Shown here: positions 1 to 64,000 of the stretch, one piece after another
Numbering within the stretch: the first letter of the stretch is position 1
Layout of the letters: each line of letters begins with the position of its first letter
IMG/VR virus record: IMGVR_UViG_3300035698_022475
Location: 1-64,000 of that record
From: a virus
DNA length: 64,000 nt
Direction: 5' to 3' (one strand)
Program-made: the position numbers and the translations under genes
The notes under the pieces: generated by a model
Told to the model about the DNA's origin: nothing
Seen by the model: the letters and a program-made list of their open reading frames with translations, nothing else
Database searches by the model: none

Positions 1-2
1 AT

Positions 3-119
3 GAAAAATGTTTACCTAATAACATTCTGCTGTGGACAGAGCAGTGTGTTTTAGATACAAACGTTAAGAGAACTATTTCAAAAGCGGGGTATGTTTACCC
101 CGTAATCGAGGGAAAATGA
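3..119 (+). CDS. C-terminal end of an upstream gene (partial, 38 aa)
   Basis: A reading frame enters from the left edge of the window and stays open to a TGA at 117-119. That TGA forms an ATGA overlap with the next gene's start at 116, the same junction seen between most neighbouring genes here. The visible tail ends in YVYPVIEGK. No function can be assigned from 38 residues. That it is coding is inferred from the uninterrupted frame and the 4-nt overlap; a competing ATG at position 1 gives only a 17-residue peptide and is less likely. Confidence 0.5.
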   Translation, partial: EKCLPNNILLWTEQCVLDTNVKRTISKAGYVYPVIEGK

Positions 120-568
120 AGCTATCACTAGAGTACGCTGAAGTGGTTCACATGCTCAGCCGTGAGCTGGGACGAGACATCCAAAAAGACGACATCACCA
201 TTACACAAGAACCATTCTGCATTGAGATCAGTGGCTTGGATTTTGAGGAGTTACTTCAGATCAGGGCTGCTCGGTCTCAAGGGGTTGTTGCTCCCGTACG
301 CACACCAACTCACCTTGCTCTCGAAGCAGAGGCCGAAAAACCTATGGTCGAGGTGCCCCCTGGCGATGCTGCGGCAGAGATCGCAGGTCTTCTGGGGGAT
401 AACCAACGCCTTACTCAGTCGGAGGGAGGTGCGGGTCCCGTACCTAATGACCCTCACAGTATTCCCAACGCAGTAACCGAAACCCCAGAAGACTTTTTAC
501 CGCCGGGAGCCACTTACGAACCCCCCGGTGATATGAGCCCCGAGGAAATTAGAGGTAGGAATAGATGA
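116..568 (+). CDS. Hypothetical protein, 150 aa
   Basis: I do not recognise a family. The N-terminal ~55 residues look folded and acidic (YAEVVHMLSRELGRDI, then EISGLDFEELLQI). The C-terminal ~90 residues are rich in Pro, Gly, Glu and Ala and are probably disordered (for example DFLPPGATYEPPGDM). The ATG follows a GAGGGA Shine-Dalgarno site by a few bases, overlaps the preceding frame by ATGA, and its own stop overlaps the next gene by ATGA, so it sits in an operon with the Cas4-like nuclease and endolysin. Function unknown. Confidence 0.7.
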   Translation: MKLSLEYAEVVHMLSRELGRDIQKDDITITQEPFCIEISGLDFEELLQIRAARSQGVVAPVRTPTHLALEAEAEKPMVEVPPGDAAAEIAGLLGDNQRLTQSEGGAGPVPNDPHSIPNAVTETPEDFLPPGATYEPPGDMSPEEIRGRNR

Positions 569-1449
569 CAAAGAAACCCGCGCACCCTAGTGGTCGCAAA
601 TTTATATACCCCGCCTCCGACGAACAGTTCGAAGACGAGGGTTTACCTCGTAAAGTTTTTTCTAACTCGCAGTTTGATCGTTATCGCAAATGTCCACGGC
701 AATACTTGTACTCGTACATCCAGGGCCTTATCAAGCCTCCAGGTATCGCACTCATCAAGGGAAGCTCCGTGCACAAGGGAGCCGAGATGGTTCACCAGAG
801 TACCATCGATACCGGCAAACCTATGAGTATGGAAGAGGCGTCTCAGCATGTCGCAGATACTTTTGACAAGGAGTCCAAAAAGGTCGAGGACTGGACGCTA
901 AACGGAGAAGCCGTTAAGCCCGGACTCATGAAAGACCGCACTCTCTTTAACTTTCAGATCTACTACCAGGAAGCCGTGCCAAAGATTAAGCCCGTAGCGG
1001 CGGAGAAGGCTTTTGCGGTTAAGATAGGAACGGTCCCGATGATCGGCGTTATCGACTTGATTGATGCTGTTCCCGGAGAATACACCGTAGACGATGATCC
1101 GGAAGCCCCGCCTCCAGAAATCGAAGTCGTTTCAGACCTGAAGTGTACTGGGCGTTTATGGCCTGAGGCCAAGATCCGCGAGTCCGCACAGCTCACGCTT
1201 TACACGATGGTGGAGCGTACGGACCGTGCGCGTATCGACTTTTTACTTGATCAGAAGAGTGGCACTCATTATAAACCGAAGAAGACGACACGGACGTTAA
1301 CAGATAAACGCATCTTAACGGAAGACGTGGAGCAAGTAGTGGACCTCATCAAAAAGGGCATCTTTCCCCGCTGCGACCCGACACTCACCAACTGGGTATG
1401 TACACCAAAGTGGTGTGGATACTACGACATCTGTAGAGGACCAAAATGA
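565..1449 (+). CDS. Cas4/RecB-like PD-(D/E)XK nuclease with Fe-S cysteines
   Basis: This 294-aa protein has the layout of the Cas4/AddB-type exonuclease family, which resects DNA ends in recombination and replication. Near the N-terminus is [20 protein letters not shown], the usual opening helix with its first cluster cysteine. VVSDLK near residue 193 fits the D...(D/E)xK active-site strand, followed by the Q-containing helix [10 protein letters not shown]. The C-terminal [12 protein letters not shown] supplies three more cysteines, as expected for a 4Fe-4S cluster. It overlaps both neighbours by ATGA. A second, divergent member of the family lies at 6629-7456. The fold and likely nuclease activity are well supported; the exact role in the phage is inferred. 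Confidence 0.82.
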
Positions 1450-2618
1450 AAGCCAAACAATGGGCCGAATTACCTCCCAAGAAGTTCTGGGAACTGGTGG
1501 ACAAAGAGGGGCCGAAGGCTGAGGCAGAGTTCAAGAAGCTCTGGGCCAAGGCCGGAGAATCTCCGCTCACCCATGAAGAGGCCAAGTACTGCTTGGACTG
1601 TCTCTTCCTCTATACTCACAAGCGGATAAAGGCCATGGGCAGTATTGCCAAGTACTACCCGACAGGCCAGAAGACCAAGGGGCGTCTCGCCCCTGTAGAC
1701 CACCTCTGGTGGGTGGACCACTTCACCGCAGGCATCAATCATACTTCGACACTCAACTGGTTCAGTTCGAACAAGACCAAAAAGAAGAAGGACGGGACAC
1801 CGCGGTACAACGGGGCGTCTACACACTTCGTGCTGGGCTACGGGAGCGACCCGTTCTACATCATCCCCCTCGACGACGGCGCGTGGCATGAGCCCCGCCG
1901 CAACAAGGACTCCATCTCCATTGAGATGGTCAACGCAGGAGCCTTGACGCTCAAGAAGAATGACCGCGGCAAAGAGACGTGGCACTTCTGGGCACGCGAG
2001 ATGCCTTCGGACCTTGTCGAACAGCTTCCACCTGTACGCCTGGGCGACCCTTACCGTGGAGTAAAGGTCATGCAGCCTTTCCCCATTCCACAGATGATTA
2101 ATAACATCACGCTGAAGCGCATCGTCGTTGCCGCTCTTCCTGGACGGCTTGACCGTGCACGCATGAGTCAGCATACTGACTGGCGTAAACACAAGACGGA
2201 CATGAGTCCGTTGTGGCCTTTCGACGACATCAACGACGCCGCATTCGACCATATCCCCATTCCAGAATACGACTTCATCTCGCGCTATTGGGATGAGGTT
2301 GAAGATAGTATCGGGGATCTCTGGGGAGGAGTGGAATGGGATGAGGCCGACAATCCCGAATATGGGCATAACACTCCCACTCATGACGACGATGACGACG
2401 ATGACGAGTCCGAAGTTTGGGACATGGAAGAGGTACAAGAAGCTCTGAATAGTCTGGGAAATCATTTGACCGTAGACAACCGCTTCGGTCCCAAAACCAA
2501 GCAGGCTGTTATTGTTTTCCAGGCAAAGTGGAGCAACGAACACGACGAAGACCGGATCAAGGAAGACGGAATTCCTGGTCCCGCAACAATCCAACGGCTG
2601 AAGGAGGCCCTGAAGTAA
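1446..2618 (+). CDS. Endolysin: N-acetylmuramoyl-L-alanine amidase plus peptidoglycan-binding domain
   Basis: This 390-aa lysis enzyme should cut the amide bond between muramic acid and the stem peptide. Residues ~80-260 match the zinc-dependent amidase_2 (PGRP-like) fold: HFTAGINH near residue 92, [11 protein letters not shown], then [17 protein letters not shown], and [11 protein letters not shown] near residue 242, the usual distal zinc-ligand segment. Residues ~316-390 are a PG_binding_1 domain (VQEALNSLG ... [16 protein letters not shown] ... [12 protein letters not shown]). The domains are joined by an acidic linker with a run of seven Asp residues (about 2386-2406). An N-terminal ~75-residue helical extension is of unknown use. 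No signal peptide is visible, so export would need a holin, which was not identified with confidence. Confidence 0.9.
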
Positions 2619-2972
2619 ATGGCTGTAGAAATTACCAACAAGTGCGACCGTTGTAGTCGCTCGGAGTCCTTGCACATCTCGCACGACGAACTCGTCGCGC
2701 GTATCGAAGACCGTAAGTCGGTCGAGAACACTGTCCAGAACATCACCGATGCCGTCCGTGAAATCTGGGACGACGAGGGTAGCCAGTTCCCCAAGGTCAT
2801 GACCATTATGGTCAAGGACGAAGAACTCGTCATCCAGGACAAGGTGTTCCTGTGTGGTCCCGATGAAAGTAGGTCTCGCGGCGGCCATGGCTGTGAGTCT
2901 CGGATTCACCAATTGGTGAGTGAGATTCATCTCGACGGCCCAAAGGGTCGTGGAAATAAAAACAAGGAGTAG
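2619..2972 (+). CDS. Hypothetical protein with N-terminal CxxC, 117 aa
   Basis: The start follows an AAGGAGG Shine-Dalgarno site at 2601-2607, inside the end of the endolysin gene. The protein opens with CDRCSRSESLHISH and ends with LCGPDESRSRGGHGCESRI, so cysteine pairs at both ends could bind one zinc ion around a helical/strand core (VMTIMVKDEELVIQDK). No known enzyme motif is visible. It may be a small zinc-ribbon adaptor; this is inference from the cysteine spacing only. Confidence 0.75.
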   Translation: MAVEITNKCDRCSRSESLHISHDELVARIEDRKSVENTVQNITDAVREIWDDEGSQFPKVMTIMVKDEELVIQDKVFLCGPDESRSRGGHGCESRIHQLVSEIHLDGPKGRGNKNKE

Positions 2973-2976
2973 TAAC

Positions 2977-3135
2977 GTGGAAAAGTACGGGGTAGAAGAG
3001 CAGGGTCGTGAGAAGGTCGCTAAGAAGAAGGACAAAGACGTTTGCCCAACTTGCGGTAGTCCCTTAGAGGACGAAGCAGAGACAGGCATCGCCAAGTGTC
3101 CCAAAGACGGCACAAAGCCCTTTGAAAAGAAATGA
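2977..3135 (+). CDS. Small zinc-ribbon protein, 52 aa, GTG start
   Basis: The GTG at 2977 is preceded by AAGGAG at 2963-2968 and lies just after the stop of the previous gene, so it is a better start than the in-frame ATG at 2920 inside that gene. The 52-residue product is Lys/Glu-rich and holds one CPTCGSPLEDEAE...KCPKDG zinc-ribbon hairpin (two of its ligands as CxxC, one more Cys later). It is one of several tiny zinc-binding proteins in this genome. Function unknown. Confidence 0.65.
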   Translation: MEKYGVEEQGREKVAKKKDKDVCPTCGSPLEDEAETGIAKCPKDGTKPFEKK

Positions 3136-3347
3136 CCAAGCTACGAAAAATACCGACTGACATACAAAAGCTACAGTCGATATCTACCCTATACATGCAG
3201 GTATTTAATTCTGAAGAGAGTCTTGCTCCTCTTTCATTAGAACTCTTTCACCTCATCGGTGAAATACTCGGCGGAGTCCCGCCTAAAAACTTGCAAATGC
3301 ACCGCGTTGACAAGGGTTCGTTCCTACGGGAACTACTGAATAACTAA
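3132..3347 (+). CDS. Hypothetical protein, 71 aa
   Basis: A small basic-then-hydrophobic protein (TKLRKIPTDIQKLQSISTLY ... LSLELFHLIGEILGGVPP) starting at an ATGA overlap with the zinc-ribbon gene. It is predicted to be mainly helical. I see no motif that identifies it. Its place in the operon, before the ParB-like gene, is the only functional hint. Confidence 0.6.
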   Translation: MTKLRKIPTDIQKLQSISTLYMQVFNSEESLAPLSLELFHLIGEILGGVPPKNLQMHRVDKGSFLRELLNN

Positions 3348-3364
3348 AAAAACTGGAGGAAACC

Positions 3365-4333
3365 ATGCCCGAGACACTCAAATCAGGAGGGACTACTATC
3401 CCTCCGGCACCCGCTCCGACCTCGTTGAAGTTGTCGGATCTCGTGTTCGCAGATGAATGGAACCGTGAGAAAATCGGTGATATCAGAGGACTCACTCAGT
3501 CCATCAAAAGTCAGGGACAACAGGTGCCCATCATCGTACGTTCCCACCCGACAAAGACGGGAAAGTACATAATCAAGGATGGCCGAAGACGCTACGCGGC
3601 CCTCAAGGATGCCGGCATCAAGGAAGCCTTGGTGTATGTGAGGGAGAGCAAGGACGACAACGAAGCGTACCTCGAGTCCCTCCTCATCAACCTTCAGCGC
3701 GAAGACAATACCGATTACGAGAAAGCTATCGTATTCGGAAAATTGGTAGACGCCGGCATGAAGAGCAAAGAGATCGCGCAGAAACATGGGGTGGCTGAGG
3801 GGTACGTGAGCCATCGTCTCGCCATCCTGAAGCTCCCGGACAAGTGGCAGAACGAGGTGAAGAAGGGCAAGCTCGGCGTAACCCACGCCCGCATGTTCGC
3901 TCCGCTGTTCACCAGCGACACCGCGGCCGATGCCAACATAGCGACGAAGCTTATCGAGCGCATCATGGAGGACAAACTGGATTCTACCAGTGCTCAGGAG
4001 CGCATCGACAAGTACATCTCCAAGAAGACGGAGAAGGCCAAAGCCAAGGGCGAAGAGCCCGAGGGCAAGGTCAAACAGGGTGCCAAGAAGACCAGCTCCA
4101 AGAAGAAGAAGGGCGCGGGAGAAGGGAAGGACGAAGAGCCTTCAGAGCCGGAGACGGCGTACACTCCCAAGGTCCAAAAGGAGATGAAGATGATCACCCT
4201 GAAGATCAACGTCGAGTGGCTCCAGTACTACGAGGAGCGCCTTGCCCGGACCAATAGCGCCACCAACAAGTTGCGCATCAAGGGCATCATCGAGGGTTTG
4301 GAGATCTCCAGCGGTCTCCGCGTCGAGAAATAG
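3365..4333 (+). CDS. ParB-like DNA-binding protein
   Basis: This 322-aa protein has the ParB/sulfiredoxin-like N-domain with the CTP-binding box (KDGRRRYAAL, residues ~73-82) and downstream LLINLQRED, typical of ParB families. It is followed by a helix-turn-helix (MKSKEIAQKHGVAEGYVSHR, near residues 135-155). A lysine- and acid-rich hinge (residues ~215-270) separates a C-terminal conserved segment (KMITLKINVEWLQYYEERL). An AACTGGAGGA-type ribosome site precedes the ATG. No ParA gene is visible in the window, so a transcriptional or DNA-processing role is as likely as segregation. The operon ends in a strong hairpin just after the stop. Confidence 0.85.
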   Translation: MPETLKSGGTTIPPAPAPTSLKLSDLVFADEWNREKIGDIRGLTQSIKSQGQQVPIIVRSHPTKTGKYIIKDGRRRYAALKDAGIKEALVYVRESKDDNEAYLESLLINLQREDNTDYEKAIVFGKLVDAGMKSKEIAQKHGVAEGYVSHRLAILKLPDKWQNEVKKGKLGVTHARMFAPLFTSDTAADANIATKLIERIMEDKLDSTSAQERIDKYISKKTEKAKAKGEEPEGKVKQGAKKTSSKKKKGAGEGKDEEPSEPETAYTPKVQKEMKMITLKINVEWLQYYEERLARTNSATNKLRIKGIIEGLEISSGLRVEK

Positions 4334-4343
4334 TTCACTTCTA

Positions 4344-4380
4344 AACTGTCTGGGGGCATTCGCCCCCCGGCAGTTTTCTT
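4344..4380 (+). terminator. Rho-independent terminator after the ParB-like gene
   Basis: Arms 4344-4357 and 4362-4375 pair over 14 positions with one G-U pair and one mismatch, around an ATTC loop, followed by a T-rich tail. It lies between the convergent ends of the ParB-like gene and the sigma factor gene. The T-tail favours the + strand, but the hairpin could act on both transcripts. Confidence 0.85.
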
Positions 4381-5402
4381 TACCAACAGATATCTTGAGC
4401 GTCACGAATGGAACGTCGGCGTAGTTCTACGCGCAGATCTTTCAATACTTTTTCTTTTATCTGTCGGACACGTTCAGGAGTGATTCTTGCAACTGATGCG
4501 AGTTGGTAGAGACTTTTGGGTTGGGAGCTTTTACGTTCTGCTTGGGGCACATTGTAATATTGGATGACAATGTACTTATCCCGCTCGCTCACAGACATTC
4601 CACGAATAGCATCTCGCAGTATACGAGCGGAGTCGTCATCCACTACATCAAATTCGACATTTTGAGCATCTGCCAATGGCAGATTATCTAGTGTAGTCAT
4701 TGTATGGTAAGTGCCAGAGGAATCAGGCAATACGAATTCATGTTCATCTGCTGTGCATGGGGGAAGATGAGAGGAGTGGTCAGGGGAATGCGTTCGAATT
4801 TCGCAATGACTACAGATATACGCTCCCTCCTTCATCTCCTTTCGTATTGTTTTCTGCTTATGGGATGGGATGTGTATTAATCCCAGGTTATTTATCTCGT
4901 CGAGCATCTCTTTTCGGATCCACCATGCGGCATACGTAAGGAAGCGTGTTTGCTTGCACAGCTTGTATTTGTCGACGGCAAGGATGAGCCCCACATTTCC
5001 GGCAGAAACTAATCGTTGGATGTGTGCCGGCTTTCGAGAAAACCCCTTTGCCGTCTTCATTACGAAACGTAAATTGGAAACAATCAACTGATCGCGTGCC
5101 GCGTGGTCTCGGTCAGCTCCACAGAGCGGACATCGTTTAGGAGTTACTAAGATGTCAAATTTGTCTCCACAGGAGGTACAAGTGTGCTGTCGCCCCTTCG
5201 TATCGCTTTCCAGCGGCGCTTGTTCACTGCAGTGAGGGCAGTTGGCGGCTGGTACTTTTTGTGGAATTTCTTCATTGCAATGAGAACACGTACGATAGCG
5301 TCTTAGGAGGTGTTGTTCTTTTTCAGGTGTTAGTATTTCATGCTTACCTACGTCATCGTAATAGGCTGTAAACACTCTGTTAAAGAAGAAATCCTCTGAC
5401 AT
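4380..5402 (-). CDS. Sigma-70 family RNA polymerase sigma factor with inserted zinc ribbons
   Basis: This 340-aa protein should direct host RNA polymerase to phage promoters. After a short region-1.2-like helix (LTPEKEQHLLRRYR) it carries four CxxC pairs, at residues 39-42, 55-58, 75-78 and 91-94, i.e. two zinc ribbons in tandem. Region 2 follows with typical wording: RDQLIVSNLRFVMKTAKGF, LVSAGNVGLILAVDKY, TRFLTYAAWWIRKEM. Another possible metal site (ICSHCEIRTHS...PPC) lies near residue 206. Region 4 with its helix-turn-helix ends the protein (LYQLASVARITPERVRQIKE). A GGGAGGA ribosome site precedes the ATG. It is alone on the - strand between two + operons. The sigma assignment is strong; the role of the zinc ribbons is unknown. 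Confidence 0.9.
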   Translation of the reverse strand: MSEDFFFNRVFTAYYDDVGKHEILTPEKEQHLLRRYRTCSHCNEEIPQKVPAANCPHCSEQAPLESDTKGRQHTCTSCGDKFDILVTPKRCPLCGADRDHAARDQLIVSNLRFVMKTAKGFSRKPAHIQRLVSAGNVGLILAVDKYKLCKQTRFLTYAAWWIRKEMLDEINNLGLIHIPSHKQKTIRKEMKEGAYICSHCEIRTHSPDHSSHLPPCTADEHEFVLPDSSGTYHTMTTLDNLPLADAQNVEFDVVDDDSARILRDAIRGMSVSERDKYIVIQYYNVPQAERKSSQPKSLYQLASVARITPERVRQIKEKVLKDLRVELRRRSIRDAQDICW

Positions 5403-5501
5403 TACATCCTCCCAGATAAACCGCTAGACAAGCTATCCTCAGTCCTTTAACATAGTTCTTCACCTAAAAGAACGCAAGCAAACACACAAAGGAGACAACA
5501 G
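5403..5501. promoter_or_regulatory. Divergent promoter region between the sigma factor and the 352-aa gene
   Basis: These 99 bases lie between two divergently transcribed genes and must hold start signals for both unless transcripts enter from outside. Ribosome sites are clear on both sides (GGGAGGA on the - strand, AAAGGAGA on the + strand). A weak + strand pair, TAGACA near 5425 and TAACAT about 17 bases later, is the best sigma-70-like candidate I see. It is low quality, and a phage-specific promoter is possible. Confidence 0.35.
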
Positions 5502-6560
5502 ATGACGAAGAAGAAGAAGGATGCGGAATCCGCCCCCGAAGTGGAAACGCCCCCCGAGAAAGAGACAGCTCCAGAGAAGGAGCCACAACCTGAAGAGGCC
5601 CTCGCCAAACCCGAAACATCATCCTTGATCACCGCTCTTGAGGCCACAGACCTCTTCGTAGACCGCTATCTCGACCGCATCTTGACGGTAGAGAAAGACA
5701 TCCCGACCAAGGCCCAGATGAAGGGCGTCATTCGTTCACTCCCCGAAGAGCACCAGGAAGCGGTTGCCGCTATCTTGCGGCGCACTGCGGGAATCAAGAA
5801 GGGCGTTTACTCGTCCAACGAACGTCCCGAGCACACGGAGCTGCGCCTCTATCAAGGGACCGGCGCCGATCCGAATCGTCCTGAGACCGCCATTCCTGGC
5901 CAGTTCTACCTGAACACCAAGGAGAACGTGGGCAAGATGTTCGAGGCGACCCTTATCTCGATCTGGGATGGCCGCACGATGTGGCCCGACCGTGATGCCG
6001 GCGGCGCAAAGATGCCCGTGTGTGTCAGCATGGACCGCCGCGTAGGTCACCGATTCGGCGAGTGCAAAGACTGCCTCAACCTCCCATGGCGCGACGGTAA
6101 AAAGGACCAGATGTGCGGCGACGACGTCGTAGCTCTGATGCTTCCCCGCGACCTTTCCGACATCGTCCTCGTTCGGTTCTCGCGCACCAGCGAACCGGCC
6201 GGACGCCAACTCATGCGCTTCGCTAAAAAGGGACTCGTTCCCTGGGAGCGGTGGTATCGCCTCTCGGCCGAGGAGCACAAGAACACGGAACGCTCGTTCC
6301 GCTGGTTCACCACCGAGCTGAACGTCAACGAAGAAGAGGACGTTCCCGAAGAGCTGTACGACTTCTGCGAGATGCTGTGCACGAACGCCGAAGTGTCCTT
6401 CATCCTGCCAGGTCTCTCTCGCATCTACCGCCAGGCGGACGAAGCGAGGAAGAACCTCGAGGATGGGGTTCCCGCCGGGGATGGCCCCGCAGTAATGAAG
6501 CCGGGTTCGAAACCGAACTACGACGACATGGAAGCGGCTCCCGACGACCAGAACGTCTAG
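5502..6560 (+). CDS. Hypothetical protein with acidic/proline-rich N-terminus and Cys cluster, 352 aa
   Basis: Residues 1-45 are a charged Pro/Glu/Lys tail (EVETPPEKETAPEKEPQPEE). The middle holds a likely zinc site (CVSMDRR, then ECKDCLNLPWRDGKKDQMCG) in a well-packed domain that continues LPRDLSDIVLVRFSRTSEPA. The C-terminus is again disordered. No family is recognised. The gene lies just ahead of the replication block and behind the divergent promoter region, and its size and domain plan would suit a DNA-binding replication accessory such as an ssDNA-binding protein, but that is only a guess from position. A terminator follows directly. Confidence 0.75.
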   Translation: MTKKKKDAESAPEVETPPEKETAPEKEPQPEEALAKPETSSLITALEATDLFVDRYLDRILTVEKDIPTKAQMKGVIRSLPEEHQEAVAAILRRTAGIKKGVYSSNERPEHTELRLYQGTGADPNRPETAIPGQFYLNTKENVGKMFEATLISIWDGRTMWPDRDAGGAKMPVCVSMDRRVGHRFGECKDCLNLPWRDGKKDQMCGDDVVALMLPRDLSDIVLVRFSRTSEPAGRQLMRFAKKGLVPWERWYRLSAEEHKNTERSFRWFTTELNVNEEEDVPEELYDFCEMLCTNAEVSFILPGLSRIYRQADEARKNLEDGVPAGDGPAVMKPGSKPNYDDMEAAPDDQNV

Positions 6561-6574
6561 GGAACTTTTGTTTC

Positions 6575-6612
6575 CCGGAGTGGGGCCTTACGGCCCCCTC
6601 CGGCCTTTTTTT
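6575..6612 (+). terminator. Rho-independent terminator within the replication block
   Basis: CCGGAGTGGGGCC pairs with GGCCCCCTCCGG around a TTAC loop, followed directly by a run of seven T. It ends only about 16 bases before the start of the next gene on the same strand, and no promoter fits in between. It may therefore act as a partial terminator that sets the ratio between the gene before it and the nuclease-primase-polymerase genes after it. Confidence 0.88.
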
Positions 6613-6628
6613 AATGAAAGGACTCCGC

Positions 6629-7456
6629 ATGGCGAAAGACCCACAACCCTCTGACTTTGTGCTCAAGCACACTCCATGGTCTGTGAGTAAGGCAAAGGCC
6701 GCAGCAGAATGCCCGAAACGTTTCTGGTTTTCCTACATTCTCAAAAAACGGGCAGACAAAGTCAATGCTGATGCGCTGGTAGGGCAGGCAGTCCACAAGG
6801 CCGTCGAATATATGCTGGCAGGCTATCCTGTGGGCAAAGCGTTCGACGCAGTCCTGGCCGAATATGAACTTACTTCCAATGAGCTGGACCGGGTAATGTT
6901 TTTTCAACCCGCCGCTCAGAATTTCCTCGACAAATTTGGAAGGTACTGCGCGCGTCACGATGCGCAGAAGCCTTTGATAGAGCTGAAGCTCTCTGTTGAC
7001 ATTGACGGCAATCCTGTCGACTTTTTCAACAACAAACGCGGGTTCCTGCGCGGAGTATTGGACCTTTCCTGCCTCTTCAGGGGAGCCCCGCACGGTTTGG
7101 TATTGGACCACAAGACAGGGAAAGAGCACGACCTGAAGTATTTCCAAACGCAGTTTGATAGCTACGTCTGGTTGCTTAAGGCTACTTACCCTGAGCTTAC
7201 AGGGATTCAGGTAGGCATCAACTTTTTGAAGACTGATGTAGTGCGGTTCGGGAAAATGTACGACGTAACGTCGGACGCCCCGATACGGGACCGCATGATC
7301 ACCTACTTGAATGAGGCAACAATAGAGGCAGAACGCAGTTTCGAGACCACACGCGTAACGAAACTCTGCAACTGGTGTGACCACATCAGCTACTGTCCGG
7401 CACACACGGGAAATGACTATGGCAAAAAAACCACCCAAAAGGAAGGGGCTAACTAG
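6629..7456 (+). CDS. Second Cas4/RecB-like PD-(D/E)XK nuclease
   Basis: The ATG at 6629 is chosen because AAAGGA lies 5-6 bases upstream; an in-frame ATG at 6614 touches the terminator tail. The 275-aa product has the same plan as the nuclease at 565-1449: WSVSKAKAAAECPKRFWFSY at the N-terminus, VLDHKTGK as the (D)xK active-site strand, QFDSYVWLLK as the Q motif helix, and the C-terminal LCNWCDHISYCPAH with three cluster cysteines. It should be a Fe-S-containing DNA nuclease. It sits directly upstream of, and overlaps, the primase-helicase gene, so a role at replication or recombination ends is likely. Confidence 0.85.
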   Translation: MAKDPQPSDFVLKHTPWSVSKAKAAAECPKRFWFSYILKKRADKVNADALVGQAVHKAVEYMLAGYPVGKAFDAVLAEYELTSNELDRVMFFQPAAQNFLDKFGRYCARHDAQKPLIELKLSVDIDGNPVDFFNNKRGFLRGVLDLSCLFRGAPHGLVLDHKTGKEHDLKYFQTQFDSYVWLLKATYPELTGIQVGINFLKTDVVRFGKMYDVTSDAPIRDRMITYLNEATIEAERSFETTRVTKLCNWCDHISYCPAHTGNDYGKKTTQKEGAN

Positions 7457-10400
7457 GGACCAACTATGGAAGATCTGGGCACAGATCAGACCTGAGAGCT
7501 GGCTAGAACTAGTCCGTTCCTTCAAGCCCCATCTCGGCTTCACATTCTCGTCTCAGGGTGTTCTGAAGGGCCTCTGTCCCAATCCAGACCACGCTGACAC
7601 CACCCCCTCATGCTTCGTACATGTAAACAAAGGATATTGTAAATGCTTCGGCTGTGAGATGTACATCACAGATCCGGTTGAATTCGTTTCTATGATAATG
7701 GGTGTCGCACCTGCGGATGCGGTGCAGTACCTACAAGAAAACTTCAAATTCCCTTTTCTCTCCAAGAAGGCACTCAAGGAACTTGAAGCACAACAGATAA
7801 ACCAAGAGGCCAAGCAGGCGATCTACAATGCGTCACATGACCACATGATCGACGCAGTAACTTCTCCTGCAAAATATCCTGCAGCACAGCAGGCAGTCGA
7901 TTGGTTGACCCAAATACGCCAGGTTGATCCTGGCATTCTCCCCGCACTCCCGATTGGAATCTTACCTCCCCTTGCAGACCTACAGACGAGCCTATCCAAC
8001 CAGTACCTCCAGGCTTTAAAAGAGTGGAAAAAGAATGGGCAGCAAGGCAATGAGCCCGTCAATCTTACGGAACCGGTAACGGACTATCTGGCCAAGACGG
8101 TTACGAGTAGTACGTACAACGGGTCCGTTGTTTTCCCTCTCCATGCAACCCCTACCGAAATAGGACGCCTCAAGTTTCGCGTCCCTTCCAATACGAAAAA
8201 ATTCTCGGTCCCAGACGACGAGTACGAGGACCTTCTTGGGTTATTTGGCCTAGGATGGAGTGGTTATAACGACTTCACAGATCCTACAAACAAGATAACC
8301 CACGCATACCTTACTGAGGGTGAAATGGACGTCCTGACATTGATGGCCCGTATGGCCAAGTCGGGAAACATCGACATCCCCCTCTACTCGGCGGGCGGAT
8401 CAGGAGGTGCTGCGCATATCGAACCCATCATGAAAGTGTCTGGGATTGATACTGCGTACCTCATAGGAGACTCCCCCCAGAAGGGGCCCGCAGGAGGAGA
8501 CAAAGTTGTAGAGGGCTGGATCAATAAGATGCCCGAAATCCATTCGCGGATCTTCACTGGCTGGAATGCACTGCAACCCGCGGGCGACTTGGACGAGGCT
8601 GTGCTCAACCTTGGTGAAACTAAGGTACTCGACATCCTTCACAAGTATGCGACACACAATTTCACTCCTGTCTGGAAGTGGGCATTTGAAAGATCCTCAT
8701 TGGAAGTAGAAGCTATTGACGAAGACGACAAACGAAAACGCCACGAGTGTGCAGCTCGCCACGGGAAATATCTCTGCAATAAGAAAGACTGTGACATCTA
8801 TGTAGATGCCATTGCACGGGCGTTTGAGCTTAATGAGAGAATCATTAAGCGGGAAATCATCTCCACAGAGGATAGTGAGCTGGGGTTCATCCTTCGGTGT
8901 ACTGACGCACTGCGCGAAATAATGACTGTGGTCGGCACCCGCATCAGGGGCTCGTATATCTACCTCGTCTGTTACAACAGGGAAAACGGGCGTTACCACC
9001 AATTCCGACTGGATGACGAGCGTTCTATTGCTCAAGAGTTAGCTACTATTGTTGGGTCTGTCTACGAGTTCGTAAATCAATACGTAGGATTCCCATCTTT
9101 CTTCACGCTTCCTGACGACACGGAGGGTCATGAAATGCCTACATTGGATCGTTTGTTACGCTTCTACGTCAAAGATGCTATTGCGGCATTGGCCCCCGGG
9201 TCTCCCGACTACGAAACCAGTCCACACCTCCGACAGGGGTATCACCGGACAAAACTCAAGGGAGGTGTTTTTGTAGAGTACGTCGTGAGTGGTCCAGATA
9301 TCTTTGCAATAGACCGCGAGGAGGATAAGCTCCAGTACCGCAAGCTCATCGGACCTTCGGACAGGGGCCTCATCTTTGATGTGGGTCTCGAGGACAACCA
9401 CAGGGACGACTCCTGGTACCCGGGGGGACTAACCACTCAATCACTTGAGCGGGGACGCGCCGTAAGCGCCGGGGAACTCTTCAAGACAACGGAAGAGTAC
9501 TACGACATCGGTTTTCAATTCAAAAACCATGAAACAATGAAGACCTTCGCCGCAGCCCTTCCGTTCATATTTTCCGTCATGGATGCATTCCCCAAACCCT
9601 TGATGCTCTTTGTGTCGGGCGAGACGAGTTCAGGTAAGTCCAAGTTCGTGTCATCCTTCACAGGACAAGATACGAGTATGCGGGACCTCCAATTGTTCTA
9701 CGCCTCGCAGTACCTGGGGAGCTACACGGAGGCGGGTATTGCGTCTGCCGCCAATCACGACCGGCGCCTTATGGCCCTCGACGAATTCGAGTCTGATGAG
9801 GGTACTCGTAAGAGTGCCGCGGTCATTAATATCTTCGAACTATACCGTCCCATGATTAACGGTGAGGTGGTTCGGGCTCGAGGCACCAAGAGTGGCTCAC
9901 ACTACGTGGCCCATCTACGGCATCCAGTCATGTTCTCCGCTATCATCACGGCACAGAAAGCCCAAGACCTCAATCGTGTGATTCATATTGAAATGCAGCA
10001 CGTAGACAATCGTGCTTCCCCGGAGCGTGTGCTCTTGAGCCGTTTCGGAAAAACGGCCATCAATAATGTGGCTCGGGATATCGCAGTATGTATGTATCCA
10101 CATGTCCCTGAGCTAATAGAGAACTACGACCACATAGCCGAGGATTTCTACCGACGCATCAACGCTACTCTCCCCCAGAAGGTAGAGGAACGGTGGGCTT
10201 CACACTTATTCCCCGTACTGGCGTTCTTGAAGCTCATTGGGCGGAATTGGGAGGCTTTCTTCCGGGAATTCGTGATTCAAAATACTCGGGAAACAACGCT
10301 GACAGCCGACATGCCCATCTCGGAATCGCTCTTCCGCGACATCACTCAACACCGGATATTCGAGATAGAAAGGGATCAGCCAAAGCGGTCTATCATCTCT

Positions 10401-10820
10401 CTTCTCTCGACCGGAAACGAGGCAGCATACATTAACGATTGCGCTTACGGAGTCTACTATGACGAGAAGAAAAAGATTCTTGTCTTCCTCATGGATACTA
10501 TCGATGAGTTAGTAGGCCGTCACTTCCGGCAGTATGCCGCAGGCCAATTGAAGGCCATACTGCGGCGGCACCCTCAAGCCCTTAAAGACAAAGAGATCAA
10601 GGACTCGAGGGTACTACAGCAAGCCGTTCCCTACTTTGGAGCACATACTGAACCGCGACACGTAGTCGCGATTGACGTGTCTAAGGACGTCAGTGCCGCA
10701 CGCCTACGGGCAATCGAAGAAAATAAACGAACCCAGGCCGCTGGACCCACTGCCGTAAAGGAAGAAGAGAATGCCGAAACCCAAGACGCCAGCAACTTCG
10801 ACTGGTCGGATAGAACCTGA
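7419..10820 (+). CDS. Primase-helicase: CHC2 zinc finger, TOPRIM and P-loop ATPase domains
   Basis: This ~1133-aa protein should lay RNA primers and probably unwind DNA at the fork. In order: a CHC2-type zinc finger (LCPNPDHADTTPSC ... YCKCFGC, residues ~50-80), a TOPRIM domain (YLTEGEMDVLTL then YLIGDSPQKGPAGGDKV), a middle region of unknown fold, and a P-loop (LFVSGETSSGKSKFVSSF) with a following acidic Walker B-like strand (RRLMALDEFESDEG). The start is uncertain: ATG at 7413 or 7419 overlaps the nuclease gene; MAKKPPKRKG at 7419 is preferred. It also overlaps the polymerase gene by 50 bases. The helicase part does not look like classic DnaB and may belong to a DUF927-like or SF3-like group. 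Confidence 0.85.
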   Translation: MAKKPPKRKGLTRDQLWKIWAQIRPESWLELVRSFKPHLGFTFSSQGVLKGLCPNPDHADTTPSCFVHVNKGYCKCFGCEMYITDPVEFVSMIMGVAPADAVQYLQENFKFPFLSKKALKELEAQQINQEAKQAIYNASHDHMIDAVTSPAKYPAAQQAVDWLTQIRQVDPGILPALPIGILPPLADLQTSLSNQYLQALKEWKKNGQQGNEPVNLTEPVTDYLAKTVTSSTYNGSVVFPLHATPTEIGRLKFRVPSNTKKFSVPDDEYEDLLGLFGLGWSGYNDFTDPTNKITHAYLTEGEMDVLTLMARMAKSGNIDIPLYSAGGSGGAAHIEPIMKVSGIDTAYLIGDSPQKGPAGGDKVVEGWINKMPEIHSRIFTGWNALQPAGDLDEAVLNLGETKVLDILHKYATHNFTPVWKWAFERSSLEVEAIDEDDKRKRHECAARHGKYLCNKKDCDIYVDAIARAFELNERIIKREIISTEDSELGFILRCTDALREIMTVVGTRIRGSYIYLVCYNRENGRYHQFRLDDERSIAQELATIVGSVYEFVNQYVGFPSFFTLPDDTEGHEMPTLDRLLRFYVKDAIAALAPGSPDYETSPHLRQGYHRTKLKGGVFVEYVVSGPDIFAIDREEDKLQYRKLIGPSDRGLIFDVGLEDNHRDDSWYPGGLTTQSLERGRAVSAGELFKTTEEYYDIGFQFKNHETMKTFAAALPFIFSVMDAFPKPLMLFVSGETSSGKSKFVSSFTGQDTSMRDLQLFYASQYLGSYTEAGIASAANHDRRLMALDEFESDEGTRKSAAVINIFELYRPMINGEVVRARGTKSGSHYVAHLRHPVMFSAIITAQKAQDLNRVIHIEMQHVDNRASPERVLLSRFGKTAINNVARDIAVCMYPHVPELIENYDHIAEDFYRRINATLPQKVEERWASHLFPVLAFLKLIGRNWEAFFREFVIQNTRETTLTADMPISESLFRDITQHRIFEIERDQPKRSIISLLSTGNEAAYINDCAYGVYYDEKKKILVFLMDTIDELVGRHFRQYAAGQLKAILRRHPQALKDKEIKDSRVLQQAVPYFGAHTEPRHVVAIDVSKDVSAARLRAIEENKRTQAAGPTAVKEEENAETQDASNFDWSDRT

Positions 10821-13794
10821 GAAGTTTGAGTGTCAACTCTGCGGTACAAGAGCCTGGAAAGGCCCTAAATGCAAAAACTGTAAACTCCGCGAAACGGCCC
10901 ATTACACAGAAGGAGTCGGCGGCGTCCCTGGCGAAGTCGACTTTTTCTGTGTGGCCAATTCCCCGTTTCTCGCCGGACCCTCCTCCAGTCTAATAAATCA
11001 CCGTGGGTGGACCCAAGACATCGAGAAGGTTGTACGTTCAGCCTTCATCCGCACCGGGAAATTGAATCCCTCTTTCCGCGCCCTCACAGGACGCTTCACC
11101 TACGCAATCCGGTGCGAGAAGAAGAAACCCGTACTGCGCGATATTAACAGTTGTCGCCCTCTCTTTATTGAGGAGCTACTCGAATACGCGCGTCCCAATG
11201 TTCCCATCATGATCTTCGCCATGGGCGATGCCGTATTGAAATCTCTAGGACTTTCAATACGCAAGTACTCAAGTGTTCAAGAACACTTCGTCGAAGCGAA
11301 GATTGGGGATCGGGACGTGTACGTTTACGTATCCATGTCAAAGCCGCAGCTCGCAGCCAAGACGGGATACTTCGACCTATTCAAGAACCACATCGACCTC
11401 TTCCTCTCCAACGTGGCGGAAACCTCCGCAGGACGCGAAATTGAAATCGCTCCGACACTGGAGAAACTCTCCAAGGACTATGTCTTTCCCAAGACCATCA
11501 AGGAAGTAGAAAAGATCGTTGACCATATCATCAACTACACGGAGGGGGATACGGACCCTCGAAACTGGGTAATCTCAATCGATACGGAAACAAACACCAA
11601 GTTTCCTCACCGTCCCAAGCTAAAACTATTGAGTGTTGTAGTTGGATGGGGCACCGGCCTCGCCACCTCTATTCCTGTTGAACACCCGAGTACCTCCTGG
11701 ACATTCGAAGAGGTTGCTCCTCATATTCAACGACTCCTCTCGTGCCCTAAACCCAAGATACTGCACAACCTCAAGTTCGATCTCAAGGTGCTACGTAAAA
11801 AAGGGTGGGACATACGGCGCATTGCGTGGGACACCATGCTTGGAGAACATCTCCTGGTAGAGGATAAGAAGGGCTTCTATGGCCTGAAAGACCTCACCAA
11901 TACTATGCTCCCAGCGTATTCAGGTTATGAAGACACGCTCCAAGCCGCCTTGACCTTAGGAGAAGGTGCGTCGCAGCTCGCGGACTCCAAACAAAAGGAC
12001 GCTGTGAAGGAGAAGAAGAAACCCAAACTCAAAGGGGCCGCCAAAAAATTGGACGAGGATTCCAAGACTGAGGGCTTCCTGCACGTGCCTTTGACTGACC
12101 TGAACATATACGGTGCTATAGACGGGGATGTTACTCGTCAATTAGTATCTCTTCAGAGAGCCCGAGCACTGCAGGAAAACTACGCTCTCACACAGCGGAG
12201 GGCGCAGCTTGCTCGTAATATCCATTTCAGGGAGCTGGCACAGACCGGCTGCGACTTGCAGGACCCCATCACGTCGACAATGTTCCACCGGATTATCCCA
12301 ACCGCTAAGGTGTTGGCGGACATGGAGCTTTACGGCGTAAACGTAGACCAAGACTATGTGGACGAGCTGACCGTCAAAATGGGGCTGTCGTTACAGCACT
12401 CGAGAACCGAGATGCTGCCGATGATTCCTCAGGGGATAGACTTCAATCCCTCGAGCCCCCATGACCTTCGAAAGCTCCTCTTCGGCACAGGATTCAAACA
12501 CCCAGATACCGGAGAGACAATCTGTTACGCGGGTGTCGTGGAACCTCCACGAACAGAGACTGGCCTCCCGTCCACGAATGCTCAGTTCCTGCGCTCCCTG
12601 GCAACCCAACATGACTGTCCGTTGTCAAATGCCGTCCTGCGCTACCGCGCAACACACAAAGCGCTCCATACATTCGTGGCCAACATCCAAGCCCTGAGTG
12701 CTGAGGATGGGAGGATGCATACCAATTTTCACCAGCACGGAACAGCGACGTACCGTTTGTCGTCTTCGGACGAGAACATGCAGAACGTCCCGTACCGTAT
12801 CGGCGAACACAACATCAAGAAAATCTTCATCCCTTCCGAGCCTAATAACCAAGTCATCTGTAATGCCGACGCGAAGGCTGCAGAGGTGCGCGTGTACGCG
12901 GCCTACAGTCACGACCCCAACCTGATCAAGGCACTCAACGACGGCATGGACCCACACTCCTTCTTTGCTGGGATGGTGTTCAACCCGGATGTTGTACTGG
13001 AGGGTATTGATAGGTCGATGAGGAAGGTGGTGATGGACACCCTCGGAATCGACGACGAGCACTCCTGGAGCTATGACGACTTCAACAGTCGCAACAGTTT
13101 CAAGGACACCGACTCCTGGTACTCCAAGCAGTTAGACAAACTTCGGAAGAACATCAAACGCGTGGTCTTTGGTATCCTCTACGGAGCGAGTAAGTTCAAG
13201 ATTTCGAGCATCGTTGGAATCTCTCATGAGCAGGCACAGGCCATCATCGACTTGCTGGAGAAGATGTTCCCATCTATTCCACACTACGTGAGCACCACCA
13301 AAGACCAGGTTCGGCATATCGGTGTGGTCGAGACCTTCTTGGGACGGCGTCGCCGTTTCGACATGCGAGGACTCACAGGCTACATGCGTAGCAAGGCAGA
13401 ACGCCAGGCGGTGAACTTCAAGATTCAATCCACATCATCAGACCTCGTACTGGAGGTACTCTGTGAAGTAGCTGAGCCTATTCGGCACGATTTCGGAGGA
13501 CACCTCCTGATCACAGTACACGACTCCGTTGTTGCGGAAATACCTTCCAAGTATATCTCGCAACTCCCCGAATTCTTCGAGGAGTACGGCGTCAAGCGCG
13601 TAGCTAAGCGACACCCCTGGCTTCCAGTTCCATTCCAGTGGGACGTAGAGGTTGGCCCCTCGTACGGAGAGGTCATCGATATTCAGGAGTACATGACCCA
13701 GAACGACATCGCACGTTATGCTCGTGAGGATCCTGACGACTACCTAGAGCAGGACATCAAGGCGGACTTCGAGAAAGAAGTTGCCATAAGTTAA
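10771..13794 (+). CDS. Family A DNA polymerase with N-terminal UDG-like domain and 3'-5' exonuclease
   Basis: The replicative polymerase, 1007 aa. Residues 21-37 hold two CxxC pairs and ~35-210 resemble family 4 uracil-DNA glycosylase, keeping four cluster-type cysteines (C34, C37, C115, C128) but lacking the usual GEAPG and HPSYL catalytic motifs. This arrangement is known in SPO1-type phage polymerases. A DnaQ-like exonuclease follows (IDTET with D271 and E273; HNLKFDLK; YGAIDGD). The polymerase domain has motif A as NADAKAAEVRVYAAYS (D700), motif B as KRVVFGILYGAS (from K796) and motif C as VHDS (D918) instead of the common VHDE. A Lys-rich insertion lies around residues 405-430. An AAAGGAAGAAGAG site precedes the ATG. 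Confidence 0.93.
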   Translation: MPKPKTPATSTGRIEPEKFECQLCGTRAWKGPKCKNCKLRETAHYTEGVGGVPGEVDFFCVANSPFLAGPSSSLINHRGWTQDIEKVVRSAFIRTGKLNPSFRALTGRFTYAIRCEKKKPVLRDINSCRPLFIEELLEYARPNVPIMIFAMGDAVLKSLGLSIRKYSSVQEHFVEAKIGDRDVYVYVSMSKPQLAAKTGYFDLFKNHIDLFLSNVAETSAGREIEIAPTLEKLSKDYVFPKTIKEVEKIVDHIINYTEGDTDPRNWVISIDTETNTKFPHRPKLKLLSVVVGWGTGLATSIPVEHPSTSWTFEEVAPHIQRLLSCPKPKILHNLKFDLKVLRKKGWDIRRIAWDTMLGEHLLVEDKKGFYGLKDLTNTMLPAYSGYEDTLQAALTLGEGASQLADSKQKDAVKEKKKPKLKGAAKKLDEDSKTEGFLHVPLTDLNIYGAIDGDVTRQLVSLQRARALQENYALTQRRAQLARNIHFRELAQTGCDLQDPITSTMFHRIIPTAKVLADMELYGVNVDQDYVDELTVKMGLSLQHSRTEMLPMIPQGIDFNPSSPHDLRKLLFGTGFKHPDTGETICYAGVVEPPRTETGLPSTNAQFLRSLATQHDCPLSNAVLRYRATHKALHTFVANIQALSAEDGRMHTNFHQHGTATYRLSSSDENMQNVPYRIGEHNIKKIFIPSEPNNQVICNADAKAAEVRVYAAYSHDPNLIKALNDGMDPHSFFAGMVFNPDVVLEGIDRSMRKVVMDTLGIDDEHSWSYDDFNSRNSFKDTDSWYSKQLDKLRKNIKRVVFGILYGASKFKISSIVGISHEQAQAIIDLLEKMFPSIPHYVSTTKDQVRHIGVVETFLGRRRRFDMRGLTGYMRSKAERQAVNFKIQSTSSDLVLEVLCEVAEPIRHDFGGHLLITVHDSVVAEIPSKYISQLPEFFEEYGVKRVAKRHPWLPVPFQWDVEVGPSYGEVIDIQEYMTQNDIARYAREDPDDYLEQDIKADFEKEVAIS

Positions 13795-13803
13795 TGGTAT
13801 AAG
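13795..13803 (+). promoter_or_regulatory. Extended -10 box TGGTATAAG
   Basis: This 9-mer begins directly after the polymerase stop codon and fits an extended -10 element (TGnTATAA). The identical 9-mer occurs at 58528 upstream of the uracil-DNA glycosylase gene. No -35 match is visible. It would start a + strand transcript through the gene-free stretch that follows. Confidence 0.45.
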
Positions 13804-14149
13804 TTTTGGAATCTCTACCGGGAATTTCGCCTACTGTCGAAAGTCGAAATATCAAAGCGGACAAATGCCGGAGCTTCTCTTATTGAGACGCAGAGGATGT
13901 TACATCCTTGTTATTGCTACGTGGTCGCCCGGCCGTTCGGAACCGCAGCTTCCGAACGACATCGCACTTAGCGGCATGGTTCGCGTCACACTGCCCAGTC
14001 GGGCCTTGCGGCCTTTCCTTAACGCAGTGTTACCCGGACACTCAGCGGCATTTCGGAAGTTAGCGCCGGACGGGAGTCGCACGTACCGGTTTTGGCCGAC
14101 GCCTTCACCGAGTACGCCGACAGCCGTTCCGGCCCTAAACTTAGCGGCA
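13804..14149 (+). ncRNA. Gene-free stretch with hairpins, candidate structured RNA
   Basis: No convincing coding region lies between the convergent ends of the polymerase and terminase genes. The stretch has a perfect 9-bp hairpin (13934-13942 with 13950-13958), a 7-bp stem (13988-13994 with 14024-14030) enclosing a GGCC/GGCC hairpin (14002-14005 with 14010-14013), and three copies of AGCGGCAT at 13970, 14044 and 14143. A promoter-like TGGTATAAG precedes it. This is consistent with a structured phage RNA read on the + strand, but I cannot match it to a known class such as GOLLD or ROOL, and no clear terminator is seen at the far end. The strand is inferred only from the promoter-like box. Confidence 0.35.
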
Positions 14150-15769
14150 TTAATGCTGGTAGAACTTTGTATCCCCGATAGCGATTTTGTGAGCGACCCA
14201 CCCGAACAGGCCTGCGTGAAGACAATCATCAGGCTTGTGCGGGGAGTGTCGCCACACTTTTTTTCCGTGCTGGGTAACTTCCTCGTACTCGTTGAGTATG
14301 TCCTCTATTGCCATCTTCATCTGACTCTCCGGAGCGAACTCAACAGCTTTGTTTTTGAGCAGCATGAAGTAGTTATCGATCAGCGTAGTGCGGTCGCCCA
14401 GATACCGGTCCTCGCCGTTCCACTTGAGAGCACGAGCATAGCTTCCGTATTGTACTTGTTGTACTCGGTGGGGCTCCAGGTAACGGCGCAAAAGTCCGTT
14501 AGCAACAGCGCCTTCTCCGGCATCTCCAACAGCCATCTGAACGTTGTAAGCCAGGCATGTCTTGGCAATTTCCTCTACGGCATGGACTGGATTCTTTCCG
14601 GGATAAATCTTGTAGAAGAGAGTGACGAGTTTCTGATCATTGGGGCGGAAACCCCAGATCCAGAGAACAGTACGAGACAGGCCAGAGGCTCCTCCTCCAG
14701 ACCAGTCAATGCCTGCTACGGCACTCGTCACATTAAGGAAGTGCCCCGATACTGGCTTCTCTTTGATATTAACTCCGACGCAAAGTTCCTGGAGTTCTTC
14801 GAGAGAAATCATCCGAGTACCGATGGCGTCAGAGACTCCGAGCACTTCGTTCCTGAACAGGGAAGGAGGACTCTCTTCGTACTTTCGAAGGATTCGATAC
14901 CACCGCTTCAGCGCGCGTTCGTAGTCGGCACCGCCTCGCTGCTTCATGGCCTCAGGAACATTCTTGGGCATAATGAGCTGGGAAATATGAAAGCCCTTGA
15001 GCTTCTGTGACGGGTCAGGGTATCGCGTAGGGTCCGGAGGAGAGAGGTCTATCCAGCGACCACTAAACGGATTGAGGTACTTCCCACACTTCACACAGAT
15101 GGGACCAAGTTTGCCAATGGAGCGTTCGTCGTCGATGTACTGATGGCAGCCACACCCTTCACACTTCATTACCCATTCAGTTTGCGTGGACATATCCCAC
15201 AGATACTGAATGGTATTTTCCATCGTTTTTGGGGTACCAGCATATGTCTCGTACCCGTAATTGGATTCTGACATACACTCGTTGCCGACGATAATGACAG
15301 GATCGTACAGGATGTCCTGAACCTCGTCGTAGAGGTTCCGGTCAGCCGAGATCCCACGCAAGCGGTCGGGGTCATCACAAGCATACGTAAAGTACATCTC
15401 CGCACCGTTGCGGAACTGTTTGTGCCCCATTCGGTAGGAAAGGTCAGCGTGCAAAAAACCGTCCTTGATAACCGGGGAGTACGTCATCGTCTTAGAGATA
15501 CGAGCGTTCGAGAAGCGCACCGTCTGCTCCTTAGAAGGACTCACAAACATGGTTCGAAAGTGAGGTAGAACCGCACATTCGATAATACTGAAGTGTGCTA
15601 GTGTAGTACTCTTGGCTACCTGGCGAGCCGTCTTCATCAGGATTCTACGATAACGGCCGTCATAAAAGGCCCTATGCATAGGCCAATCCCGCAAGTCAAA
15701 CGGCTTGCCATCAAGTAGGAGCCATCTCTCAGCAATAACAGAGAGAGGTTTTTTAGGTATTTTAGTCAC
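14150..15769 (-). CDS. terL: Terminase large subunit (packaging ATPase-nuclease)
   Basis: The protein (~539 aa) drives genome packaging into proheads. The N-terminal ATPase has the Walker A-like TARQVAKSTTLA and Walker B-like RNLYDEVQDIL, preceded by the usual W...L.DGKPFDLRDWP entry. A zinc ribbon (CEGCGCHQY ... CVKCGKY) is inserted near the domain junction. The C-terminal RNase H-like nuclease starts with AGIDWSGGGAS and includes VGDAGEGAVAN. The start is uncertain: the longer ATG at 15805 would overlap the divergent MoxR gene and lacks a ribosome site, so GTG at 15769, just before TKIPKKPLS, is preferred. No small terminase was recognised nearby. Confidence 0.92.
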   Translation of the reverse strand: MTKIPKKPLSVIAERWLLLDGKPFDLRDWPMHRAFYDGRYRRILMKTARQVAKSTTLAHFSIIECAVLPHFRTMFVSPSKEQTVRFSNARISKTMTYSPVIKDGFLHADLSYRMGHKQFRNGAEMYFTYACDDPDRLRGISADRNLYDEVQDILYDPVIIVGNECMSESNYGYETYAGTPKTMENTIQYLWDMSTQTEWVMKCEGCGCHQYIDDERSIGKLGPICVKCGKYLNPFSGRWIDLSPPDPTRYPDPSQKLKGFHISQLIMPKNVPEAMKQRGGADYERALKRWYRILRKYEESPPSLFRNEVLGVSDAIGTRMISLEELQELCVGVNIKEKPVSGHFLNVTSAVAGIDWSGGGASGLSRTVLWIWGFRPNDQKLVTLFYKIYPGKNPVHAVEEIAKTCLAYNVQMAVGDAGEGAVANGLLRRYLEPHRVQQVQYGSYARALKWNGEDRYLGDRTTLIDNYFMLLKNKAVEFAPESQMKMAIEDILNEYEEVTQHGKKVWRHSPHKPDDCLHAGLFGWVAHKIAIGDTKFYQH

Positions 15770-15798
15770 CAGAAACAATATAACGAACGAGGAGACGC
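15770..15798. promoter_or_regulatory. Short divergent gap between terL and the MoxR gene
   Basis: Only 29 bases separate the two start codons. They contain TATAAC (15779-15784) and the + strand ribosome site GAGGAG. The TATAAC box could be a -10 element for the MoxR gene with a very short leader. The terL promoter must lie inside the MoxR coding region or further upstream. Confidence 0.3.
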
Positions 15799-17046
15799 AT
15801 GGCAAAAGGAAAAAAGAATGAGGAAGGACTTAAATATCCTCAGTTACACGACATTCCACAGGTATCCATCGCAGATGCGAAAGAACAATTGCTTCTTTCG
15901 TGGAAGATGAAGCAGCACCGCGGCGCGTTTATGCTTGTAGGAGAAGCAGGCATGGGCAAAAGCCAAGTGGTGCATCAGGTAGCTCACGAAGTAGGTGCGC
16001 GAGTCTGTGACATCCGAACTGCACACTACGGTTTGATGGGCGCCGGCATTCCGTCCACCAAGGAAGCAAAGATTGGATTCTTCAAGACACTGCTGCCCGA
16101 GAACTTTCCCGAGAGCGACGAGCGTGCCATGCTGGTCTTCGATGAGCTGAACCAAGGATTGCCCCACGCAATCTCAATGTTCTTCAGCTTGATCGAAGAT
16201 CGGCGCATGTTCGACTACGTCCTTCCCAAAGACTGCTTGGTTGTGGGAATGATGAACCCCGCCACAGACAAGTACAGCGTAACGCAAATCGAGACAAACG
16301 CGGCGCTGAGAAGACGGCTCAAGTGGCTCTACTGCATTCCGTCATACGACGCATGGTACCCGCACGCCAAGTCCACAATGTTCCACTTCAGCGATCAGCA
16401 GTCCCTTGGGGAAGCTCTTCCCTGTCATCCGGACATCCTGGGGTTCCTGGAAACATTCCCAAAGCTCCTTTACGACATGGATGCACAGCGCGTAAACAAG
16501 CAATACATTTGCCCCGCCACCATACAGACCATCTCGCTGGATGCATACCTGATGGAGCGTGCTGAGATAGATCTGACGGGCCGCTTCGCAGAAACACGGT
16601 TCTCGGCTTCCATCGGACGTACGGTAGCCAAACAACTCGTGGACCATCTCGACGATTCCACACTGAACATCAGGCCCGACGCCGTGCTGACTGCTTACAA
16701 GGGTGAGACACGGAAAGGCGTCAAAAAGCTCATCAAGAAGGACCGCACCAAGCTGCTCGACCTGGGCTACGGAATCCTCACTATCCTGTTCGCGAAGAAG
16801 ACGAAGGTCAACAAGATTGCCAAGAACTTCGTCACCTTCCTCGGGGATCTTCCCCCTGAGGTGGTCACTCAGATACACACCACGCTCAACCAGATGGCAG
16901 CAGAAGCCAATGCGGAGGAGTACCTCGAAGAATTGATGTACGAGATGGCCGAATATCCTACCTGGCGTGAGGTACACTTGAAGATCGATACGAACACGCG
17001 CAACGTGGACGATGATCTCGAGTCCGACTACAAATCTAAACAGTAA
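15799..17046 (+). CDS. MoxR-type AAA+ ATPase
   Basis: A 415-aa AAA+ protein of the MoxR group, ATP-driven remodelling factors that act with VWA-domain partners in metal insertion or complex assembly. Walker A is GEAGMGKSQ (residues ~49-57), Walker B is MLVFDELNQG (~112-121), with sensor-1 VVGMMNPATDKYSV (~147-160) and the arginine-rich ALRRRLKW after it. The helix-2 insert typical of MoxR may be GLMGAGIPSTKEA. The likely partner, a VWA protein, is at 18846-20525 on the same strand, separated by two - strand genes. MoxR/VWA pairs occur in some viruses, for example p618/p892 of Acidianus two-tailed virus, where a chaperone role in tail development was proposed. The role here is inferred. Confidence 0.87.
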   Translation: MAKGKKNEEGLKYPQLHDIPQVSIADAKEQLLLSWKMKQHRGAFMLVGEAGMGKSQVVHQVAHEVGARVCDIRTAHYGLMGAGIPSTKEAKIGFFKTLLPENFPESDERAMLVFDELNQGLPHAISMFFSLIEDRRMFDYVLPKDCLVVGMMNPATDKYSVTQIETNAALRRRLKWLYCIPSYDAWYPHAKSTMFHFSDQQSLGEALPCHPDILGFLETFPKLLYDMDAQRVNKQYICPATIQTISLDAYLMERAEIDLTGRFAETRFSASIGRTVAKQLVDHLDDSTLNIRPDAVLTAYKGETRKGVKKLIKKDRTKLLDLGYGILTILFAKKTKVNKIAKNFVTFLGDLPPEVVTQIHTTLNQMAAEANAEEYLEELMYEMAEYPTWREVHLKIDTNTRNVDDDLESDYKSKQ

Positions 17047-17782
17047 ATGGACTGATATCCTTGGCCAAGGATTCAGCACGTTCCTCAACGAAGAGCTTAC
17101 AACCTGCAAGATAGGCTAATTGAACTCCGAGGGGATTCTCCGGGAACTTACGTTCCTGGAGGTCCTCTTTTTTGACTTGGGCCCAGGAGTTAACTACTTG
17201 CGCGGCGAACTCCCGTGCTGCCTTAGGGTATTGATACTGCAGCGCATCTCGCGCATACGTGAGTTGCTCCGGAGGAACAACAAACCCATCACGCTTCAAA
17301 CAAACTGCAGTGTAGGACTGCACATCCTCGTCGTAATCGGGGGTCACAGGAACATCCAAGTCGAATCCGCGAATCACGGATGCCTCGTACACCGCCCAGC
17401 ATTGGTCTGATGGTGCAACTTCCTGAAGCGCCTCAGGGTCGAATGGTTCCCCGTTAAGGGCTTGTGCAGTGCATTGGAATACCAGGCTATCCCAGTAGAA
17501 CGCCGGATTGACGATAAGCGTAATGGCCGCCTGTAGTTTATTGCGGGCCGCCTCACTCAAGTCAATGCCTTCTGCGCGCTCCAGTGTAAGCCAGATAGTC
17601 TCTGGTTCCCACGCAGTAATTTGAACTCCAAAAACAGTCCTCGCAGCAAGGTAAATCGCGGTAGCACATCGCTCATCCGCGGTACGTAGAATCTCCCGAG
17701 CGTGAGAGTCCCTCGAAGCTGTCTTCACGAGCATCTGTTCAGATAGCTGGGGGGCCAGCGCTGGGAGAGTGTCGAGGTTCAT
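17036..17782 (-). CDS. Hypothetical protein, 248 aa
   Basis: A mostly helical protein (ATAIYLAARTVFGVQITAWE, LQAAITLIVNPAFYWDSLVF) with an acidic middle. It starts at an ATGA overlap with the 333-aa gene and ends overlapping the end of the MoxR gene by 11 bases. It is on the late strand with terL and the tail genes, so a virion or assembly role is plausible. The family is not recognised. Confidence 0.72.
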   Translation of the reverse strand: MNLDTLPALAPQLSEQMLVKTASRDSHAREILRTADERCATAIYLAARTVFGVQITAWEPETIWLTLERAEGIDLSEAARNKLQAAITLIVNPAFYWDSLVFQCTAQALNGEPFDPEALQEVAPSDQCWAVYEASVIRGFDLDVPVTPDYDEDVQSYTAVCLKRDGFVVPPEQLTYARDALQYQYPKAAREFAAQVVNSWAQVKKEDLQERKFPENPLGVQLAYLAGCKLFVEERAESLAKDISPFTV

Positions 17783-18780
17783 GCGAGATGCGCGAGTTGT
17801 CTCTGGGCGACAATCGCCAGGTCCTGAGGAAGGGTCGGTAGGATCGGAGCAATCTTGTCGATGTCCGGTTCTCCGTCCGTTGAGATTTCCTTGGCCACAT
17901 CATCTCCCAAAAGACTCTGCCAGAAGGAGAGAGGGAGCGCCGAGAGCTTGGCCTTGTCGAGCATCAGGCTCCCTATCATGATCTGGTCGGCGGCAATCTT
18001 CTCAGTATTGAAGACCGTCTGGAGCGGATCAGGCAAGGACTTACCGTAGTACTTGTCCACTCCGGTCTTGGTATCCAGTTCGTCGATGAGCGCCGCGAGC
18101 TTCATCTGGGCCGGCCGGTCCGTGATGTACGGGGACGAACCCTTATAGGCAGCGGCCAATTTAGCATAAGCTCCTGCCGCGCTCGCCTCAAGCTGCTCTG
18201 CAGCAACCTGGCGAGCCTCTATCCAGTCAACAAGTTGCTGGGTACTGGTGACCGTAAAGCCCGCAAGTTTTTGGGTAGAAGGCTGTAACGGAACCTCAAA
18301 GTGGTTTGCCACTTTTCCGAGATTCGTGAACGCCTCGGCTCGCTCCTGTGGAGTAAGCTGGGCATACTTTCGAAGCAACGCTTTCTCAGCAAACCCTACG
18401 TCGTCTTTCGAGGCAACCCGGAAGCGCCCACTTTCCAGCAGGAAAAACTCGTCTGAAGCTACCTTCACTTCTTCTGGCTCATCGAACAATCCGGTACCGG
18501 TATCGATGCCATAAGCGATAGCAGCCTTCTTTAGTTTCTCATCTACCTCGGCGGGGACAGCACTCGCAACCTTACGGTAGCCCATGGAGATTGCGGTATG
18601 AGCCCGGTTATGAATCGGGAACTTCCTCCGGCTCTCCCATGCAAATGCGGACGCTGGGAGACCTGTGAATTCACTTTCGTCCAGCTCCGCGGTTTTGGCC
18701 ATTTCTTGGAGGCCTGGAAATCTTCGGGCCACAGCCATGAGAGTTCCGAAGCCGGGATCATTTGTTTGGTCGATGGTCAT
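17779..18780 (-). CDS. Hypothetical late-strand protein, 333 aa
   Basis: The N-terminal half has FAWESRRKFPIHNRAHTAIS followed by MGYRKVASAVPAEVDEKL, a pattern I associate loosely with phage virion or head-assembly proteins but cannot name. The rest is Ala-rich and helical (QVAAEQLEASAAGAYAKLAA). The ATG is preceded by AGGGGTGAT. It forms a two-gene - strand unit with the 248-aa gene, placed between the MoxR and VWA genes. Function unknown; structural or scaffolding role is a guess. Confidence 0.72.
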   Translation of the reverse strand: MTIDQTNDPGFGTLMAVARRFPGLQEMAKTAELDESEFTGLPASAFAWESRRKFPIHNRAHTAISMGYRKVASAVPAEVDEKLKKAAIAYGIDTGTGLFDEPEEVKVASDEFFLLESGRFRVASKDDVGFAEKALLRKYAQLTPQERAEAFTNLGKVANHFEVPLQPSTQKLAGFTVTSTQQLVDWIEARQVAAEQLEASAAGAYAKLAAAYKGSSPYITDRPAQMKLAALIDELDTKTGVDKYYGKSLPDPLQTVFNTEKIAADQIMIGSLMLDKAKLSALPLSFWQSLLGDDVAKEISTDGEPDIDKIAPILPTLPQDLAIVAQRQLAHLA

Positions 18781-18800
18781 ACATCACCCCTAATTCAAAA

Positions 18801-18817
18801 AGGCGTGTAACACGCCT
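18801..18817. repeat. Inverted repeat AGGCGTG-TAA-CACGCCT
   Basis: Two perfect 7-base arms around a 3-base spacer lie in the 65-base gap between the divergent 333-aa and VWA genes. With no T-run it is unlikely to be a terminator; an operator for a dimeric regulator of the VWA-RT operon or its divergent neighbour is more likely. Confidence 0.45.
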
Positions 18818-18845
18818 GAATAAGTATAGTCACAAGGAGGCAACA

Positions 18846-20525
18846 GTGGAAGAACTAATAGAAACTACTGGCGAGACCATGATAAGTGAGAACTTACAGT
18901 GGGCCGTCAGTTTCAAGGGAGGTAACAACTTCCTTGGCCGAGTACTCAACGGCTGCAAGTTTGTAGCGCAGCCCGGCTTGAAGACAGCCGGTGTCATGAT
19001 CGGCCGTGATGGCCACAACATCTTTCTGTACGATCCGGATTGGCTCATTGAGCAACCGCGAGCCATGCAGATTCTCGTATTCTTTCATGAGGGCGCACAC
19101 CTGGCCCTCAACCATCTCAGTCGAATGCTTCGACTGCGCAAGCTCGTCAACGACGATATGCGCTACCACCGAAGGCACATGGTGCTGAACGTAGCCGCCG
19201 ATATGGCGGTCAACGATACAGCCCTCCGAACCTTCGTAGAGCAGAAGCCCAAGATTTTCAAAGACGCGATGACCGCAATGATACTCCCGGAAGCACGGCA
19301 CTACCCCAAGAACGAATCCTTTGAGCACTACGCCCACCTCTTGATGGAGGATCTGAAAGAGCATGGCTGGGCCCCAGACGATATCGACGACCAGCTCAAA
19401 GAGGTCCAACAGCACATACAAGACGCCCTGGACGGCAAAGGAGAGGGTGGAGAGGCGTCGGAGGGCTCTCAGGCAGCTCCAGGAGAGGGTGACGAGAAGC
19501 AGGAGGGCTCTCAGGCAGGAGAACCTCAGGAAGGCTCAGGGCCACCACAGGGAGGCGCTGACGCCTCTGGACAACCTCAAGAGGGTGCAGGAGGGCCTGG
19601 AGGCTCCCAGCAGGACCCCACCGGCCAGCCCAACACGGGCTACGGGCCCTACGACCCGCAACAGGACTCCAAGCTCCCTCAGTGGTTCAAGAACCTCCTG
19701 GCACAACAGCACGCACCCATCGACATCTCCGTGACCTGGGAGAAAATGACGGAATCCGAAATGGAACGAGCCCTCGACGACGCTCAGCGCGAAGGAAAAA
19801 AGCTCGTCCAGCAGGCACTCGACCAGACCAAGAAGAACCGTGGATTGATTCCACAGGCTCTCCAGGGATACCTCGACGAGTTTCTCACCCCTCCCACAGT
19901 GCCCTGGGAACTACTGTTCCGCGGGATGCTGCGCTCATCCATATCGTCCAAACTCATGGAGAGTACGGTGATGCCCAACGTGGCACTCATGCCGTCACTG
20001 GAGGATGGCCTTGAGCCCTACCCAGGACTCCAGAAGGAGATCGGCATCCACATCTACATCTGCGTCGACTCCTCAGGTTCTGTCAGCAACGCTGAGTACT
20101 TGAAGTTCATGTCCGAGATACAAGGAATTCTGACGACGGACAGCACGGCGAAGGCTTACCTCATCATCTTCGACTCAGCGATCCAGTACGAACAGGAGTT
20201 CGAGGAAGACGAGGAGATCCAGGCACCGGGCCAGAACGGCCTCAATCGGTATTGTGCCGGCGGAACGGACTTCTGTCCTCCCCTGCGCCGCATCTGTGGG
20301 GTAGACGACGAGAGCGACTGGGAAAAGAACGTCGAAGGGCTCAAAGGCAAATTGCCCAAGCCCGACCTGGTTGTCATGTTCACCGACGGGGAGGCTCCGA
20401 TTGCCTCTCCCTACGGTCCTATTCCGGACCTACTCCCAGCATGTCCGCTAATCTGGGCCCTCACACCTGACGGACGAGAAGACCCTGCAATGGGAAGTCG
20501 CGTCATCAAGATACAGGAGAACTGA
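18846..20525 (+). CDS. VWA-domain protein with N-terminal HExxH metallopeptidase-like domain (DUF2201-like)
   Basis: GTG at 18846 is chosen because AAGGAGG stands at 18834-18840; the upstream in-frame ATG overlaps the divergent gene. The 559-aa product has HEGAH at residues 81-85 followed by LALNHLSRM and the conserved VLNVAADMAVND, as in the putative metallopeptidase domain that precedes VWA in DUF2201-type proteins. Residues ~195-275 are a Gly/Gln/Ser/Pro linker containing a duplicated 17-base unit. The VWA domain starts near residue 400 with the MIDAS motif DSSGS (408-412), then AGGTDF and FTDGEA. It is the expected partner of the MoxR ATPase. It heads a four-gene operon with the reverse transcriptase. 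Confidence 0.87.
   Translation: MEELIETTGETMISENLQWAVSFKGGNNFLGRVLNGCKFVAQPGLKTAGVMIGRDGHNIFLYDPDWLIEQPRAMQILVFFHEGAHLALNHLSRMLRLRKLVNDDMRYHRRHMVLNVAADMAVNDTALRTFVEQKPKIFKDAMTAMILPEARHYPKNESFEHYAHLLMEDLKEHGWAPDDIDDQLKEVQQHIQDALDGKGEGGEASEGSQAAPGEGDEKQEGSQAGEPQEGSGPPQGGADASGQPQEGAGGPGGSQQDPTGQPNTGYGPYDPQQDSKLPQWFKNLLAQQHAPIDISVTWEKMTESEMERALDDAQREGKKLVQQALDQTKKNRGLIPQALQGYLDEFLTPPTVPWELLFRGMLRSSISSKLMESTVMPNVALMPSLEDGLEPYPGLQKEIGIHIYICVDSSGSVSNAEYLKFMSEIQGILTTDSTAKAYLIIFDSAIQYEQEFEEDEEIQAPGQNGLNRYCAGGTDFCPPLRRICGVDDESDWEKNVEGLKGKLPKPDLVVMFTDGEAPIASPYGPIPDLLPACPLIWALTPDGREDPAMGSRVIKIQEN
19460..19518 (+). repeat. Direct repeat of a 17-base unit in the VWA linker
   Basis: GGAGGGCTCTCAGGCAG occurs at 19460-19476 and again at 19502-19518, coding for EGSQA both times, inside a low-complexity Gly/Gln/Ser segment. 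It suggests slippage-type growth of the linker rather than a functional site. Confidence 0.7.
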
Positions 20526-20526
20526 A

Positions 20527-21180
20527 ATGAGAAAGAGACCAATGACTTTTCGGCGGGGGAATATTTACCACGTAAAGGTGGCACAGCGGAGTATCAAAGC
20601 AGTAGGAGGGGCCCGCATCGACTACTTCCCCTTCGACCATGCTTACCTGGTGCATCAGGACGACGAAGACCGTGTGCGCCGGTTGTTCCGGTACTACTTG
20701 GTAATGGACTGCTCCGACATCATTCAGCAGATGCTCAAGCGTTTGTGGTTCGAAAACGAGCAGGCAATCACAATAGACCGAGATGACGACAAGTTCCACG
20801 GCTCTTGCCCCAATGCCAAGGATCGAATCAAGCTGGAGAATCCGAACGAATGGCTCCTCGTGGTACCGACCCACGCCACGCCTAAAACTAGGAAGGGCCG
20901 GAAGAATCCCGACGCCTCCGGTATCGGATACGTAGCCTCTCGCGTCTTGAGCGATCAGCACAATACCCACGTCAATATGCCTGCCATAGCGGTACAGACG
21001 CCAGACAGCCGCATTCCGCTGCTGTGCTCCATCTGTACAAAGCTTCCGGATTTCTACGAGGGCAAATGTGCTCCGGCAACAGGGACGTGTCGTTCCAAAG
21101 CCAGGACACGCGTACCTCTGGACATGGACCGTAAACGATCCTTCGACGCCTCGGTTGAAGAACAAGGAGACGCCTCATGA
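20527..21180 (+). CDS. Hypothetical protein in the RT operon, 217 aa
   Basis: A basic protein beginning MRKRPMTFRRGNIYHVKVAQ, with a C-terminal cysteine group (LLCSICTKLPDFYEGKC, then GTC) that may bind zinc. It starts just after the VWA stop with an AGGAG site and ends in an ATGA overlap with the reverse transcriptase. Translation is therefore probably coupled to the RT. No family is recognised. Its basic charge and zinc site would suit nucleic-acid binding, which is an inference. Confidence 0.72.
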   Translation: MRKRPMTFRRGNIYHVKVAQRSIKAVGGARIDYFPFDHAYLVHQDDEDRVRRLFRYYLVMDCSDIIQQMLKRLWFENEQAITIDRDDDKFHGSCPNAKDRIKLENPNEWLLVVPTHATPKTRKGRKNPDASGIGYVASRVLSDQHNTHVNMPAIAVQTPDSRIPLLCSICTKLPDFYEGKCAPATGTCRSKARTRVPLDMDRKRSFDASVEEQGDAS

Positions 21181-22373
21181 GTGTTGGATTCCTGAAAACC
21201 TCCCTGGTGAGGATCGAACTCCCCGACGTCTCCGCAGATATCCCCTACGTTGTGGACGACTGTAGCTTGGCATTCAATCTCGGATACCGTACGAAAACGC
21301 TGTGGTGGGTCATTCACCACAAGGAGTCCCATTACAAGGTTCACCGGATCCCTAAAAAGAAAACAGGTTTCCGTACCATCCACGCCCCGTCTACCTTCAT
21401 GAAGGGTTTCCAGAAGCGCCTACACACCAAGTTCTTGGTGCCCCTGCAGAACCACCTGGGTTCGCACGTCACGGCATATAGAAAGGGTCTCTCTACACGA
21501 CATGCGGTATTGCAACATATCCCCCCTTGTGAAATCTGCGACAATGCTGAAAAGGGTGAAACACCCAAGAAGCACGAGTGTCCGCGGAAAGGCACAGTCA
21601 TTCAGATGGACCTCCAGGACTTCTTCGGGAGCACTCGGCGATCCTGGATCCGGAACTACTTCAAGGAACAGGGTTATAACCACTACACTGCGGGGCTGCT
21701 GGCCAGCTTGCTGACCGTGGACGACATTCCGAACCAGAAGCCACTCAAGCAGCGGCGGAAGGATGAACCGGAAACGTTCACAGGAGTCCCGCAGGGTGCC
21801 CCCACATCAGGAGCAATCTGTAACCTCATCGCAGACTGGCGGATCGACCACCAGATCATGGGCTACCTCGACGAACTGAACGAACAGATGAAGCTCGAAG
21901 GGGACTGGCAATGGCAATACACGCGATACTCCGATGATCTGTGTCTCACGTGCGGACGTGACGTTTCCGCGACTGACAAGCGGGAAATCTGCAATCGCCT
22001 AACTCGCATTATCCAGAAGGCGGGCTACCGTCTCAATCCCAAGAAAACACGAGTAGGCCACGCTTACTACCGCAAGACGTTGCTAGGGATGGTCTTCAAC
22101 GAGAAGCCCAATATTCCACGAGAAAAATACTTGAAGTACCGCGCCATGGTTCACAACGCACTCACGCAGGGCGTAGAGAGCCAGTACAAGAGAGCGGGGT
22201 TCAAGGCACCCGAGGCGTACCTGGACCATCTCCGTGGCAATGTGAATTACATCGCACAGATCATTGACCAGTCCAACAAGGACCGTGCCGAACGCCTACA
22301 AATAGAGCTGGAATTGGCCGTTGAGAACTTCGAGGAAACCAAGAAGGAACAGCCGGGGGTAGCCAATGCCTGA
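21177..22373 (+). CDS. Retron-type reverse transcriptase
   Basis: This 398-aa protein has the ordered RT motifs: PKKKTGFRTIHAP (finger), VIQMDLQDFF with catalytic D145, GVPQGAPTSG (205-207 PQG), and YSDD at 251-254 in place of the commoner YADD. The end of the palm reads RLNPKKTRVG and then TLLGMVFNEKPNIPREKY, where retron RTs usually have VTG. A cysteine insertion (CEICDNAEKGETPKKHEC) near residues 118-138 may bind zinc. Diversity-generating RTs carry a different motif 4 (GLPxGNLTSQ-like), so that class is unlikely. It is translationally coupled to its neighbours on both sides, leaving no space upstream for an msr/msd RNA. Activity looks intact; function is unknown. Confidence 0.9.
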   Translation: MSVGFLKTSLVRIELPDVSADIPYVVDDCSLAFNLGYRTKTLWWVIHHKESHYKVHRIPKKKTGFRTIHAPSTFMKGFQKRLHTKFLVPLQNHLGSHVTAYRKGLSTRHAVLQHIPPCEICDNAEKGETPKKHECPRKGTVIQMDLQDFFGSTRRSWIRNYFKEQGYNHYTAGLLASLLTVDDIPNQKPLKQRRKDEPETFTGVPQGAPTSGAICNLIADWRIDHQIMGYLDELNEQMKLEGDWQWQYTRYSDDLCLTCGRDVSATDKREICNRLTRIIQKAGYRLNPKKTRVGHAYYRKTLLGMVFNEKPNIPREKYLKYRAMVHNALTQGVESQYKRAGFKAPEAYLDHLRGNVNYIAQIIDQSNKDRAERLQIELELAVENFEETKKEQPGVANA

Positions 22374-23751
22374 TTACACAAACCTCAAACACTTGTTCAC
22401 TTACGCCGCGGCAGAGCGCGGGTACTATGGAAAAGCACCTGCCTTGATCTTCGCGTGCTTAGACTCACAAGATACTCAATTCAGTAACCGAGAAACCCCC
22501 ATGACTCTTACCCAACATCCGCTGGTACAGAAAGTCATGGGGGACGTTTACTTCGTAAAGTACTACTCCGGGGACGAAAACGAACTCTGGCACCACAACC
22601 GCGGGATACAGCGCTGGATCTTCACATCCGAAATGGCGGATGTTCTAAGATCCATGGACGCCGGGGACCATGACTCCGTTCTTCTTAAAATGGAAGACAA
22701 GCCCCTGGGCGCCGTAACTACCAAAGAAATCCTGGACGCCTGCTACCTCCCTCACAAATACGCCAAGACTTGTTTTGAATGTGCTACGGCACCCCTGAGT
22801 GAAAAGCACCTCAAGTCCAAGCACAACTGCTTCTTAAAGAATGCAGTACGGCGGTACAACACCGGTCACATACTCTCGACGGTTCTCGCCTCCTCTTATG
22901 ACTTGGAGGACATCTGCGAAGAGCACAATCTCGTAAACCGAAAGACGAAAATAGACAAGTTCGTCTACATCAGCCCTGCGCTGACACAGGCAGGGGTTCC
23001 TCATAATATACGTCGCGTGGGGGAACACAACTTCACAGTTATCCAAGATTCCTCCGATGCGCTCGCAGAGGGGCAACATGAGAGAGCCCGGTTTGTACAG
23101 TTCCAAAAAGAAGCATGTCCTGCGTGCTCCGTACAGACTCCCTGTGAGTGTTACAGGTCAGAAGCATCTCGTCGGTGGTGTGAGGGGCCTTACCCCAAGG
23201 AAAAGGAAATCGTAGAGTCGATTCTCGACAGGACGATTATCCCCTTCTCAAACTCGCAGCTACGATACCTCCTCGCCAATAGTGGAATTCTCAGTAAGCG
23301 TTTCGACAGACGTATAGTCGCCGGCACGTTCGGCATGTGCCACAACACCCTCGTCTTCAGGATACGACGCAAAACCTCTCCGCAGGGCTGCTCCGATATT
23401 GCTGAATTCGATAATATCCGAGACGCACGGAAGTTCCTTCAGAGGTACAACAAGGGGAATTCCCCGCAGCATATGCCCTCCATGACTCGGGAACTAAAGG
23501 CTGTATTGTGTGAGCTGGCCTCGCGCGACGGGAGCCCTCGGGAGCACCGCGCCTGGAGGACGGTGTCGTATCCGGTGCTGTACATCGAACCCTATAGCTC
23601 CGGCTACCGTGTTAATTATAGCTATCACGGAAGAGGAATAACCGGTTTTGGAATGTCAGTAAGCACACTGAGAGAAATCTTCGAGAACTTCGAGAGCTTC
23701 GCTTACGGACCAAGCCGGCACCACAACGCATCCCGCCGTAGAGGCTACTAG
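22366..23751 (+). CDS. Hypothetical cysteine-rich protein downstream of the RT, 461 aa
   Basis: The ATG overlaps the end of the RT gene by 8 bases. The protein has two cysteine/histidine groups that could bind zinc: CFECATAPLSEKHLKSKHNC near residue 135 and CPACSVQTPCECY near residue 250. The N-terminal part (LFTYAAAERGYYGKAPALIF) and the C-terminal part (AWRTVSYPVLYIEPYSSGYR) show no known enzyme motif. It is the last gene of the VWA-RT operon, converging on the late strand. It may be an effector or nucleic-acid-binding partner of the RT, by position only. Confidence 0.75.
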   Translation: MPDYTNLKHLFTYAAAERGYYGKAPALIFACLDSQDTQFSNRETPMTLTQHPLVQKVMGDVYFVKYYSGDENELWHHNRGIQRWIFTSEMADVLRSMDAGDHDSVLLKMEDKPLGAVTTKEILDACYLPHKYAKTCFECATAPLSEKHLKSKHNCFLKNAVRRYNTGHILSTVLASSYDLEDICEEHNLVNRKTKIDKFVYISPALTQAGVPHNIRRVGEHNFTVIQDSSDALAEGQHERARFVQFQKEACPACSVQTPCECYRSEASRRWCEGPYPKEKEIVESILDRTIIPFSNSQLRYLLANSGILSKRFDRRIVAGTFGMCHNTLVFRIRRKTSPQGCSDIAEFDNIRDARKFLQRYNKGNSPQHMPSMTRELKAVLCELASRDGSPREHRAWRTVSYPVLYIEPYSSGYRVNYSYHGRGITGFGMSVSTLREIFENFESFAYGPSRHHNASRRRGY

Positions 23752-23757
23752 CCTACG
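23737..23757. terminator. Weak hairpin between convergent genes
   Basis: CGTA-(GA)-GGCTA and TAGCC-TACG can form a stem of about nine pairs with a two-base bulge and a one-base centre, right where the RT operon and the late-strand 402-aa gene meet tail to tail. There is no T-run, so intrinsic termination is doubtful. Confidence 0.25.
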
Positions 23758-24961
23758 ACGGAACTTCATAATCAGGACATACTTCCCGAAGTGCGGCAAG
23801 ACTAGCGTCTTCCGCCGCTTGGGCAGAGGCTAAATCAGCCTCTGCCTCATTTTTTGCTGAGACGGCTGTCGCCACATTGGTTTCCTGTTGAGAAACATTA
23901 ACGAGTGCCGCGCTGTACGCTCCCGTAGCGGCACCACAGAACGTACCGAGAGCAGAAGTGATGGCGTTGGTTGTGGTGGTAATATCAGACGTCGTATCGA
24001 CCGCCGTCTGGAAAACTCCCAAAACCGTAGCGGGGTTAGTATACGGACCATACCCGTCCGCCTGGACCCCATAAGCTAAGACCAAGGTATTAAAGCTTGC
24101 GGGCGTTCCGTCATAGGCCTTCAGGAGGTTATAAAAAGTCGTCCAGTCCGACGGCAATGTCGGGGGTCCATTATAGACCGGGACGGGAGGTGCTGTGGGG
24201 AACGTATTGTACGCGTCTTTAGCGTTTGCCCAGAAAGTACTCGAGACCCCGTAGAACGTACTCGAGTCATCCTGGAAAGTATCCGAGGATAACCAGAAGC
24301 TCTTGCTGGAGGTGAATAGGCTGTTTGCCGCAGTCGCAAACGCACCCGTCAGTCCAAGCAGATCGGGCCACAGAACCCCGTTCACTTCGGCACAGAAGTC
24401 TGCTTCGTCCTTGCGGATACCTGCAATTTCCTCCGCGTGCTGTCGGAGCACTTCAGCGGCATCAACAACCACCTCGGCATCCGCAACAGCCTCTTCCGCA
24501 GCAATACGTTCATCCCTGGCAGCAAGGTAAGCGTTTGCCAAAGCCAACTCATACTCGGGGTCAATGCCGGGGTGGAGCGAATCGACGATACCTACAAACT
24601 CGGTCTGGTAGAGGTACCACTGCTTAATAGACGCATCGACCCGTGACTTGATGGCTGCCTTGGCCTGTATCGCCACTTCCAGACCCGGGTACTGTTTGAC
24701 CAGACGGAAATAGAGATACTCTTCATCGCCGGCCGCAATGGCAGCATCCCGGTCACGCAGCATGAAGTTGATGTCTTTGGGCTGTCCAAACCGCTGGAAA
24801 GCGTCGTCTTTAGGTTCAGCCGGATCGACTATCTTAAAAACAAACATCCCCGTATTGGGAAGAACTCCCGGAGAAGTTACAGTCGTGGTGATCTGATACG
24901 CCGTGGACAAGTCAGCCAAGGTGACTTCAACAGAATCTTGCTCTATGCGAGTTTTATCCAT
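23753..24961 (-). CDS. Hypothetical virion protein, 402 aa, coiled-coil rich
   Basis: The last gene of the late-strand train in this part. Residues ~1-110 look like a beta-rich attachment domain; ~130-215 and the last ~50 residues are Ala/Glu-rich helices with coiled-coil character (ARDERIAAEEAVADAEVVVD, AVSAKNEAEADLASAQAAE). Between them is a Ser/Phe/Thr-rich stretch (SSTFYGVSSTFWANAKDAYN). This mixed architecture suits a tail-fiber-associated or structural protein. No specific family was recognised. Confidence 0.7.
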   Translation of the reverse strand: MDKTRIEQDSVEVTLADLSTAYQITTTVTSPGVLPNTGMFVFKIVDPAEPKDDAFQRFGQPKDINFMLRDRDAAIAAGDEEYLYFRLVKQYPGLEVAIQAKAAIKSRVDASIKQWYLYQTEFVGIVDSLHPGIDPEYELALANAYLAARDERIAAEEAVADAEVVVDAAEVLRQHAEEIAGIRKDEADFCAEVNGVLWPDLLGLTGAFATAANSLFTSSKSFWLSSDTFQDDSSTFYGVSSTFWANAKDAYNTFPTAPPVPVYNGPPTLPSDWTTFYNLLKAYDGTPASFNTLVLAYGVQADGYGPYTNPATVLGVFQTAVDTTSDITTTTNAITSALGTFCGAATGAYSAALVNVSQQETNVATAVSAKNEAEADLASAQAAEDASLAALREVCPDYEVPS

Positions 24962-24965
24962 TACA

Positions 24966-25334
24966 TTATGCCGTGTACGAGTGGGTAGTCACGCCCTCGA
25001 ACCCACCCGTATAGGTCACGAAGGTATCCAGAAGTCCCTGCACTCTGCCTTGTACGTGTGCAGCAAAACGGTCCGCAGTATCCACAGACGAATAGCCTAC
25101 TTCAGCTACGCGCATCCGATAGCGTTCTGCTCCTGCGGCATACGCAGCATCATACCCTACTGGTAAATTCATGACCTCCCACACGGAAGCCACATTGCTG
25201 AATTCTTGAGTTTCCGTCTCAAAAACAAACACCTCGGACGGAATACCCGAAGAGTAGATAATCTCGTTCTTGACCTTGTAGACAGGCCCCGGCGCTACTG
25301 TATTGGTTTGTCGGAGGTCTAATCTAGTGGTCAT
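24966..25334 (-). CDS. Hypothetical late-strand protein, 122 aa
   Basis: A small protein with a beta-rich N-terminus (LDLRQTNTVAPGPVYKVKNE) and a helical middle. Its ATG shares one base with the stop of the preceding 314-aa gene (TAATG), implying coupled translation. It lies with tail fiber genes and is probably a minor virion component or fiber adaptor. No family recognised. Confidence 0.65.
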   Translation of the reverse strand: MTTRLDLRQTNTVAPGPVYKVKNEIIYSSGIPSEVFVFETETQEFSNVASVWEVMNLPVGYDAAYAAGAERYRMRVAEVGYSSVDTADRFAAHVQGRVQGLLDTFVTYTGGFEGVTTHSYTA

Positions 25335-26278
25335 TATTCGTACGTTTCCGTAAAGGTACCGCTGAAGGTATCCTCGTTGGTAGCATTTACAAGAGATTGC
25401 GCTTGCACACGCAGCGCGTCCACTTTGTTGTTGGCGACCGTCTCATCTTCAAAAACATCGTGGTGTTCTGCTGTCCTGAACAAGATGCCGATGAGTCCGG
25501 TATAGTCCCTGTCTGCTTCCGCTGAAGAACTACTATGCTGTACTGCAAGCAAAGTATCCAGGTACTCGGTGGTCAGGTTGCGCTCTGGAGTCGGCACAAA
25601 AGCAAGCGTAGGCGCCACCGGAGTAATTAAAAACTCTCGATTGAAAGGGCCGTCCAGAATGGTAACCACTTCGTAGTGTAGTACGTCCGCGGGAAGGAGT
25701 CCCATCACCTCTACCCAGATAGGAGGAAACGCTGAACCAGCTTTGATATCGATACGCCATCCTACCTGGACAAGGCCTGCAGGGAGACTAGCGTCGTAGT
25801 AGTGATTTACATCCTCGGGGAGTTCGGGCAATCCACCAGGAATCGCGAGAACCCAATTTGCTCCGTCATATTCGTACTGCGCTTGCTCGTCCACCGCCCA
25901 AACAGTCATCCCCACTTCGGGCTCAATGAAACTCCAGGTAGCTCCTCCCCACGTGGCGATAGAGTCTGACTGCCCTGCCCAAAGTCCTGCTCCCGGAGGG
26001 TTTACGACGTAACGATCTCCTGGAGCTAGAGCACCCAGCACCGAAGGGTTGCCGTACGCTTTGCTATTAACAACAATAGCATTGAGAAGCGAGATCTCAC
26101 TGAACTCAGCTACTCGTGAGAGTCTCTCAGGCTCTGAAACACCCAATTCCTGGACCACCAAACACTGCCGAATCGGGTCCGGAGTAGCGAGGTCCTCCAC
26201 TGTCGTGTGCAGATAATAGAGATCCGGGGTTCCAGGAAGAACCTTCTTCTCGAATTCTATGACTAATTTCGCAGTCAT
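25334..26278 (-). CDS. Hypothetical virion protein, 314 aa
   Basis: Beta-rich protein with phage-fiber-like wording, for example VNPPGAGLWAGQSDSIATWG and WAVDEQAQYEYDGANWVLAI, the latter similar to the text-like loops of fiber proteins that report a wrapped parameter (YxGxxW). The N-terminus (KLVIEFEKKVLPGTPDLYYL) may be the assembly domain. It is first of a three-gene unit reading away from the RuvC gene. Likely a fiber or baseplate-decorating protein; confidence in the exact role is low. Confidence 0.65.
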   Translation of the reverse strand: MTAKLVIEFEKKVLPGTPDLYYLHTTVEDLATPDPIRQCLVVQELGVSEPERLSRVAEFSEISLLNAIVVNSKAYGNPSVLGALAPGDRYVVNPPGAGLWAGQSDSIATWGGATWSFIEPEVGMTVWAVDEQAQYEYDGANWVLAIPGGLPELPEDVNHYYDASLPAGLVQVGWRIDIKAGSAFPPIWVEVMGLLPADVLHYEVVTILDGPFNREFLITPVAPTLAFVPTPERNLTTEYLDTLLAVQHSSSSAEADRDYTGLIGILFRTAEHHDVFEDETVANNKVDALRVQAQSLVNATNEDTFSGTFTETYE

Positions 26279-26285
26279 ACAGTAA

Positions 26286-26314
26286 TTGACCCTTCGCGAT
26301 TTAACTGTAAAAAT
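26286..26314 (+). promoter_or_regulatory. Possible sigma-70-type promoter for the RuvC-NrdJ island
   Basis: TTGACC at 26286-26291 stands 16-17 bases before a TAAAAA/AAAAAT hexamer near 26308-26314 in the 44-base gap between the divergent 314-aa and RuvC-like genes. The -35 match is good and the -10 match is poor; the leader before the ATG at 26323 would be very short. Confidence 0.35.
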
Positions 26315-26322
26315 AGTAGGTC

Positions 26323-26883
26323 ATGTCATTAGAAGCGTCAAGGAAGTACGTCGGAATCGACCCCTCAATACGGAGCACTGGGTGTGCGGTTCTAGGGGAA
26401 AACAAAGTCCTCCATACTCGAATCCTAAAAGCCCCCAAAGAGCGGGGGGCTCCCTGTCTCGCCAGTATTCGAGACCAGTTCAAAGCGGTAGTCCCCGGTA
26501 CCGCTACATATGCTTGTATTGAAGGCCCCTCTCTCAATTCCATCAATCGACCCGACGATCTGGGCCAGGTCCGTGGAATATTTCTTCTAACCCTGTTCGA
26601 CGCAGGTATCCCCGTTACCGTAATACCTCCTCAGTCCTTGAAAAAATTCGCTTCCAAGGGTGGCGCCAGCAAGACACGAATGATCGAAACTGCGGAAAAA
26701 GAATTCGGACTCGAGATCACCTCAGACGACTTGGCAGACGCACTTTGGTTAGCCAAACTCGCCCACGCCCTTTACGACGACAGTATTCGCCTAACTCGCA
26801 AACAATTGGAAGTAATCTACGGTATAAGAAACCCGAAGAGCAAACGAACAATTTCCGACCGCGGAAAAACCATAAACATCTAA
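26323..26883 (+). CDS. RuvC-like Holliday junction resolvase
   Basis: This 186-aa protein has the RNase H-fold layout of RuvC-type resolvases, which cut four-way junctions before packaging. Likely catalytic acids are D13 in VGIDPSIRSTG, E67 in CIEGPS, and D136/D139 in DDLADALWLA, with the lysine-containing ASKTRMIE between them. It starts a + strand island inside the late-strand train and is followed after 11 bases by the ribonucleotide reductase gene. The C-terminal ~40 residues are basic and may contact DNA. Confidence 0.85.
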   Translation: MSLEASRKYVGIDPSIRSTGCAVLGENKVLHTRILKAPKERGAPCLASIRDQFKAVVPGTATYACIEGPSLNSINRPDDLGQVRGIFLLTLFDAGIPVTVIPPQSLKKFASKGGASKTRMIETAEKEFGLEITSDDLADALWLAKLAHALYDDSIRLTRKQLEVIYGIRNPKSKRTISDRGKTINI

Positions 26884-26894
26884 AGAGGAGATCT

Positions 26895-29549
26895 ATGCTC
26901 AAAATCACACGTCACCATACTACAGAAAACGCAAATCCCTTCGACGGTGTCGATTGGATACGCGCCGATGTCAAAATGGTGGACCTAGAAGGAACCACGA
27001 CTTACGAACTTCGTAACGGAGAATTCCCGGCAAGCTGGTCTGAAATATCCCGCAACATCGTAGCTTCACGCTATTTCCGAGAGTCCCGAATCAAGGCCGA
27101 CAAAGAAGACAGCGTCCGAACTATGATTTCTCGAGTAGTCACCGAAATCGTCAAAGCAGGCACCGAACAAAAATACTTCACGGATAAAGATGCGGACATC
27201 TTCCGCGACGAACTCACTCACGTTCTTTTGAACCAGATGGCTTCCTTCAACAGCCCCGTTTGGTTCAACATGGGTGTCGAGGGGCTAGAAGAAAAGCCTC
27301 AGTGCTCTGCGTGCTTCATCAACTCAGCAGACGACAGCATGGAAAGCATTCTGGAACTCGGCACCAAAGAAGGCCTGATCTTCAAAGGGGGCTCCGGAAG
27401 CGGCACAAACCTCTCTCCGCTTCGCGCCTCCACAGAGTCCATTCGAGGAGGAGGCACCGCTTCTGGTCCCGTGTCCTTCATGTCCGCCTACGACGCAATC
27501 GCCAATGTCATCCTCAGCGGAGGACGTACGCGGCGAGCCGCACGCATGGTCCTTTTGGATATCGACCACCCTGACATCGAGAAGTTCATCTGGTGCAAAG
27601 CCGAAGAAGAGGACATCGTAGAAATACTCGCTGAAGCTGACATCCCTACGGACTACACGATTCCGGGAAATGCCTACTCACGAGTAAAGCATCAGAGCGG
27701 CAACAACAGTGTGCGGATTCCCGATGAATTCATGGAGCACGTCAAACACCACATCCAGTACGGAGAGGACGCCGACTGGAAACTTACTAATCGAAATGGT
27801 GGCGGCGTCGCACGGACGGTGTCTGTCAAGAAACTCTTCCGTCAACTCGCTGAGGCAGCTCACAAGTGTGGTGATCCCGGTGTTCAATTCCATGACACCA
27901 TCAACAAGTACAATACGTGCGCCAACGACGGAGACATCGTCGCCTCAAACCCGTGCTCAGAGTTCGTCTGGCATAACGATTCAGCGTGCAACCTGGCAAG
28001 CATCAACCTGCGGAAATTCGACAAAGGTAATCACGCCTTCGACACTAAGTCCTTCCGACATGTCATAAACCTGCTCGTCATCGCTCAGGACATCATAGTA
28101 GAAATGGGGAGCTACCCCACAAAAGAGATCGAGGACAACACACACAAGTACCGCCCGCTGGGATTAGGTTTCGCTAACCTGGGCGGTCTCCTGATGTCCT
28201 GGGGCTACCCTTACGACAGTCAAATAGGCCGAGAAATCGCCGCGTCCATTGCGGCACTCATGACGGGACAAGCGTACCTGACCAGCGCCGAGCTTGCACA
28301 GGACTTAGGAGCTTTTGACAGATTCGGGCCTAATCGAGGTCCTATGGAAGATGTCCTGGATCGCCACTACGCCCACACCCGTAAGCTTCCCAAAGACGAA
28401 GCAGGAATCCAATCCCAGGCTATTCGTGCTTGGCAAGAAGCCATGGGGCTGGGCTTTGGCCGCAAAAAGAAAGTAGAAGGCGAAGGGGCCGGGTTCCGGA
28501 ATTCTCAAGTAACTCTACTGGCTCCCACAGGAACTATCGCATTTATGATGGGCTGTGACACTACGGGCATCGAACCCGACTCAAGCCTGTCCAAATTGAA
28601 AACCATTGTAGGAGGTGGAAACATCTCTTATGAGAGCAACGCAGTCGAATCGGGGCTTCGCTACTTGGGCTACGGAGAAGAACAACAACAGGACCTTCTT
28701 GAATACGTAGCCGATTACGGCCACCTCGAGGGATCCCCTTTGAAGGCCGCACATCTACCCGTTTTCGATTGTGCTTTCCGACCCGATGGCGGAGAACGAA
28801 GCCTCTCGGTGGACGCGCACCTGGACATGGTAGCTGCAGTACAGCCATTCTTGTCGGGGGCCGTCTCCAAGACGTTTAACATGGACAACTCCGCTACTCC
28901 AAAGGACGTAGCTCGAACGCTCCTGAAGGCCTGGGAGAAACGGATCAAATGCGTCACTGTCTATCGCCGGGGTTCTAAAATGTCTGAGGTGATTCGCACC
29001 AAGGAAATCAAAGCCAAGAAGATTGTGCGAAACACCCCACGGCGCATGAAACTTCCGGATGACCTGGATGGCATCCCGCGCCATAAGTTCCGAGTGGGTA
29101 ATCACAAAGGATACCTGCACGTAGGTGTAGACCCCGAGGACCCCACGCGCCCGATAGAGGTGTTCTTCCGAATGTCGTCCATCGGGTCTACCGTGTCAGG
29201 CCTTTTGGACAGCTATGCCACGCTGCTCTCCATCGCACTGCAGTACAACATCCCTCTCGAAGAACTCGTCGAACACATGATCGGACCTAAGTTCCCGCCA
29301 CAGGGAATAACGTCCAACCCGAGAATACGGTCAGTGGATTCCGTTCTCGCGTACCTCTATCACTTCCTGCGCCTCAAATTCATCGATAACGAAGAGGTAA
29401 AGGAAACATCAAATTCAATCGTCCCCAGCGCTGACGACGGACATTCAATTGACGGAGAACCGTGTCCCCGCTGTGGTGGTCTACTGGAAAAAACTGGAAC
29501 TTGTGCCGCGTGCCGCTATTGTGGCTATAATGACGGTACGTGCTCATAG
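26895..29549 (+). CDS. nrdJ: Adenosylcobalamin-dependent (class II) ribonucleoside reductase
   Basis: The 884-aa enzyme converts ribonucleotides to deoxyribonucleotides for phage DNA synthesis. The ATG at 26895 has AGAGGAG just upstream; the frame runs further upstream but only as an overlap with the RuvC gene. Family wording is clear: SFNSPVWFNMGVEG, QCSACFINSADDSM, GSGSGTNLSPLR, ASNPCSEFVW...CNLASINL (active-site region), and APTGTIAFMMGCDTTGIEPD. The C-terminus carries CPRCGG...CAACRYCGYNDGTC, the zinc-ribbon tail usual in B12-dependent NrdJ. No small subunit or activase gene is nearby, as expected for class II. It needs cobalamin from the host. Confidence 0.94.
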   Translation: MLKITRHHTTENANPFDGVDWIRADVKMVDLEGTTTYELRNGEFPASWSEISRNIVASRYFRESRIKADKEDSVRTMISRVVTEIVKAGTEQKYFTDKDADIFRDELTHVLLNQMASFNSPVWFNMGVEGLEEKPQCSACFINSADDSMESILELGTKEGLIFKGGSGSGTNLSPLRASTESIRGGGTASGPVSFMSAYDAIANVILSGGRTRRAARMVLLDIDHPDIEKFIWCKAEEEDIVEILAEADIPTDYTIPGNAYSRVKHQSGNNSVRIPDEFMEHVKHHIQYGEDADWKLTNRNGGGVARTVSVKKLFRQLAEAAHKCGDPGVQFHDTINKYNTCANDGDIVASNPCSEFVWHNDSACNLASINLRKFDKGNHAFDTKSFRHVINLLVIAQDIIVEMGSYPTKEIEDNTHKYRPLGLGFANLGGLLMSWGYPYDSQIGREIAASIAALMTGQAYLTSAELAQDLGAFDRFGPNRGPMEDVLDRHYAHTRKLPKDEAGIQSQAIRAWQEAMGLGFGRKKKVEGEGAGFRNSQVTLLAPTGTIAFMMGCDTTGIEPDSSLSKLKTIVGGGNISYESNAVESGLRYLGYGEEQQQDLLEYVADYGHLEGSPLKAAHLPVFDCAFRPDGGERSLSVDAHLDMVAAVQPFLSGAVSKTFNMDNSATPKDVARTLLKAWEKRIKCVTVYRRGSKMSEVIRTKEIKAKKIVRNTPRRMKLPDDLDGIPRHKFRVGNHKGYLHVGVDPEDPTRPIEVFFRMSSIGSTVSGLLDSYATLLSIALQYNIPLEELVEHMIGPKFPPQGITSNPRIRSVDSVLAYLYHFLRLKFIDNEEVKETSNSIVPSADDGHSIDGEPCPRCGGLLEKTGTCAACRYCGYNDGTCS

Positions 29550-29557
29550 GAGGAAAC

Positions 29558-29758
29558 ATGGATACGTGTATTGTTGACGGCTGCAATAGGACCAATGGTC
29601 CCGAAGATATGGAAGTTTTCCATAAGGGTGAATCCCTCGGGTTCATCTGCGCAGCCCACATCGGTACGTCGAAGGCGTTGAAGCTCATCGTCTCGAAGAA
29701 GAAGACCGGGGACTTCCGCCTCATCGAAGCCGCGGACATCCCAGGACCCCTGGACTAG
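29558..29758 (+). CDS. Small Cys/His protein downstream of nrdJ, 66 aa
   Basis: ATG at 29558 has TAGGAGG a few bases upstream and clears the nrdJ stop, so it is preferred over the in-frame ATG at 29540. The product has CIVDGCNRTNG near the N-terminus and FICAAHIG after ~30 residues, a C-x4-C ... C-x2-H spacing that could hold zinc. It is directly followed by the next gene without a gap. Function unknown. Confidence 0.68.
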   Translation: MDTCIVDGCNRTNGPEDMEVFHKGESLGFICAAHIGTSKALKLIVSKKKTGDFRLIEAADIPGPLD

Positions 29759-30253
29759 ATGCCCCTCTCGGCTGCCATAACCCCGTTCGCCAAGAACCTG
29801 GTCGCTGCTGAAGAGCACGAACCCCCTGCTAGTTCTCCTGCGGAGGCTGCCCACCTGTTTGCGGATGCGTTCACATCGTACTTCGCAAACGCTATGGTGG
29901 GTGGCCTCCCGCTTATTCCGGGCGCTAATCTTTTGCCCCAAGCTGTTAAGGCACTTGAGGGAGGACTCACCGCCGCCTTCGCGCAACCCCAACTCGGCCC
30001 TGCGAGCGCGGCTCTGATGCAGCTCGCATTCGATGCCTACCTCAACGCTGCTCCCATATCGGCCATGTGGCCAATTGCCAGCGCAATCGTGCCACTCCCT
30101 TCAGGAACACTGATGGGGTTCATGTTGGTAGCCGGCTTAGGTGGAATCTTTCCAGAAAACCTGTCCACCAAGATCATGGTGGCAACAGGCATCACGACCT
30201 ACTTCAGCAGCATGCAAGTGATTGTGGGGAGTGCGACTCAGCCGATTCTTTAA
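29759..30253 (+). CDS. Hypothetical hydrophobic protein, 164 aa
   Basis: An Ala/Pro-rich protein with an amphipathic first half (SPAEAAHLFADAFTSYFANA) and a hydrophobic second half that contains likely membrane-length segments (AMWPIASAIVPLPSGTLMGF, and FMLVAGLGGIFP). It starts immediately after the previous stop and converges with the 1013-aa fiber gene, overlapping its end by four bases. A holin-like or minor virion role are both possible; neither is supported by a named motif. Confidence 0.6.
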   Translation: MPLSAAITPFAKNLVAAEEHEPPASSPAEAAHLFADAFTSYFANAMVGGLPLIPGANLLPQAVKALEGGLTAAFAQPQLGPASAALMQLAFDAYLNAAPISAMWPIASAIVPLPSGTLMGFMLVAGLGGIFPENLSTKIMVATGITTYFSSMQVIVGSATQPIL

Positions 30254-33200
30254 CGCTGTTGCGAGTACATAATACGATAAATGAGGCGCGTACCAGGTAC
30301 CGCAATTCCCCATAAATTAGTGCCGTCAAAGACTGCTCGCCCGAATGGAAGAGCTACGGGACTCGCGACTAATGTAAGCGCACGAAGAGTACTTAATCCT
30401 TTACGCCTGTCTGCCGCGGTAAGCGTCGGCTTATCCCATAAACACAATTCCGCAGCAGGAATCTTAATCAGGTTATTAGCATACGTAGGACCTACCGCGT
30501 TATACCGGTAACAGCCTGCCCAAATATTAATTCCATCGAAAGCTAATTCTAAGAGACCATCCAGGCCCGCAAGAAGATCGATTCCGTAATCATACGCATC
30601 GTCAACCCAGGGAACTACTGCAGGATCAACGGGGGTACCAACGCCTAATAACGTATTGGAAGGTCCAGGAACGCCAACAGGATTCAATAGATACCATATA
30701 TAGGTACCGTCAGTTGTTATAGAATGACAGTGGTGCTGTGCTGGAGAGGGATCCGTCGGAAGTGGCCATGCCGTAGTACCGACTCCCCACGCGTTAGCCA
30801 GGGTGGTATTGTGGTCTATGGCTCCAATGTACCCCAGTGTCGTGCCGTCCATGTAGGACACATAGATATTGGCCTGGTCGACAGCAATCCCGCCGTCAAA
30901 ATAACAATTTGGACTCGGGGGTGCTCCTCCTGTCGCAGTATTTACGTAACTACCTGCACCCGCAGTAAGGAGGAGCCCTATGGCACTATTGCCTGCAACA
31001 GTATCCTCACCTCCCCAAGCACATACGTATCTTTGATCCCCGGCATTTACACCTATCAAAGTAATAATTCGATTATGCGCCCCAGGAACTTTTCCGGTAT
31101 TAATATCGGTATAAGCACCGCTAAACAGATTAGCCGGGGTCTTCCAATAACGCACGACGCCGTTATCGTACATAATCGCAGCGCCGTGCGTATTTGCAGC
31201 TATCCCTAAAGCGGTTACACCTCCGCCATAAGACACATCATGCATTCCTATTAAGGCTCCGACAGCCGGCCCGTGGTGCAAATAAGTATACACTCGACTA
31301 GTTCCTGGAGCCCCAGAGTCATTAGCCAAAATACAGACCATCGGCTGTCCGTTGTAGGGGTGATCCGGACTCACATGGCCGTCTATCAAAGAAACTGCGA
31401 TATCTACAGCATCATCAGTAGGGGTCGGCAATTCCAGGTCATTGCCTCCTGAGTGTAGTTGTGCCATGCCAGTATTCAGGTACTGGGAAGACTTACCTCC
31501 AAACCTCAAATGCTGCTCTCGTGTTGCATCCCAGTACTGGGCAAAGGGAGTACGTGCTGCTAAATCGGCAGCGCTACCCCTGTAACGGTGGTTTCCTTCT
31601 ATAACCCAATCACCTGTGATGCGCCAGTCGCCAGGAACAAGCCAATCGCCAGAAACTGTCCAGTCTCCTGTGACATTTGTTTCGTCTGCATTGGCACTCG
31701 TCTTATTGTTAACGAAAATCTGTAGACCCAGCAGAACTCCACGCAGGTTGTTAGTAGGAATACTCCACTGATCCACACTCGCTCCTCCAGGAGTTGGCTC
31801 ATCATTCACACCAAGGAGTGCCGCTCCATCTGGAAGGGTCGCATTTGTCGCATACGCATCCATGATGTTGTAGAGTGCCGTCCATACGTCCGGAGAGAAA
31901 AATCCATACCATGTGTCAAACGGAACTCCTGTTACGACTCCCGGAATTGTGGCTCCGTCGAATCCCACATGTGAGGCTCCATCCGGGAGACCATGTCCCG
32001 CCATAGGGAAGTCCAAACGCCCCACGACACCGTCAATAGCTCCTTGGATATTTGTTGTAGGAATAGAGTAAAGGGGATTCAACGTAATGGTATCGTCAAT
32101 ACTGAGTGCCGCGGCGGCGCCGGTACCGAGAGCCGGATCGAAAATACCTATCAGATTGTCCCATGCTTCCTGGAACGTTGTCGCAGCCACACCGAGCCAC
32201 GCCTGATAAAGCGTGTCATCAAAGACGCCTCCGCCATAGATGAGGTCTAGTACGTACCCGTGGGCTCCAAAAGGCGTCGAGACCGGACTGAAGGGAAGCG
32301 AGCCGGCCACGACTGTACCGTCGATGAACAGGAGGTCATCTCCGATGCGCTTGCAGAGTGGAATCGCAATGGGGATACGGTCCGGATGCGTAGTAAGACT
32401 GGTAAGTTGTCCCGCTATGAGAACCGTGTTGAGGTTAGAAATACAGGACTGGCGGCGTCCGTCAGTACTGGCCGATTCTGTGATTTCGTCGTACCAGATA
32501 GCGAGGGTCTCGCCGTCGGCGAGAGGTGCTGCTGGAGGACCCGCAAAATAATTGGCCAGAGTGACAGGGTCAATGAGGTGCAGTTCGCGTTCGAACGTGG
32601 ACGCCATGGTAGCGTCAACTGGAAGAGGATTGATACCTGGAATCTGGGTTGCAGCATTTCCTCCTGTGGCATACTGAAAACCCGACGCCGGGAGTATTAG
32701 CGCCAAAGCCGCGGCTACCTGCCCTACAGTCGAAGTAGCGTCATTCTTGACGTAGATGGTCAAGATGTGGAGGGGGTCACCGGACAGTACTGCTTCAGCT
32801 CCAAGGGGAAGTGCCGCCGGGGCCATGGAATCATCCCAAATGACCTCGAGCCTATTAGCACCATTGTACGATCTCGTAACGGGGTCTGGAGATATCGTAA
32901 CAGAGCCTGTATTGATACTGTCGTCGAAGTTGTACACAAGGCTAGACTGAACGTCCGTGTTAGGCGTTGAGAGCGGCTGCACCACCATCTCAGCAGTAAT
33001 TGAGAAGGTTCCCGCAACAGGATCCCAGTCAATATACGGGATAGCACTTCCCACTGCCGAACCGTCGGGAGCACCTCCCGCAATCACCCAGCGCATGTCG
33101 GAATCTTGGAGGTATTTCTGGAGTTCTAACTCAGTACGGTCAACCTCGGTGCGGTGGCGGAGATTCTCTGCCGGACGGCGTAGTACTACTTGCCCAACAC

Positions 33201-33291
33201 GTTCCCCTGAAGTGATAGGCTCAATAGCCTCGATATCGTCTCGTTCGCCGGTATCGCCCGCATTTTCGTAAACGACTTCCTGCTTAGCCAT
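30250..33291 (-). CDS. Tail fiber protein, 1013 aa
   Basis: A large late-strand virion protein. The N-terminal ~75 residues (GQVVLRRPAENLRHRTEVDR) probably attach it to the baseplate. The middle has repeated fiber-type segments, and near residue 545 a tandem motif of five-residue spacing: TGDWTVSGDWLVPGDW and then RITGDWVIEGNHRYRG, like the short triangular shaft repeats of trimeric phage fibers. The C-terminal ~400 residues are Gly/Thr/Asp-rich beta structure (GGIAVDQANIYVSYMDGTTL, LAFDGINIWAG, VFDGTNLWGI), resembling repeated blades and likely forming the receptor-binding tip. Exact receptor unknown. Confidence 0.8.
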   Translation of the reverse strand: MAKQEVVYENAGDTGERDDIEAIEPITSGERVGQVVLRRPAENLRHRTEVDRTELELQKYLQDSDMRWVIAGGAPDGSAVGSAIPYIDWDPVAGTFSITAEMVVQPLSTPNTDVQSSLVYNFDDSINTGSVTISPDPVTRSYNGANRLEVIWDDSMAPAALPLGAEAVLSGDPLHILTIYVKNDATSTVGQVAAALALILPASGFQYATGGNAATQIPGINPLPVDATMASTFERELHLIDPVTLANYFAGPPAAPLADGETLAIWYDEITESASTDGRRQSCISNLNTVLIAGQLTSLTTHPDRIPIAIPLCKRIGDDLLFIDGTVVAGSLPFSPVSTPFGAHGYVLDLIYGGGVFDDTLYQAWLGVAATTFQEAWDNLIGIFDPALGTGAAAALSIDDTITLNPLYSIPTTNIQGAIDGVVGRLDFPMAGHGLPDGASHVGFDGATIPGVVTGVPFDTWYGFFSPDVWTALYNIMDAYATNATLPDGAALLGVNDEPTPGGASVDQWSIPTNNLRGVLLGLQIFVNNKTSANADETNVTGDWTVSGDWLVPGDWRITGDWVIEGNHRYRGSAADLAARTPFAQYWDATREQHLRFGGKSSQYLNTGMAQLHSGGNDLELPTPTDDAVDIAVSLIDGHVSPDHPYNGQPMVCILANDSGAPGTSRVYTYLHHGPAVGALIGMHDVSYGGGVTALGIAANTHGAAIMYDNGVVRYWKTPANLFSGAYTDINTGKVPGAHNRIITLIGVNAGDQRYVCAWGGEDTVAGNSAIGLLLTAGAGSYVNTATGGAPPSPNCYFDGGIAVDQANIYVSYMDGTTLGYIGAIDHNTTLANAWGVGTTAWPLPTDPSPAQHHCHSITTDGTYIWYLLNPVGVPGPSNTLLGVGTPVDPAVVPWVDDAYDYGIDLLAGLDGLLELAFDGINIWAGCYRYNAVGPTYANNLIKIPAAELCLWDKPTLTAADRRKGLSTLRALTLVASPVALPFGRAVFDGTNLWGIAVPGTRLIYRIMYSQQR

Positions 33292-33300
33292 TATCTTCTC

Positions 33301-33834
33301 CTACACTTGAACTGTAACGCCAAGCCGCCAGTCGTATGTGACAGCGGTGGTCGGTGTCTTCAAAAACGGAGGATGAACCTGCCGGGCATATAGCCTGGAA
33401 TCTGGGTCCGTAATAAGCCCCGTCTGTCCTTGAGTATAAAGTCCCGCCTCCGCAAGAGTGAACCCGTCCGCGGTGCCTGCAGGGATGAGTTTACTGATGA
33501 TCACCTCGAACAGCACGGGGTCTGTATAGATTTCGGCTGCCGCGGGGTCAATGTAGCTTCGGTAGACCTCTGCTAAGAGTGCGGTATCCGTGATTTGGGG
33601 AGGTGTACCATTAGTGCCGATGGCCAACTGTCCAATGGTATTGTAGTCCGGATTCGCCTGTCCTGGCGTACCCCCGGCCCATTGGTTGAGAAGCTCACAG
33701 ACAATCACACGCCCGATATTAGTAATCTGATTCTTTTTTTGCATACGCCGTATACGGCGCTGCTTCTTTACGTCGTAAAGCGTGACTGTCAACTCTCCGA
33801 AGAGTTGAAGGCGATCTTCTCTCACATTCTGCAT
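33301..33834 (-). CDS. Tail-collar/fiber-associated protein, 177 aa
   Basis: ATG at 33834 has GAGGA about six bases upstream; a longer GTG start at 33852 has no ribosome site. The sequence GELTVTLYDVKKQRRIRRM then NIGRVIVCELL and IGQLAIGTNGTPPQITDTAL matches the general pattern of phage tail-collar or fiber-linker proteins (GTG...P..sDtaL..E). FTLAEAGLYTQG is also typical of this group. It lies between the 979-aa and 1013-aa genes and may connect the fiber to the baseplate. Confidence 0.68.
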   Translation of the reverse strand: MQNVREDRLQLFGELTVTLYDVKKQRRIRRMQKKNQITNIGRVIVCELLNQWAGGTPGQANPDYNTIGQLAIGTNGTPPQITDTALLAEVYRSYIDPAAAEIYTDPVLFEVIISKLIPAGTADGFTLAEAGLYTQGQTGLITDPDSRLYARQVHPPFLKTPTTAVTYDWRLGVTVQV

Positions 33835-33868
33835 GCAATCCTCACTTGTCACTTAACGTAACATACCC

Positions 33869-36808
33869 TTAGGGGTAAGTATACGGTACGCCCATGGGGT
33901 AGTTGATATCAATTTTCAGACTCAGTGCTCTGTCTACGTGCTCCGTGATGGTAGCAATACTTGGAGGAATATCCATGTCTTTGCGCACATAGCCGGGGTC
34001 AAGCCCGTCGACCATAATCGGAGTGAATCCAATTGTCGTATCGGGTACCGGGTAGTCCGCGATATTCGCTATTTCCATAACCAGCGCCGCATAATCGGTA
34101 CCTGCGGGCTGCGCATCCCACAACGTCAACGGAGTAATCGTCCAAGGAGAAGGTACCGCTGCCCTGGGGTTGTACACGAACTCGTAGTCGACCCCCTCCC
34201 GCACCGGCAGCCCTCCGATTGTGGCGTCCAGAGTTATCTTCACAATCCGCTGCTCAGGGGGTATCGGTCCCGGGGGAAGCGCCAAAGTCACAGGAGCCGA
34301 AACGGCCAATCCGTCCGGGACAATACCTGTGGCAACACCAGTGAAGTCCACCCACCGGTAGTAGTCGTCCACGCTCATGTACGTAGGAGAACTTCCAACT
34401 ACCAACTCGTTGCTGGACAGTTCGATGGTCTCCGCAGACCCGAACATCAGCGTAAGCATGATGCTCAAGATATCCGAAGGTACAATTCCGTCTTCGAAGG
34501 CATCATTGGGCTCCACGTAGGGGTACGTATACGATGGCTTTGCCACAAGCACGATGTCTTCCAGGTCTTCTTTAAACTGCGCATCCAGTTCAAGATCCAC
34601 GCTGAACTCTATGTAGAACATGTGGGCCTTCATGTAGCGGTCGAAGAGAATGAATCCCACCGAATGCCTGAAGGGAGAAGTAGCTAAATCCGTAGCGATA
34701 ACCCCATCATCATCCCCGTCCACGTAGAGGCCCGGATCATCAACCTGAGCCTGATCAGCAGGGTCAATGATGTTAGGAACCAGCCGATCAGAAGCGCGAC
34801 GACGCGCCAACGACGAGTCCCACAGGATCTGGGGAATAACCTTATTGTGCCACCAATTGGGGTCTTCAATGTAGTCCGCCACAATGAACGCGTCAGTAAG
34901 GACTTCAAAAGCACTGAACGTGAGAACTCCCACGTTATCAGGATCTGACAAATCATCCCGCATGGGTACGTTGTAGGGATACTTGTAGATGCGCTTGTCG
35001 GTAGTAACTACGCGCTCATAGTTGCGACTCAACACCCAGTCGAGACCGCCCTCAATGACGAGCCCATAAGACGTCTCTAGCTCCACAGTATTGGCATCAA
35101 CAACATTGAGAATCGTGAAGGCGCCCTTGTTTACGTCGTTGAGTGGGTTGAGGATGATGAGCTGACCCCCAACATCAAGTTCGGTAAAGGTGTGCGAGGG
35201 GGTACTGAATTGGTCCGCGGGCAGAATGGTCCCATCTCCGACTCCGGAATCGTCCACTCCGTCAAAGTAGCTTTGAAGAATCTCCGCATCATCCCGCACG
35301 AGAGGGTAACCTGCAGCTACGTTGAGGGCCGCTTCAATCCGTTGAAGAATAGGACCGCTCATATACAAGTACATGATGCCCCGGATGAATGCTCGATAGG
35401 TCTCAGACGACGCCTCGAAACGGTTCAGAAGAGAACCGAAGTTGTAGTAGAGCGTAAAGCGGTCCACCTGTACCTCGGGCACCCACAAGGAGAGCTGCTT
35501 TACCTTTCCCTCATCCTCTTCAGTAACTTCTCCGCTCGCCGAGAGCAAAACCTCTTGCCGATACTGGAAGTCACACCGGTTCACGGAAAGAAGGAAATCC
35601 CACTGAGTAGCCCCCAGCGCTGTAATAGTTATGGTACCGCGGAGATAATCGACAACGTAATCCTCTCCTTCTACAACGGCCACAGCTCCGTAGAGAGGAA
35701 GACGACGTCCAAATACTTTCACGCTACCCGGTATGATGTTTCTATACCCCAGGTCCGTGACGAAGGGCGCAACAATAGTCAGGGGGTGTCCGATGATATC
35801 CGGGTCAGCAACATCACGCACGATAGAGTAGACGAGGGGCATCTCGAGGTCTGTGGGGTAGGCGTCTTCGAGGTTACCTATCATCTTTTCATGGTCGAGA
35901 TAGTCGACCTCGTGATCCCGAGTAAATGAAGTGAAATAGATAGCCTTATGGCTTTCCCACGAAAATACTGAAGCACTCGTGGCCGTGGGGTGTGCATATG
36001 TCAATTCCAACTTAACGCGGCGGGAATTAATGATCTCTTTGATAATGTAACGTCCTCGATAGTCCTCAAGCCCCGGGGGAACCACGCCTACTGAGACCGT
36101 ATCGCCGACATCTGGACCCGGGGATCCAAACACCGCCGGCTCCAACAGATTCGCCTGAAAGAACAGCTCGGAACCTACATACTCAAACCGGGCGAGGGTG
36201 CCTGCCGCTAAACTTGTTCCTCGGTAGGCTAAAAGACGTAGGGTGTCCCCGGGGCGCACTGATGTGTTCCCGTACCAGTCATGGGGAACCCTGGCGTCCT
36301 TTAAATAATTGCCAATCTGAATATCCACGTAGCGCCATGCCACGCCAGGTGTGGGCATTGGCTCTCCATCGGAATCTACATACGTCCGGAAGATGTTCTC
36401 TAAAAACCTCGCGTACCCGTCATCATCCTCGACGTCGAAATTCACCCCACGCTCGTACACCGTGGAGGGATCGAAAATGGAGTTCTGGAGAAAATCACCA
36501 CTCACAGTATCTCCCGGCATGTCATAAACGAAACGGTCCTCGGCCACCGAAGCTCCTTGGGAGAATTGCAGCTCATTCTCTTTGATTGCAAAGAGCTTCC
36601 AGTATTCCTTATTGAATATAGGAACATCCACCACGCTGGTACCGAGCACCAACGAAAGAAAATCCAAATACACTTGCCCCAGGTAAACCTCGGATGCCTG
36701 GTAGTAAGCTTGCAAATCCTCGGTGTCACGGAAGAACTGCTGCCAAAAACCATTTAACGCATTGAAGAGCGTTGAGTTGTAGTCTCCCAGTTCTAGTGGG
36801 TGCGGCAT
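33869..36808 (-). CDS. Large virion protein, probably baseplate/tail, 979 aa
   Basis: A 979-residue acidic protein, directly downstream of the baseplate-J-like gene. The N-terminus (YNSTLFNALNGFWQQFFRDT) is helical; the rest alternates Tyr/Asp/Val-rich beta segments such as DTVSVGVVPPGLEDYRGRYI and DQFSTPSHTFTELDVGGQLI. AGGGGTAAT precedes the ATG. Its position suits a baseplate wedge or fiber-connector protein. I do not recognise a named family. Confidence 0.72.
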   Translation of the reverse strand: MPHPLELGDYNSTLFNALNGFWQQFFRDTEDLQAYYQASEVYLGQVYLDFLSLVLGTSVVDVPIFNKEYWKLFAIKENELQFSQGASVAEDRFVYDMPGDTVSGDFLQNSIFDPSTVYERGVNFDVEDDDGYARFLENIFRTYVDSDGEPMPTPGVAWRYVDIQIGNYLKDARVPHDWYGNTSVRPGDTLRLLAYRGTSLAAGTLARFEYVGSELFFQANLLEPAVFGSPGPDVGDTVSVGVVPPGLEDYRGRYIIKEIINSRRVKLELTYAHPTATSASVFSWESHKAIYFTSFTRDHEVDYLDHEKMIGNLEDAYPTDLEMPLVYSIVRDVADPDIIGHPLTIVAPFVTDLGYRNIIPGSVKVFGRRLPLYGAVAVVEGEDYVVDYLRGTITITALGATQWDFLLSVNRCDFQYRQEVLLSASGEVTEEDEGKVKQLSLWVPEVQVDRFTLYYNFGSLLNRFEASSETYRAFIRGIMYLYMSGPILQRIEAALNVAAGYPLVRDDAEILQSYFDGVDDSGVGDGTILPADQFSTPSHTFTELDVGGQLIILNPLNDVNKGAFTILNVVDANTVELETSYGLVIEGGLDWVLSRNYERVVTTDKRIYKYPYNVPMRDDLSDPDNVGVLTFSAFEVLTDAFIVADYIEDPNWWHNKVIPQILWDSSLARRRASDRLVPNIIDPADQAQVDDPGLYVDGDDDGVIATDLATSPFRHSVGFILFDRYMKAHMFYIEFSVDLELDAQFKEDLEDIVLVAKPSYTYPYVEPNDAFEDGIVPSDILSIMLTLMFGSAETIELSSNELVVGSSPTYMSVDDYYRWVDFTGVATGIVPDGLAVSAPVTLALPPGPIPPEQRIVKITLDATIGGLPVREGVDYEFVYNPRAAVPSPWTITPLTLWDAQPAGTDYAALVMEIANIADYPVPDTTIGFTPIMVDGLDPGYVRKDMDIPPSIATITEHVDRALSLKIDINYPMGVPYTYP

Positions 36809-36811
36809 TGA

Positions 36812-38965
36812 TTACCCCTGCAGTACACTATTCATCAAGTCACTGCGTGTCCGGTACTTGACAGTCTTGTCTGTAATCCCCATCAGATTGTACCACTCAA
36901 GAAGATCACTCTCTGTGGATATCTCCGTGATTCCTTGTGCAATCATAGAAGGAGGTACCACAATATCGGGCCCGTTCAATAGCTCCACTCCATTACCTGT
37001 AGTCATGAAAATAGACACAATATCCGTAGTCTTGAACGCTGCCACCTGTCCGTCCGGAGTGTGTAGATTGTAATAAACATCGAACGTAAACACCGTACCA
37101 ACTTCAGGAGCATAGCCTCGGAATGCCGTCGCCAAATCTGATTGATCCAAATCATCATTGGGGTCAAACGAATTGACATACGCCGCCATTTGAGTAGCTA
37201 CACCCACTTCTGTGAGGCTCGTATCTGCCGTTCGTTTTAGTCGATAGGGTATCAGGGTCTCTATCCAAATGGGGTGACGCATCCGCAACAGGTGATTAGC
37301 TGCAACAACCCGATTATCATAAGAGCGTGTGTAGTCCGACGGATTGAGGAACCCGTCACCTGTGAGGTACGTCACGCGTAAAGTACGGTCATCGAAATGG
37401 GATTCATCTCCTTCAAATCCTACCGAAATACGTGACACAGTAAGCGCTGACTGGCTTTCTCGTGGATTCAACACCTCGTACCGATACGACAATACTGATA
37501 AGTCCACAGGGACAGGAGGTGCCGGGTCTGCCGGAGTATCGTTAACCCGCTGGGGAAACACTATGGTTCCGGTAGCTCCGTCCACGTAGTCCGCATCTGC
37601 TCCCGTAGGGTCAATCAGTTCCACGCGCAGGATGTCCTGTACCGGACGCCCCTGGAGCAAGATAGACCCCGGAGACTGGATATGGCGCGATGTTCCTGCC
37701 GGAATATGCTCGTATCCTGGAGTCACACTACGTTCCGCTATCCGAGAGTACACAGGAGGACCTGGAAGGGGGTCCAGATCCGCTTGGTCAAAGTCCGGGG
37801 AGAACCATCCTAAAGAATACGCTACTAAAACGTCCAGCTCATCGGAGGCCTCCGTGAAAGGCATAGCCTCACTTACGTACAGCTCGTGGTCTTCAATCCG
37901 TACAATCTGGTACGCTCGAGGAGACTCGAGAATCCCGCTCCGGATGTTGACAATGTGACCCACTTCGAGTCCCAGCGCGGGGGCGGTAAAGGGGTACGCC
38001 TCGTCGATGGTCATCTTGGGATCCCGGAACACATTGACGATATTGTCTGCCCTCGGGAAATAACCTCCGATGAGCCCAAACTCCTCTACCGTCACATCCG
38101 ACAACTCAACGAAGGTGTCGTACTTTCCTCCGATGTGAAGACGGATATGCGATCCCAGCTCAGTCTGCAGATCCCGCACCATCTCCGGCTCGCCCATTCC
38201 GACAGTGAGTGTCGATTGAATATCGGAGAAAGACTCCTTCAGAGTAGTGTCAATGGAGCGATTATTAATGAGATTTCGTACCGCAATTGCCGTTTGGGAT
38301 CGTGCCAGAAGAGCCGCGGAGTCCTCCGTATTATTTGCTGCTGAAGAAGCTACTTGGTGGTCCGCATACGTGAAATACGGAATATTCCCCACCGACGAAA
38401 CCACTCGCGCAAATCTGCCTGGAGAAAACACGTAGGATTCTCCCGAAGCTGCCGCAATCAGAGGAACATCAGCTACATAGTCAACCAAGTTACCTGTGGT
38501 ATCGAAGTTCGGAAACAGGCTCGTAATAGAAATAACATAAGGACTCGTGGTTACATCCAAATAGAAGGCGTGCGATACATCACGCCAAAAAGCTACCGTA
38601 GTATCCAGCGAAATGTTCTCTTTCTTGGAGAAATGCATCTGAGCTGTCATGCGGGACCGACTGCCATCGCGTCGGTTGATAAACCAGTTCGAGAGAACCT
38701 CGTCCAAAGACTGGTCCATGTCCGGGGTACCTGAATCAATCTGCTCCGAAATGGACTGTACAGACTGACGTACTCGAATCCCGTTAGCTTCTCCTCGCAG
38801 GTAGGCGTAGATCAATACGAACGCACTCACCGCAAAATCCCTGACGGCACTTCCCCGCTGGAAAGAAGCTTCAGGTATATTCTCACTCAGATACTCCACC
38901 AGAAAATCTTCCGCGTCGTAGAAGTCCTGTGACGTAACTATTATCTGACTCGGGTCAACAGGCAT
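36812..38965 (-). CDS. Baseplate wedge protein (baseplate-J-like), 717 aa
   Basis: The N-terminus (FLVEYLSENIPEASFQRGSA, then VRDFAVSAFVLIYAYLRGEA) resembles the opening of phage baseplate-J/gp6-type proteins, where a helix pair precedes the wedge core. It continues with PLIAAASGESYVFSPGRF, similar to the segment in J proteins that precedes the nonzero-offset strands, and a late beta-rich half. It follows the gp25-like gene, as J-like genes commonly do. The assignment rests on order and local resemblance, not on a fully conserved motif. Confidence 0.6.
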   Translation of the reverse strand: MPVDPSQIIVTSQDFYDAEDFLVEYLSENIPEASFQRGSAVRDFAVSAFVLIYAYLRGEANGIRVRQSVQSISEQIDSGTPDMDQSLDEVLSNWFINRRDGSRSRMTAQMHFSKKENISLDTTVAFWRDVSHAFYLDVTTSPYVISITSLFPNFDTTGNLVDYVADVPLIAAASGESYVFSPGRFARVVSSVGNIPYFTYADHQVASSAANNTEDSAALLARSQTAIAVRNLINNRSIDTTLKESFSDIQSTLTVGMGEPEMVRDLQTELGSHIRLHIGGKYDTFVELSDVTVEEFGLIGGYFPRADNIVNVFRDPKMTIDEAYPFTAPALGLEVGHIVNIRSGILESPRAYQIVRIEDHELYVSEAMPFTEASDELDVLVAYSLGWFSPDFDQADLDPLPGPPVYSRIAERSVTPGYEHIPAGTSRHIQSPGSILLQGRPVQDILRVELIDPTGADADYVDGATGTIVFPQRVNDTPADPAPPVPVDLSVLSYRYEVLNPRESQSALTVSRISVGFEGDESHFDDRTLRVTYLTGDGFLNPSDYTRSYDNRVVAANHLLRMRHPIWIETLIPYRLKRTADTSLTEVGVATQMAAYVNSFDPNDDLDQSDLATAFRGYAPEVGTVFTFDVYYNLHTPDGQVAAFKTTDIVSIFMTTGNGVELLNGPDIVVPPSMIAQGITEISTESDLLEWYNLMGITDKTVKYRTRSDLMNSVLQG

Positions 38966-38968
38966 TGA

Positions 38969-39409
38969 TTACCTCGTAGCGTAGTCCATGAGAAACACCT
39001 CAAGCTGTTTCCCAGCAACGTTCGTGATGGTCACCCACAGAGAAATTCCTCCTCCGGAATAGGGTTCCATGCGCGTTATCACCGCTGAATCCAGGGATTC
39101 TTCAGCCGAAAAACCTCCGGCGGAATCTTGTACTTTTATTTGTTCGTTTGTTTCCTCAACTGCTCGGATTGCCAAGTCTCTGGCGTCTTCCTGAGAACCT
39201 ACATTGCCTCCTATAAGGAGTCCCAACGTAGTACCGTCCCCGGGGTGTAGAAGTTCGGAACCTTTAGGAGTAAAGAAAATCTTCATCCACCGATTAATCA
39301 GGAATTGATACCCCGTAACAACCAGTGCTGCCTTGAACCCAAACGTAAACACTTGGTAGCCGTGAGTTGTATTGTCGGGAATAGGTTGAAAATGTATATC
39401 CCACGCCAT
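38969..39409 (-). CDS. gp25-like baseplate protein, 146 aa
   Basis: The start ATG at 39409 forms an ATGA overlap with the previous gene and has GGGAGGA upstream, so it is preferred over a longer form. The core IFFTPKGSELLHPGDGTTLG then LLIGGNVGSQEDARDLAIRA is like the gp25/W-gp25 lysozyme-fold-derived baseplate family, which nucleates the tail sheath in contractile tails. Its presence beside a J-like gene is the main reason to infer a contractile tail. Confidence 0.58.
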   Translation of the reverse strand: MAWDIHFQPIPDNTTHGYQVFTFGFKAALVVTGYQFLINRWMKIFFTPKGSELLHPGDGTTLGLLIGGNVGSQEDARDLAIRAVEETNEQIKVQDSAGGFSAEESLDSAVITRMEPYSGGGISLWVTITNVAGKQLEVFLMDYATR

Positions 39410-40701
39410 CAGGAATCCTCCCAAGAGCCGTCGCAGGTTGGGTCACTCTCTTGCTCTTCAACCGTGGCGTCATAGCGCGCACGCAACGCCACTGGAACAT
39501 CCGCGGAATCCATCTTACTAGTATCTGCAGCGGCCTGATTTCCAATATACCGCGACTCCGCCATGCGCTCACGTGCTGATTGTTCTGCCATTTGCGTTTT
39601 ATCAAGAGAAGAGAGAATAGTAGAAACGCGGCGAAGTGCTTCGCTGGCATTCCCTAAACTATCTCCTCCCAGTTCTCGGGCTAATTGATTTTGGGGAAAA
39701 GCCTTCACATCAGTAGGGGGCACATCAGACAACCACGGCATTGCCAGAGGTTGTGGGTTTTTCCAGACATCGTCCTCTGCGATATCTGTATGCACATCTA
39801 CGTACAATTCAAACAGCTCTTGCCACTCCTCTTCCGTAGTAAGCATCGGCCACGCATCTGTCACGTACCCGGGCGTATCGTCGTCGGCTACCTCTTTGAT
39901 AGCTAAACCCTGTCGATCAGCAAATCCCAGGGACACTGCACGGTTTTCGATTGCTGTGAAGTTTCCTCCCCCTCCCCCACCTACGAGATCGGGAAAGCCT
40001 ATTTCGAGCTTCTTCAGCAGAACCCCTAATGTTGTGTACTGCGCCTCCGTAAAGCCGTCCGAAACCACATTCCTGTCATCTCCAGAGATAATAGCCCGGG
40101 GAGTGGGTCGGGACGCATACCAATCAGAAGTAGTAACCGCAATCGATTCCTCGAGGGCTACAAAGATAGCTGTAGAAGTGCACGGAGGAGACCCTACCAT
40201 CGCCATGTCAGTGTCGCCCATGACAATTAGGTTTCCCAGCCGGTCTATGTAAAAGTGGGCTCCTGAGAGCTTCTTTCCCGCATCTGTCAAGACGGAGCGG
40301 ATCCCAGACCAGACGCGGTTAGGGCTATGGTACGCTTGATCGGGGTCTGCATCTGAGATACGAACATCGTTACTTATTACGCGGTCACCTTTGTTCAACA
40401 ACTGCGCGTCATAGTAAGCCCCAAATGCGCTGATGACCACGTGCGCTACTTCGCGGTATTCGCCGTACGGTCGAGGCTCATAGGACATGGGGTTAGGGTA
40501 CGCGTACGTTACTACTGCGTTATCGGGGAACTTGCTGTTGCCTAGCACGCGGCGGAGTTGGATATTGTACTTGCCGCCGTACGCGGTAGTCGCATTAATA
40601 CGGCGCTGCGCAATCCCCAAATCCGCGAGAAACTCCGCCTCCAGCACCCGTTGCTGCCGGGAAAGCATTTTTTGCCACGAAGTTTCACCCGTCCTCGCCA
40701 T
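39409..40701 (-). CDS. Hypothetical virion protein, 430 aa
   Basis: Located between the sigma-like gene and the gp25-like gene on the late strand. The N-terminus is helical (QRVLEAEFLADLGIAQRRIN), followed by a mixed region with HFYIDRLGNLIVMGDTD and a Gly-run linker (VGGGGGGN, from 39976 on the reverse strand). The C-terminus is charged and helical. Probably a baseplate or tail-tip component. Family not recognised. Confidence 0.7.
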   Translation of the reverse strand: MARTGETSWQKMLSRQQRVLEAEFLADLGIAQRRINATTAYGGKYNIQLRRVLGNSKFPDNAVVTYAYPNPMSYEPRPYGEYREVAHVVISAFGAYYDAQLLNKGDRVISNDVRISDADPDQAYHSPNRVWSGIRSVLTDAGKKLSGAHFYIDRLGNLIVMGDTDMAMVGSPPCTSTAIFVALEESIAVTTSDWYASRPTPRAIISGDDRNVVSDGFTEAQYTTLGVLLKKLEIGFPDLVGGGGGGNFTAIENRAVSLGFADRQGLAIKEVADDDTPGYVTDAWPMLTTEEEWQELFELYVDVHTDIAEDDVWKNPQPLAMPWLSDVPPTDVKAFPQNQLARELGGDSLGNASEALRRVSTILSSLDKTQMAEQSARERMAESRYIGNQAAADTSKMDSADVPVALRARYDATVEEQESDPTCDGSWEDS

Positions 40702-40702
40702 T

Positions 40703-41401
40703 CTAAATCCGTCCGTGCTGTATGTTCTTCAACTGATCAACAAATTTACGTTTACGATAACTTAACTGTCCTTGTGACAGCTTATATTTACGACGTAAAC
40801 GGGCGTTAGATAATGCAATACCCCTGCCATAACCCGTAATGTCCTCGAAGAGGAGTTTATCACCCGGAGAGAGCCCATGATAGTAAAAGTCCACAACACT
40901 ATCAGGCTTATCATCGTCCGACATTAACGCACCCTCAGACTCGACTAACTCCCTACGCCCAAAAGCATTCTGGAAATCCCCTACCTTCTTGGGAGTCCAA
41001 TGCAACTCATCTGCTATTTCTTCGTGGGTCGGATCGCGCCCAAGGTCGTCCACGAGCTTGTTCTGGGCTACTTGGAACGTATTGTACAGAAGCTGCTGGT
41101 TCTCAGGGAGTCGGGCTACATTTTGATACGGATACACCGAACGAGACAGCTTCCGAACCCGGCTAGCTACGTGCGTACCGACCGCCGCCCCGCGGTTAGG
41201 GTCGTAGTTTTCTAGCGCATCTACTGCCAAGAGGTTGGCCTTAGATTCAAGAGCAGCTCGGGGAACTGTAGAATCCCACTTGGAAATCTCCCGATTAAGA
41301 AGAGGCTTGAGTCCGTCAAGAAGTTGCCGAAGGACCGCCGGACTGCGCGTTTTTCGCCACTCCTCCCAAAGGTCAAGATCCTGTTGCTGCCGTGGTGTCA
41401 T
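40703..41401 (-). CDS. Sigma factor-like protein inside the tail operon, 232 aa
   Basis: The protein resembles the later regions of sigma-70 factors. Residues ~20-90 look like a weakened region 2 (LLNREISKWDSTV, LLAVDALENYDPNRGAAVGT). Residues ~95-150 match region 3 well: VARLPENQQLLYNTFQVAQN then DLGRDPTHEEIADELHWTPK. The C-terminus (LRRKYKLSQGQLSYRKRKFV) could be a region 4-like DNA-binding helix pair. It overlaps the hub gene by ATGA and is two bases from the next gene, so it is made with the tail proteins. It may be a late regulator, or a packaged or repurposed protein. Confidence 0.72.
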   Translation of the reverse strand: MTPRQQQDLDLWEEWRKTRSPAVLRQLLDGLKPLLNREISKWDSTVPRAALESKANLLAVDALENYDPNRGAAVGTHVASRVRKLSRSVYPYQNVARLPENQQLLYNTFQVAQNKLVDDLGRDPTHEEIADELHWTPKKVGDFQNAFGRRELVESEGALMSDDDKPDSVVDFYYHGLSPGDKLLFEDITGYGRGIALSNARLRRKYKLSQGQLSYRKRKFVDQLKNIQHGRI

Positions 41402-44400
41402 TTCGTACCCTCTCCCCCTGTCAATATTGTACGGCTTAAGAACACAATATACTGTTCCAAAATACTATCCCAGTCGAACCGCGTCTGTGGGTGAAGGCAC
41501 TTGTACTGGCTATTCGCCTGTCCCAGCATGGACATCATACCCAGCCCCTCTCCTGTCTCCATATCCACATTCGTAATCGCCTGTACATACTTTCGAAACT
41601 TATCACTTTTTCCAGTAGACTTATTCCCGAAAGCGGCAGGTACCGGGCCCGGACGCAACTTGTAGATACGAGGATAGTAGTATGTGGGTCGCCCGCTAAT
41701 CGCCTGGGCTGCTGGATGGGACGCTTTCTCAACGACCTTCTGTGCCTTGGCGATCTTGGAAGCATCGTCCTTTCGGTGCCACATCAAGACGTAGTTCTTC
41801 AAAGAACAGGCCGGCCGTGCGACATACGCCATTGCGGCATCATAGCTTCTAGCCTCCTGGATGAAGTTCTTCGTCATTTCCATAATAGGCGTTTCGATCA
41901 AAAAGTCTTTTGCTAAGTAGTCCGCCTTTGCCGGGTCATCTACGACTCTGAAATAATCAGGCTGATGGAATAGGTGTCTGTCCCGCGGCTTTTTCTTCGG
42001 GCCGGAGTTGTCCCCGGGATAGAAGAGTCGGGCATAAAGCTCCTCGGCATCATCAAGGTGCTGGAAGACCTTGCGAACTCCAATAATGGGTTCATACGGG
42101 TGTCCAATGAATTTATTAAGTTCCTCCATAACGGAGACATAGCGGTCTAGCTGCTCTTTCGTCAGTGTTGGATTACCCTGGGCAAAAACGTCTTCTCCAT
42201 TCTGTCCTGTAGGCAGTCCTTCGTTTGTTACGTCTCCCTGGCTCGCCTGGTCAGAAATGGTTTCTCCTACCTCGCTATCCTCCTCGAGACCCACAACCAG
42301 ATACTCTCCCAGCGTCCGCACAAAGGATACAGAAACATTGGTACGCATCTGAGGGCCGTCCGGAGACGCGCTCATGGTGTGGCTTACGCCTGTTACATAT
42401 CCCAAAAAATTAATAGGCGCCGTGGGCTCATCTATTACGGCACAGGGAAAACCTGGAACAATATACGGATTGAATACCAGGCTTAACGACATGTTTCGCT
42501 GCGCGTATTTCTGCCGGTAGAACTCGTACTTAGCAAAGAGGTCAAACGTACCTCCTAGTGCATCTAGAGTAGCAGCCTGTACGACGGCCTCGACGTTCTC
42601 TACGTCCGAGATGTCAATCTCGCTCTCATAAGTAGGAAACCCCGGGTCCCCGTACTTGGCACCCGAGAAATGGGCCCACGCCACTTTGGAGCCTATCGCA
42701 TACGCTTTTGCCGTACCTGTGTCGGGCAACCATCCCGCTTTGTTCTTTACGGGTATGAGTGCTTTGGCCCTCTTCAAACCAGACGGACCCACCGCTGAGT
42801 AGGACGCAAAAGTATCGTTCCAATTAATCGTCCTATACCCGTACTGTGAGAAATTGGTGAGAATAACTCCCTGCAAGTAAAGAAATCCTAGAATCATATT
42901 GAAGCCAGGTTTTGTAAAAATATCCGTCAACGTACCCGAATTCATCACGTTTTTACCTACTAAATGAGCGTCGTAATACGCGAGAGTCTCTTTTCCTATC
43001 GCATCATCAGGGATTGCGTAGCGGATGGATTCTATTAGGTTATGAAATTCCGCATTCCAATCAAACCGTTTTGCTTTATTTGCGGCAGGTAAAACACCAG
43101 AATCGTCGCGCCCCTTTACAAAAATCTGCATTAACCCATAAGCCCCGCCGGCTCTGTGACTGCTGGGTTTAAACCGAGACTCGTACCACGTGAACCCGTA
43201 AAGGGCTCCCGCCGGAATCGGAGGAATAGTTGCTCCGTTGGGCTTATCCACTTTAACGGTCGGCGCGCTTGTCAGGGCATCTAAGAAGGGCCGTACAAGC
43301 TCGAAGGCATCCCACCCCTTACTCCCTCTCGAAAAACCTTTATCTAGTTGCCCTTGTCTCGTCTTTACCCCTCCGCCTCCGCCTCCCGCTACTCCTCCTT
43401 TTTTTGCTGCCTGTGCCAACAAAAAAAGCCACGGCGGCACATTTAGTCGCGCAGTATTAGGCCCCTTGAAAAACTCCTCGGCATAGATAATAAAATTCTT
43501 AGTGTTATTGGCGGGATCTTGAACATACTGTTTAAGGCGCTGCCGCACCACTACAGGATAGCCTGTCGTCAATTGTTGTGCGATGATGCTGGAAAATCCA
43601 GTGCTCTGACCGTCTCCTTGTGTAAGCAAATCAGTAACAAGCGTCTCTCCCATGTAGAGGCGCGTAGGTTGATTCATATAGTCTTCTTGGAAAGAGAAGT
43701 TCTCTATCATAGAAGGAAAGATGATATTGCATTTTGGAGGTATCCCGAATACCGACTGAGGCTTCACGACAAAAGAGGTAAGGGCTACCTCATGGGATTG
43801 CGACGTCTTATAGGACACTCCCAGATCCTCGCTTGTTCCCGTCTTGGGTTTCGGAATAGCAAGGTCTCCCTTCTTAAGCTCTCTCTCGATATCCCAAGTC
43901 TTTTTGGTCTGTCGAACAGCCGCCGGGGCGGGAATAGGAACAACATCCATGTACATGATCCCGTAGACCATCTGTAGTAACTGCCAGACAGGCTGCGCCT
44001 GTCCTACTCCGTTCATCACGTTCTTCTGCATGATTCGCAGAAGGTGATAACCTTGGATTGCCTTTACGACCGGGAAACAACCAGGCTCCGCGCGTGCCTC
44101 ATCATCCTCGAAAATAGGAAGCGCCACCCATCTGCGGTGGAATCGAGTAGTGAGCATCCACCGACCAAAGAAATTTCGTCCCATAATCGAAACAGCATTA
44201 ATAGGAATGCGGTTGGGGTTCTCAGTTACCTCCGGATTGCCATAGATAGGATCAATAAAGCCTACGAGCGCTTTGAAAATGTTGGTAATGAATTCAATGG
44301 GAGTACGTATAAAGTCGGTCTCATCGAGAATTTCCTCTCCAGCAACCGAATCCGCATGCTCGACTGCCGTCCCGTACGCAGGACCTTGTGCCCCTGCACT

Positions 44401-44943
44401 GGTGTTAGTAGCTTCAGACCCTCCCGTACTCTCCGCCTCTCCGCCGTCCGCCTTCGCTCCCTGCGGTACGAGCCCGCTTATGAACAATGATGATGGGAAA
44501 TAAACCTTAGCGCCAGAACCTGCGTGTCCCGCTGTAGCAAACGCAGCACCCCCGCCTACGATAATATCGTCGACATTGGACATGTAAAAGAAGAAGAGCT
44601 GTGCAAAAATCTGAAGGTGCGAAACACAGTTTAACTGTAGAGTGCGCCCGAACGAAGAGTTTGTGTACGCCCAACCTACAATTTCATACTCCCCCAAAAG
44701 CCGGAATGTCGGGTCTGCAGGATTCTTGAATACATCCAAGAAGAAGATAGCAACCTGAATACGATCCTCGTTCCCTAGCCGCTGCAAGTACGGGTGGGGC
44801 ACCATTTCGATGGTGGCCATTGGGAACTTCCACACCTCGAAGGAGGTGTTGACACTCATCACGGGAACTTCGAGGCCGTTGATATATACAAGCCAGTGGG
44901 CGTTCTTAAACGTGTTCAGTGTGTATTCAGTAGTCTCTGCCAT
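41398..44943 (-). CDS. Baseplate hub protein with internal lytic transglycosylase domain, 1181 aa
   Basis: ATG at 44943 follows GGTGAT and lies four bases past the preceding gene; a longer frame start overlaps that gene. The N-terminal ~130 residues (NAHWLVYINGLEVPVMSVNT) look like the domain that opens phage hub/tail-associated proteins. Around residues 585-750 there is a soluble lytic transglycosylase-like domain: FTWYESRFKPSSHRAGGAYG then LMQIF, with the catalytic Glu in YESRF. A Gly-rich linker (AAKKGGVAGGGGGGVKTRQG) precedes it. The protein should dissolve peptidoglycan locally while the tail tube enters the cell. The rest forms the hub body. Confidence 0.8.
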   Translation of the reverse strand: MAETTEYTLNTFKNAHWLVYINGLEVPVMSVNTSFEVWKFPMATIEMVPHPYLQRLGNEDRIQVAIFFLDVFKNPADPTFRLLGEYEIVGWAYTNSSFGRTLQLNCVSHLQIFAQLFFFYMSNVDDIIVGGGAAFATAGHAGSGAKVYFPSSLFISGLVPQGAKADGGEAESTGGSEATNTSAGAQGPAYGTAVEHADSVAGEEILDETDFIRTPIEFITNIFKALVGFIDPIYGNPEVTENPNRIPINAVSIMGRNFFGRWMLTTRFHRRWVALPIFEDDEARAEPGCFPVVKAIQGYHLLRIMQKNVMNGVGQAQPVWQLLQMVYGIMYMDVVPIPAPAAVRQTKKTWDIERELKKGDLAIPKPKTGTSEDLGVSYKTSQSHEVALTSFVVKPQSVFGIPPKCNIIFPSMIENFSFQEDYMNQPTRLYMGETLVTDLLTQGDGQSTGFSSIIAQQLTTGYPVVVRQRLKQYVQDPANNTKNFIIYAEEFFKGPNTARLNVPPWLFLLAQAAKKGGVAGGGGGGVKTRQGQLDKGFSRGSKGWDAFELVRPFLDALTSAPTVKVDKPNGATIPPIPAGALYGFTWYESRFKPSSHRAGGAYGLMQIFVKGRDDSGVLPAANKAKRFDWNAEFHNLIESIRYAIPDDAIGKETLAYYDAHLVGKNVMNSGTLTDIFTKPGFNMILGFLYLQGVILTNFSQYGYRTINWNDTFASYSAVGPSGLKRAKALIPVKNKAGWLPDTGTAKAYAIGSKVAWAHFSGAKYGDPGFPTYESEIDISDVENVEAVVQAATLDALGGTFDLFAKYEFYRQKYAQRNMSLSLVFNPYIVPGFPCAVIDEPTAPINFLGYVTGVSHTMSASPDGPQMRTNVSVSFVRTLGEYLVVGLEEDSEVGETISDQASQGDVTNEGLPTGQNGEDVFAQGNPTLTKEQLDRYVSVMEELNKFIGHPYEPIIGVRKVFQHLDDAEELYARLFYPGDNSGPKKKPRDRHLFHQPDYFRVVDDPAKADYLAKDFLIETPIMEMTKNFIQEARSYDAAMAYVARPACSLKNYVLMWHRKDDASKIAKAQKVVEKASHPAAQAISGRPTYYYPRIYKLRPGPVPAAFGNKSTGKSDKFRKYVQAITNVDMETGEGLGMMSMLGQANSQYKCLHPQTRFDWDSILEQYIVFLSRTILTGGEGTK

Positions 44944-44947
44944 CGGA

Positions 44948-45439
44948 TCACCGCATCTCAATCAGTGTCGCGGTCAAAATAAACGCGCACCGTGCTGCTA
45001 CTCGTAGTATGGGGCTCGAGGACTTCAACGCTTCTGAGATTACCGCTACGTTATTAGGATTTACGCCGTAATTTTTGAGGCTTTCAATACCCCCGCGAAA
45101 CTGGAAGTCATACCCTGACAGTTCCCGGTCGATGACTACACTGTTTCTCTTCTCACAAATGAGCGTCTTGATCTCCGAATACCGCGGATTCACCGTCGTG
45201 AACAATGGTCCGACATTACTGTTCAACGTCCGAAGGAGGCACTCTCGGGTTTGGACTGCAACTAGGTTGATGTCCACTATCTTCTCCAAGAGGAGTTTTC
45301 GGAGAAGCTCTGCTCCTGAAACTACCGTGAAGGGCCGCGCCATCACTACCTCGATGTTAATCATGGGACCGCGGTGGCACTTTCGCCCAAGGGGTTCAAG
45401 GGGTCGGTTGGCTGTGTTGAATTCCCATTCGTATGTCAT
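44948..45439 (-). CDS. Hypothetical tail protein, 163 aa
   Basis: The ATG at 45439 makes an ATGA overlap with the previous gene; a TTG at 45445 is less likely. The sequence includes GPMINIEVVMARPFTVVSGA and a C-terminal helix (SSSPILRVAARCAFILTATL). It sits just ahead of the hub gene and is likely a small baseplate or tail-completion protein. No family recognised. Confidence 0.68.
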   Translation of the reverse strand: MTYEWEFNTANRPLEPLGRKCHRGPMINIEVVMARPFTVVSGAELLRKLLLEKIVDINLVAVQTRECLLRTLNSNVGPLFTTVNPRYSEIKTLICEKRNSVVIDRELSGYDFQFRGGIESLKNYGVNPNNVAVISEALKSSSPILRVAARCAFILTATLIEMR

Positions 45440-45864
45440 GGCCAAACCGCCGGTATCTCTTTCGTAGCTTGTTGCCCGAATTCGTCAGCTCCGGTAAATC
45501 GAATTTTAACCGTCTCATGGACAGGCCAATTCCCGACCTTCTCAATCCAAAACTTGATAGTGTGTCCGTCCGGACGCCGTACCTTGGAATGTACCCCGTC
45601 GTAAGGGGGAAGAAACACAGTGCCGTCGAACGCCAGGCTATAGGACGCCCCGTTGTCCTCGCTGATCTCAAGGAGAATATCCTCAATGTCAATCCAACTC
45701 GAATAACAATACGTCGTAAACGTCAGCCACTCATTGACCGGCACATTGAGGGACCCATCCGTTGGGCGCGAAGTATGGAACCGAGCTTCAATGTCGCTCT
45801 TCGGCTCTCCGTACTCCGTCTGCCCGTAGGGGGCTATTCCATATCCTCCTCGATATCGCGCCAT
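45436..45864 (-). CDS. Hypothetical virion protein, 142 aa
   Basis: A beta-rich protein opening with RYRGGYGIAPYGQTEYGEPK, a Gly/Tyr-rich stretch common at the N-termini of phage fiber and collar proteins. The core (DNGASYSLAFDGTVFLPPYD, HETVKIRFTGADEFGQ) reads like an Ig-like or beta-sandwich domain. Position between two fiber genes and the hub gene suggests an adaptor or decorating protein. Confidence 0.65.
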   Translation of the reverse strand: MARYRGGYGIAPYGQTEYGEPKSDIEARFHTSRPTDGSLNVPVNEWLTFTTYCYSSWIDIEDILLEISEDNGASYSLAFDGTVFLPPYDGVHSKVRRPDGHTIKFWIEKVGNWPVHETVKIRFTGADEFGQQATKEIPAVWP

Positions 45865-45867
45865 ACA

Positions 45868-46692
45868 CTACTCCAGTATAAATGCCATCGAAACGGTCAG
45901 GTCGGAAGCGTCTGCTCCACTACCTGGCGTCCACTTGACATCCAGATCCTCGTCCTGGTCGATCTCGGCATTGCCTACGTTGACTTCGTCAGTGGTTGCT
46001 GCCCAGGTCTGCGACGTTCCGACCGCGAGATCCGAGGTGAGTGCGTTCACACCCTCGATCATCGGCGCGACGGTCGCCGCGGAGCCCGTGTCGGCGCCAT
46101 ACAGGTAGCCCAGGCATCGAACCATGTGCGCCGTGCCTCGCTGCCACCGGCAAACGGCTTTGTTCACATCCTCTACTATCGTGTCAGTTGTTCTATCTAA
46201 CAGCGCACCCTTGACGCTAAAATCCATCTGAACGACTCGGCTATAGTCCCCGATGAAAACAAGACCCGACGTGATCACAGTCGGAAGCAATCCCGCCACT
46301 GTCACCGTACCGGAACTGTAGCTCGTGACAAGCAAGTAGCGGTTGGGGCCACTATTGTTTGCTATGATCGGGCGCCCCGGCTTGAACGTACCTTGTGCTG
46401 TCGCGGTGTCTGTCACTGAAAAGGTCTCGGAGGAAAGCCGCGTGACAGACTCACTGTACCGCACCCACGAAGAACCAATGCCCCCACCGAGATCCCACCT
46501 GTCATCTCTGTAAAAACGGATATCCCAATAAACGGTGTCGAGATACCACATCCCGTTATGGGGGGTCCCCGTACCGTCCTTGTTGGAGTCCCACTTCTGG
46601 GCACGAATCCAAGTCAGACACGCAGCATCATTAGCGTGAAGACCCATGTAATTTTTCTGCCCATACGGCGTCTGGAGTACTGGATCTGCCAT
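45868..46692 (-). CDS. Tail fiber-type protein sharing an N-terminal module with its neighbour, 274 aa
   Basis: Residues ~5-50 (TPYGQKNYMGLHANDAACLT then WIRAQKWDSNKDGTGTPHNG) closely parallel the start of the 387-aa protein at 46705-47868, with a calcium-loop-like DSNKDGTG. The rest is beta-rich (GRPIIANNSGPNRYLLVTSY, LRRGLLPTV-like strands) with a C-terminal domain of its own (EVNVNAEIDQDEDLDV-type text). This fits a module for attachment fused to a different distal domain. Confidence 0.7.
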   Translation of the reverse strand: MADPVLQTPYGQKNYMGLHANDAACLTWIRAQKWDSNKDGTGTPHNGMWYLDTVYWDIRFYRDDRWDLGGGIGSSWVRYSESVTRLSSETFSVTDTATAQGTFKPGRPIIANNSGPNRYLLVTSYSSGTVTVAGLLPTVITSGLVFIGDYSRVVQMDFSVKGALLDRTTDTIVEDVNKAVCRWQRGTAHMVRCLGYLYGADTGSAATVAPMIEGVNALTSDLAVGTSQTWAATTDEVNVGNAEIDQDEDLDVKWTPGSGADASDLTVSMAFILE

Positions 46693-46704
46693 CGAACTCT
46701 CCTT

Positions 46705-47868
46705 CTAAATTACCGACCAGCCAGTAGCGCCGTCCGTATTGATGTACACGATGCCTCCCGAGGTATCGTAACAGATCATCCCACCCGGTGCCGTGACCGC
46801 TCCATTGGGGTTCCCCGCGTACGTGATCGAACTGAAAATACCGGCCGCTACAACACTCACTCCGCTTTCACTACTGGCCGTGTGTCCCGAAACAACAGTA
46901 GCATCCGCAGGGTCCGCGTCCAGCTCACCGTGAACAGCCTGCGCAATACCGTCACCCGCAACATCGCCATGGAGCATGGTCTTACGGATACCATCAGTCG
47001 CAACTTGCAACTCAAACAACCCATTAAGATCTAACGACGAGCCGTCCGGGGCTGCGGCAATATCGTCTGCCGTAAACGAGAGTCCTCCTCGAGTCTCAAT
47101 AGTACCGTCTCCAGCATGGATAGTATCTCCGTCCTTTGTGAGTCCGGTGCCCGCAGTGATTTGTCCAGCTCCCGTGAACTGTACAAACGCCAGATTGTCC
47201 GTATCTATCACGTCATTGGGAGCATTCGTAGTACACACCCACCCCGTATCCGCATAGACCGTTCCCTCTCTCGCAAACACGTATGCGGCTGCCGCTTCAT
47301 CACCTGTATCGAAATCGGAAGGCCGCGTGACCACACCAGTATGTACTTCCCAAATACCGTTGTCCTTTGGGTCCGTATTGGCCGTCAGCAACACGCGGTC
47401 CCCGTCCACGAGTGTTACCCCGTCAATTGTCGGCAGGCCCGAGCCGTCGAAGTTCGTATCGGCAATGACCCGAACACTCGCCTTGGGATCGAGTCCCTGT
47501 GCCGCCGCCGCTAGAGTGTCCTCTGTGACGTACTTATTGGTCCCTGAAGGCGTCCCGGAGCCCGCAAGCGCGGCCTTCTCGTCACTTGACGGGTCGTTGG
47601 CATTACTGTGGTGATCGGTAGCCGTTTGTCCAGTCGTGTCTGCATGCGCAATAGAGCCGGCGACCATGGGTGCCCAGCTACTCCCGTTGTATACGTACAT
47701 CGTATACGGAGCGCCTGCCCCTGTAAGCGCCCACATGCCCTCGTAGGGCGACCCTGAGCCGTCCCCGTTCGTATCCCAATGCCGTGCACGGATCCAAGTC
47801 AGTGCTGCATTCGTGTCCACGTGTTGTCCCACGTATACGTGCTGTCCGAAAGGCGCGTGCAATGTCAT
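46705..47868 (-). CDS. Tail fiber protein, 387 aa
   Basis: N-terminal module HAPFGQHVYVGQHVDTNAAL then TWIRARHWDTNGDGSGSPYE is paralogous to that of the 274-aa neighbour. It continues with the widespread fiber segment GLDPKASVRVIADTNFDGSG and VLLTANTDPKDNGIWEVHTG, common in phage fibers, then ITAGTGLTKDGDTIHAGDG. The C-terminal end (GAVTAPGGMICYDTSGGIVY) resembles a fiber tip that is often variable. It likely contacts the host surface or links to a spike. Confidence 0.75.
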   Translation of the reverse strand: MTLHAPFGQHVYVGQHVDTNAALTWIRARHWDTNGDGSGSPYEGMWALTGAGAPYTMYVYNGSSWAPMVAGSIAHADTTGQTATDHHSNANDPSSDEKAALAGSGTPSGTNKYVTEDTLAAAAQGLDPKASVRVIADTNFDGSGLPTIDGVTLVDGDRVLLTANTDPKDNGIWEVHTGVVTRPSDFDTGDEAAAAYVFAREGTVYADTGWVCTTNAPNDVIDTDNLAFVQFTGAGQITAGTGLTKDGDTIHAGDGTIETRGGLSFTADDIAAAPDGSSLDLNGLFELQVATDGIRKTMLHGDVAGDGIAQAVHGELDADPADATVVSGHTASSESGVSVVAAGIFSSITYAGNPNGAVTAPGGMICYDTSGGIVYINTDGATGWSVI

Positions 47869-47883
47869 TTTCCTTCTCCTTGG

Positions 47884-50457
47884 TTAGAGAACACCCCAAG
47901 TGGATGTCCCGCCTGCCTCGCAGACATAGTAAATCCCTGCCACGGTGTCTTTGTATATTTGTCCCGCATAAGCACCAGTAATGGGTACTACACGAGGATC
48001 TCCCACGCCAGAAACAAACGCAGGCACCGCTGCCTTGGCCGCCAAGCCGTCAATCGCTTCGGCCACCGTCGTTGGCAGGGGAAGATCCCAATCACTCGGA
48101 TTGCCGGGCGTGTACCCGTAATCAACCCAACCGCGCTCTATCCGCGCCCAGGCCCAATTAAAAGCTGAAGGGCCATTGATCCAACATGATCCAGTAGACC
48201 CCACATCGAAAACGACAACACGAAGCCACATGCCAGACTCGAGATACTGCTCAAGCGGTGGCAAGTTGAGCGCTCCATGATCGTCGGCGACCCCGTGGAT
48301 GGTATCGAAGGTCTTCGTCTGAATAATGTCGTTCCACGTCGACCCGCTATCGTCCGAGTACTGCCAGCACGCGCCGCACGAGAACCCGTCCAGTATGATC
48401 GCGGTGTCCTGCTCGAACGGCAAGTTGTACGAAAGCCGGTAGTCGGCATTCGTCTCAATCTGGATTACGCCAGGGCTGATAACCGTGTACGAGCCCCCGA
48501 TGACCGGCGTAGTGGAAAAGGGCAACAAGAGCGGGTTTGCCTCCGGCACGCCTCCCATCGCTTGCTGGCCGCACGTCTCCATCTGCACGCGGTCGTAGTT
48601 TGCACAACCCCCACTGTCCCCGAGCAGTTGCCAAATTGTGCTGCTGTTCTGATTACAGATATAGTAGTCGTCGACATCCGTGTCTCGATAGAATAGTCCA
48701 GCGTGCCCGCTGACAGACCCGTTGGGATCCCCCGACCCGCTCAGAAGTCCGTTGTCGACAGGCTTCCAGACCGGCACCGCTTCCGTACCGATGTTCTGGT
48801 ACAACTGATAGCCCGGGAAATCGCCTCCCGAACTCCACCAAACAAACATGCTTCCCGGCTCGAAACCGCCTCCACCGCCGGGAAGTTCCAAGCCCGATCC
48901 GAGTTTCACCACCGCGTTGAAGATACCGAATTCCAGTTGACCGAACCCTGAAGGCAACACCGTCTCGCTGCTCCCGTCAGGGGCCACGACGCGAATGCCG
49001 CGACGGACATTGCAGTGACCTCTAAGAAGCACCGACGGACCCGAAACGCTGTAGGCTATGTCACCCGCAGTCTCAGGATCAATGTCCACGCCACCTAGCA
49101 AGTACGCTGCTCCACGGATCAAATCGAACACCGTTCCAGCGCCCGACAATTCACCGCCACTGAACCGAACACTCGGACCAGCAACATCCACTAAGGCACA
49201 GGGACCGAGTGCTCCGCCAGTAACCCGGCCCTCGTAGGTGGTATCAATGGAATTCACATTCGCGTCATCGCCTGTAACCTCAATCGCGTACCCGTTTCCA
49301 GACTTCACATTAGCGTTCCGGATCCACAAAGTCGCGTTATCAACCACTATTCCACGACCACCCGAAGAATTGAGTCCGCCGTCTACCAAACGTAACAGCA
49401 CTCCGTCTCGGATGTTCACACAGTCACTTGCCATACCGTCAAAGAGGTCGTTGTATCCTCCATGCAAAATAACCAGTGCAGTCGGTGCGCCTCCGCCGCC
49501 AGAACCAACCGCGTCGAGGAAGTAGTCTGGGTCGCCGAACATCGCGCTCGGCTGATAAATACTCACAACGGAGAACCCGGCCGTGGCGTCCATCTTGATA
49601 ACGGTCTTGGTAGGTGCCGTACTACCCGGGTTCATCTGGAACCTACAGCCGTTGCCTACAAAAAATGAGTTCTCGAAAATCTCTAAGCCGTAGTCGCCGC
49701 CTGCAATTATAGCTGCTCCGGCAAGACACATGCACGAAAGATCGGGAAGGGGTTTCAGCCTAAGTCCTGTACGCCCCGAGCCGTCGCCTCCCATGCCTCC
49801 GTCTCCGGTAAGGAACAAGCCGCCGCCCTCGTTGAGCATGTAGTTCCCGCTATCGTATGCGTCTATAGAACTGGTGTCTAACAGGACAAATGGCTCACGA
49901 GGCTCGGCCGGGGGTCCGCCATTTGCGTCTCCAATAATTCGCAAGGCCCACGACCCAACTCCATCCGACACCAGACGAACACCGCGAATGACGGTCACGC
50001 CTAATGCTGGTTCAGGGTCCCCGGCGGTTCCAGTGACAGTAAGCACATCGCCAGAACCAGGACGAATCACGGCTCCCACAGGCGAGTCTATGCAGATATA
50101 GTCAGGCATCACGACGTTCTCGGCATACGCAGCTTGCTCAAGACTAAGTGTGGCTGGTCCCCCAATAGTCGCCACGATGTAGTCCACCGCGCCCTGGATA
50201 GTTCGGAACGGTTGTGCCGCCGTGCCTGTCTGTGGCGTGTCCGTATCCGTACGACTCCCGTCAACGTGTATGCGCGTGCTTCCCATTAGGGAACCGCTGA
50301 TGATCGCCCCCACAGGATTTCCCCCACCCATAGCGATGTTGTGGTGATAAGGAATCAGGGCGTGGGTAGGGTTCGACGAGATATGACTCGCAAGATTGGC
50401 CTCGGGAATAATCTCCCCGCACGCCAAACAGAAAACAGATCGGTTCATTCCTGACAT
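47884..50457 (-). CDS. Tail spike-like protein with N-terminal C2H2-type zinc finger and beta-helix region, 857 aa
   Basis: The protein starts with VFCLACGEIIPEANLASHIS and then SNPTH, a C-x2-C...H...H arrangement that could bind zinc. Residues ~75-450 look like a right-handed beta-helix: IHVDGSRTDTDTPQTGTAAQ and PFRTIQGAVDYIVATIGGPA are the classic entry of phage spike and polysaccharide-lyase folds, followed by repeated rungs. The C-terminal part (YQLYQNIGTEAVPVWKPVDN, NQNSSTIWQLLGDSGGCANY) is fiber-like. AGGAG precedes the ATG. Likely a receptor-binding or capsule-degrading spike; enzyme activity is not proven by sequence. Confidence 0.72.
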   Translation of the reverse strand: MSGMNRSVFCLACGEIIPEANLASHISSNPTHALIPYHHNIAMGGGNPVGAIISGSLMGSTRIHVDGSRTDTDTPQTGTAAQPFRTIQGAVDYIVATIGGPATLSLEQAAYAENVVMPDYICIDSPVGAVIRPGSGDVLTVTGTAGDPEPALGVTVIRGVRLVSDGVGSWALRIIGDANGGPPAEPREPFVLLDTSSIDAYDSGNYMLNEGGGLFLTGDGGMGGDGSGRTGLRLKPLPDLSCMCLAGAAIIAGGDYGLEIFENSFFVGNGCRFQMNPGSTAPTKTVIKMDATAGFSVVSIYQPSAMFGDPDYFLDAVGSGGGGAPTALVILHGGYNDLFDGMASDCVNIRDGVLLRLVDGGLNSSGGRGIVVDNATLWIRNANVKSGNGYAIEVTGDDANVNSIDTTYEGRVTGGALGPCALVDVAGPSVRFSGGELSGAGTVFDLIRGAAYLLGGVDIDPETAGDIAYSVSGPSVLLRGHCNVRRGIRVVAPDGSSETVLPSGFGQLEFGIFNAVVKLGSGLELPGGGGGFEPGSMFVWWSSGGDFPGYQLYQNIGTEAVPVWKPVDNGLLSGSGDPNGSVSGHAGLFYRDTDVDDYYICNQNSSTIWQLLGDSGGCANYDRVQMETCGQQAMGGVPEANPLLLPFSTTPVIGGSYTVISPGVIQIETNADYRLSYNLPFEQDTAIILDGFSCGACWQYSDDSGSTWNDIIQTKTFDTIHGVADDHGALNLPPLEQYLESGMWLRVVVFDVGSTGSCWINGPSAFNWAWARIERGWVDYGYTPGNPSDWDLPLPTTVAEAIDGLAAKAAVPAFVSGVGDPRVVPITGAYAGQIYKDTVAGIYYVCEAGGTSTWGVL

Positions 50458-50466
50458 TGTCGTCTC

Positions 50467-52473
50467 CTACTGGTACCGCACGATGCGGAGAGAAAGCCCT
50501 GGGACTCCTATTGAAATGGGAAAAACTCCTCCGAAGAAGCCCTTAATCCAAACCTTCACTTCGATGTAGTCGTTAGCCAAAAACGGAATATGATACATCT
50601 CTGCATCCGCATTAGCACTAACCCCAGCTCCCGGAAAACCAGGAACACAGTTCACGTATATCACCTGGTTTGGTGAAACCCCTCCGTTAACATGGAACCC
50701 TACTGCCACAACTGCGTCGAACAGGATTTGTTCGTTGGCAACTTGAATAAGCGCACTAACGCTGTAATTACCATCGCGCAGAATACAGATACGTTCAGGA
50801 CGAAGGCGGTCTGGGCCAAAATCAGTATCTTGGACCCCCCAATTCCACGAGGGAACTAAATATTCATTGGCCGGGATAAACGGCCCCTCAGGGTCATTTA
50901 CAAGATCCACCGCCACATCATTCATGACATGGCACTGTGACTCCCCCTCCCGCACTACTACATCAGCCGACGAAGTTACGTTATCCACTATAAACGCGTT
51001 CAGCCCCAAGTCCGTATCGAGCATGGACCGATAGCTCACCTTGTCGAAGGTGGGTCCAAACGGCTCCCCGAGAGAGCCTGTCGCGCCGTCCCATCCGAAA
51101 ATGTAGCCCAGGTATGGACCTCCTCCAGCTTGGAACTCACAGTCCCGGAAGACCGGACCCTTGTCGTCATTGGAGTCACGGCAGCCAATATATCCTCCCG
51201 GAGAAGGATTACGCATACCGTCAAAGGCTTTATTGATAACGGAGAACACACACTGATCCACGCTCTGGAAAACACACGAGGAAAAAACTCCGATACCAAA
51301 ACGTGTTTCCCGCGCATAGATAGAGATGCTATTTTTCTCATCAGGTACAAGAGGTTCCTCTACGGAGCCGACCATCGTATTCCACGTAGGATCCACTTCC
51401 ATACCCCCGAACACACAGCGATCCGTGTAGAGGCTCAAACTGCCTGTGGCATCAAGGGGTACTGCACCTCCGCTTGCGTTATTCAAGAGGGAAGATACTG
51501 ATGCCATGTCCAAGTGAAGGCGTTGTCCTCCACTCCAAGGTCCTGACCCCGGGAACGCATTCACGACAGTGATTCCACCTTCAAGACGGAAAGAGGGGCC
51601 GTAGGACTCAGGAATAATACTTGGAGAATAATCGAGAGCACGCCACCCTGTGCCTTCTCCGTTTACGAATAGCTCCGGCGGATACTGCGCAGGACTGAGC
51701 CCCACAGCCGCCCAGGCTCCCGGGTTGATGTCCCAGCGAAGCTGGTCTGCAATGATAACGTCTCTTCCAGAAAAAGTAACCTTACGGCGGTGCGGTACCC
51801 GGATAACCGCGCTCATCGAAGTGTAGTAACCTGGCGCAATGATGAACTCATACGGTGTGAGGAACTCCGCAGGGTCCACAGTGGGACCGATAGTGCTTGC
51901 CGCATACGCTATCGTCGCATAAGGCTTCTCGTGACTTCCCGTACCGGTAACGTCGCTCCCGTTCAACTGATCGACATGGATGCGACCCCACCCTGTGGGT
52001 GTAACTACTCCGCCGCCAATCACGCTATCTACCCACTTGAGGTAGGCGTCGATCTTGGATTCCCATCCACGGTAAGCGGGGTCATCCACGGAGTTGTCGA
52101 AGATGGTCTCTTCCAACGCCGGGAGAGCGAGACCGCTCACTGCCAAGCGAATGCCCATGTACAGTACCAGCACGTCCTCTGTGAGCATTCCTGCATCCAC
52201 CGTCAGGCGAATGAGACAGCCTCCGGCGTGCCCAAACGTAGCTGCTCCAATCCAGGGAGTTCCAGGCACAGGAGTAGTAATGACAACCGGAGGTCCTGGA
52301 ACCATGGACTCCTGGGGCTGTGTGAGTACTTCCCAGTCGTACGTGGAGTGAGTCACATCCTGCGCAGTGAAGTCCACATTGATACCAGCTTGAATATCCT
52401 GGGTTGCCTTCCCGAAAACACCTACTACGGGCGGCATCGCTCCCGGTTGGTCCATTTTGAAAAGCGCGGTCAT
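50467..52473 (-). CDS. Tail spike-like protein with predicted beta-helix, 668 aa
   Basis: ATG at 52473 has AAGGAG at good spacing; a GTG one codon earlier is less likely. After an N-terminal Ig-like section (DFTAQDVTHSTYDWEVLTQP) comes GWGRIHVDQLNGSDVTGTGS and HEKPYATIAYAASTIGPTVD, a beta-helix entry also seen in the 857-aa spike. Rungs with RVPHRRKVTFSGRDVIIADQ and LSLYTDRCVFGG follow. A compact C-terminal domain (SVSALIQVANEQILFDAVVA) ends it. It is the second likely spike in the fiber cluster. Confidence 0.7.
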   Translation of the reverse strand: MTALFKMDQPGAMPPVVGVFGKATQDIQAGINVDFTAQDVTHSTYDWEVLTQPQESMVPGPPVVITTPVPGTPWIGAATFGHAGGCLIRLTVDAGMLTEDVLVLYMGIRLAVSGLALPALEETIFDNSVDDPAYRGWESKIDAYLKWVDSVIGGGVVTPTGWGRIHVDQLNGSDVTGTGSHEKPYATIAYAASTIGPTVDPAEFLTPYEFIIAPGYYTSMSAVIRVPHRRKVTFSGRDVIIADQLRWDINPGAWAAVGLSPAQYPPELFVNGEGTGWRALDYSPSIIPESYGPSFRLEGGITVVNAFPGSGPWSGGQRLHLDMASVSSLLNNASGGAVPLDATGSLSLYTDRCVFGGMEVDPTWNTMVGSVEEPLVPDEKNSISIYARETRFGIGVFSSCVFQSVDQCVFSVINKAFDGMRNPSPGGYIGCRDSNDDKGPVFRDCEFQAGGGPYLGYIFGWDGATGSLGEPFGPTFDKVSYRSMLDTDLGLNAFIVDNVTSSADVVVREGESQCHVMNDVAVDLVNDPEGPFIPANEYLVPSWNWGVQDTDFGPDRLRPERICILRDGNYSVSALIQVANEQILFDAVVAVGFHVNGGVSPNQVIYVNCVPGFPGAGVSANADAEMYHIPFLANDYIEVKVWIKGFFGGVFPISIGVPGLSLRIVRYQ

Positions 52474-52492
52474 CACTTACTCCTTAGCGGAA

Positions 52493-53596
52493 CTAGGGGG
52501 TTTCCCCGTTGATATAGTTATCGATCATCTCGGCGGTATCCATACTATCGTAGCCTGACTCTTGTGCCGCGGCATAAGCCCACGAATCCGGATCTGCGAG
52601 GTAGTCATTAATGTCTACAGGATCGTCTTCAAATTGTTGTGCAGCACTCCCATCAACCGGATCCCCCGGGCCGCTTGAAGGGGGAGCAGTATCCGATGCC
52701 GCGGGCCCTGTAGACCCTGTCTCATTTGTGGGGGTTTCTGCTTGTGCAGTCTCTCCTACGTCGCCCTCTGAAACCTCCTCGGGGATATAGGTGCCATTCT
52801 GAATCTCGTACATTTTGCGCCGCTGGTCTTGGAGCTGCTTTGCCAAATCGGCATCTGTCCTACTGAGATCATAAGGGCCATTTGAGTTAAAAGTACTGAT
52901 GACTCCCTTCTTCACCAAAAAGTTAAAAGAGAAAGCCGCATACGTTTCTTGTCCTGCAATGAGGCGCCAATTCAAATTGGTCATGGCGCCAAAAAAAGTA
53001 AAAGAATCATAGCGAAGCTGTAGTGCGAGCCCCCGCGACGCTAGTTGCGTACCTCGCCCCAGGTACTGAAATACTCTGTAGAGGTTTACAAGCCAATTGT
53101 CCTGATACGTATTCATCACCGTACCGGTATACGTAAACACAGGAGCTTGTTGTCCGAAGAAAAACGCTACATAGTTGTCAGACAACACCTCGGAAACCTG
53201 CATCTTCTCCTCATAACGGTGGTCTGCCGTATGGAGAAGAAAATCTAAATACCCCAGACCTGCCTCGTTTTTACCGTAACCAACGAGGGCATCTACAACA
53301 CTACCAACACCTCCGTCCGGGTCCCCTCCCTTGGCTCCTTTTATTGCGCTTTTGCGTACCTTGTTAAATTGCGCCTTGGTATTGACGTTGATGTACATCC
53401 GCGCCATCGTGTCAAGGTACTCATGATTGCGGCCAGGAAGCCAACGCTCATACTGCGCAGTGCTCTGGCTATGAGCCGCAAGCACACCTCGAGCCTTGGG
53501 GTCTCGCCCACTCAACTTATTGAAATATTCAAAACTATCTGCCGTAGCACCCCCGAAAGGGTTTTTGGAGGGGTCACGCTCTGAGTACTCAACCAT
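52493..53596 (-). CDS. Hypothetical tail protein, 367 aa
   Basis: The first ~230 residues form a hydrophobic, Tyr/Phe-rich domain (MNTYQDNWLVNLYRVFQYLG, LRYDSFTFFGAMTNLNWRLI, YAAFSFNFLVKKGVI) that looks like a folded virion domain. The last ~130 are Pro/Thr/Ser/Asp-rich and probably disordered. It lies two genes downstream of the tape measure gene, where tail-tip or tube-end proteins are usual. No named family recognised. Confidence 0.7.
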   Translation of the reverse strand: MVEYSERDPSKNPFGGATADSFEYFNKLSGRDPKARGVLAAHSQSTAQYERWLPGRNHEYLDTMARMYINVNTKAQFNKVRKSAIKGAKGGDPDGGVGSVVDALVGYGKNEAGLGYLDFLLHTADHRYEEKMQVSEVLSDNYVAFFFGQQAPVFTYTGTVMNTYQDNWLVNLYRVFQYLGRGTQLASRGLALQLRYDSFTFFGAMTNLNWRLIAGQETYAAFSFNFLVKKGVISTFNSNGPYDLSRTDADLAKQLQDQRRKMYEIQNGTYIPEEVSEGDVGETAQAETPTNETGSTGPAASDTAPPSSGPGDPVDGSAAQQFEDDPVDINDYLADPDSWAYAAAQESGYDSMDTAEMIDNYINGETP

Positions 53597-53598
53597 TA

Positions 53599-53808
53599 TT
53601 AACGCCTCTTGATTAGCTTCGGCGATGCTTGCAGATTCCGCACAAGAAGATCACCGGTTTCATACACTACAGTATAGGCGCGGAGGACCAACGGAGGCAA
53701 AACCAACCGCGCCACTTTTCCCTCCCGAGCATTCATCAACAGATTCTCGTGCACATACCGTAGCAGTGCTTCTCCTCGGGGCGGTATTTTTTTGACTTTC
53801 TGATCCAC
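53599..53808 (-). CDS. Small basic tail protein, 69 aa, GTG start
   Basis: A short basic protein (VKKIPPRGEALLRYVHENLL then REGKVARLVLPPLVLRAYTV) between the tape measure and the 367-aa gene. The GTG at 53808 has only a weak AGGAC-like site. Small basic proteins at this position in contractile tails can be LysM/tail-X-like, but the sequence does not show that motif clearly. Confidence 0.55.
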   Translation of the reverse strand: MDQKVKKIPPRGEALLRYVHENLLMNAREGKVARLVLPPLVLRAYTVVYETGDLLVRNLQASPKLIKRR

Positions 53809-53822
53809 GGTACCGTCCTAAC

Positions 53823-56800
53823 TTAGAGATTATTACTCGCCGCTCTTGCTTCCTCTGCTTTGGCAAACGCCTGCGCTGCCTTCAAAAGACTGTCAGCGGC
53901 TGGTTTGAATTTATTTCGCACAACTTCTCCGAACTCATCCTCTCCTGCCGCGGCTGCTTTCTTCTCTTGCTTAAGGCGATCTGCTTCCGTGCCGGTTGCC
54001 TCATATGCTGACTTCTCCGACAATAACTCTTCAGGAGTAATAGAAATACCGGCCATCACATCAGTACTGGCTTCAGCAGTTCCTCCGCCCTTAACGTACT
54101 TCAACAAATCCCCTGCCAAAGACTTCTGTTTACCGGTTCCGCTCTTCGACAGTTTCTCCAAAAACTCCGTAGTAGACTGTGCCGACCCTGACTTCTCCAG
54201 GCTTCCTCGTAATGATTCTACAATACCTTCAGCCCCTAGATCCTCGTAGGACTCGAGACGTGACTGTAGTCCTTTGCCTGCACCTTCTCCGAGAATACCC
54301 GCAACCGTACCTGCCATCGCCCCTGACACCGCACGGCCCTGCACAAGACCCGTCATCTTACCTATATCCCGAATACCTTGCATTCCTTTAGTGCCTGATT
54401 TACGGATGGCTTTCTTTACATCCCCGCTTACGTCAGCCTTGAGCTTCCCTTGCATACGAGTCATAAACGTAGCGTAATCCGCGTCCTTAACATTACCCGC
54501 TGCCTTCTCTTGTTCAAACAGCGCCTCCATATCTGCACTAACATCCGCACCCCCAGCAACCGCTGCCATACCTTGCATCTCGATCTTAGAAGTCTTCTGC
54601 ATAAACTTTTCGAGATCTTCCAGGCCTTCGACATCTCCCCCTTTGTACCAAGAGTTACTGAGTCCGAGCTTTCTTTCCACCGCATCAATCTCAGTATCGT
54701 AATCCTCCATTCGCGCCTCACGATTATCTTCCCCGGTCTTATTGAGTTCTAAGATCGACGCAACCTCAGAATCAGCCTCTACCTCATCAAAGATTTCACT
54801 GTCAGCACTCTTCTCTCGGGCCGCATTACTCATATCCCCGAGGAACTTCTGACGAACCTCAGGATCCATAGCGCGCCACTCCAGCTCAGAAATACCAATA
54901 GCAGCCATACCTTGGATAGCTGCCTTCTCGAAGTCTCCGCTTGTGATGCGGTCATTTGTAAAGGTTCCAGCCCTTGACTGCACCATAGACGAATAGGCTT
55001 GAGCTGCCACCGACAAAGCCTGATACCCCTTGCTGCTATCTTTACCCTTGCGCGACGACTTGGCCCCTATTTGGGACATCACATCGACTTTTTCTTTGGT
55101 AGACGCCTTTGCGCGCTTTTTACCCGCACCAAGCATTCCTACAACTCGCTCACGTTCTTGTTGCGCAGCAGCCATTACATTCCGTTCTTCGCCCGCCTCT
55201 AAGTTAGCGCCTACCATGCCCCCAAACATGAATTGCCCTACAGACTCCCCATACGGAAGACCTGCAGCAAGACTGAGGACATCTCCTATCCCACCACTCA
55301 TACCTCCCAGGGCTTCACCCGCACGGGACAGGTCCCTGTTGGATATGTCCGTCGCAACTCTGCGCGTCGAGCCTCCAGAGCGGCCTTTTGTAATATTCTC
55401 GTAATTTTTGGACAAGAAATCAGCCGCTTTACGTTCTGTTACATCCCGCCCACGGTCCCGACGCGTGATCATACGGCCCTCTTCCCATGCAGTCTCGTCG
55501 TCCATCCACTCACTGACATCGGAAGCTACACCAGAAATTTCTCTACCCGCAGCAGCAAAGGGGGCCGCGATAGACTCACCAACGCCCTTCACGAAACGGC
55601 CAGCACTGGAAGACTTCATCTTATCCCAGAGACCCGGTGCCCGTGCCTTGATGTCCGCGTACTGCTGACCTCCAAGCTCCTCGAGTCCTCGTTGTGCTTG
55701 TTGTTGTTGTGCTTTCCAGTACTCCGGATTCGACCCTTCCAACATCATCTGACGGGCAATGTCGGGCCCGTACATGGCCTGCGCTCCAACGGATAGCGCA
55801 TCAGCGCCCTTCATCCCGAGCATCTTCCCGGTATTCATGGCACCGCGGAAACGCATCAGGTTCATCTCACCTGGGGTCATAGTCTGTGCCGCCGCGGATG
55901 AAATCTCCTTCTGCATCAACCCGAAATTGGCAAGTGCCCCGATTCCGCCTTCCTGTACTGCCTGGCCTAGATTCTGAACAGCCCCCATGACCATTCCGCG
56001 AGCGCCACCACCCCCGCTGTACTGCTGAGATAGATTCCCAGTGTCGAGTCCCCAATTGCCGTCTTTATAGCCGCCCACTGAGGCTGCGAAGAGGGGAGTC
56101 CCCATGTACGCCGCCTGTGCTTGTGTATTGCGTTGCGCCACCCCATGAACTCCACCCTGCATGGCGAGCTGCATGGGGGTAAAGGTTCCGGAAGCTACCG
56201 CCTGCCGTGCAGACGACATGGCATGCATCCCGTAGCCGAACCCCGCTGCGGGAGACAGCCCCGCCTGCTGGAACGTCGCAGCACCTGGGAGGCCTCCCTG
56301 CGACTGAATACCCCCAATAGAAGTGCCCGCCGCGCGAGCATACGCCTTCATCTGGTAGGCTGCTGACTCGATCTCAGGCATCTGCATACCCATCCCACGG
56401 AGCTGTGCCATCTGGCGGATGACGCTGGTAACATCCGGGTCATTCGTCAACTGCATAAACGCACTCACTGTCCGACTGACTTTCTTCAATTGGGACTGAA
56501 TCTGCGGAACACTCTGCTCCATGTCCATGAGGCCAGATTGCCCCGCCATACTGGTCATGCGCGTCAGATCACTCCGATTGAACATTCCCCCAGTCTGTGC
56601 TTTGAACTCCTGGCTACCCGCCATCCCGCGAATACCCTGGGCCAGTTCCTGTCCTCCTTGCGGACTCAGGCCGCGTCCCATAGGATGCAAATCGGGTCCT
56701 GACATCACCCAGTTCTGAGACATCCGCTGCGCCGAAGCACCCATCTGCCGAGCGTCGATGTTGGGCTGTACAGGAGCCATGGCCATCGTACCCATTCCCT

Positions 56801-57464
56801 GGGCCGCACCGCTGGCTCCCGCGAGGGCTGCTCCCCCTATCGCTCCCGCAATCGCTCCTGCGGGCCCAAACCGGCGTCCTGCTCCTGCACCCATGAGGGC
56901 TCCAACACCCAGGCCAGCGGCAGTACCGGCCACACGAGGGGCCTGCATAATATTAGAGTAGAGCTGATCCGCCCGCTGCTCACGTTGCATAGACTTCTGC
57001 TCCCAGGCAGTCCTGAACTGTGGCTGCGGCATCTGGGGAGTAAACGGAGTAGAAAACTGGGGCATCGTAGGCATCGGAGCCATCGGCGCAAAGGCTGCCG
57101 GCGCCGTAGGTGGCCGGAATATTCCTGTCTCTGGCGGCGTCATCATCATCGGAGATGGGAGCATAGCCGGAGCACCCCCCTGCTGGAGGGACTTCTGAAG
57201 CATAGACGCCACGTACGGATTCATGGACTGTGACTGCTGTATCTGGCTGAGTTGCGCTTGAAACTGTTGTCCAAAACCCGCCGCCTGTGCCGCAGGAGAA
57301 CCCGCCATGTTCATCTGAGTAGCAATAGAGAGTTGCTGCGCAGCCTGGTTGGACATATTTAGGGCGGTCTCAGCAGGAGAAGGAGTACGCATTGAAGGAA
57401 CAGGAGACCCTCCCGGCCAGAGCCCCATGTTCATCTGCATCGAATTGTACTTACTGTCGGCCAT
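53823..57464 (-). CDS. Tape measure protein, 1213 aa
   Basis: Length, position after the frameshifted chaperone genes and composition all fit the protein that sets tail length. The N-terminal half is rich in Met, Gln, Ala and Gly (LNMSNQAAQQLSIATQMNMA), with a hydrophobic Gly/Ala segment near residues 185-220 (GPAGAIAGAIGGAALAGASG) that could cross membranes during ejection. The rest is helical and charged, with runs such as LDSMEQSVPQIQSQLKKV-type heptads. A hub-like peptidase domain is not visible. AGGACGAGG precedes the ATG, and the start overlaps the preceding frame by 14 bases. Confidence 0.82.
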   Translation of the reverse strand: MADSKYNSMQMNMGLWPGGSPVPSMRTPSPAETALNMSNQAAQQLSIATQMNMAGSPAAQAAGFGQQFQAQLSQIQQSQSMNPYVASMLQKSLQQGGAPAMLPSPMMMTPPETGIFRPPTAPAAFAPMAPMPTMPQFSTPFTPQMPQPQFRTAWEQKSMQREQRADQLYSNIMQAPRVAGTAAGLGVGALMGAGAGRRFGPAGAIAGAIGGAALAGASGAAQGMGTMAMAPVQPNIDARQMGASAQRMSQNWVMSGPDLHPMGRGLSPQGGQELAQGIRGMAGSQEFKAQTGGMFNRSDLTRMTSMAGQSGLMDMEQSVPQIQSQLKKVSRTVSAFMQLTNDPDVTSVIRQMAQLRGMGMQMPEIESAAYQMKAYARAAGTSIGGIQSQGGLPGAATFQQAGLSPAAGFGYGMHAMSSARQAVASGTFTPMQLAMQGGVHGVAQRNTQAQAAYMGTPLFAASVGGYKDGNWGLDTGNLSQQYSGGGGARGMVMGAVQNLGQAVQEGGIGALANFGLMQKEISSAAAQTMTPGEMNLMRFRGAMNTGKMLGMKGADALSVGAQAMYGPDIARQMMLEGSNPEYWKAQQQQAQRGLEELGGQQYADIKARAPGLWDKMKSSSAGRFVKGVGESIAAPFAAAGREISGVASDVSEWMDDETAWEEGRMITRRDRGRDVTERKAADFLSKNYENITKGRSGGSTRRVATDISNRDLSRAGEALGGMSGGIGDVLSLAAGLPYGESVGQFMFGGMVGANLEAGEERNVMAAAQQERERVVGMLGAGKKRAKASTKEKVDVMSQIGAKSSRKGKDSSKGYQALSVAAQAYSSMVQSRAGTFTNDRITSGDFEKAAIQGMAAIGISELEWRAMDPEVRQKFLGDMSNAAREKSADSEIFDEVEADSEVASILELNKTGEDNREARMEDYDTEIDAVERKLGLSNSWYKGGDVEGLEDLEKFMQKTSKIEMQGMAAVAGGADVSADMEALFEQEKAAGNVKDADYATFMTRMQGKLKADVSGDVKKAIRKSGTKGMQGIRDIGKMTGLVQGRAVSGAMAGTVAGILGEGAGKGLQSRLESYEDLGAEGIVESLRGSLEKSGSAQSTTEFLEKLSKSGTGKQKSLAGDLLKYVKGGGTAEASTDVMAGISITPEELLSEKSAYEATGTEADRLKQEKKAAAAGEDEFGEVVRNKFKPAADSLLKAAQAFAKAEEARAASNNL

Positions 57465-57801
57465 CCTCGTCCTTATCTTTGACTGTCATAGCCTCCAGAC
57501 GCTGCATCAACTTGTCTCTTTCAAATTCTTCCTCTAGTCGACTCTTCAGGCGACGCGCGTCTACCGATTCATACCTGAAATTATACCGTAGCTGGTAAAG
57601 TTCTTCCCTATACTTCTCAAGGAGATGATGCAAAGTAGCGTCAGGAATCCCCAGCCCCATAGCAATCAAGCGGGCAAAGAGGGCCACTGATGAGTATTTC
57701 TCGTTCTTATCCCGAATGATCGCTTCGGTCAAAATTCGCTCTTGAAAAGAGCCGGGAGCGGGAAGCGGTGCCCCCCGCAACAGAGCGAAGGACCTCGTCA
57801 A
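57451..57801 (-). CDS. Tail assembly chaperone, frameshift extension (gpGT-like T part)
   Basis: The downstream half of the chaperone pair, 116 residues counted from a TTG at 57801 that has no convincing ribosome site. Its frame is -1 relative to the 220-aa gene upstream and is open back through that gene's stop codon, so it is probably made only as a fusion of about 342 residues after slippage at 57822-57818. The sequence is helical (FARLIAMGLGIPDATLHHLL, RRLKSRLEEEFERDKLMQRL). It should bind the tape measure protein, whose gene follows with a 14-base overlap. Confidence 0.72.
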   Translation of the reverse strand: MTRSFALLRGAPLPAPGSFQERILTEAIIRDKNEKYSSVALFARLIAMGLGIPDATLHHLLEKYREELYQLRYNFRYESVDARRLKSRLEEEFERDKLMQRLEAMTVKDKDEDGRQ

Positions 57802-57814
57802 ACCTACTCCCGTA

Positions 57815-57825
57815 TTTAAAAATCC
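57815..57825 (-). promoter_or_regulatory. Programmed -1 ribosomal frameshift site
   Basis: On the - strand the end of the chaperone gene reads GGATTTTTAAA. The zero frame is GAT TTT TAA; a phenylalanine tRNA on TTT can slip back one base onto another TTT and then read TTA AAT ACG, entering the open -1 frame. The slippery T-run lies directly against the stop codon, which would favour pausing. This is a non-canonical slippery heptamer, but position and frame fit the tail chaperone paradigm. Confidence 0.65.
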
Positions 57826-58478
57826 TGGGGAGCCCCCTCAGCAAACACTGAGCCCATTTTGAGATCAAACCGATACACCAGCTCCATGAGCTTCGCCATG
57901 ACAATGGCTGGACGCGCCATCACAAACGACAGACGCTGCTTGAACGCGGCTTCCGTTTTTTGGTCAGTATCGACAGGAAAATCGAAAACGTTGTCGCCAT
58001 ACTTACTCAGAGAAGCCGCAACGTTGTATCGCGCAACAAGATCCTGAACACTCATGTTGTAGGTCGGATTCTCGACCTCCAAGTGCTGCTGTGCGCGGAG
58101 AGTATCACTGTAAGTCCTCGTGCGCAGCTTCACCGGCAGGGGACCAATCATGTATGACTCCTCGTAATAGTCATTCACCAGGATCTTCTCCATGATGGCC
58201 CGGGCACTCGCCAGATCAAGACCCACCTCTTCGAGGCCCGTCACATAGGCGGTCTCTCGCTCTTCAGCAGTCAGCGGTCTGATCTCTTTACCCTTATCGG
58301 CCTCTCCCTGAAGTTCTGCTTCCAGTTCTTCGAGCTGCTTTTTGAGGTCTACGGGAGCAGTACCCTCAGTCAGAGGAACCTCTACGGGTTTCTGCTTCTC
58401 GCGGGGTTGGCGGGGCTCATTAGGTCCAGAAGGACCCAGGAATTGTCCTGGGATAGGGGTCGGTGTTTTATCGTCCAT
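57816..58478 (-). CDS. Tail assembly chaperone (gpG-like), 220 aa
   Basis: First gene of the late-strand tail train. The N-terminal ~70 residues are Pro/Glu/Lys-rich; the rest is a folded domain (YEESYMIGPLPVKLRTRTYS then VQDLVARYNVAASLSKYGDN) with a C-terminal helix FVMARPAIVMAKLMELVYRF. It lies immediately before a -1 frame extension and the tape measure gene, the classic order for gpG/gpGT-type chaperones. AAGGAG stands before the ATG. The family varies greatly in sequence, so the call relies on order and the frameshift site. Confidence 0.72.
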   Translation of the reverse strand: MDDKTPTPIPGQFLGPSGPNEPRQPREKQKPVEVPLTEGTAPVDLKKQLEELEAELQGEADKGKEIRPLTAEERETAYVTGLEEVGLDLASARAIMEKILVNDYYEESYMIGPLPVKLRTRTYSDTLRAQQHLEVENPTYNMSVQDLVARYNVAASLSKYGDNVFDFPVDTDQKTEAAFKQRLSFVMARPAIVMAKLMELVYRFDLKMGSVFAEGAPQDF

Positions 58479-58527
58479 CGGTATCTCCTTGTTTACAGGC
58501 CTTAACGCCGACTATACACAAAAAGTC

Positions 58528-58536
58528 TGGTATAAG
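58528..58536 (+). promoter_or_regulatory. Extended -10 box TGGTATAAG upstream of the UDG gene
   Basis: This 9-mer is identical to the one at 13795 and lies 32 bases before the ATG of the uracil-DNA glycosylase gene, in the 89-base divergent gap facing the tail train. It matches an extended -10 element. No good -35 is visible, as often for extended -10 promoters. Confidence 0.5.
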
Positions 58537-58567
58537 AAAGCAGCTAAACCCCGTGTGAGGTTATAAA

Positions 58568-59125
58568 ATGGGATTCAACGAACAAGTTCTAAGTTGTCGT
58601 AAGTGTTCCGAATTAGCGGACACTCGTCAAAACGTCGTTCTCGGAGAAGGGGTAATCCCCTGCGATATTCTTTTCCTCGGAGAAGCCCCTGGGAGTAGGG
58701 AAGATAGTACTGGGAAACCTTATCAAGGAGCTTCCGGCCAAATACTCCGTGCTCTTATGCACACCACTGGAATCTTTGCTCTCCGCATTCACATCCTCAA
58801 CGTACTAAAATGCCGCCCTCCCAACAATCGAAATCCTCTTGAAGAGGAACTCAAAAACTGCCGTCCATTCCTGGAGCATCAGCTCAAGGTCGTTCGTCCT
58901 AAAGTTATTGTCGCCATGGGACGGTACGCCCAAGCTTTCGTGCTTGAACAGGAAGCAGCCAAAATTCAAGTCCTCAAGAACGCTGGGAAGACCAATACAT
59001 ATCGCGGCATCCCCGTCGTTCTTACTTTTCACCCTTCCTATCTTTCACGCAGCGCTAACTCACAAGTAGAAGCTGCATTCAAGATCCACCTCCAACTGGC
59101 TAAACGCCTGAGTCAAGGAGATTAG
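58568..59125 (+). CDS. Family 4 uracil-DNA glycosylase (Fe-S)
   Basis: This 185-aa enzyme removes uracil from DNA. Four cysteines at residues 10, 13, 82 and 98 have the spacing of the family 4 4Fe-4S cluster. The catalytic-site motif GEAPGSREDSTGKPYQG (38-54) and the late FHPSYLSRS are present. KCRPPNNRNP around residue 81 is the usual third block. It is followed directly by the DinG-like helicase with TAGATG spacing. The replicative polymerase carries a related but apparently inactive UDG-like domain, so this gene probably supplies the active function. Confidence 0.92.
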   Translation: MGFNEQVLSCRKCSELADTRQNVVLGEGVIPCDILFLGEAPGSREDSTGKPYQGASGQILRALMHTTGIFALRIHILNVLKCRPPNNRNPLEEELKNCRPFLEHQLKVVRPKVIVAMGRYAQAFVLEQEAAKIQVLKNAGKTNTYRGIPVVLTFHPSYLSRSANSQVEAAFKIHLQLAKRLSQGD

Positions 59126-61327
59126 ATGAGATGTTCCAAGTGCTCTAATGTCATTCACTATGTGGACATGCCGAACAAGGACGACCTGGTCTGTACCGTG
59201 TGTAGAAACCCTATGGTTCCTACTGCACAGGACGTGCTCCAGGATGGCATGTTCAAGATCGCTCGGGAAATTCGCCCAACTCAAGTGGAGCTGTCCCAAG
59301 ATGTAGAGCGCATCTTTCGGAAGAGGGACGGCGCAACTCTCCTGGCCGAGGGCGGTACTGGAATAGGCAAAAGCTTCGCGTATCTTATTCCTGCGCTCTT
59401 GAGTAGCAACTCTGGGCGCATCGTCATTTCGACGGCCAAGAAAGCGCTACAACACCAGCTCGCCGGAAGCGCCAGCAAGCCGGGCGATATTCCTTTTCTG
59501 CTCGAGAAGATGAATGTACGTCGTAAATTCGCCCTCTACAAAGGGAACGGCAACTACGCTTGTTGGCATCTCGAAGAAGAAGTGCCCAAGGGTATAGAAC
59601 GAGAATCGTATAAGAACTTCATTCAAATCAGTCGCGGTACTGGTACTCCCGCTGACCTTGCCAACTGGCCCGGGGCCAAGCCTTTCTGGTGGTATAAAAT
59701 CACTGTCGAGAACTGTGTGAGGCGCAATAGCTGCCCCGATGCAAGTAAATGCCGCGTAAGTCCCAAGGACTTCGACATTCTCGTGGTCAACCACCACATC
59801 CTATCCATAGACCTCCTCAGCAGTGAGGGACTTCCCGGAAGATTATTAGGCTCCTACGATACCCTGATCATAGACGAAGCTCACAATCTCCCTGACGCAT
59901 TTCGCTCCATTCACACTCAGAGCATCTCTCCGACCTACGTCGAAAAACAGAAGTCCAAATTCAAGAAGGACAATGCCACACACAGCGTACTGGCAGACAG
60001 CGGCATCACAACAACAAAGAACGTGCTGAACAAGTTCGACGACCTCGAGAGTGCTGTCAACACGCTGCTACTTGCGGCCCACAAAGCGGCAGAAGACCAG
60101 AATGGTACCATCAGTGATACCGCCCCCCTGTTGGCGTCCTTCGTAGCCGTAAACGCAGCTCTCGTCTCGATCACGCAGACCATGAATTTCATCTTCGAGT
60201 ACGCGGAGAAAGTCTACGCCAACAATCAAACATTCTCTGACAGCACTACAACCCCTGGAAAGCTACACGCCGTAATGGCTCGAGTAAAGAGGCACTCGCG
60301 CTCACTGGTGCGGGTACAAGCTCTCCTGAAGGAGATCGAACACGAAGCTACATTTGAGGACCACGTACCGCGTGGGAAGTTTCTGGTCATCTTCAACGAA
60401 GAAGGTTTGCACGCCAAACCGCTGATGGTCGGGGAGCTACTGGCACCTCCTATGCAGTGGATGCGTCACAAAATAATTACATCAGCGACACTCGCACAGG
60501 GAGGCAACTTCGAATACACGAAGTCTTTGTTCGGGGTAGACGAGGCTGTAGAGCGAATCTACGACAGTCCTTTCGACGCCAAAACACAGTCAGTACTCTA
60601 CATGCCTACCGACATCATCACACCCCAACATCAGGGCACCGAACAGCGGGATGAGTGGATCGAGGCCATCTCAGAAGAGATTTACCGTATCACCACCGAA
60701 CTCGATGGAAACGTCTTCGTACTATTCTCCGCGCGGGGAGATATGAATGAAGTAGAAGCGTATGTGGGCGCCCGTATCCGGGCTGCAGGACTCAACCTTG
60801 TGGTACAGGAAGATAACGCCGACCACACCGAATCGGAATACCGCAACAATCCTCGAAGTGTGCTCTTCGGACTGAAGAGTTTCTGGGAGGGAGTAGACAT
60901 TCCCGGCGACAAGCTGCGGGGGATCATCATTCCCAAACTGCCTTTTCCTTACGTCGGAGACCCCATCATGCGGGCTCTCGACAAGAAACTGGGAAGAGAG
61001 TTCTTCCCCAAGATCTACATCCCTCTCATGATGATTGACCTCAAGCAGGGAATAGGGCGCCTCCTGCGGTCCAAAGACGACCGCGGACTTCTGGCTATCC
61101 TGGATCCTCGTGCCTGGACAGGCTCGTCCAAGAAGCACAAAAGCATCATGATCAAGATCAAGGCAGCCCTTGAGGCCGAGTGGGATGGCAAGTACGGAGG
61201 AGAAAAGTTTTACGGTTACGGACGTCTCATCTCGACCGACCTTAACCAGGTGAACGTTACAAACGACTTTACAACAGCGATCTCGTTTGTTAAACAACTG
61301 TTAACAGGCGTTAAACACGTACCGTAA
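59126..61327 (+). CDS. DinG/XPD-type superfamily 2 Fe-S helicase
   Basis: This 733-aa DNA helicase resembles DinG/YoaA and XPD. An N-terminal zinc ribbon (CSKCSNVIHY ... CTVCRNPM) precedes helicase domain 1 with Walker A as EGGTGIGKSFAYLIP (~residues 74-88) and the DEAH box in IIDEAHNLPD (~249). Four cluster cysteines occur in NYAC, CVRRNSC and SKC between residues ~145 and 207, as in Fe-S helicases. Domain 2 has SFWEGVDIPGDKLRGIII and QGIGRLLRSKDDRG. AAGGAG precedes the ATG. It likely works on replication or recombination intermediates or R-loops. Confidence 0.92.
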   Translation: MRCSKCSNVIHYVDMPNKDDLVCTVCRNPMVPTAQDVLQDGMFKIAREIRPTQVELSQDVERIFRKRDGATLLAEGGTGIGKSFAYLIPALLSSNSGRIVISTAKKALQHQLAGSASKPGDIPFLLEKMNVRRKFALYKGNGNYACWHLEEEVPKGIERESYKNFIQISRGTGTPADLANWPGAKPFWWYKITVENCVRRNSCPDASKCRVSPKDFDILVVNHHILSIDLLSSEGLPGRLLGSYDTLIIDEAHNLPDAFRSIHTQSISPTYVEKQKSKFKKDNATHSVLADSGITTTKNVLNKFDDLESAVNTLLLAAHKAAEDQNGTISDTAPLLASFVAVNAALVSITQTMNFIFEYAEKVYANNQTFSDSTTTPGKLHAVMARVKRHSRSLVRVQALLKEIEHEATFEDHVPRGKFLVIFNEEGLHAKPLMVGELLAPPMQWMRHKIITSATLAQGGNFEYTKSLFGVDEAVERIYDSPFDAKTQSVLYMPTDIITPQHQGTEQRDEWIEAISEEIYRITTELDGNVFVLFSARGDMNEVEAYVGARIRAAGLNLVVQEDNADHTESEYRNNPRSVLFGLKSFWEGVDIPGDKLRGIIIPKLPFPYVGDPIMRALDKKLGREFFPKIYIPLMMIDLKQGIGRLLRSKDDRGLLAILDPRAWTGSSKKHKSIMIKIKAALEAEWDGKYGGEKFYGYGRLISTDLNQVNVTNDFTTAISFVKQLLTGVKHVP

Positions 61328-61338
61328 AGGAGAAATAA

Positions 61339-61494
61339 ATGCCACGTCGCTCCGGAAGTAAAGTTGTTCCGTGTCCTACCAAGAAGTGTTCGGGAAAAAT
61401 CGTTGCGGTCCCCTCCGAGAGCGGGACGTGTAGCCAGTGCGGAGCCAAGCTCCGAGTCACTAAGAAACTCCTTCGTGAACTCGGAAAACTGTAG
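61339..61494 (+). CDS. Small zinc-ribbon protein, 51 aa
   Basis: A short gene 11 bases after the helicase stop, with AAAGGAG just upstream of its ATG. The 51-residue basic product begins MPRRSGSKVVPCPTKKCSGK and has CSQCGAK further on, giving a C-x4-C ... C-x2-C zinc ribbon. A strong terminator lies 21 bases after its stop. Likely a small nucleic-acid-binding or RNA polymerase-associated protein; function unknown. Confidence 0.72.
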   Translation: MPRRSGSKVVPCPTKKCSGKIVAVPSESGTCSQCGAKLRVTKKLLRELGKL

Positions 61495-61514
61495 CCGCGA
61501 TTTCCGCGCCTCCG

Positions 61515-61550
61515 GAAAGGGCAGTCTGTAATCGGCTGCCCTTTCTTTTT
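61515..61550 (+). terminator. Rho-independent terminator after the UDG-helicase operon
   Basis: GAAAGGGCAG (61515-61524) pairs perfectly with CTGCCCTTTC (61536-61545) around an 11-base loop and is followed by five T. It ends the operon of UDG, helicase and the 51-aa zinc ribbon gene. Confidence 0.92.
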
Positions 61551-61551
61551 G

Positions 61552-61580
61552 TTGACAACCCTGTTTAAGTAGCGAAAACA
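61552..61580 (+). promoter_or_regulatory. Possible promoter for the small-gene cluster
   Basis: A perfect -35 consensus TTGACA at 61552-61557 follows the terminator directly, and AAAACA lies 17 bases downstream as a poor -10 match. A new promoter is expected here because transcription is stopped just before it. The -10 mismatch and the short distance to the ATG at 61588 lower confidence. Confidence 0.4.
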
Positions 61581-61587
61581 TGGATAC

Positions 61588-62016
61588 ATGGCAATCTTCA
61601 TCGGAATAGCGGTTAAGGAATACGATGAAAAATTCGTCGCAGCGGCTACTGCCTGGTTTGCCAACACTCCCGTCTTCAATATTACGGGAATGACGCTGGA
61701 CTACATGCGCGAGAAACTCCTCTCTGTCGTCATTATTGAAAACTCCAACAAACTAAAAGCAATCAGCGCAGCTACCAATAGAACCCTCGAGAAACTTTTC
61801 GTCCGCCGTATTATTCCGTTGCCGCGTACTGACGGGAGTGACGTTATCCTCTTCGTTCCTCCAAGCCTAAAAAAACAAGAGTTCCCTACCGTATCCCGCG
61901 TCGAAACCAAACACTGGCTGGTACGAGGTGCTCGTCGCGCCCTTGCGGAATGGATAGGAGCAGAGAATGCCCGAAAACAAAAACGTCGCAAGAGAACACC
62001 TAAGCGCCCACATTGA
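61588..62016 (+). CDS. Hypothetical protein, 142 aa
   Basis: First gene after the terminator. It has no clear ribosome site, and may be translated from a short leader. The protein is alpha/beta (MAIFIGIAVKEYDEKFVAAA, DVILFVPPSLKKQEFPTVSR) with a very basic C-terminus (NARKQKRRKRTPKRPH) that could bind nucleic acid. It overlaps the next gene by 50 bases. Family not recognised. Confidence 0.65.
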   Translation: MAIFIGIAVKEYDEKFVAAATAWFANTPVFNITGMTLDYMREKLLSVVIIENSNKLKAISAATNRTLEKLFVRRIIPLPRTDGSDVILFVPPSLKKQEFPTVSRVETKHWLVRGARRALAEWIGAENARKQKRRKRTPKRPH

Positions 62017-62206
62017 CTCAACCGTCTGTGGAAAATGCCGCCAACCCTTCTCGAAAGGGGACCGCGTCACTATCGCACATATCGTAGCGGACATCGGGAT
62101 CGACGCCGCCACGTTCCGTAAAGGAACCACTATGGCTGGAGAATATGAGGTCGTTCACGTTAATTGCCGCGATACACTACTCGTGAAGGGACTGCGCGAT
62201 GCCTAA
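61967..62206 (+). CDS. Small zinc-binding protein, 79 aa
   Basis: AGGAG at 61957-61961 supports the ATG inside the end of the preceding gene. CGKCRQPFSKGDRVTIAHIV then VVHVNCRD gives a treble-clef-like C-x2-C ... H-x2-C set that probably binds zinc, as in HNH-like or DksA-like small proteins, without visible nuclease residues. It overlaps the next gene by eight bases. Function unknown. Confidence 0.68.
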   Translation: MPENKNVAREHLSAHIDSTVCGKCRQPFSKGDRVTIAHIVADIGIDAATFRKGTTMAGEYEVVHVNCRDTLLVKGLRDA

Positions 62207-62651
62207 AGGGATTGTAAACCCTTTCTATGACCCTCCTAAACACGTAGACCCTCATGCGATTCCCGTCCAACACGAGGGTGCAACCCAGCGTGAGGCACCT
62301 CTCCCTTCTGAGGAGAGTCATACTCACGTAGATCTGGACGGTGACTCGTACGTCGTACGATTTCACCGAGTAAGTGACGTTCGTGCCATCGTGCGAAAAA
62401 TTCTCGATCTAATCTACGGTGTAAAAAAGGAGCACGAATCCGAGCTAGAAACTTATGGAATTTACTATGAAGAACGCCCTCAGACATGGACACTACAGGA
62501 CTCCGACGGCCGAGCTTTTTTTGTCGCCGTACCTGAAGAAGCAAGCGAAGTAGACGTTTACAGACGTTTAGGATATGCTCTCCTCAGGTTAAAAACCAAA
62601 ATAGAACCTACGCTCAAAAAGATGAGCATTACCGTAATGGAAAGGGGTTAG
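62199..62651 (+). CDS. Hypothetical protein, 150 aa
   Basis: The ATG overlaps the end of the zinc-binding gene by eight bases. The protein looks alpha/beta and soluble (THVDLDGDSYVVRFHRVSDV then RAIVRKILDLIYGVKKEHES), with no recognised motif. It is part of a dense run of small + strand genes ahead of the transglycosylase gene at the window edge. Confidence 0.65.
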   Translation: MPKGIVNPFYDPPKHVDPHAIPVQHEGATQREAPLPSEESHTHVDLDGDSYVVRFHRVSDVRAIVRKILDLIYGVKKEHESELETYGIYYEERPQTWTLQDSDGRAFFVAVPEEASEVDVYRRLGYALLRLKTKIEPTLKKMSITVMERG

Positions 62652-62654
62652 AAA

Positions 62655-62918
62655 ATGAATCGCACTCCTTGTGGTCAGTGTGAAAAATATTGGGCAATAC
62701 AAAAAGGATTGCGCGGGGGTGAGACCACTCCCCTCACACGCGGGCACTGCCTCGCACGCTCGCGCTACCCTAAAAACAAACCCGGTAGCCCTGTATTTCC
62801 CCCGGGAGCCAAGATTGTCGATCTTCCCAACAACGTCGCAGACCTCGTCGTAGTTCATGAAAAACAGGTAGTCACGACCTGCCAAGACGTCGCACCCAAA
62901 GGAGGGAAGAAGAAATGA
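62655..62918 (+). CDS. Small Cys protein, 87 aa
   Basis: Starts with PCGQCEKYWAIQKG and has GHCLARSRYPKN about 20 residues later, a C-x2-C ... C pattern that resembles short zinc-ribbon proteins common in phages. The C-terminus is basic (APKGGKKK). It overlaps the next gene by ATGA. No function can be named. Confidence 0.68.
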   Translation: MNRTPCGQCEKYWAIQKGLRGGETTPLTRGHCLARSRYPKNKPGSPVFPPGAKIVDLPNNVADLVVVHEKQVVTTCQDVAPKGGKKK

Positions 62919-63256
62919 TAACCAAGGAAGTTCGCGTCCCTGACGGTAAGGGAGGATGGAAAACAACGCAGGCAACTCCAGTAGCAGGACAAACTCAGGA
63001 TTCTGAGAAGGTTGATAATGCGATGCAGAAGGCCCAGGAGGATGACTTCTATATCCGAGTAGGCTCCTTCACGGAACACCTGAACCAGCTCATCAAGATC
63101 TACGGGCAAGAGTATAACCTGACCGCCGCTGAAGTCGCTGCTAGTGTCTTCCTTGAGAATTGCAACATCCGTGAGACTTACCCCGAAGGCCACTCCGAGC
63201 ACGACAAAGTTTGCGAGGCCGTGGCTGCCTGGTTCGAGCGCAACAAAAACTCCTAG
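62915..63256 (+). CDS. Hypothetical protein, 113 aa
   Basis: Acidic, mostly helical protein (ASVFLENCNIRETYPEGHSE) starting with an ATGA overlap and the preceding GGAGGG ribosome site. The middle, FTEHLNQLIKIYGQEYNLTA, resembles a helix-turn-helix-like pair but without a firm match. Last gene of the small-gene cluster. Confidence 0.66.
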   Translation: MITKEVRVPDGKGGWKTTQATPVAGQTQDSEKVDNAMQKAQEDDFYIRVGSFTEHLNQLIKIYGQEYNLTAAEVAASVFLENCNIRETYPEGHSEHDKVCEAVAAWFERNKNS

Positions 63257-63281
63257 CTGCGTGGTAAAAGAAGATCCGAAG

Positions 63282-63295
63282 TCCTACATGTAGGA
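63282..63295. repeat. Perfect palindrome TCCTACATGTAGGA
   Basis: A 14-base perfect palindrome in the 144-base gap before the transglycosylase gene, about 36 bases upstream of a TATAAT box. It could be an operator for a dimeric repressor or a hairpin in a leader RNA; no T-run follows. Confidence 0.45.
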
Positions 63296-63328
63296 GCTTC
63301 ACTCCCATTCCCCGCAGTAGCTACATCC

Positions 63329-63336
63329 GGTATAAT
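63329..63336 (+). promoter_or_regulatory. -10 box GGTATAAT
   Basis: A consensus TATAAT at 63331-63336, preceded by GG as in the two TGGTATAAG boxes at 13795 and 58528. It lies 65 bases before the ATG of the transglycosylase gene, leaving room for a normal leader. No good -35 hexamer is seen. Confidence 0.5.
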
Positions 63337-63400
63337 TTAGCATTCCCCTACAGGTTGAGTCGTACCCTAGACCCGCGTCTCGACAAGGAGGTTAGAAGTA

Positions 63401-64000
63401 ATGGCTGGTGAGGAAGTAAGTATCTGGAAGACCCTGACGGCACTATTATTGTTGTTCGTCGTAACGTCTACTAACGGCCTAGTATATGGAAACGAGGTTG
63501 CCCCGCCCAATACGGATGGACCACACTCAGTAGGAGTCACGGTAGATCCTCCCATCTACCCTCTCAACCCCTACGAATGGGAAGAATTAGCGCGGTACAT
63601 CTACCGCTACAAGACCAAACGCGATGGGGGAATCTGGAACATCTGTGGCCACTCTCTATCTAAGGAGGAGATGAAAGAAGCGGCCCTTCAATACTCTAAA
63701 GAACTTCTCATAGCCCATCACACAACCACATACCCCATTAGACGGGGAGGTGTCAGGTACGAGGTGAAGGTGCCCTTGAAGGGTGTCCTCGGTACAATGA
63801 TGTCGGAGTCTCGACTCGACTATTGTGCCTTGGGGCCGAATCCCCGTAAGTGGGCCTACAAACACGGACTGCTAGAGAAGAATCCCGAAGGGCAGCGCGG
63901 AACCCCGAGCTACTCAAAAGAAAACATCCTGGCAGTTCTGAATCACCCTAAATGGAGAAAACGCCTCGCAGACCTGGGATTAGGTCAAATGGTGTGGGGC
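63401..64000 (+). CDS. Secreted lytic transglycosylase-like protein, truncated by the window edge
   Basis: The ATG follows AAGGAGG at 63385-63391, and the frame is open to the end of the window (200 codons). Residues 9-27 form an uncleaved-signal-like hydrophobic segment (IWKTLTALLLLFVVTSTNG). The later part reads VLGTMMSESRLDYCALGPNP then DLGLGQMVWG at the edge, the Glu-Ser and Gly-x-Met spacing of soluble lytic transglycosylase domains. It would be a membrane-anchored or secreted cell-wall enzyme, perhaps assisting lysis or superinfection control. The C-terminus lies outside the window. Confidence 0.65.
   Translation, partial: MAGEEVSIWKTLTALLLLFVVTSTNGLVYGNEVAPPNTDGPHSVGVTVDPPIYPLNPYEWEELARYIYRYKTKRDGGIWNICGHSLSKEEMKEAALQYSKELLIAHHTTTYPIRRGGVRYEVKVPLKGVLGTMMSESRLDYCALGPNPRKWAYKHGLLEKNPEGQRGTPSYSKENILAVLNHPKWRKRLADLGLGQMVWG

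Follow-up and report, generated by a model that had tools for sequence, protein, structure and literature searches.

A candidate retron-like template RNA between the convergent polymerase and terminase genes of a large environmental phage

The window analysed here, which is the whole 64,000-nt stretch of DNA (positions 1 to 64,000) from a 113-kb virus record, includes a gap between two convergent genes: one encoding a family A DNA polymerase (pol) and the other the large subunit of the terminase (terL). A preliminary description, made from the letters alone, had called this gap (13795-14149; 355 nt) gene-free and structured, and this is borne out: the pol stop codon ends at 13794 and the minus-strand terL gene ends at 14150. 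About 7 kb downstream lies a gene for a reverse transcriptase (RT). The features that concern the present analysis are as follows.

10771-13794, + strand: pol, upstream neighbour of the gap
13795-13803, + strand: TGGTATAAG, immediately downstream of the pol stop; resembles a promoter element of the extended -10 type
13863-13870, + strand: P1 5' strand (a1-like), AAATGCCG; three copies farther downstream pair with it exactly, over 6, 8 and 7 bp
13871, + strand: candidate priming (branching) guanosine directly after P1, positioned as in retrons (PMC6868368)
13873-13891, + strand: P2 hairpin, GCTTCTC/GAGACGC with one mismatch; GCTTCTC-like hairpins occur in relatives L029, L041, L002 and L042
13894-13908, + strand: P3 hairpin, AGGATG-TTA-CATCCT, with a triloop of the G[NNA]C type; its stem varies among relatives with pairing kept, and it is a candidate for recognition by the RT
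13934-13958, + strand: first msd-like hairpin, 9 bp with a 7-nt loop
13970-13977, + strand: AG plus P1' copy 1 (a2-like), 6 bp with P1
13979-14039, + strand: second msd-like hairpin, GTCACACTGC...GCAGTGTTACC, an inverted repeat
14044-14053, + strand: AG plus P1' copy 2, 8 bp with P1
14065-14133, + strand: third msd-like hairpin, GCCGGACGG/CCGTTCCGGC, read from the sequence and its minimum-energy fold
14143-14151, + strand: AG plus P1' copy 3, 7 bp with P1, overlapping the terL stop codon
14150-15805, - strand: terL, convergent neighbour
20527-21180, + strand: ORF217, overlapping the RT start, with four invariant Cys; candidate RT partner
21177-22373, + strand: REVERSE TRANSCRIPTASE, retron-clade RT, 398 aa, YSDD catalytic motif, Pfam RVT_1
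22366-23751, + strand: ORF461, downstream of the RT and kept beside it in many relatives; candidate accessory

The individual elements picked out in the preliminary description are present: TGGTATAAG directly after the pol stop; a perfect 9-bp hairpin (13934-13942/13950-13958); a stem enclosing another hairpin, which takes the form of a 16-nt, 81% inverted repeat (13979-13994/14024-14039) with an inner hairpin; and copies of AGCGGCAT at 13970, 14044 and 14143, embedded in 12-nt repeats (ACTYAGCGGCAT). AGCGGCAT occurs only five times in the 64-kb window, both strands included, and its three copies in the gap are alternative 3' partners (CGGCA) of a single 5' strand (TGCCG, 13866-13870). This layout of one 5' strand and several 3' copies recurs in L051, L041 and L002 with other sequences, the copies always matching their own 5' strand, and several relatives likewise have an overlap between the terL stop and the last P1'. 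The 3' half of the second msd-like hairpin together with its AG-P1' (14022-14052) matches L029 at 90% identity over 31 nt; the hairpin units of L029 stand in a different order. Between the promoter-like motif and P1 (13804-13862) there is a possible degenerate module (CTACCGGGA ... AAAGCGGA) with a P1 of only 3 bp. A lone hairpin with the same triloop, AGGCGTG-TAA-CACGCCT, lies at 18801-18817, just upstream of a VWA-domain gene; the module descriptor reports an 8-bp P1 for it, which may be chance.

Open frames do span the gap (e.g., 13865-15010 on the plus strand, antisense to terL). A peptide conserved in homologues, the outcome that the preliminary description had set against an RNA, was looked for in these frames and none was found among relatives, the best match (E 0.004) falling over a stretch conserved as DNA; nor did a tRNA/tmRNA scan of the stretch find any. 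A terminator-like T run inside terL (in the 14250s) is not claimed as a terminator because it is coding and is conserved as coding. The two flanking genes have peculiarities of their own in relatives: terL of the closest relative (L028, 7989-9641) has one in-frame stop in the matched stretch, due either to sequencing error or to recoding, and the pol genes of L009, L015, L047 and L013/L018 have in-frame insertions at one site (near residue 664-670) that are possible mini-inteins, with sizes of about 136-144 aa in L047 and L009 and of at least 300 nt in the others; no Rfam intron was found in L009. A close cultured relative of the phage was searched for and not found, and a host search by terL in genome contigs gave one near relative and three distant matches, and no reliable host; the near relative sits in an Archaeoglobales bin, and the same contig also exists as a viral record. 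The same phage encodes a ParB-like protein (3365-4333), a class II ribonucleotide reductase (26745-29549) and a uracil-DNA glycosylase (58568-59125).

The polymerase, the terminase and a profile of the latter were used to search IMG/VR and yielded 83 distinct loci; the convergent pol/terL pair is present in about 76, with gaps ranging in length from 0 to over 3 kb. In about 20 related environmental phages, this gap or another part of the genome contains tandem modules that share a single design, the module being repeated one to five times per locus and other loci also being occupied. Each module opens with the P1 5' strand and a G, followed by P2 and P3; next comes a long stretch of variable sequence, which measures 59-175 nt in most modules and usually contains an extended hairpin, and AG and the P1 3' strand complete the unit. 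P3 is a perfect stem of 6-8 bp (in one case 5) in which a G-C pair closes a three-base loop ending in A.

Fifty-one modules were curated, using a search that required the AG before the P1 3' strand and left the G after the P1 5' strand free. That G is nevertheless present in 49 of the 51, and GA in 41. P1 is 6-17 bp long, and its pairs 4-6 show all four Watson-Crick pairs, as do pairs 2-5 of P3; the P3 loop, which is part of the module definition, reads TTA, TAA, CTA, ATA, CAA or AAA. In the 18 nearest gaps there are 29 modules with exact P1 versus 0.0 in 100 dinucleotide-preserving shuffles, and 32 P3 hairpins versus 0.2. Stems in the msd region are found in 38 of the 51 modules. P2 generally counts for little as evidence, since hairpins of at least 4 bp occur in 42 of the 51 modules versus 32 on average in shuffles. 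By itself, the gap in the window is only mildly more stable than its shuffled versions (z about -2 to -3); relatives supply the strong evidence, namely the module counts above and a mean z of about -6 over the same gap in 15 genomes. Thus the comparison with homologous phages proposed in the preliminary description turned up covarying stems; the Rfam search proposed with it matched none of 4227 families (GOLLD, ROOL, OLE, introns and CRISPR repeats included) at the gathering cut-off, and matches ranked by E-value, for the window and 11 relatives, were at chance level only.

A more distant type of array occupies the pol/terL gaps of L122, L101, L109, L105 and L097. Its tandem units, up to six of them, read a1-(T/C)AGC-P2-P3-...-AACRAAGT-a2 and so follow the orthodox order of a1, (T/C)AGC, hairpins, msd and a2. 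A strict AGC descriptor of this type gave 13 matches in 85 kb of gaps versus 22 in about 2.3 Mb elsewhere (both strands).

Motifs around the arrays, and the strand on which they lie, are indirect evidence for a plus-strand RNA. TGGTATAA occurs in 15 of 76 homologous gaps versus 0.4 in shuffles, in several relatives 5-7 nt separate the related YGGTAWAA from the first P1, and the promoter-like motif also opens a relocated array (in G006). The last base of TGGTATAAG is G rather than T, and therefore a standard sigma-70 promoter is not certain. TGGTATAAG also occurs about 32 nt before the start of the uracil-DNA glycosylase gene, and the phage has two sigma-factor-like genes (4380-5402 and 40703-41401, both on the minus strand), one of which could recognise YGGTATAAG. 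Modules within the pol/terL gap lie on the polymerase strand, and arrays elsewhere share the strand of the co-directional genes around them and are closed, on that strand, by intrinsic terminators (a hairpin plus a T run). Because of the covarying stems, the lack of a conserved peptide and the TGGTATAA-like motif before the first module, a structured plus-strand RNA is well supported: to judge from sequence comparison, 13795-14149 very probably encodes such an RNA gene. The preliminary description had proposed a stable phage RNA. Covariation and the motif uphold a structured RNA; the alternative 3' partners, the recurring module and the conserved retron-type RT suggest that it is probably a template and primer for reverse transcription.

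By sequence and by modelled fold, the RT is a member of the retron clade with an intact catalytic motif. Its best PADLOC match is RT_XIII (9e-55) and all of its matches among PDB sequences are retrons. Similarly, the 17 best PDB matches found by Foldseek for its AF2 model (pLDDT 92) are retron RTs, which rank ahead of DRT2, group II intron and diversity-generating retroelement (DGR) enzymes. Among 25 relatives YxDD is invariant, as are L303 and G304 of the LLG that stands where classic retrons have VTG, at the opening of region Y. The gene is syntenic through the phage group, of which it is a core gene. ORF217 is found only in records that have the RT, and gave no PDB fold match and no family match; ORF461 likewise has no family match (in Pfam and PADLOC, among other searches), and no toxin-like effector was recognised.

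The RT is present in 28 of the 42 records searched whole. Near-whole-record scans for modules were performed on seven genomes with the RT and three without it, using the reversed sequence as a control. Five of the seven (G000, G001, G002, G004 and G032) have 2-6 strict modules versus 0-1 in the control; a sixth (G006) has no strict match but a visible array; and in the seventh (G020) no array was found with either the strict AGC descriptor or a looser one. The three genomes lacking the RT (G008, G009 and G016) have 1-4 modules versus 3-4 in the control, that is, chance level. The association does not rest on synteny, because G001, G002 and G004 have the RT and no pol/terL gap, their arrays lying elsewhere. 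The window's own genome has a second array of four modules just beyond the window (G000:64219-64862; L181:4219-4862), about 43 kb from the RT and flanked by a lysis-like gene on one side and a small gene/dNMP kinase on the other. This site also holds an array in G004, G032, G029 and G001; a dNMP-kinase scan of viral contigs found nothing. Co-occurrence of RT and modules could stem from shared ancestry only, as the genomes with the RT make up one side of the tree.

In retrons, complementary ends (a1 and a2) enclose short msr hairpins and an msd hairpin, the priming G, usually part of a TAGC, is found at the inner end of a1 or immediately beyond it, and a domain of the RT binds one msr hairpin, which has 8 bp and a loop of three bases (PMC6868368). 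The phage modules, known from sequence, resemble retrons such as Ec86/Eco1 and Ec67/Eco2 in having an a1/a2 outer stem with a G at the end of a1, and a short-loop, msr-type hairpin (P3, far above chance) followed by a long msd-type hairpin; and HMM, sequence and fold all place the RT in the retron clade. The window P1, at 6-8 bp, is at the short end of the retron range for a1/a2 of about 8-30 nt. Unlike retrons, however, the putative phage templates lie far from the RT (at distances of 7 kb and about 43 kb) rather than in the same cassette, and are tandem and dispersed, sometimes with several a2 per a1; the candidate priming G of the window type sits within YYGGA rather than (T)AGC, with AG on the a2 side and AGC only in the distant type; no effector is recognised; and the RT, a core gene of a large phage group, has LLG instead of VTG. 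VTG is common rather than strict in retrons, since two validated retrons carry substitutions in it (PMC6868368). The term 'retron-like' is preferred here to 'retron' because the cassette linkage and VTG are missing.

Other systems share some of these properties. As in Retron-Nex1 (Ne160) of Nannocystis (PMC6868368), there are several msr-msd-type copies without an RT within a kilobase; unlike the apparent duplicates of Retron-Nex1 in a bacterial chromosome, the phage modules differ in sequence and keep their structure. Staphylococcus jumbo phages have a conserved RT, of unknown role, without recognised DGR features (PMC10638138), which is likewise the situation here; that comparison concerns the RT alone, and a similarity search found an RT from a cultured Staphylococcus phage that shares only about 24% identity with the one described here.

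Pairing biases provide a further hint. RNA should tolerate G-U on its own strand, and an rRNA control in an energy comparison does so. Because GT/AC mismatch counts over all stems were uninformative for rRNA, such counts were restricted to long stems and P1 and were supplemented by the energy comparison. Interruptions of P1 that are followed by more pairing comprise 7 G-T and 1 A-C; msd-region stems have 4 G-T and 11 A-C (Fisher p 0.009 for the difference, with small counts). A G-T bias in P1 and an A-C bias in the msd region (i.e., T-G in the cDNA) are what would be expected if P1 acted as RNA and msd as cDNA. The energy comparison of msd strands was not significant (p 0.23).

Three other interpretations were weighed. 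First, the arrays might be modular structured RNAs unrelated to reverse transcription, such as a protein sponge, an RNA cage or a regulatory RNA. Covariation, the promoter-like motif and the terminators indicate an RNA gene on this reading as well, the association with the RT could be phylogenetic, and GOLLD and ROOL are likewise large structured RNA genes in phage genomes. The detailed match to retron anatomy, the conserved G after P1 and the difference in pairing bias between P1 and the msd region make an RNA of this kind rather unlikely; and, unlike GOLLD and ROOL, which are among the Rfam families without a match, the phage arrays consist of small repeated modules in genomes with an RT. 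Second, the gap could be a DNA-level element--cruciform palindromes, recombination or packaging signals, or bidirectional terminators--as its position between converging genes, its strand-symmetric pairing overall (z+ -6.0, z- -6.4) and its almost purely Watson-Crick long stems (18 G-T and 17 A-C among 1138 pairs) might suggest. This is improbable, given that arrays also lie between co-directional genes, on the genes' strand, and end in one-sided terminators, that P1 has a G-T bias, that strand-specific letters mark the P3 loop (GNNAC) and the junctions of P1 (GA..AG) and that some relatives have gaps of more than 1 kb. Third, mobile hairpin elements that insert and relocate with target-site duplications (AGCGGCAT, AGCAGTACC) would fit units that are bounded by short direct repeats and permuted between the window and L029, and arrays that change place between genomes, but are very improbable, as the repeats always complement the conserved 5' strand and change with it, which target duplication would not require, and as hairpin sequences are not shared. 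The junction letters and layout do not seem to fit attC/integron, IS200/605 ends, self-cleaving ribozymes or phi29 pRNA.

The favoured reading, which sequence evidence makes reasonably probable, is thus that the stretch is a retron-like msr-msd template RNA used in trans by the phage's own retron-clade RT. Upon transcription of the array, the P1 5' strand (a1) would pair with a 3' copy (a2), thereby closing the module; the RT, perhaps working with ORF217, would bind the P3 triloop hairpin; and the 2'-OH of G13871, just after a1, would prime cDNA synthesis. The msd hairpin immediately upstream of the chosen a2 would serve as template, and the product would be a short folded single-stranded DNA. 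Because a single a1-P2-P3 head is followed by three a2 copies, up to three cDNAs could be made (with templates of about 61, 135 and 234 nt), and the array at 64.2-64.9 kb would contribute four more complete modules. In other words, phages of this group may, while infecting a cell, copy several RNAs into short, folded DNA molecules. What these are for is a guess, the likeliest roles being to counter host defence, with ssDNAs that act as decoys for the host's sensors, or to keep out competing phages.

More generally, the evidence leans somewhat toward a large-phage lineage that has a retron in its core genome, in which one RT would act in trans on dispersed, fast-evolving tandem templates, some having one head and several msd/a2 units, and would supply the phage with a range of structured ssDNAs to be used in counter-defence or in excluding rivals. 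Retrons are familiar chiefly as bacterial defences against phages, in which a single template adjoins a single RT. If the above is true, the usual arrangement would be reversed, with a phage group keeping an RT as a core gene along with many diverse templates, and such phages would be natural multiplexed producers of ssDNA for genome-editing work. It would also make phage use of reverse transcription outside of diversity-generating retroelements a testable question, for which the module provides a search handle for finding further cases.
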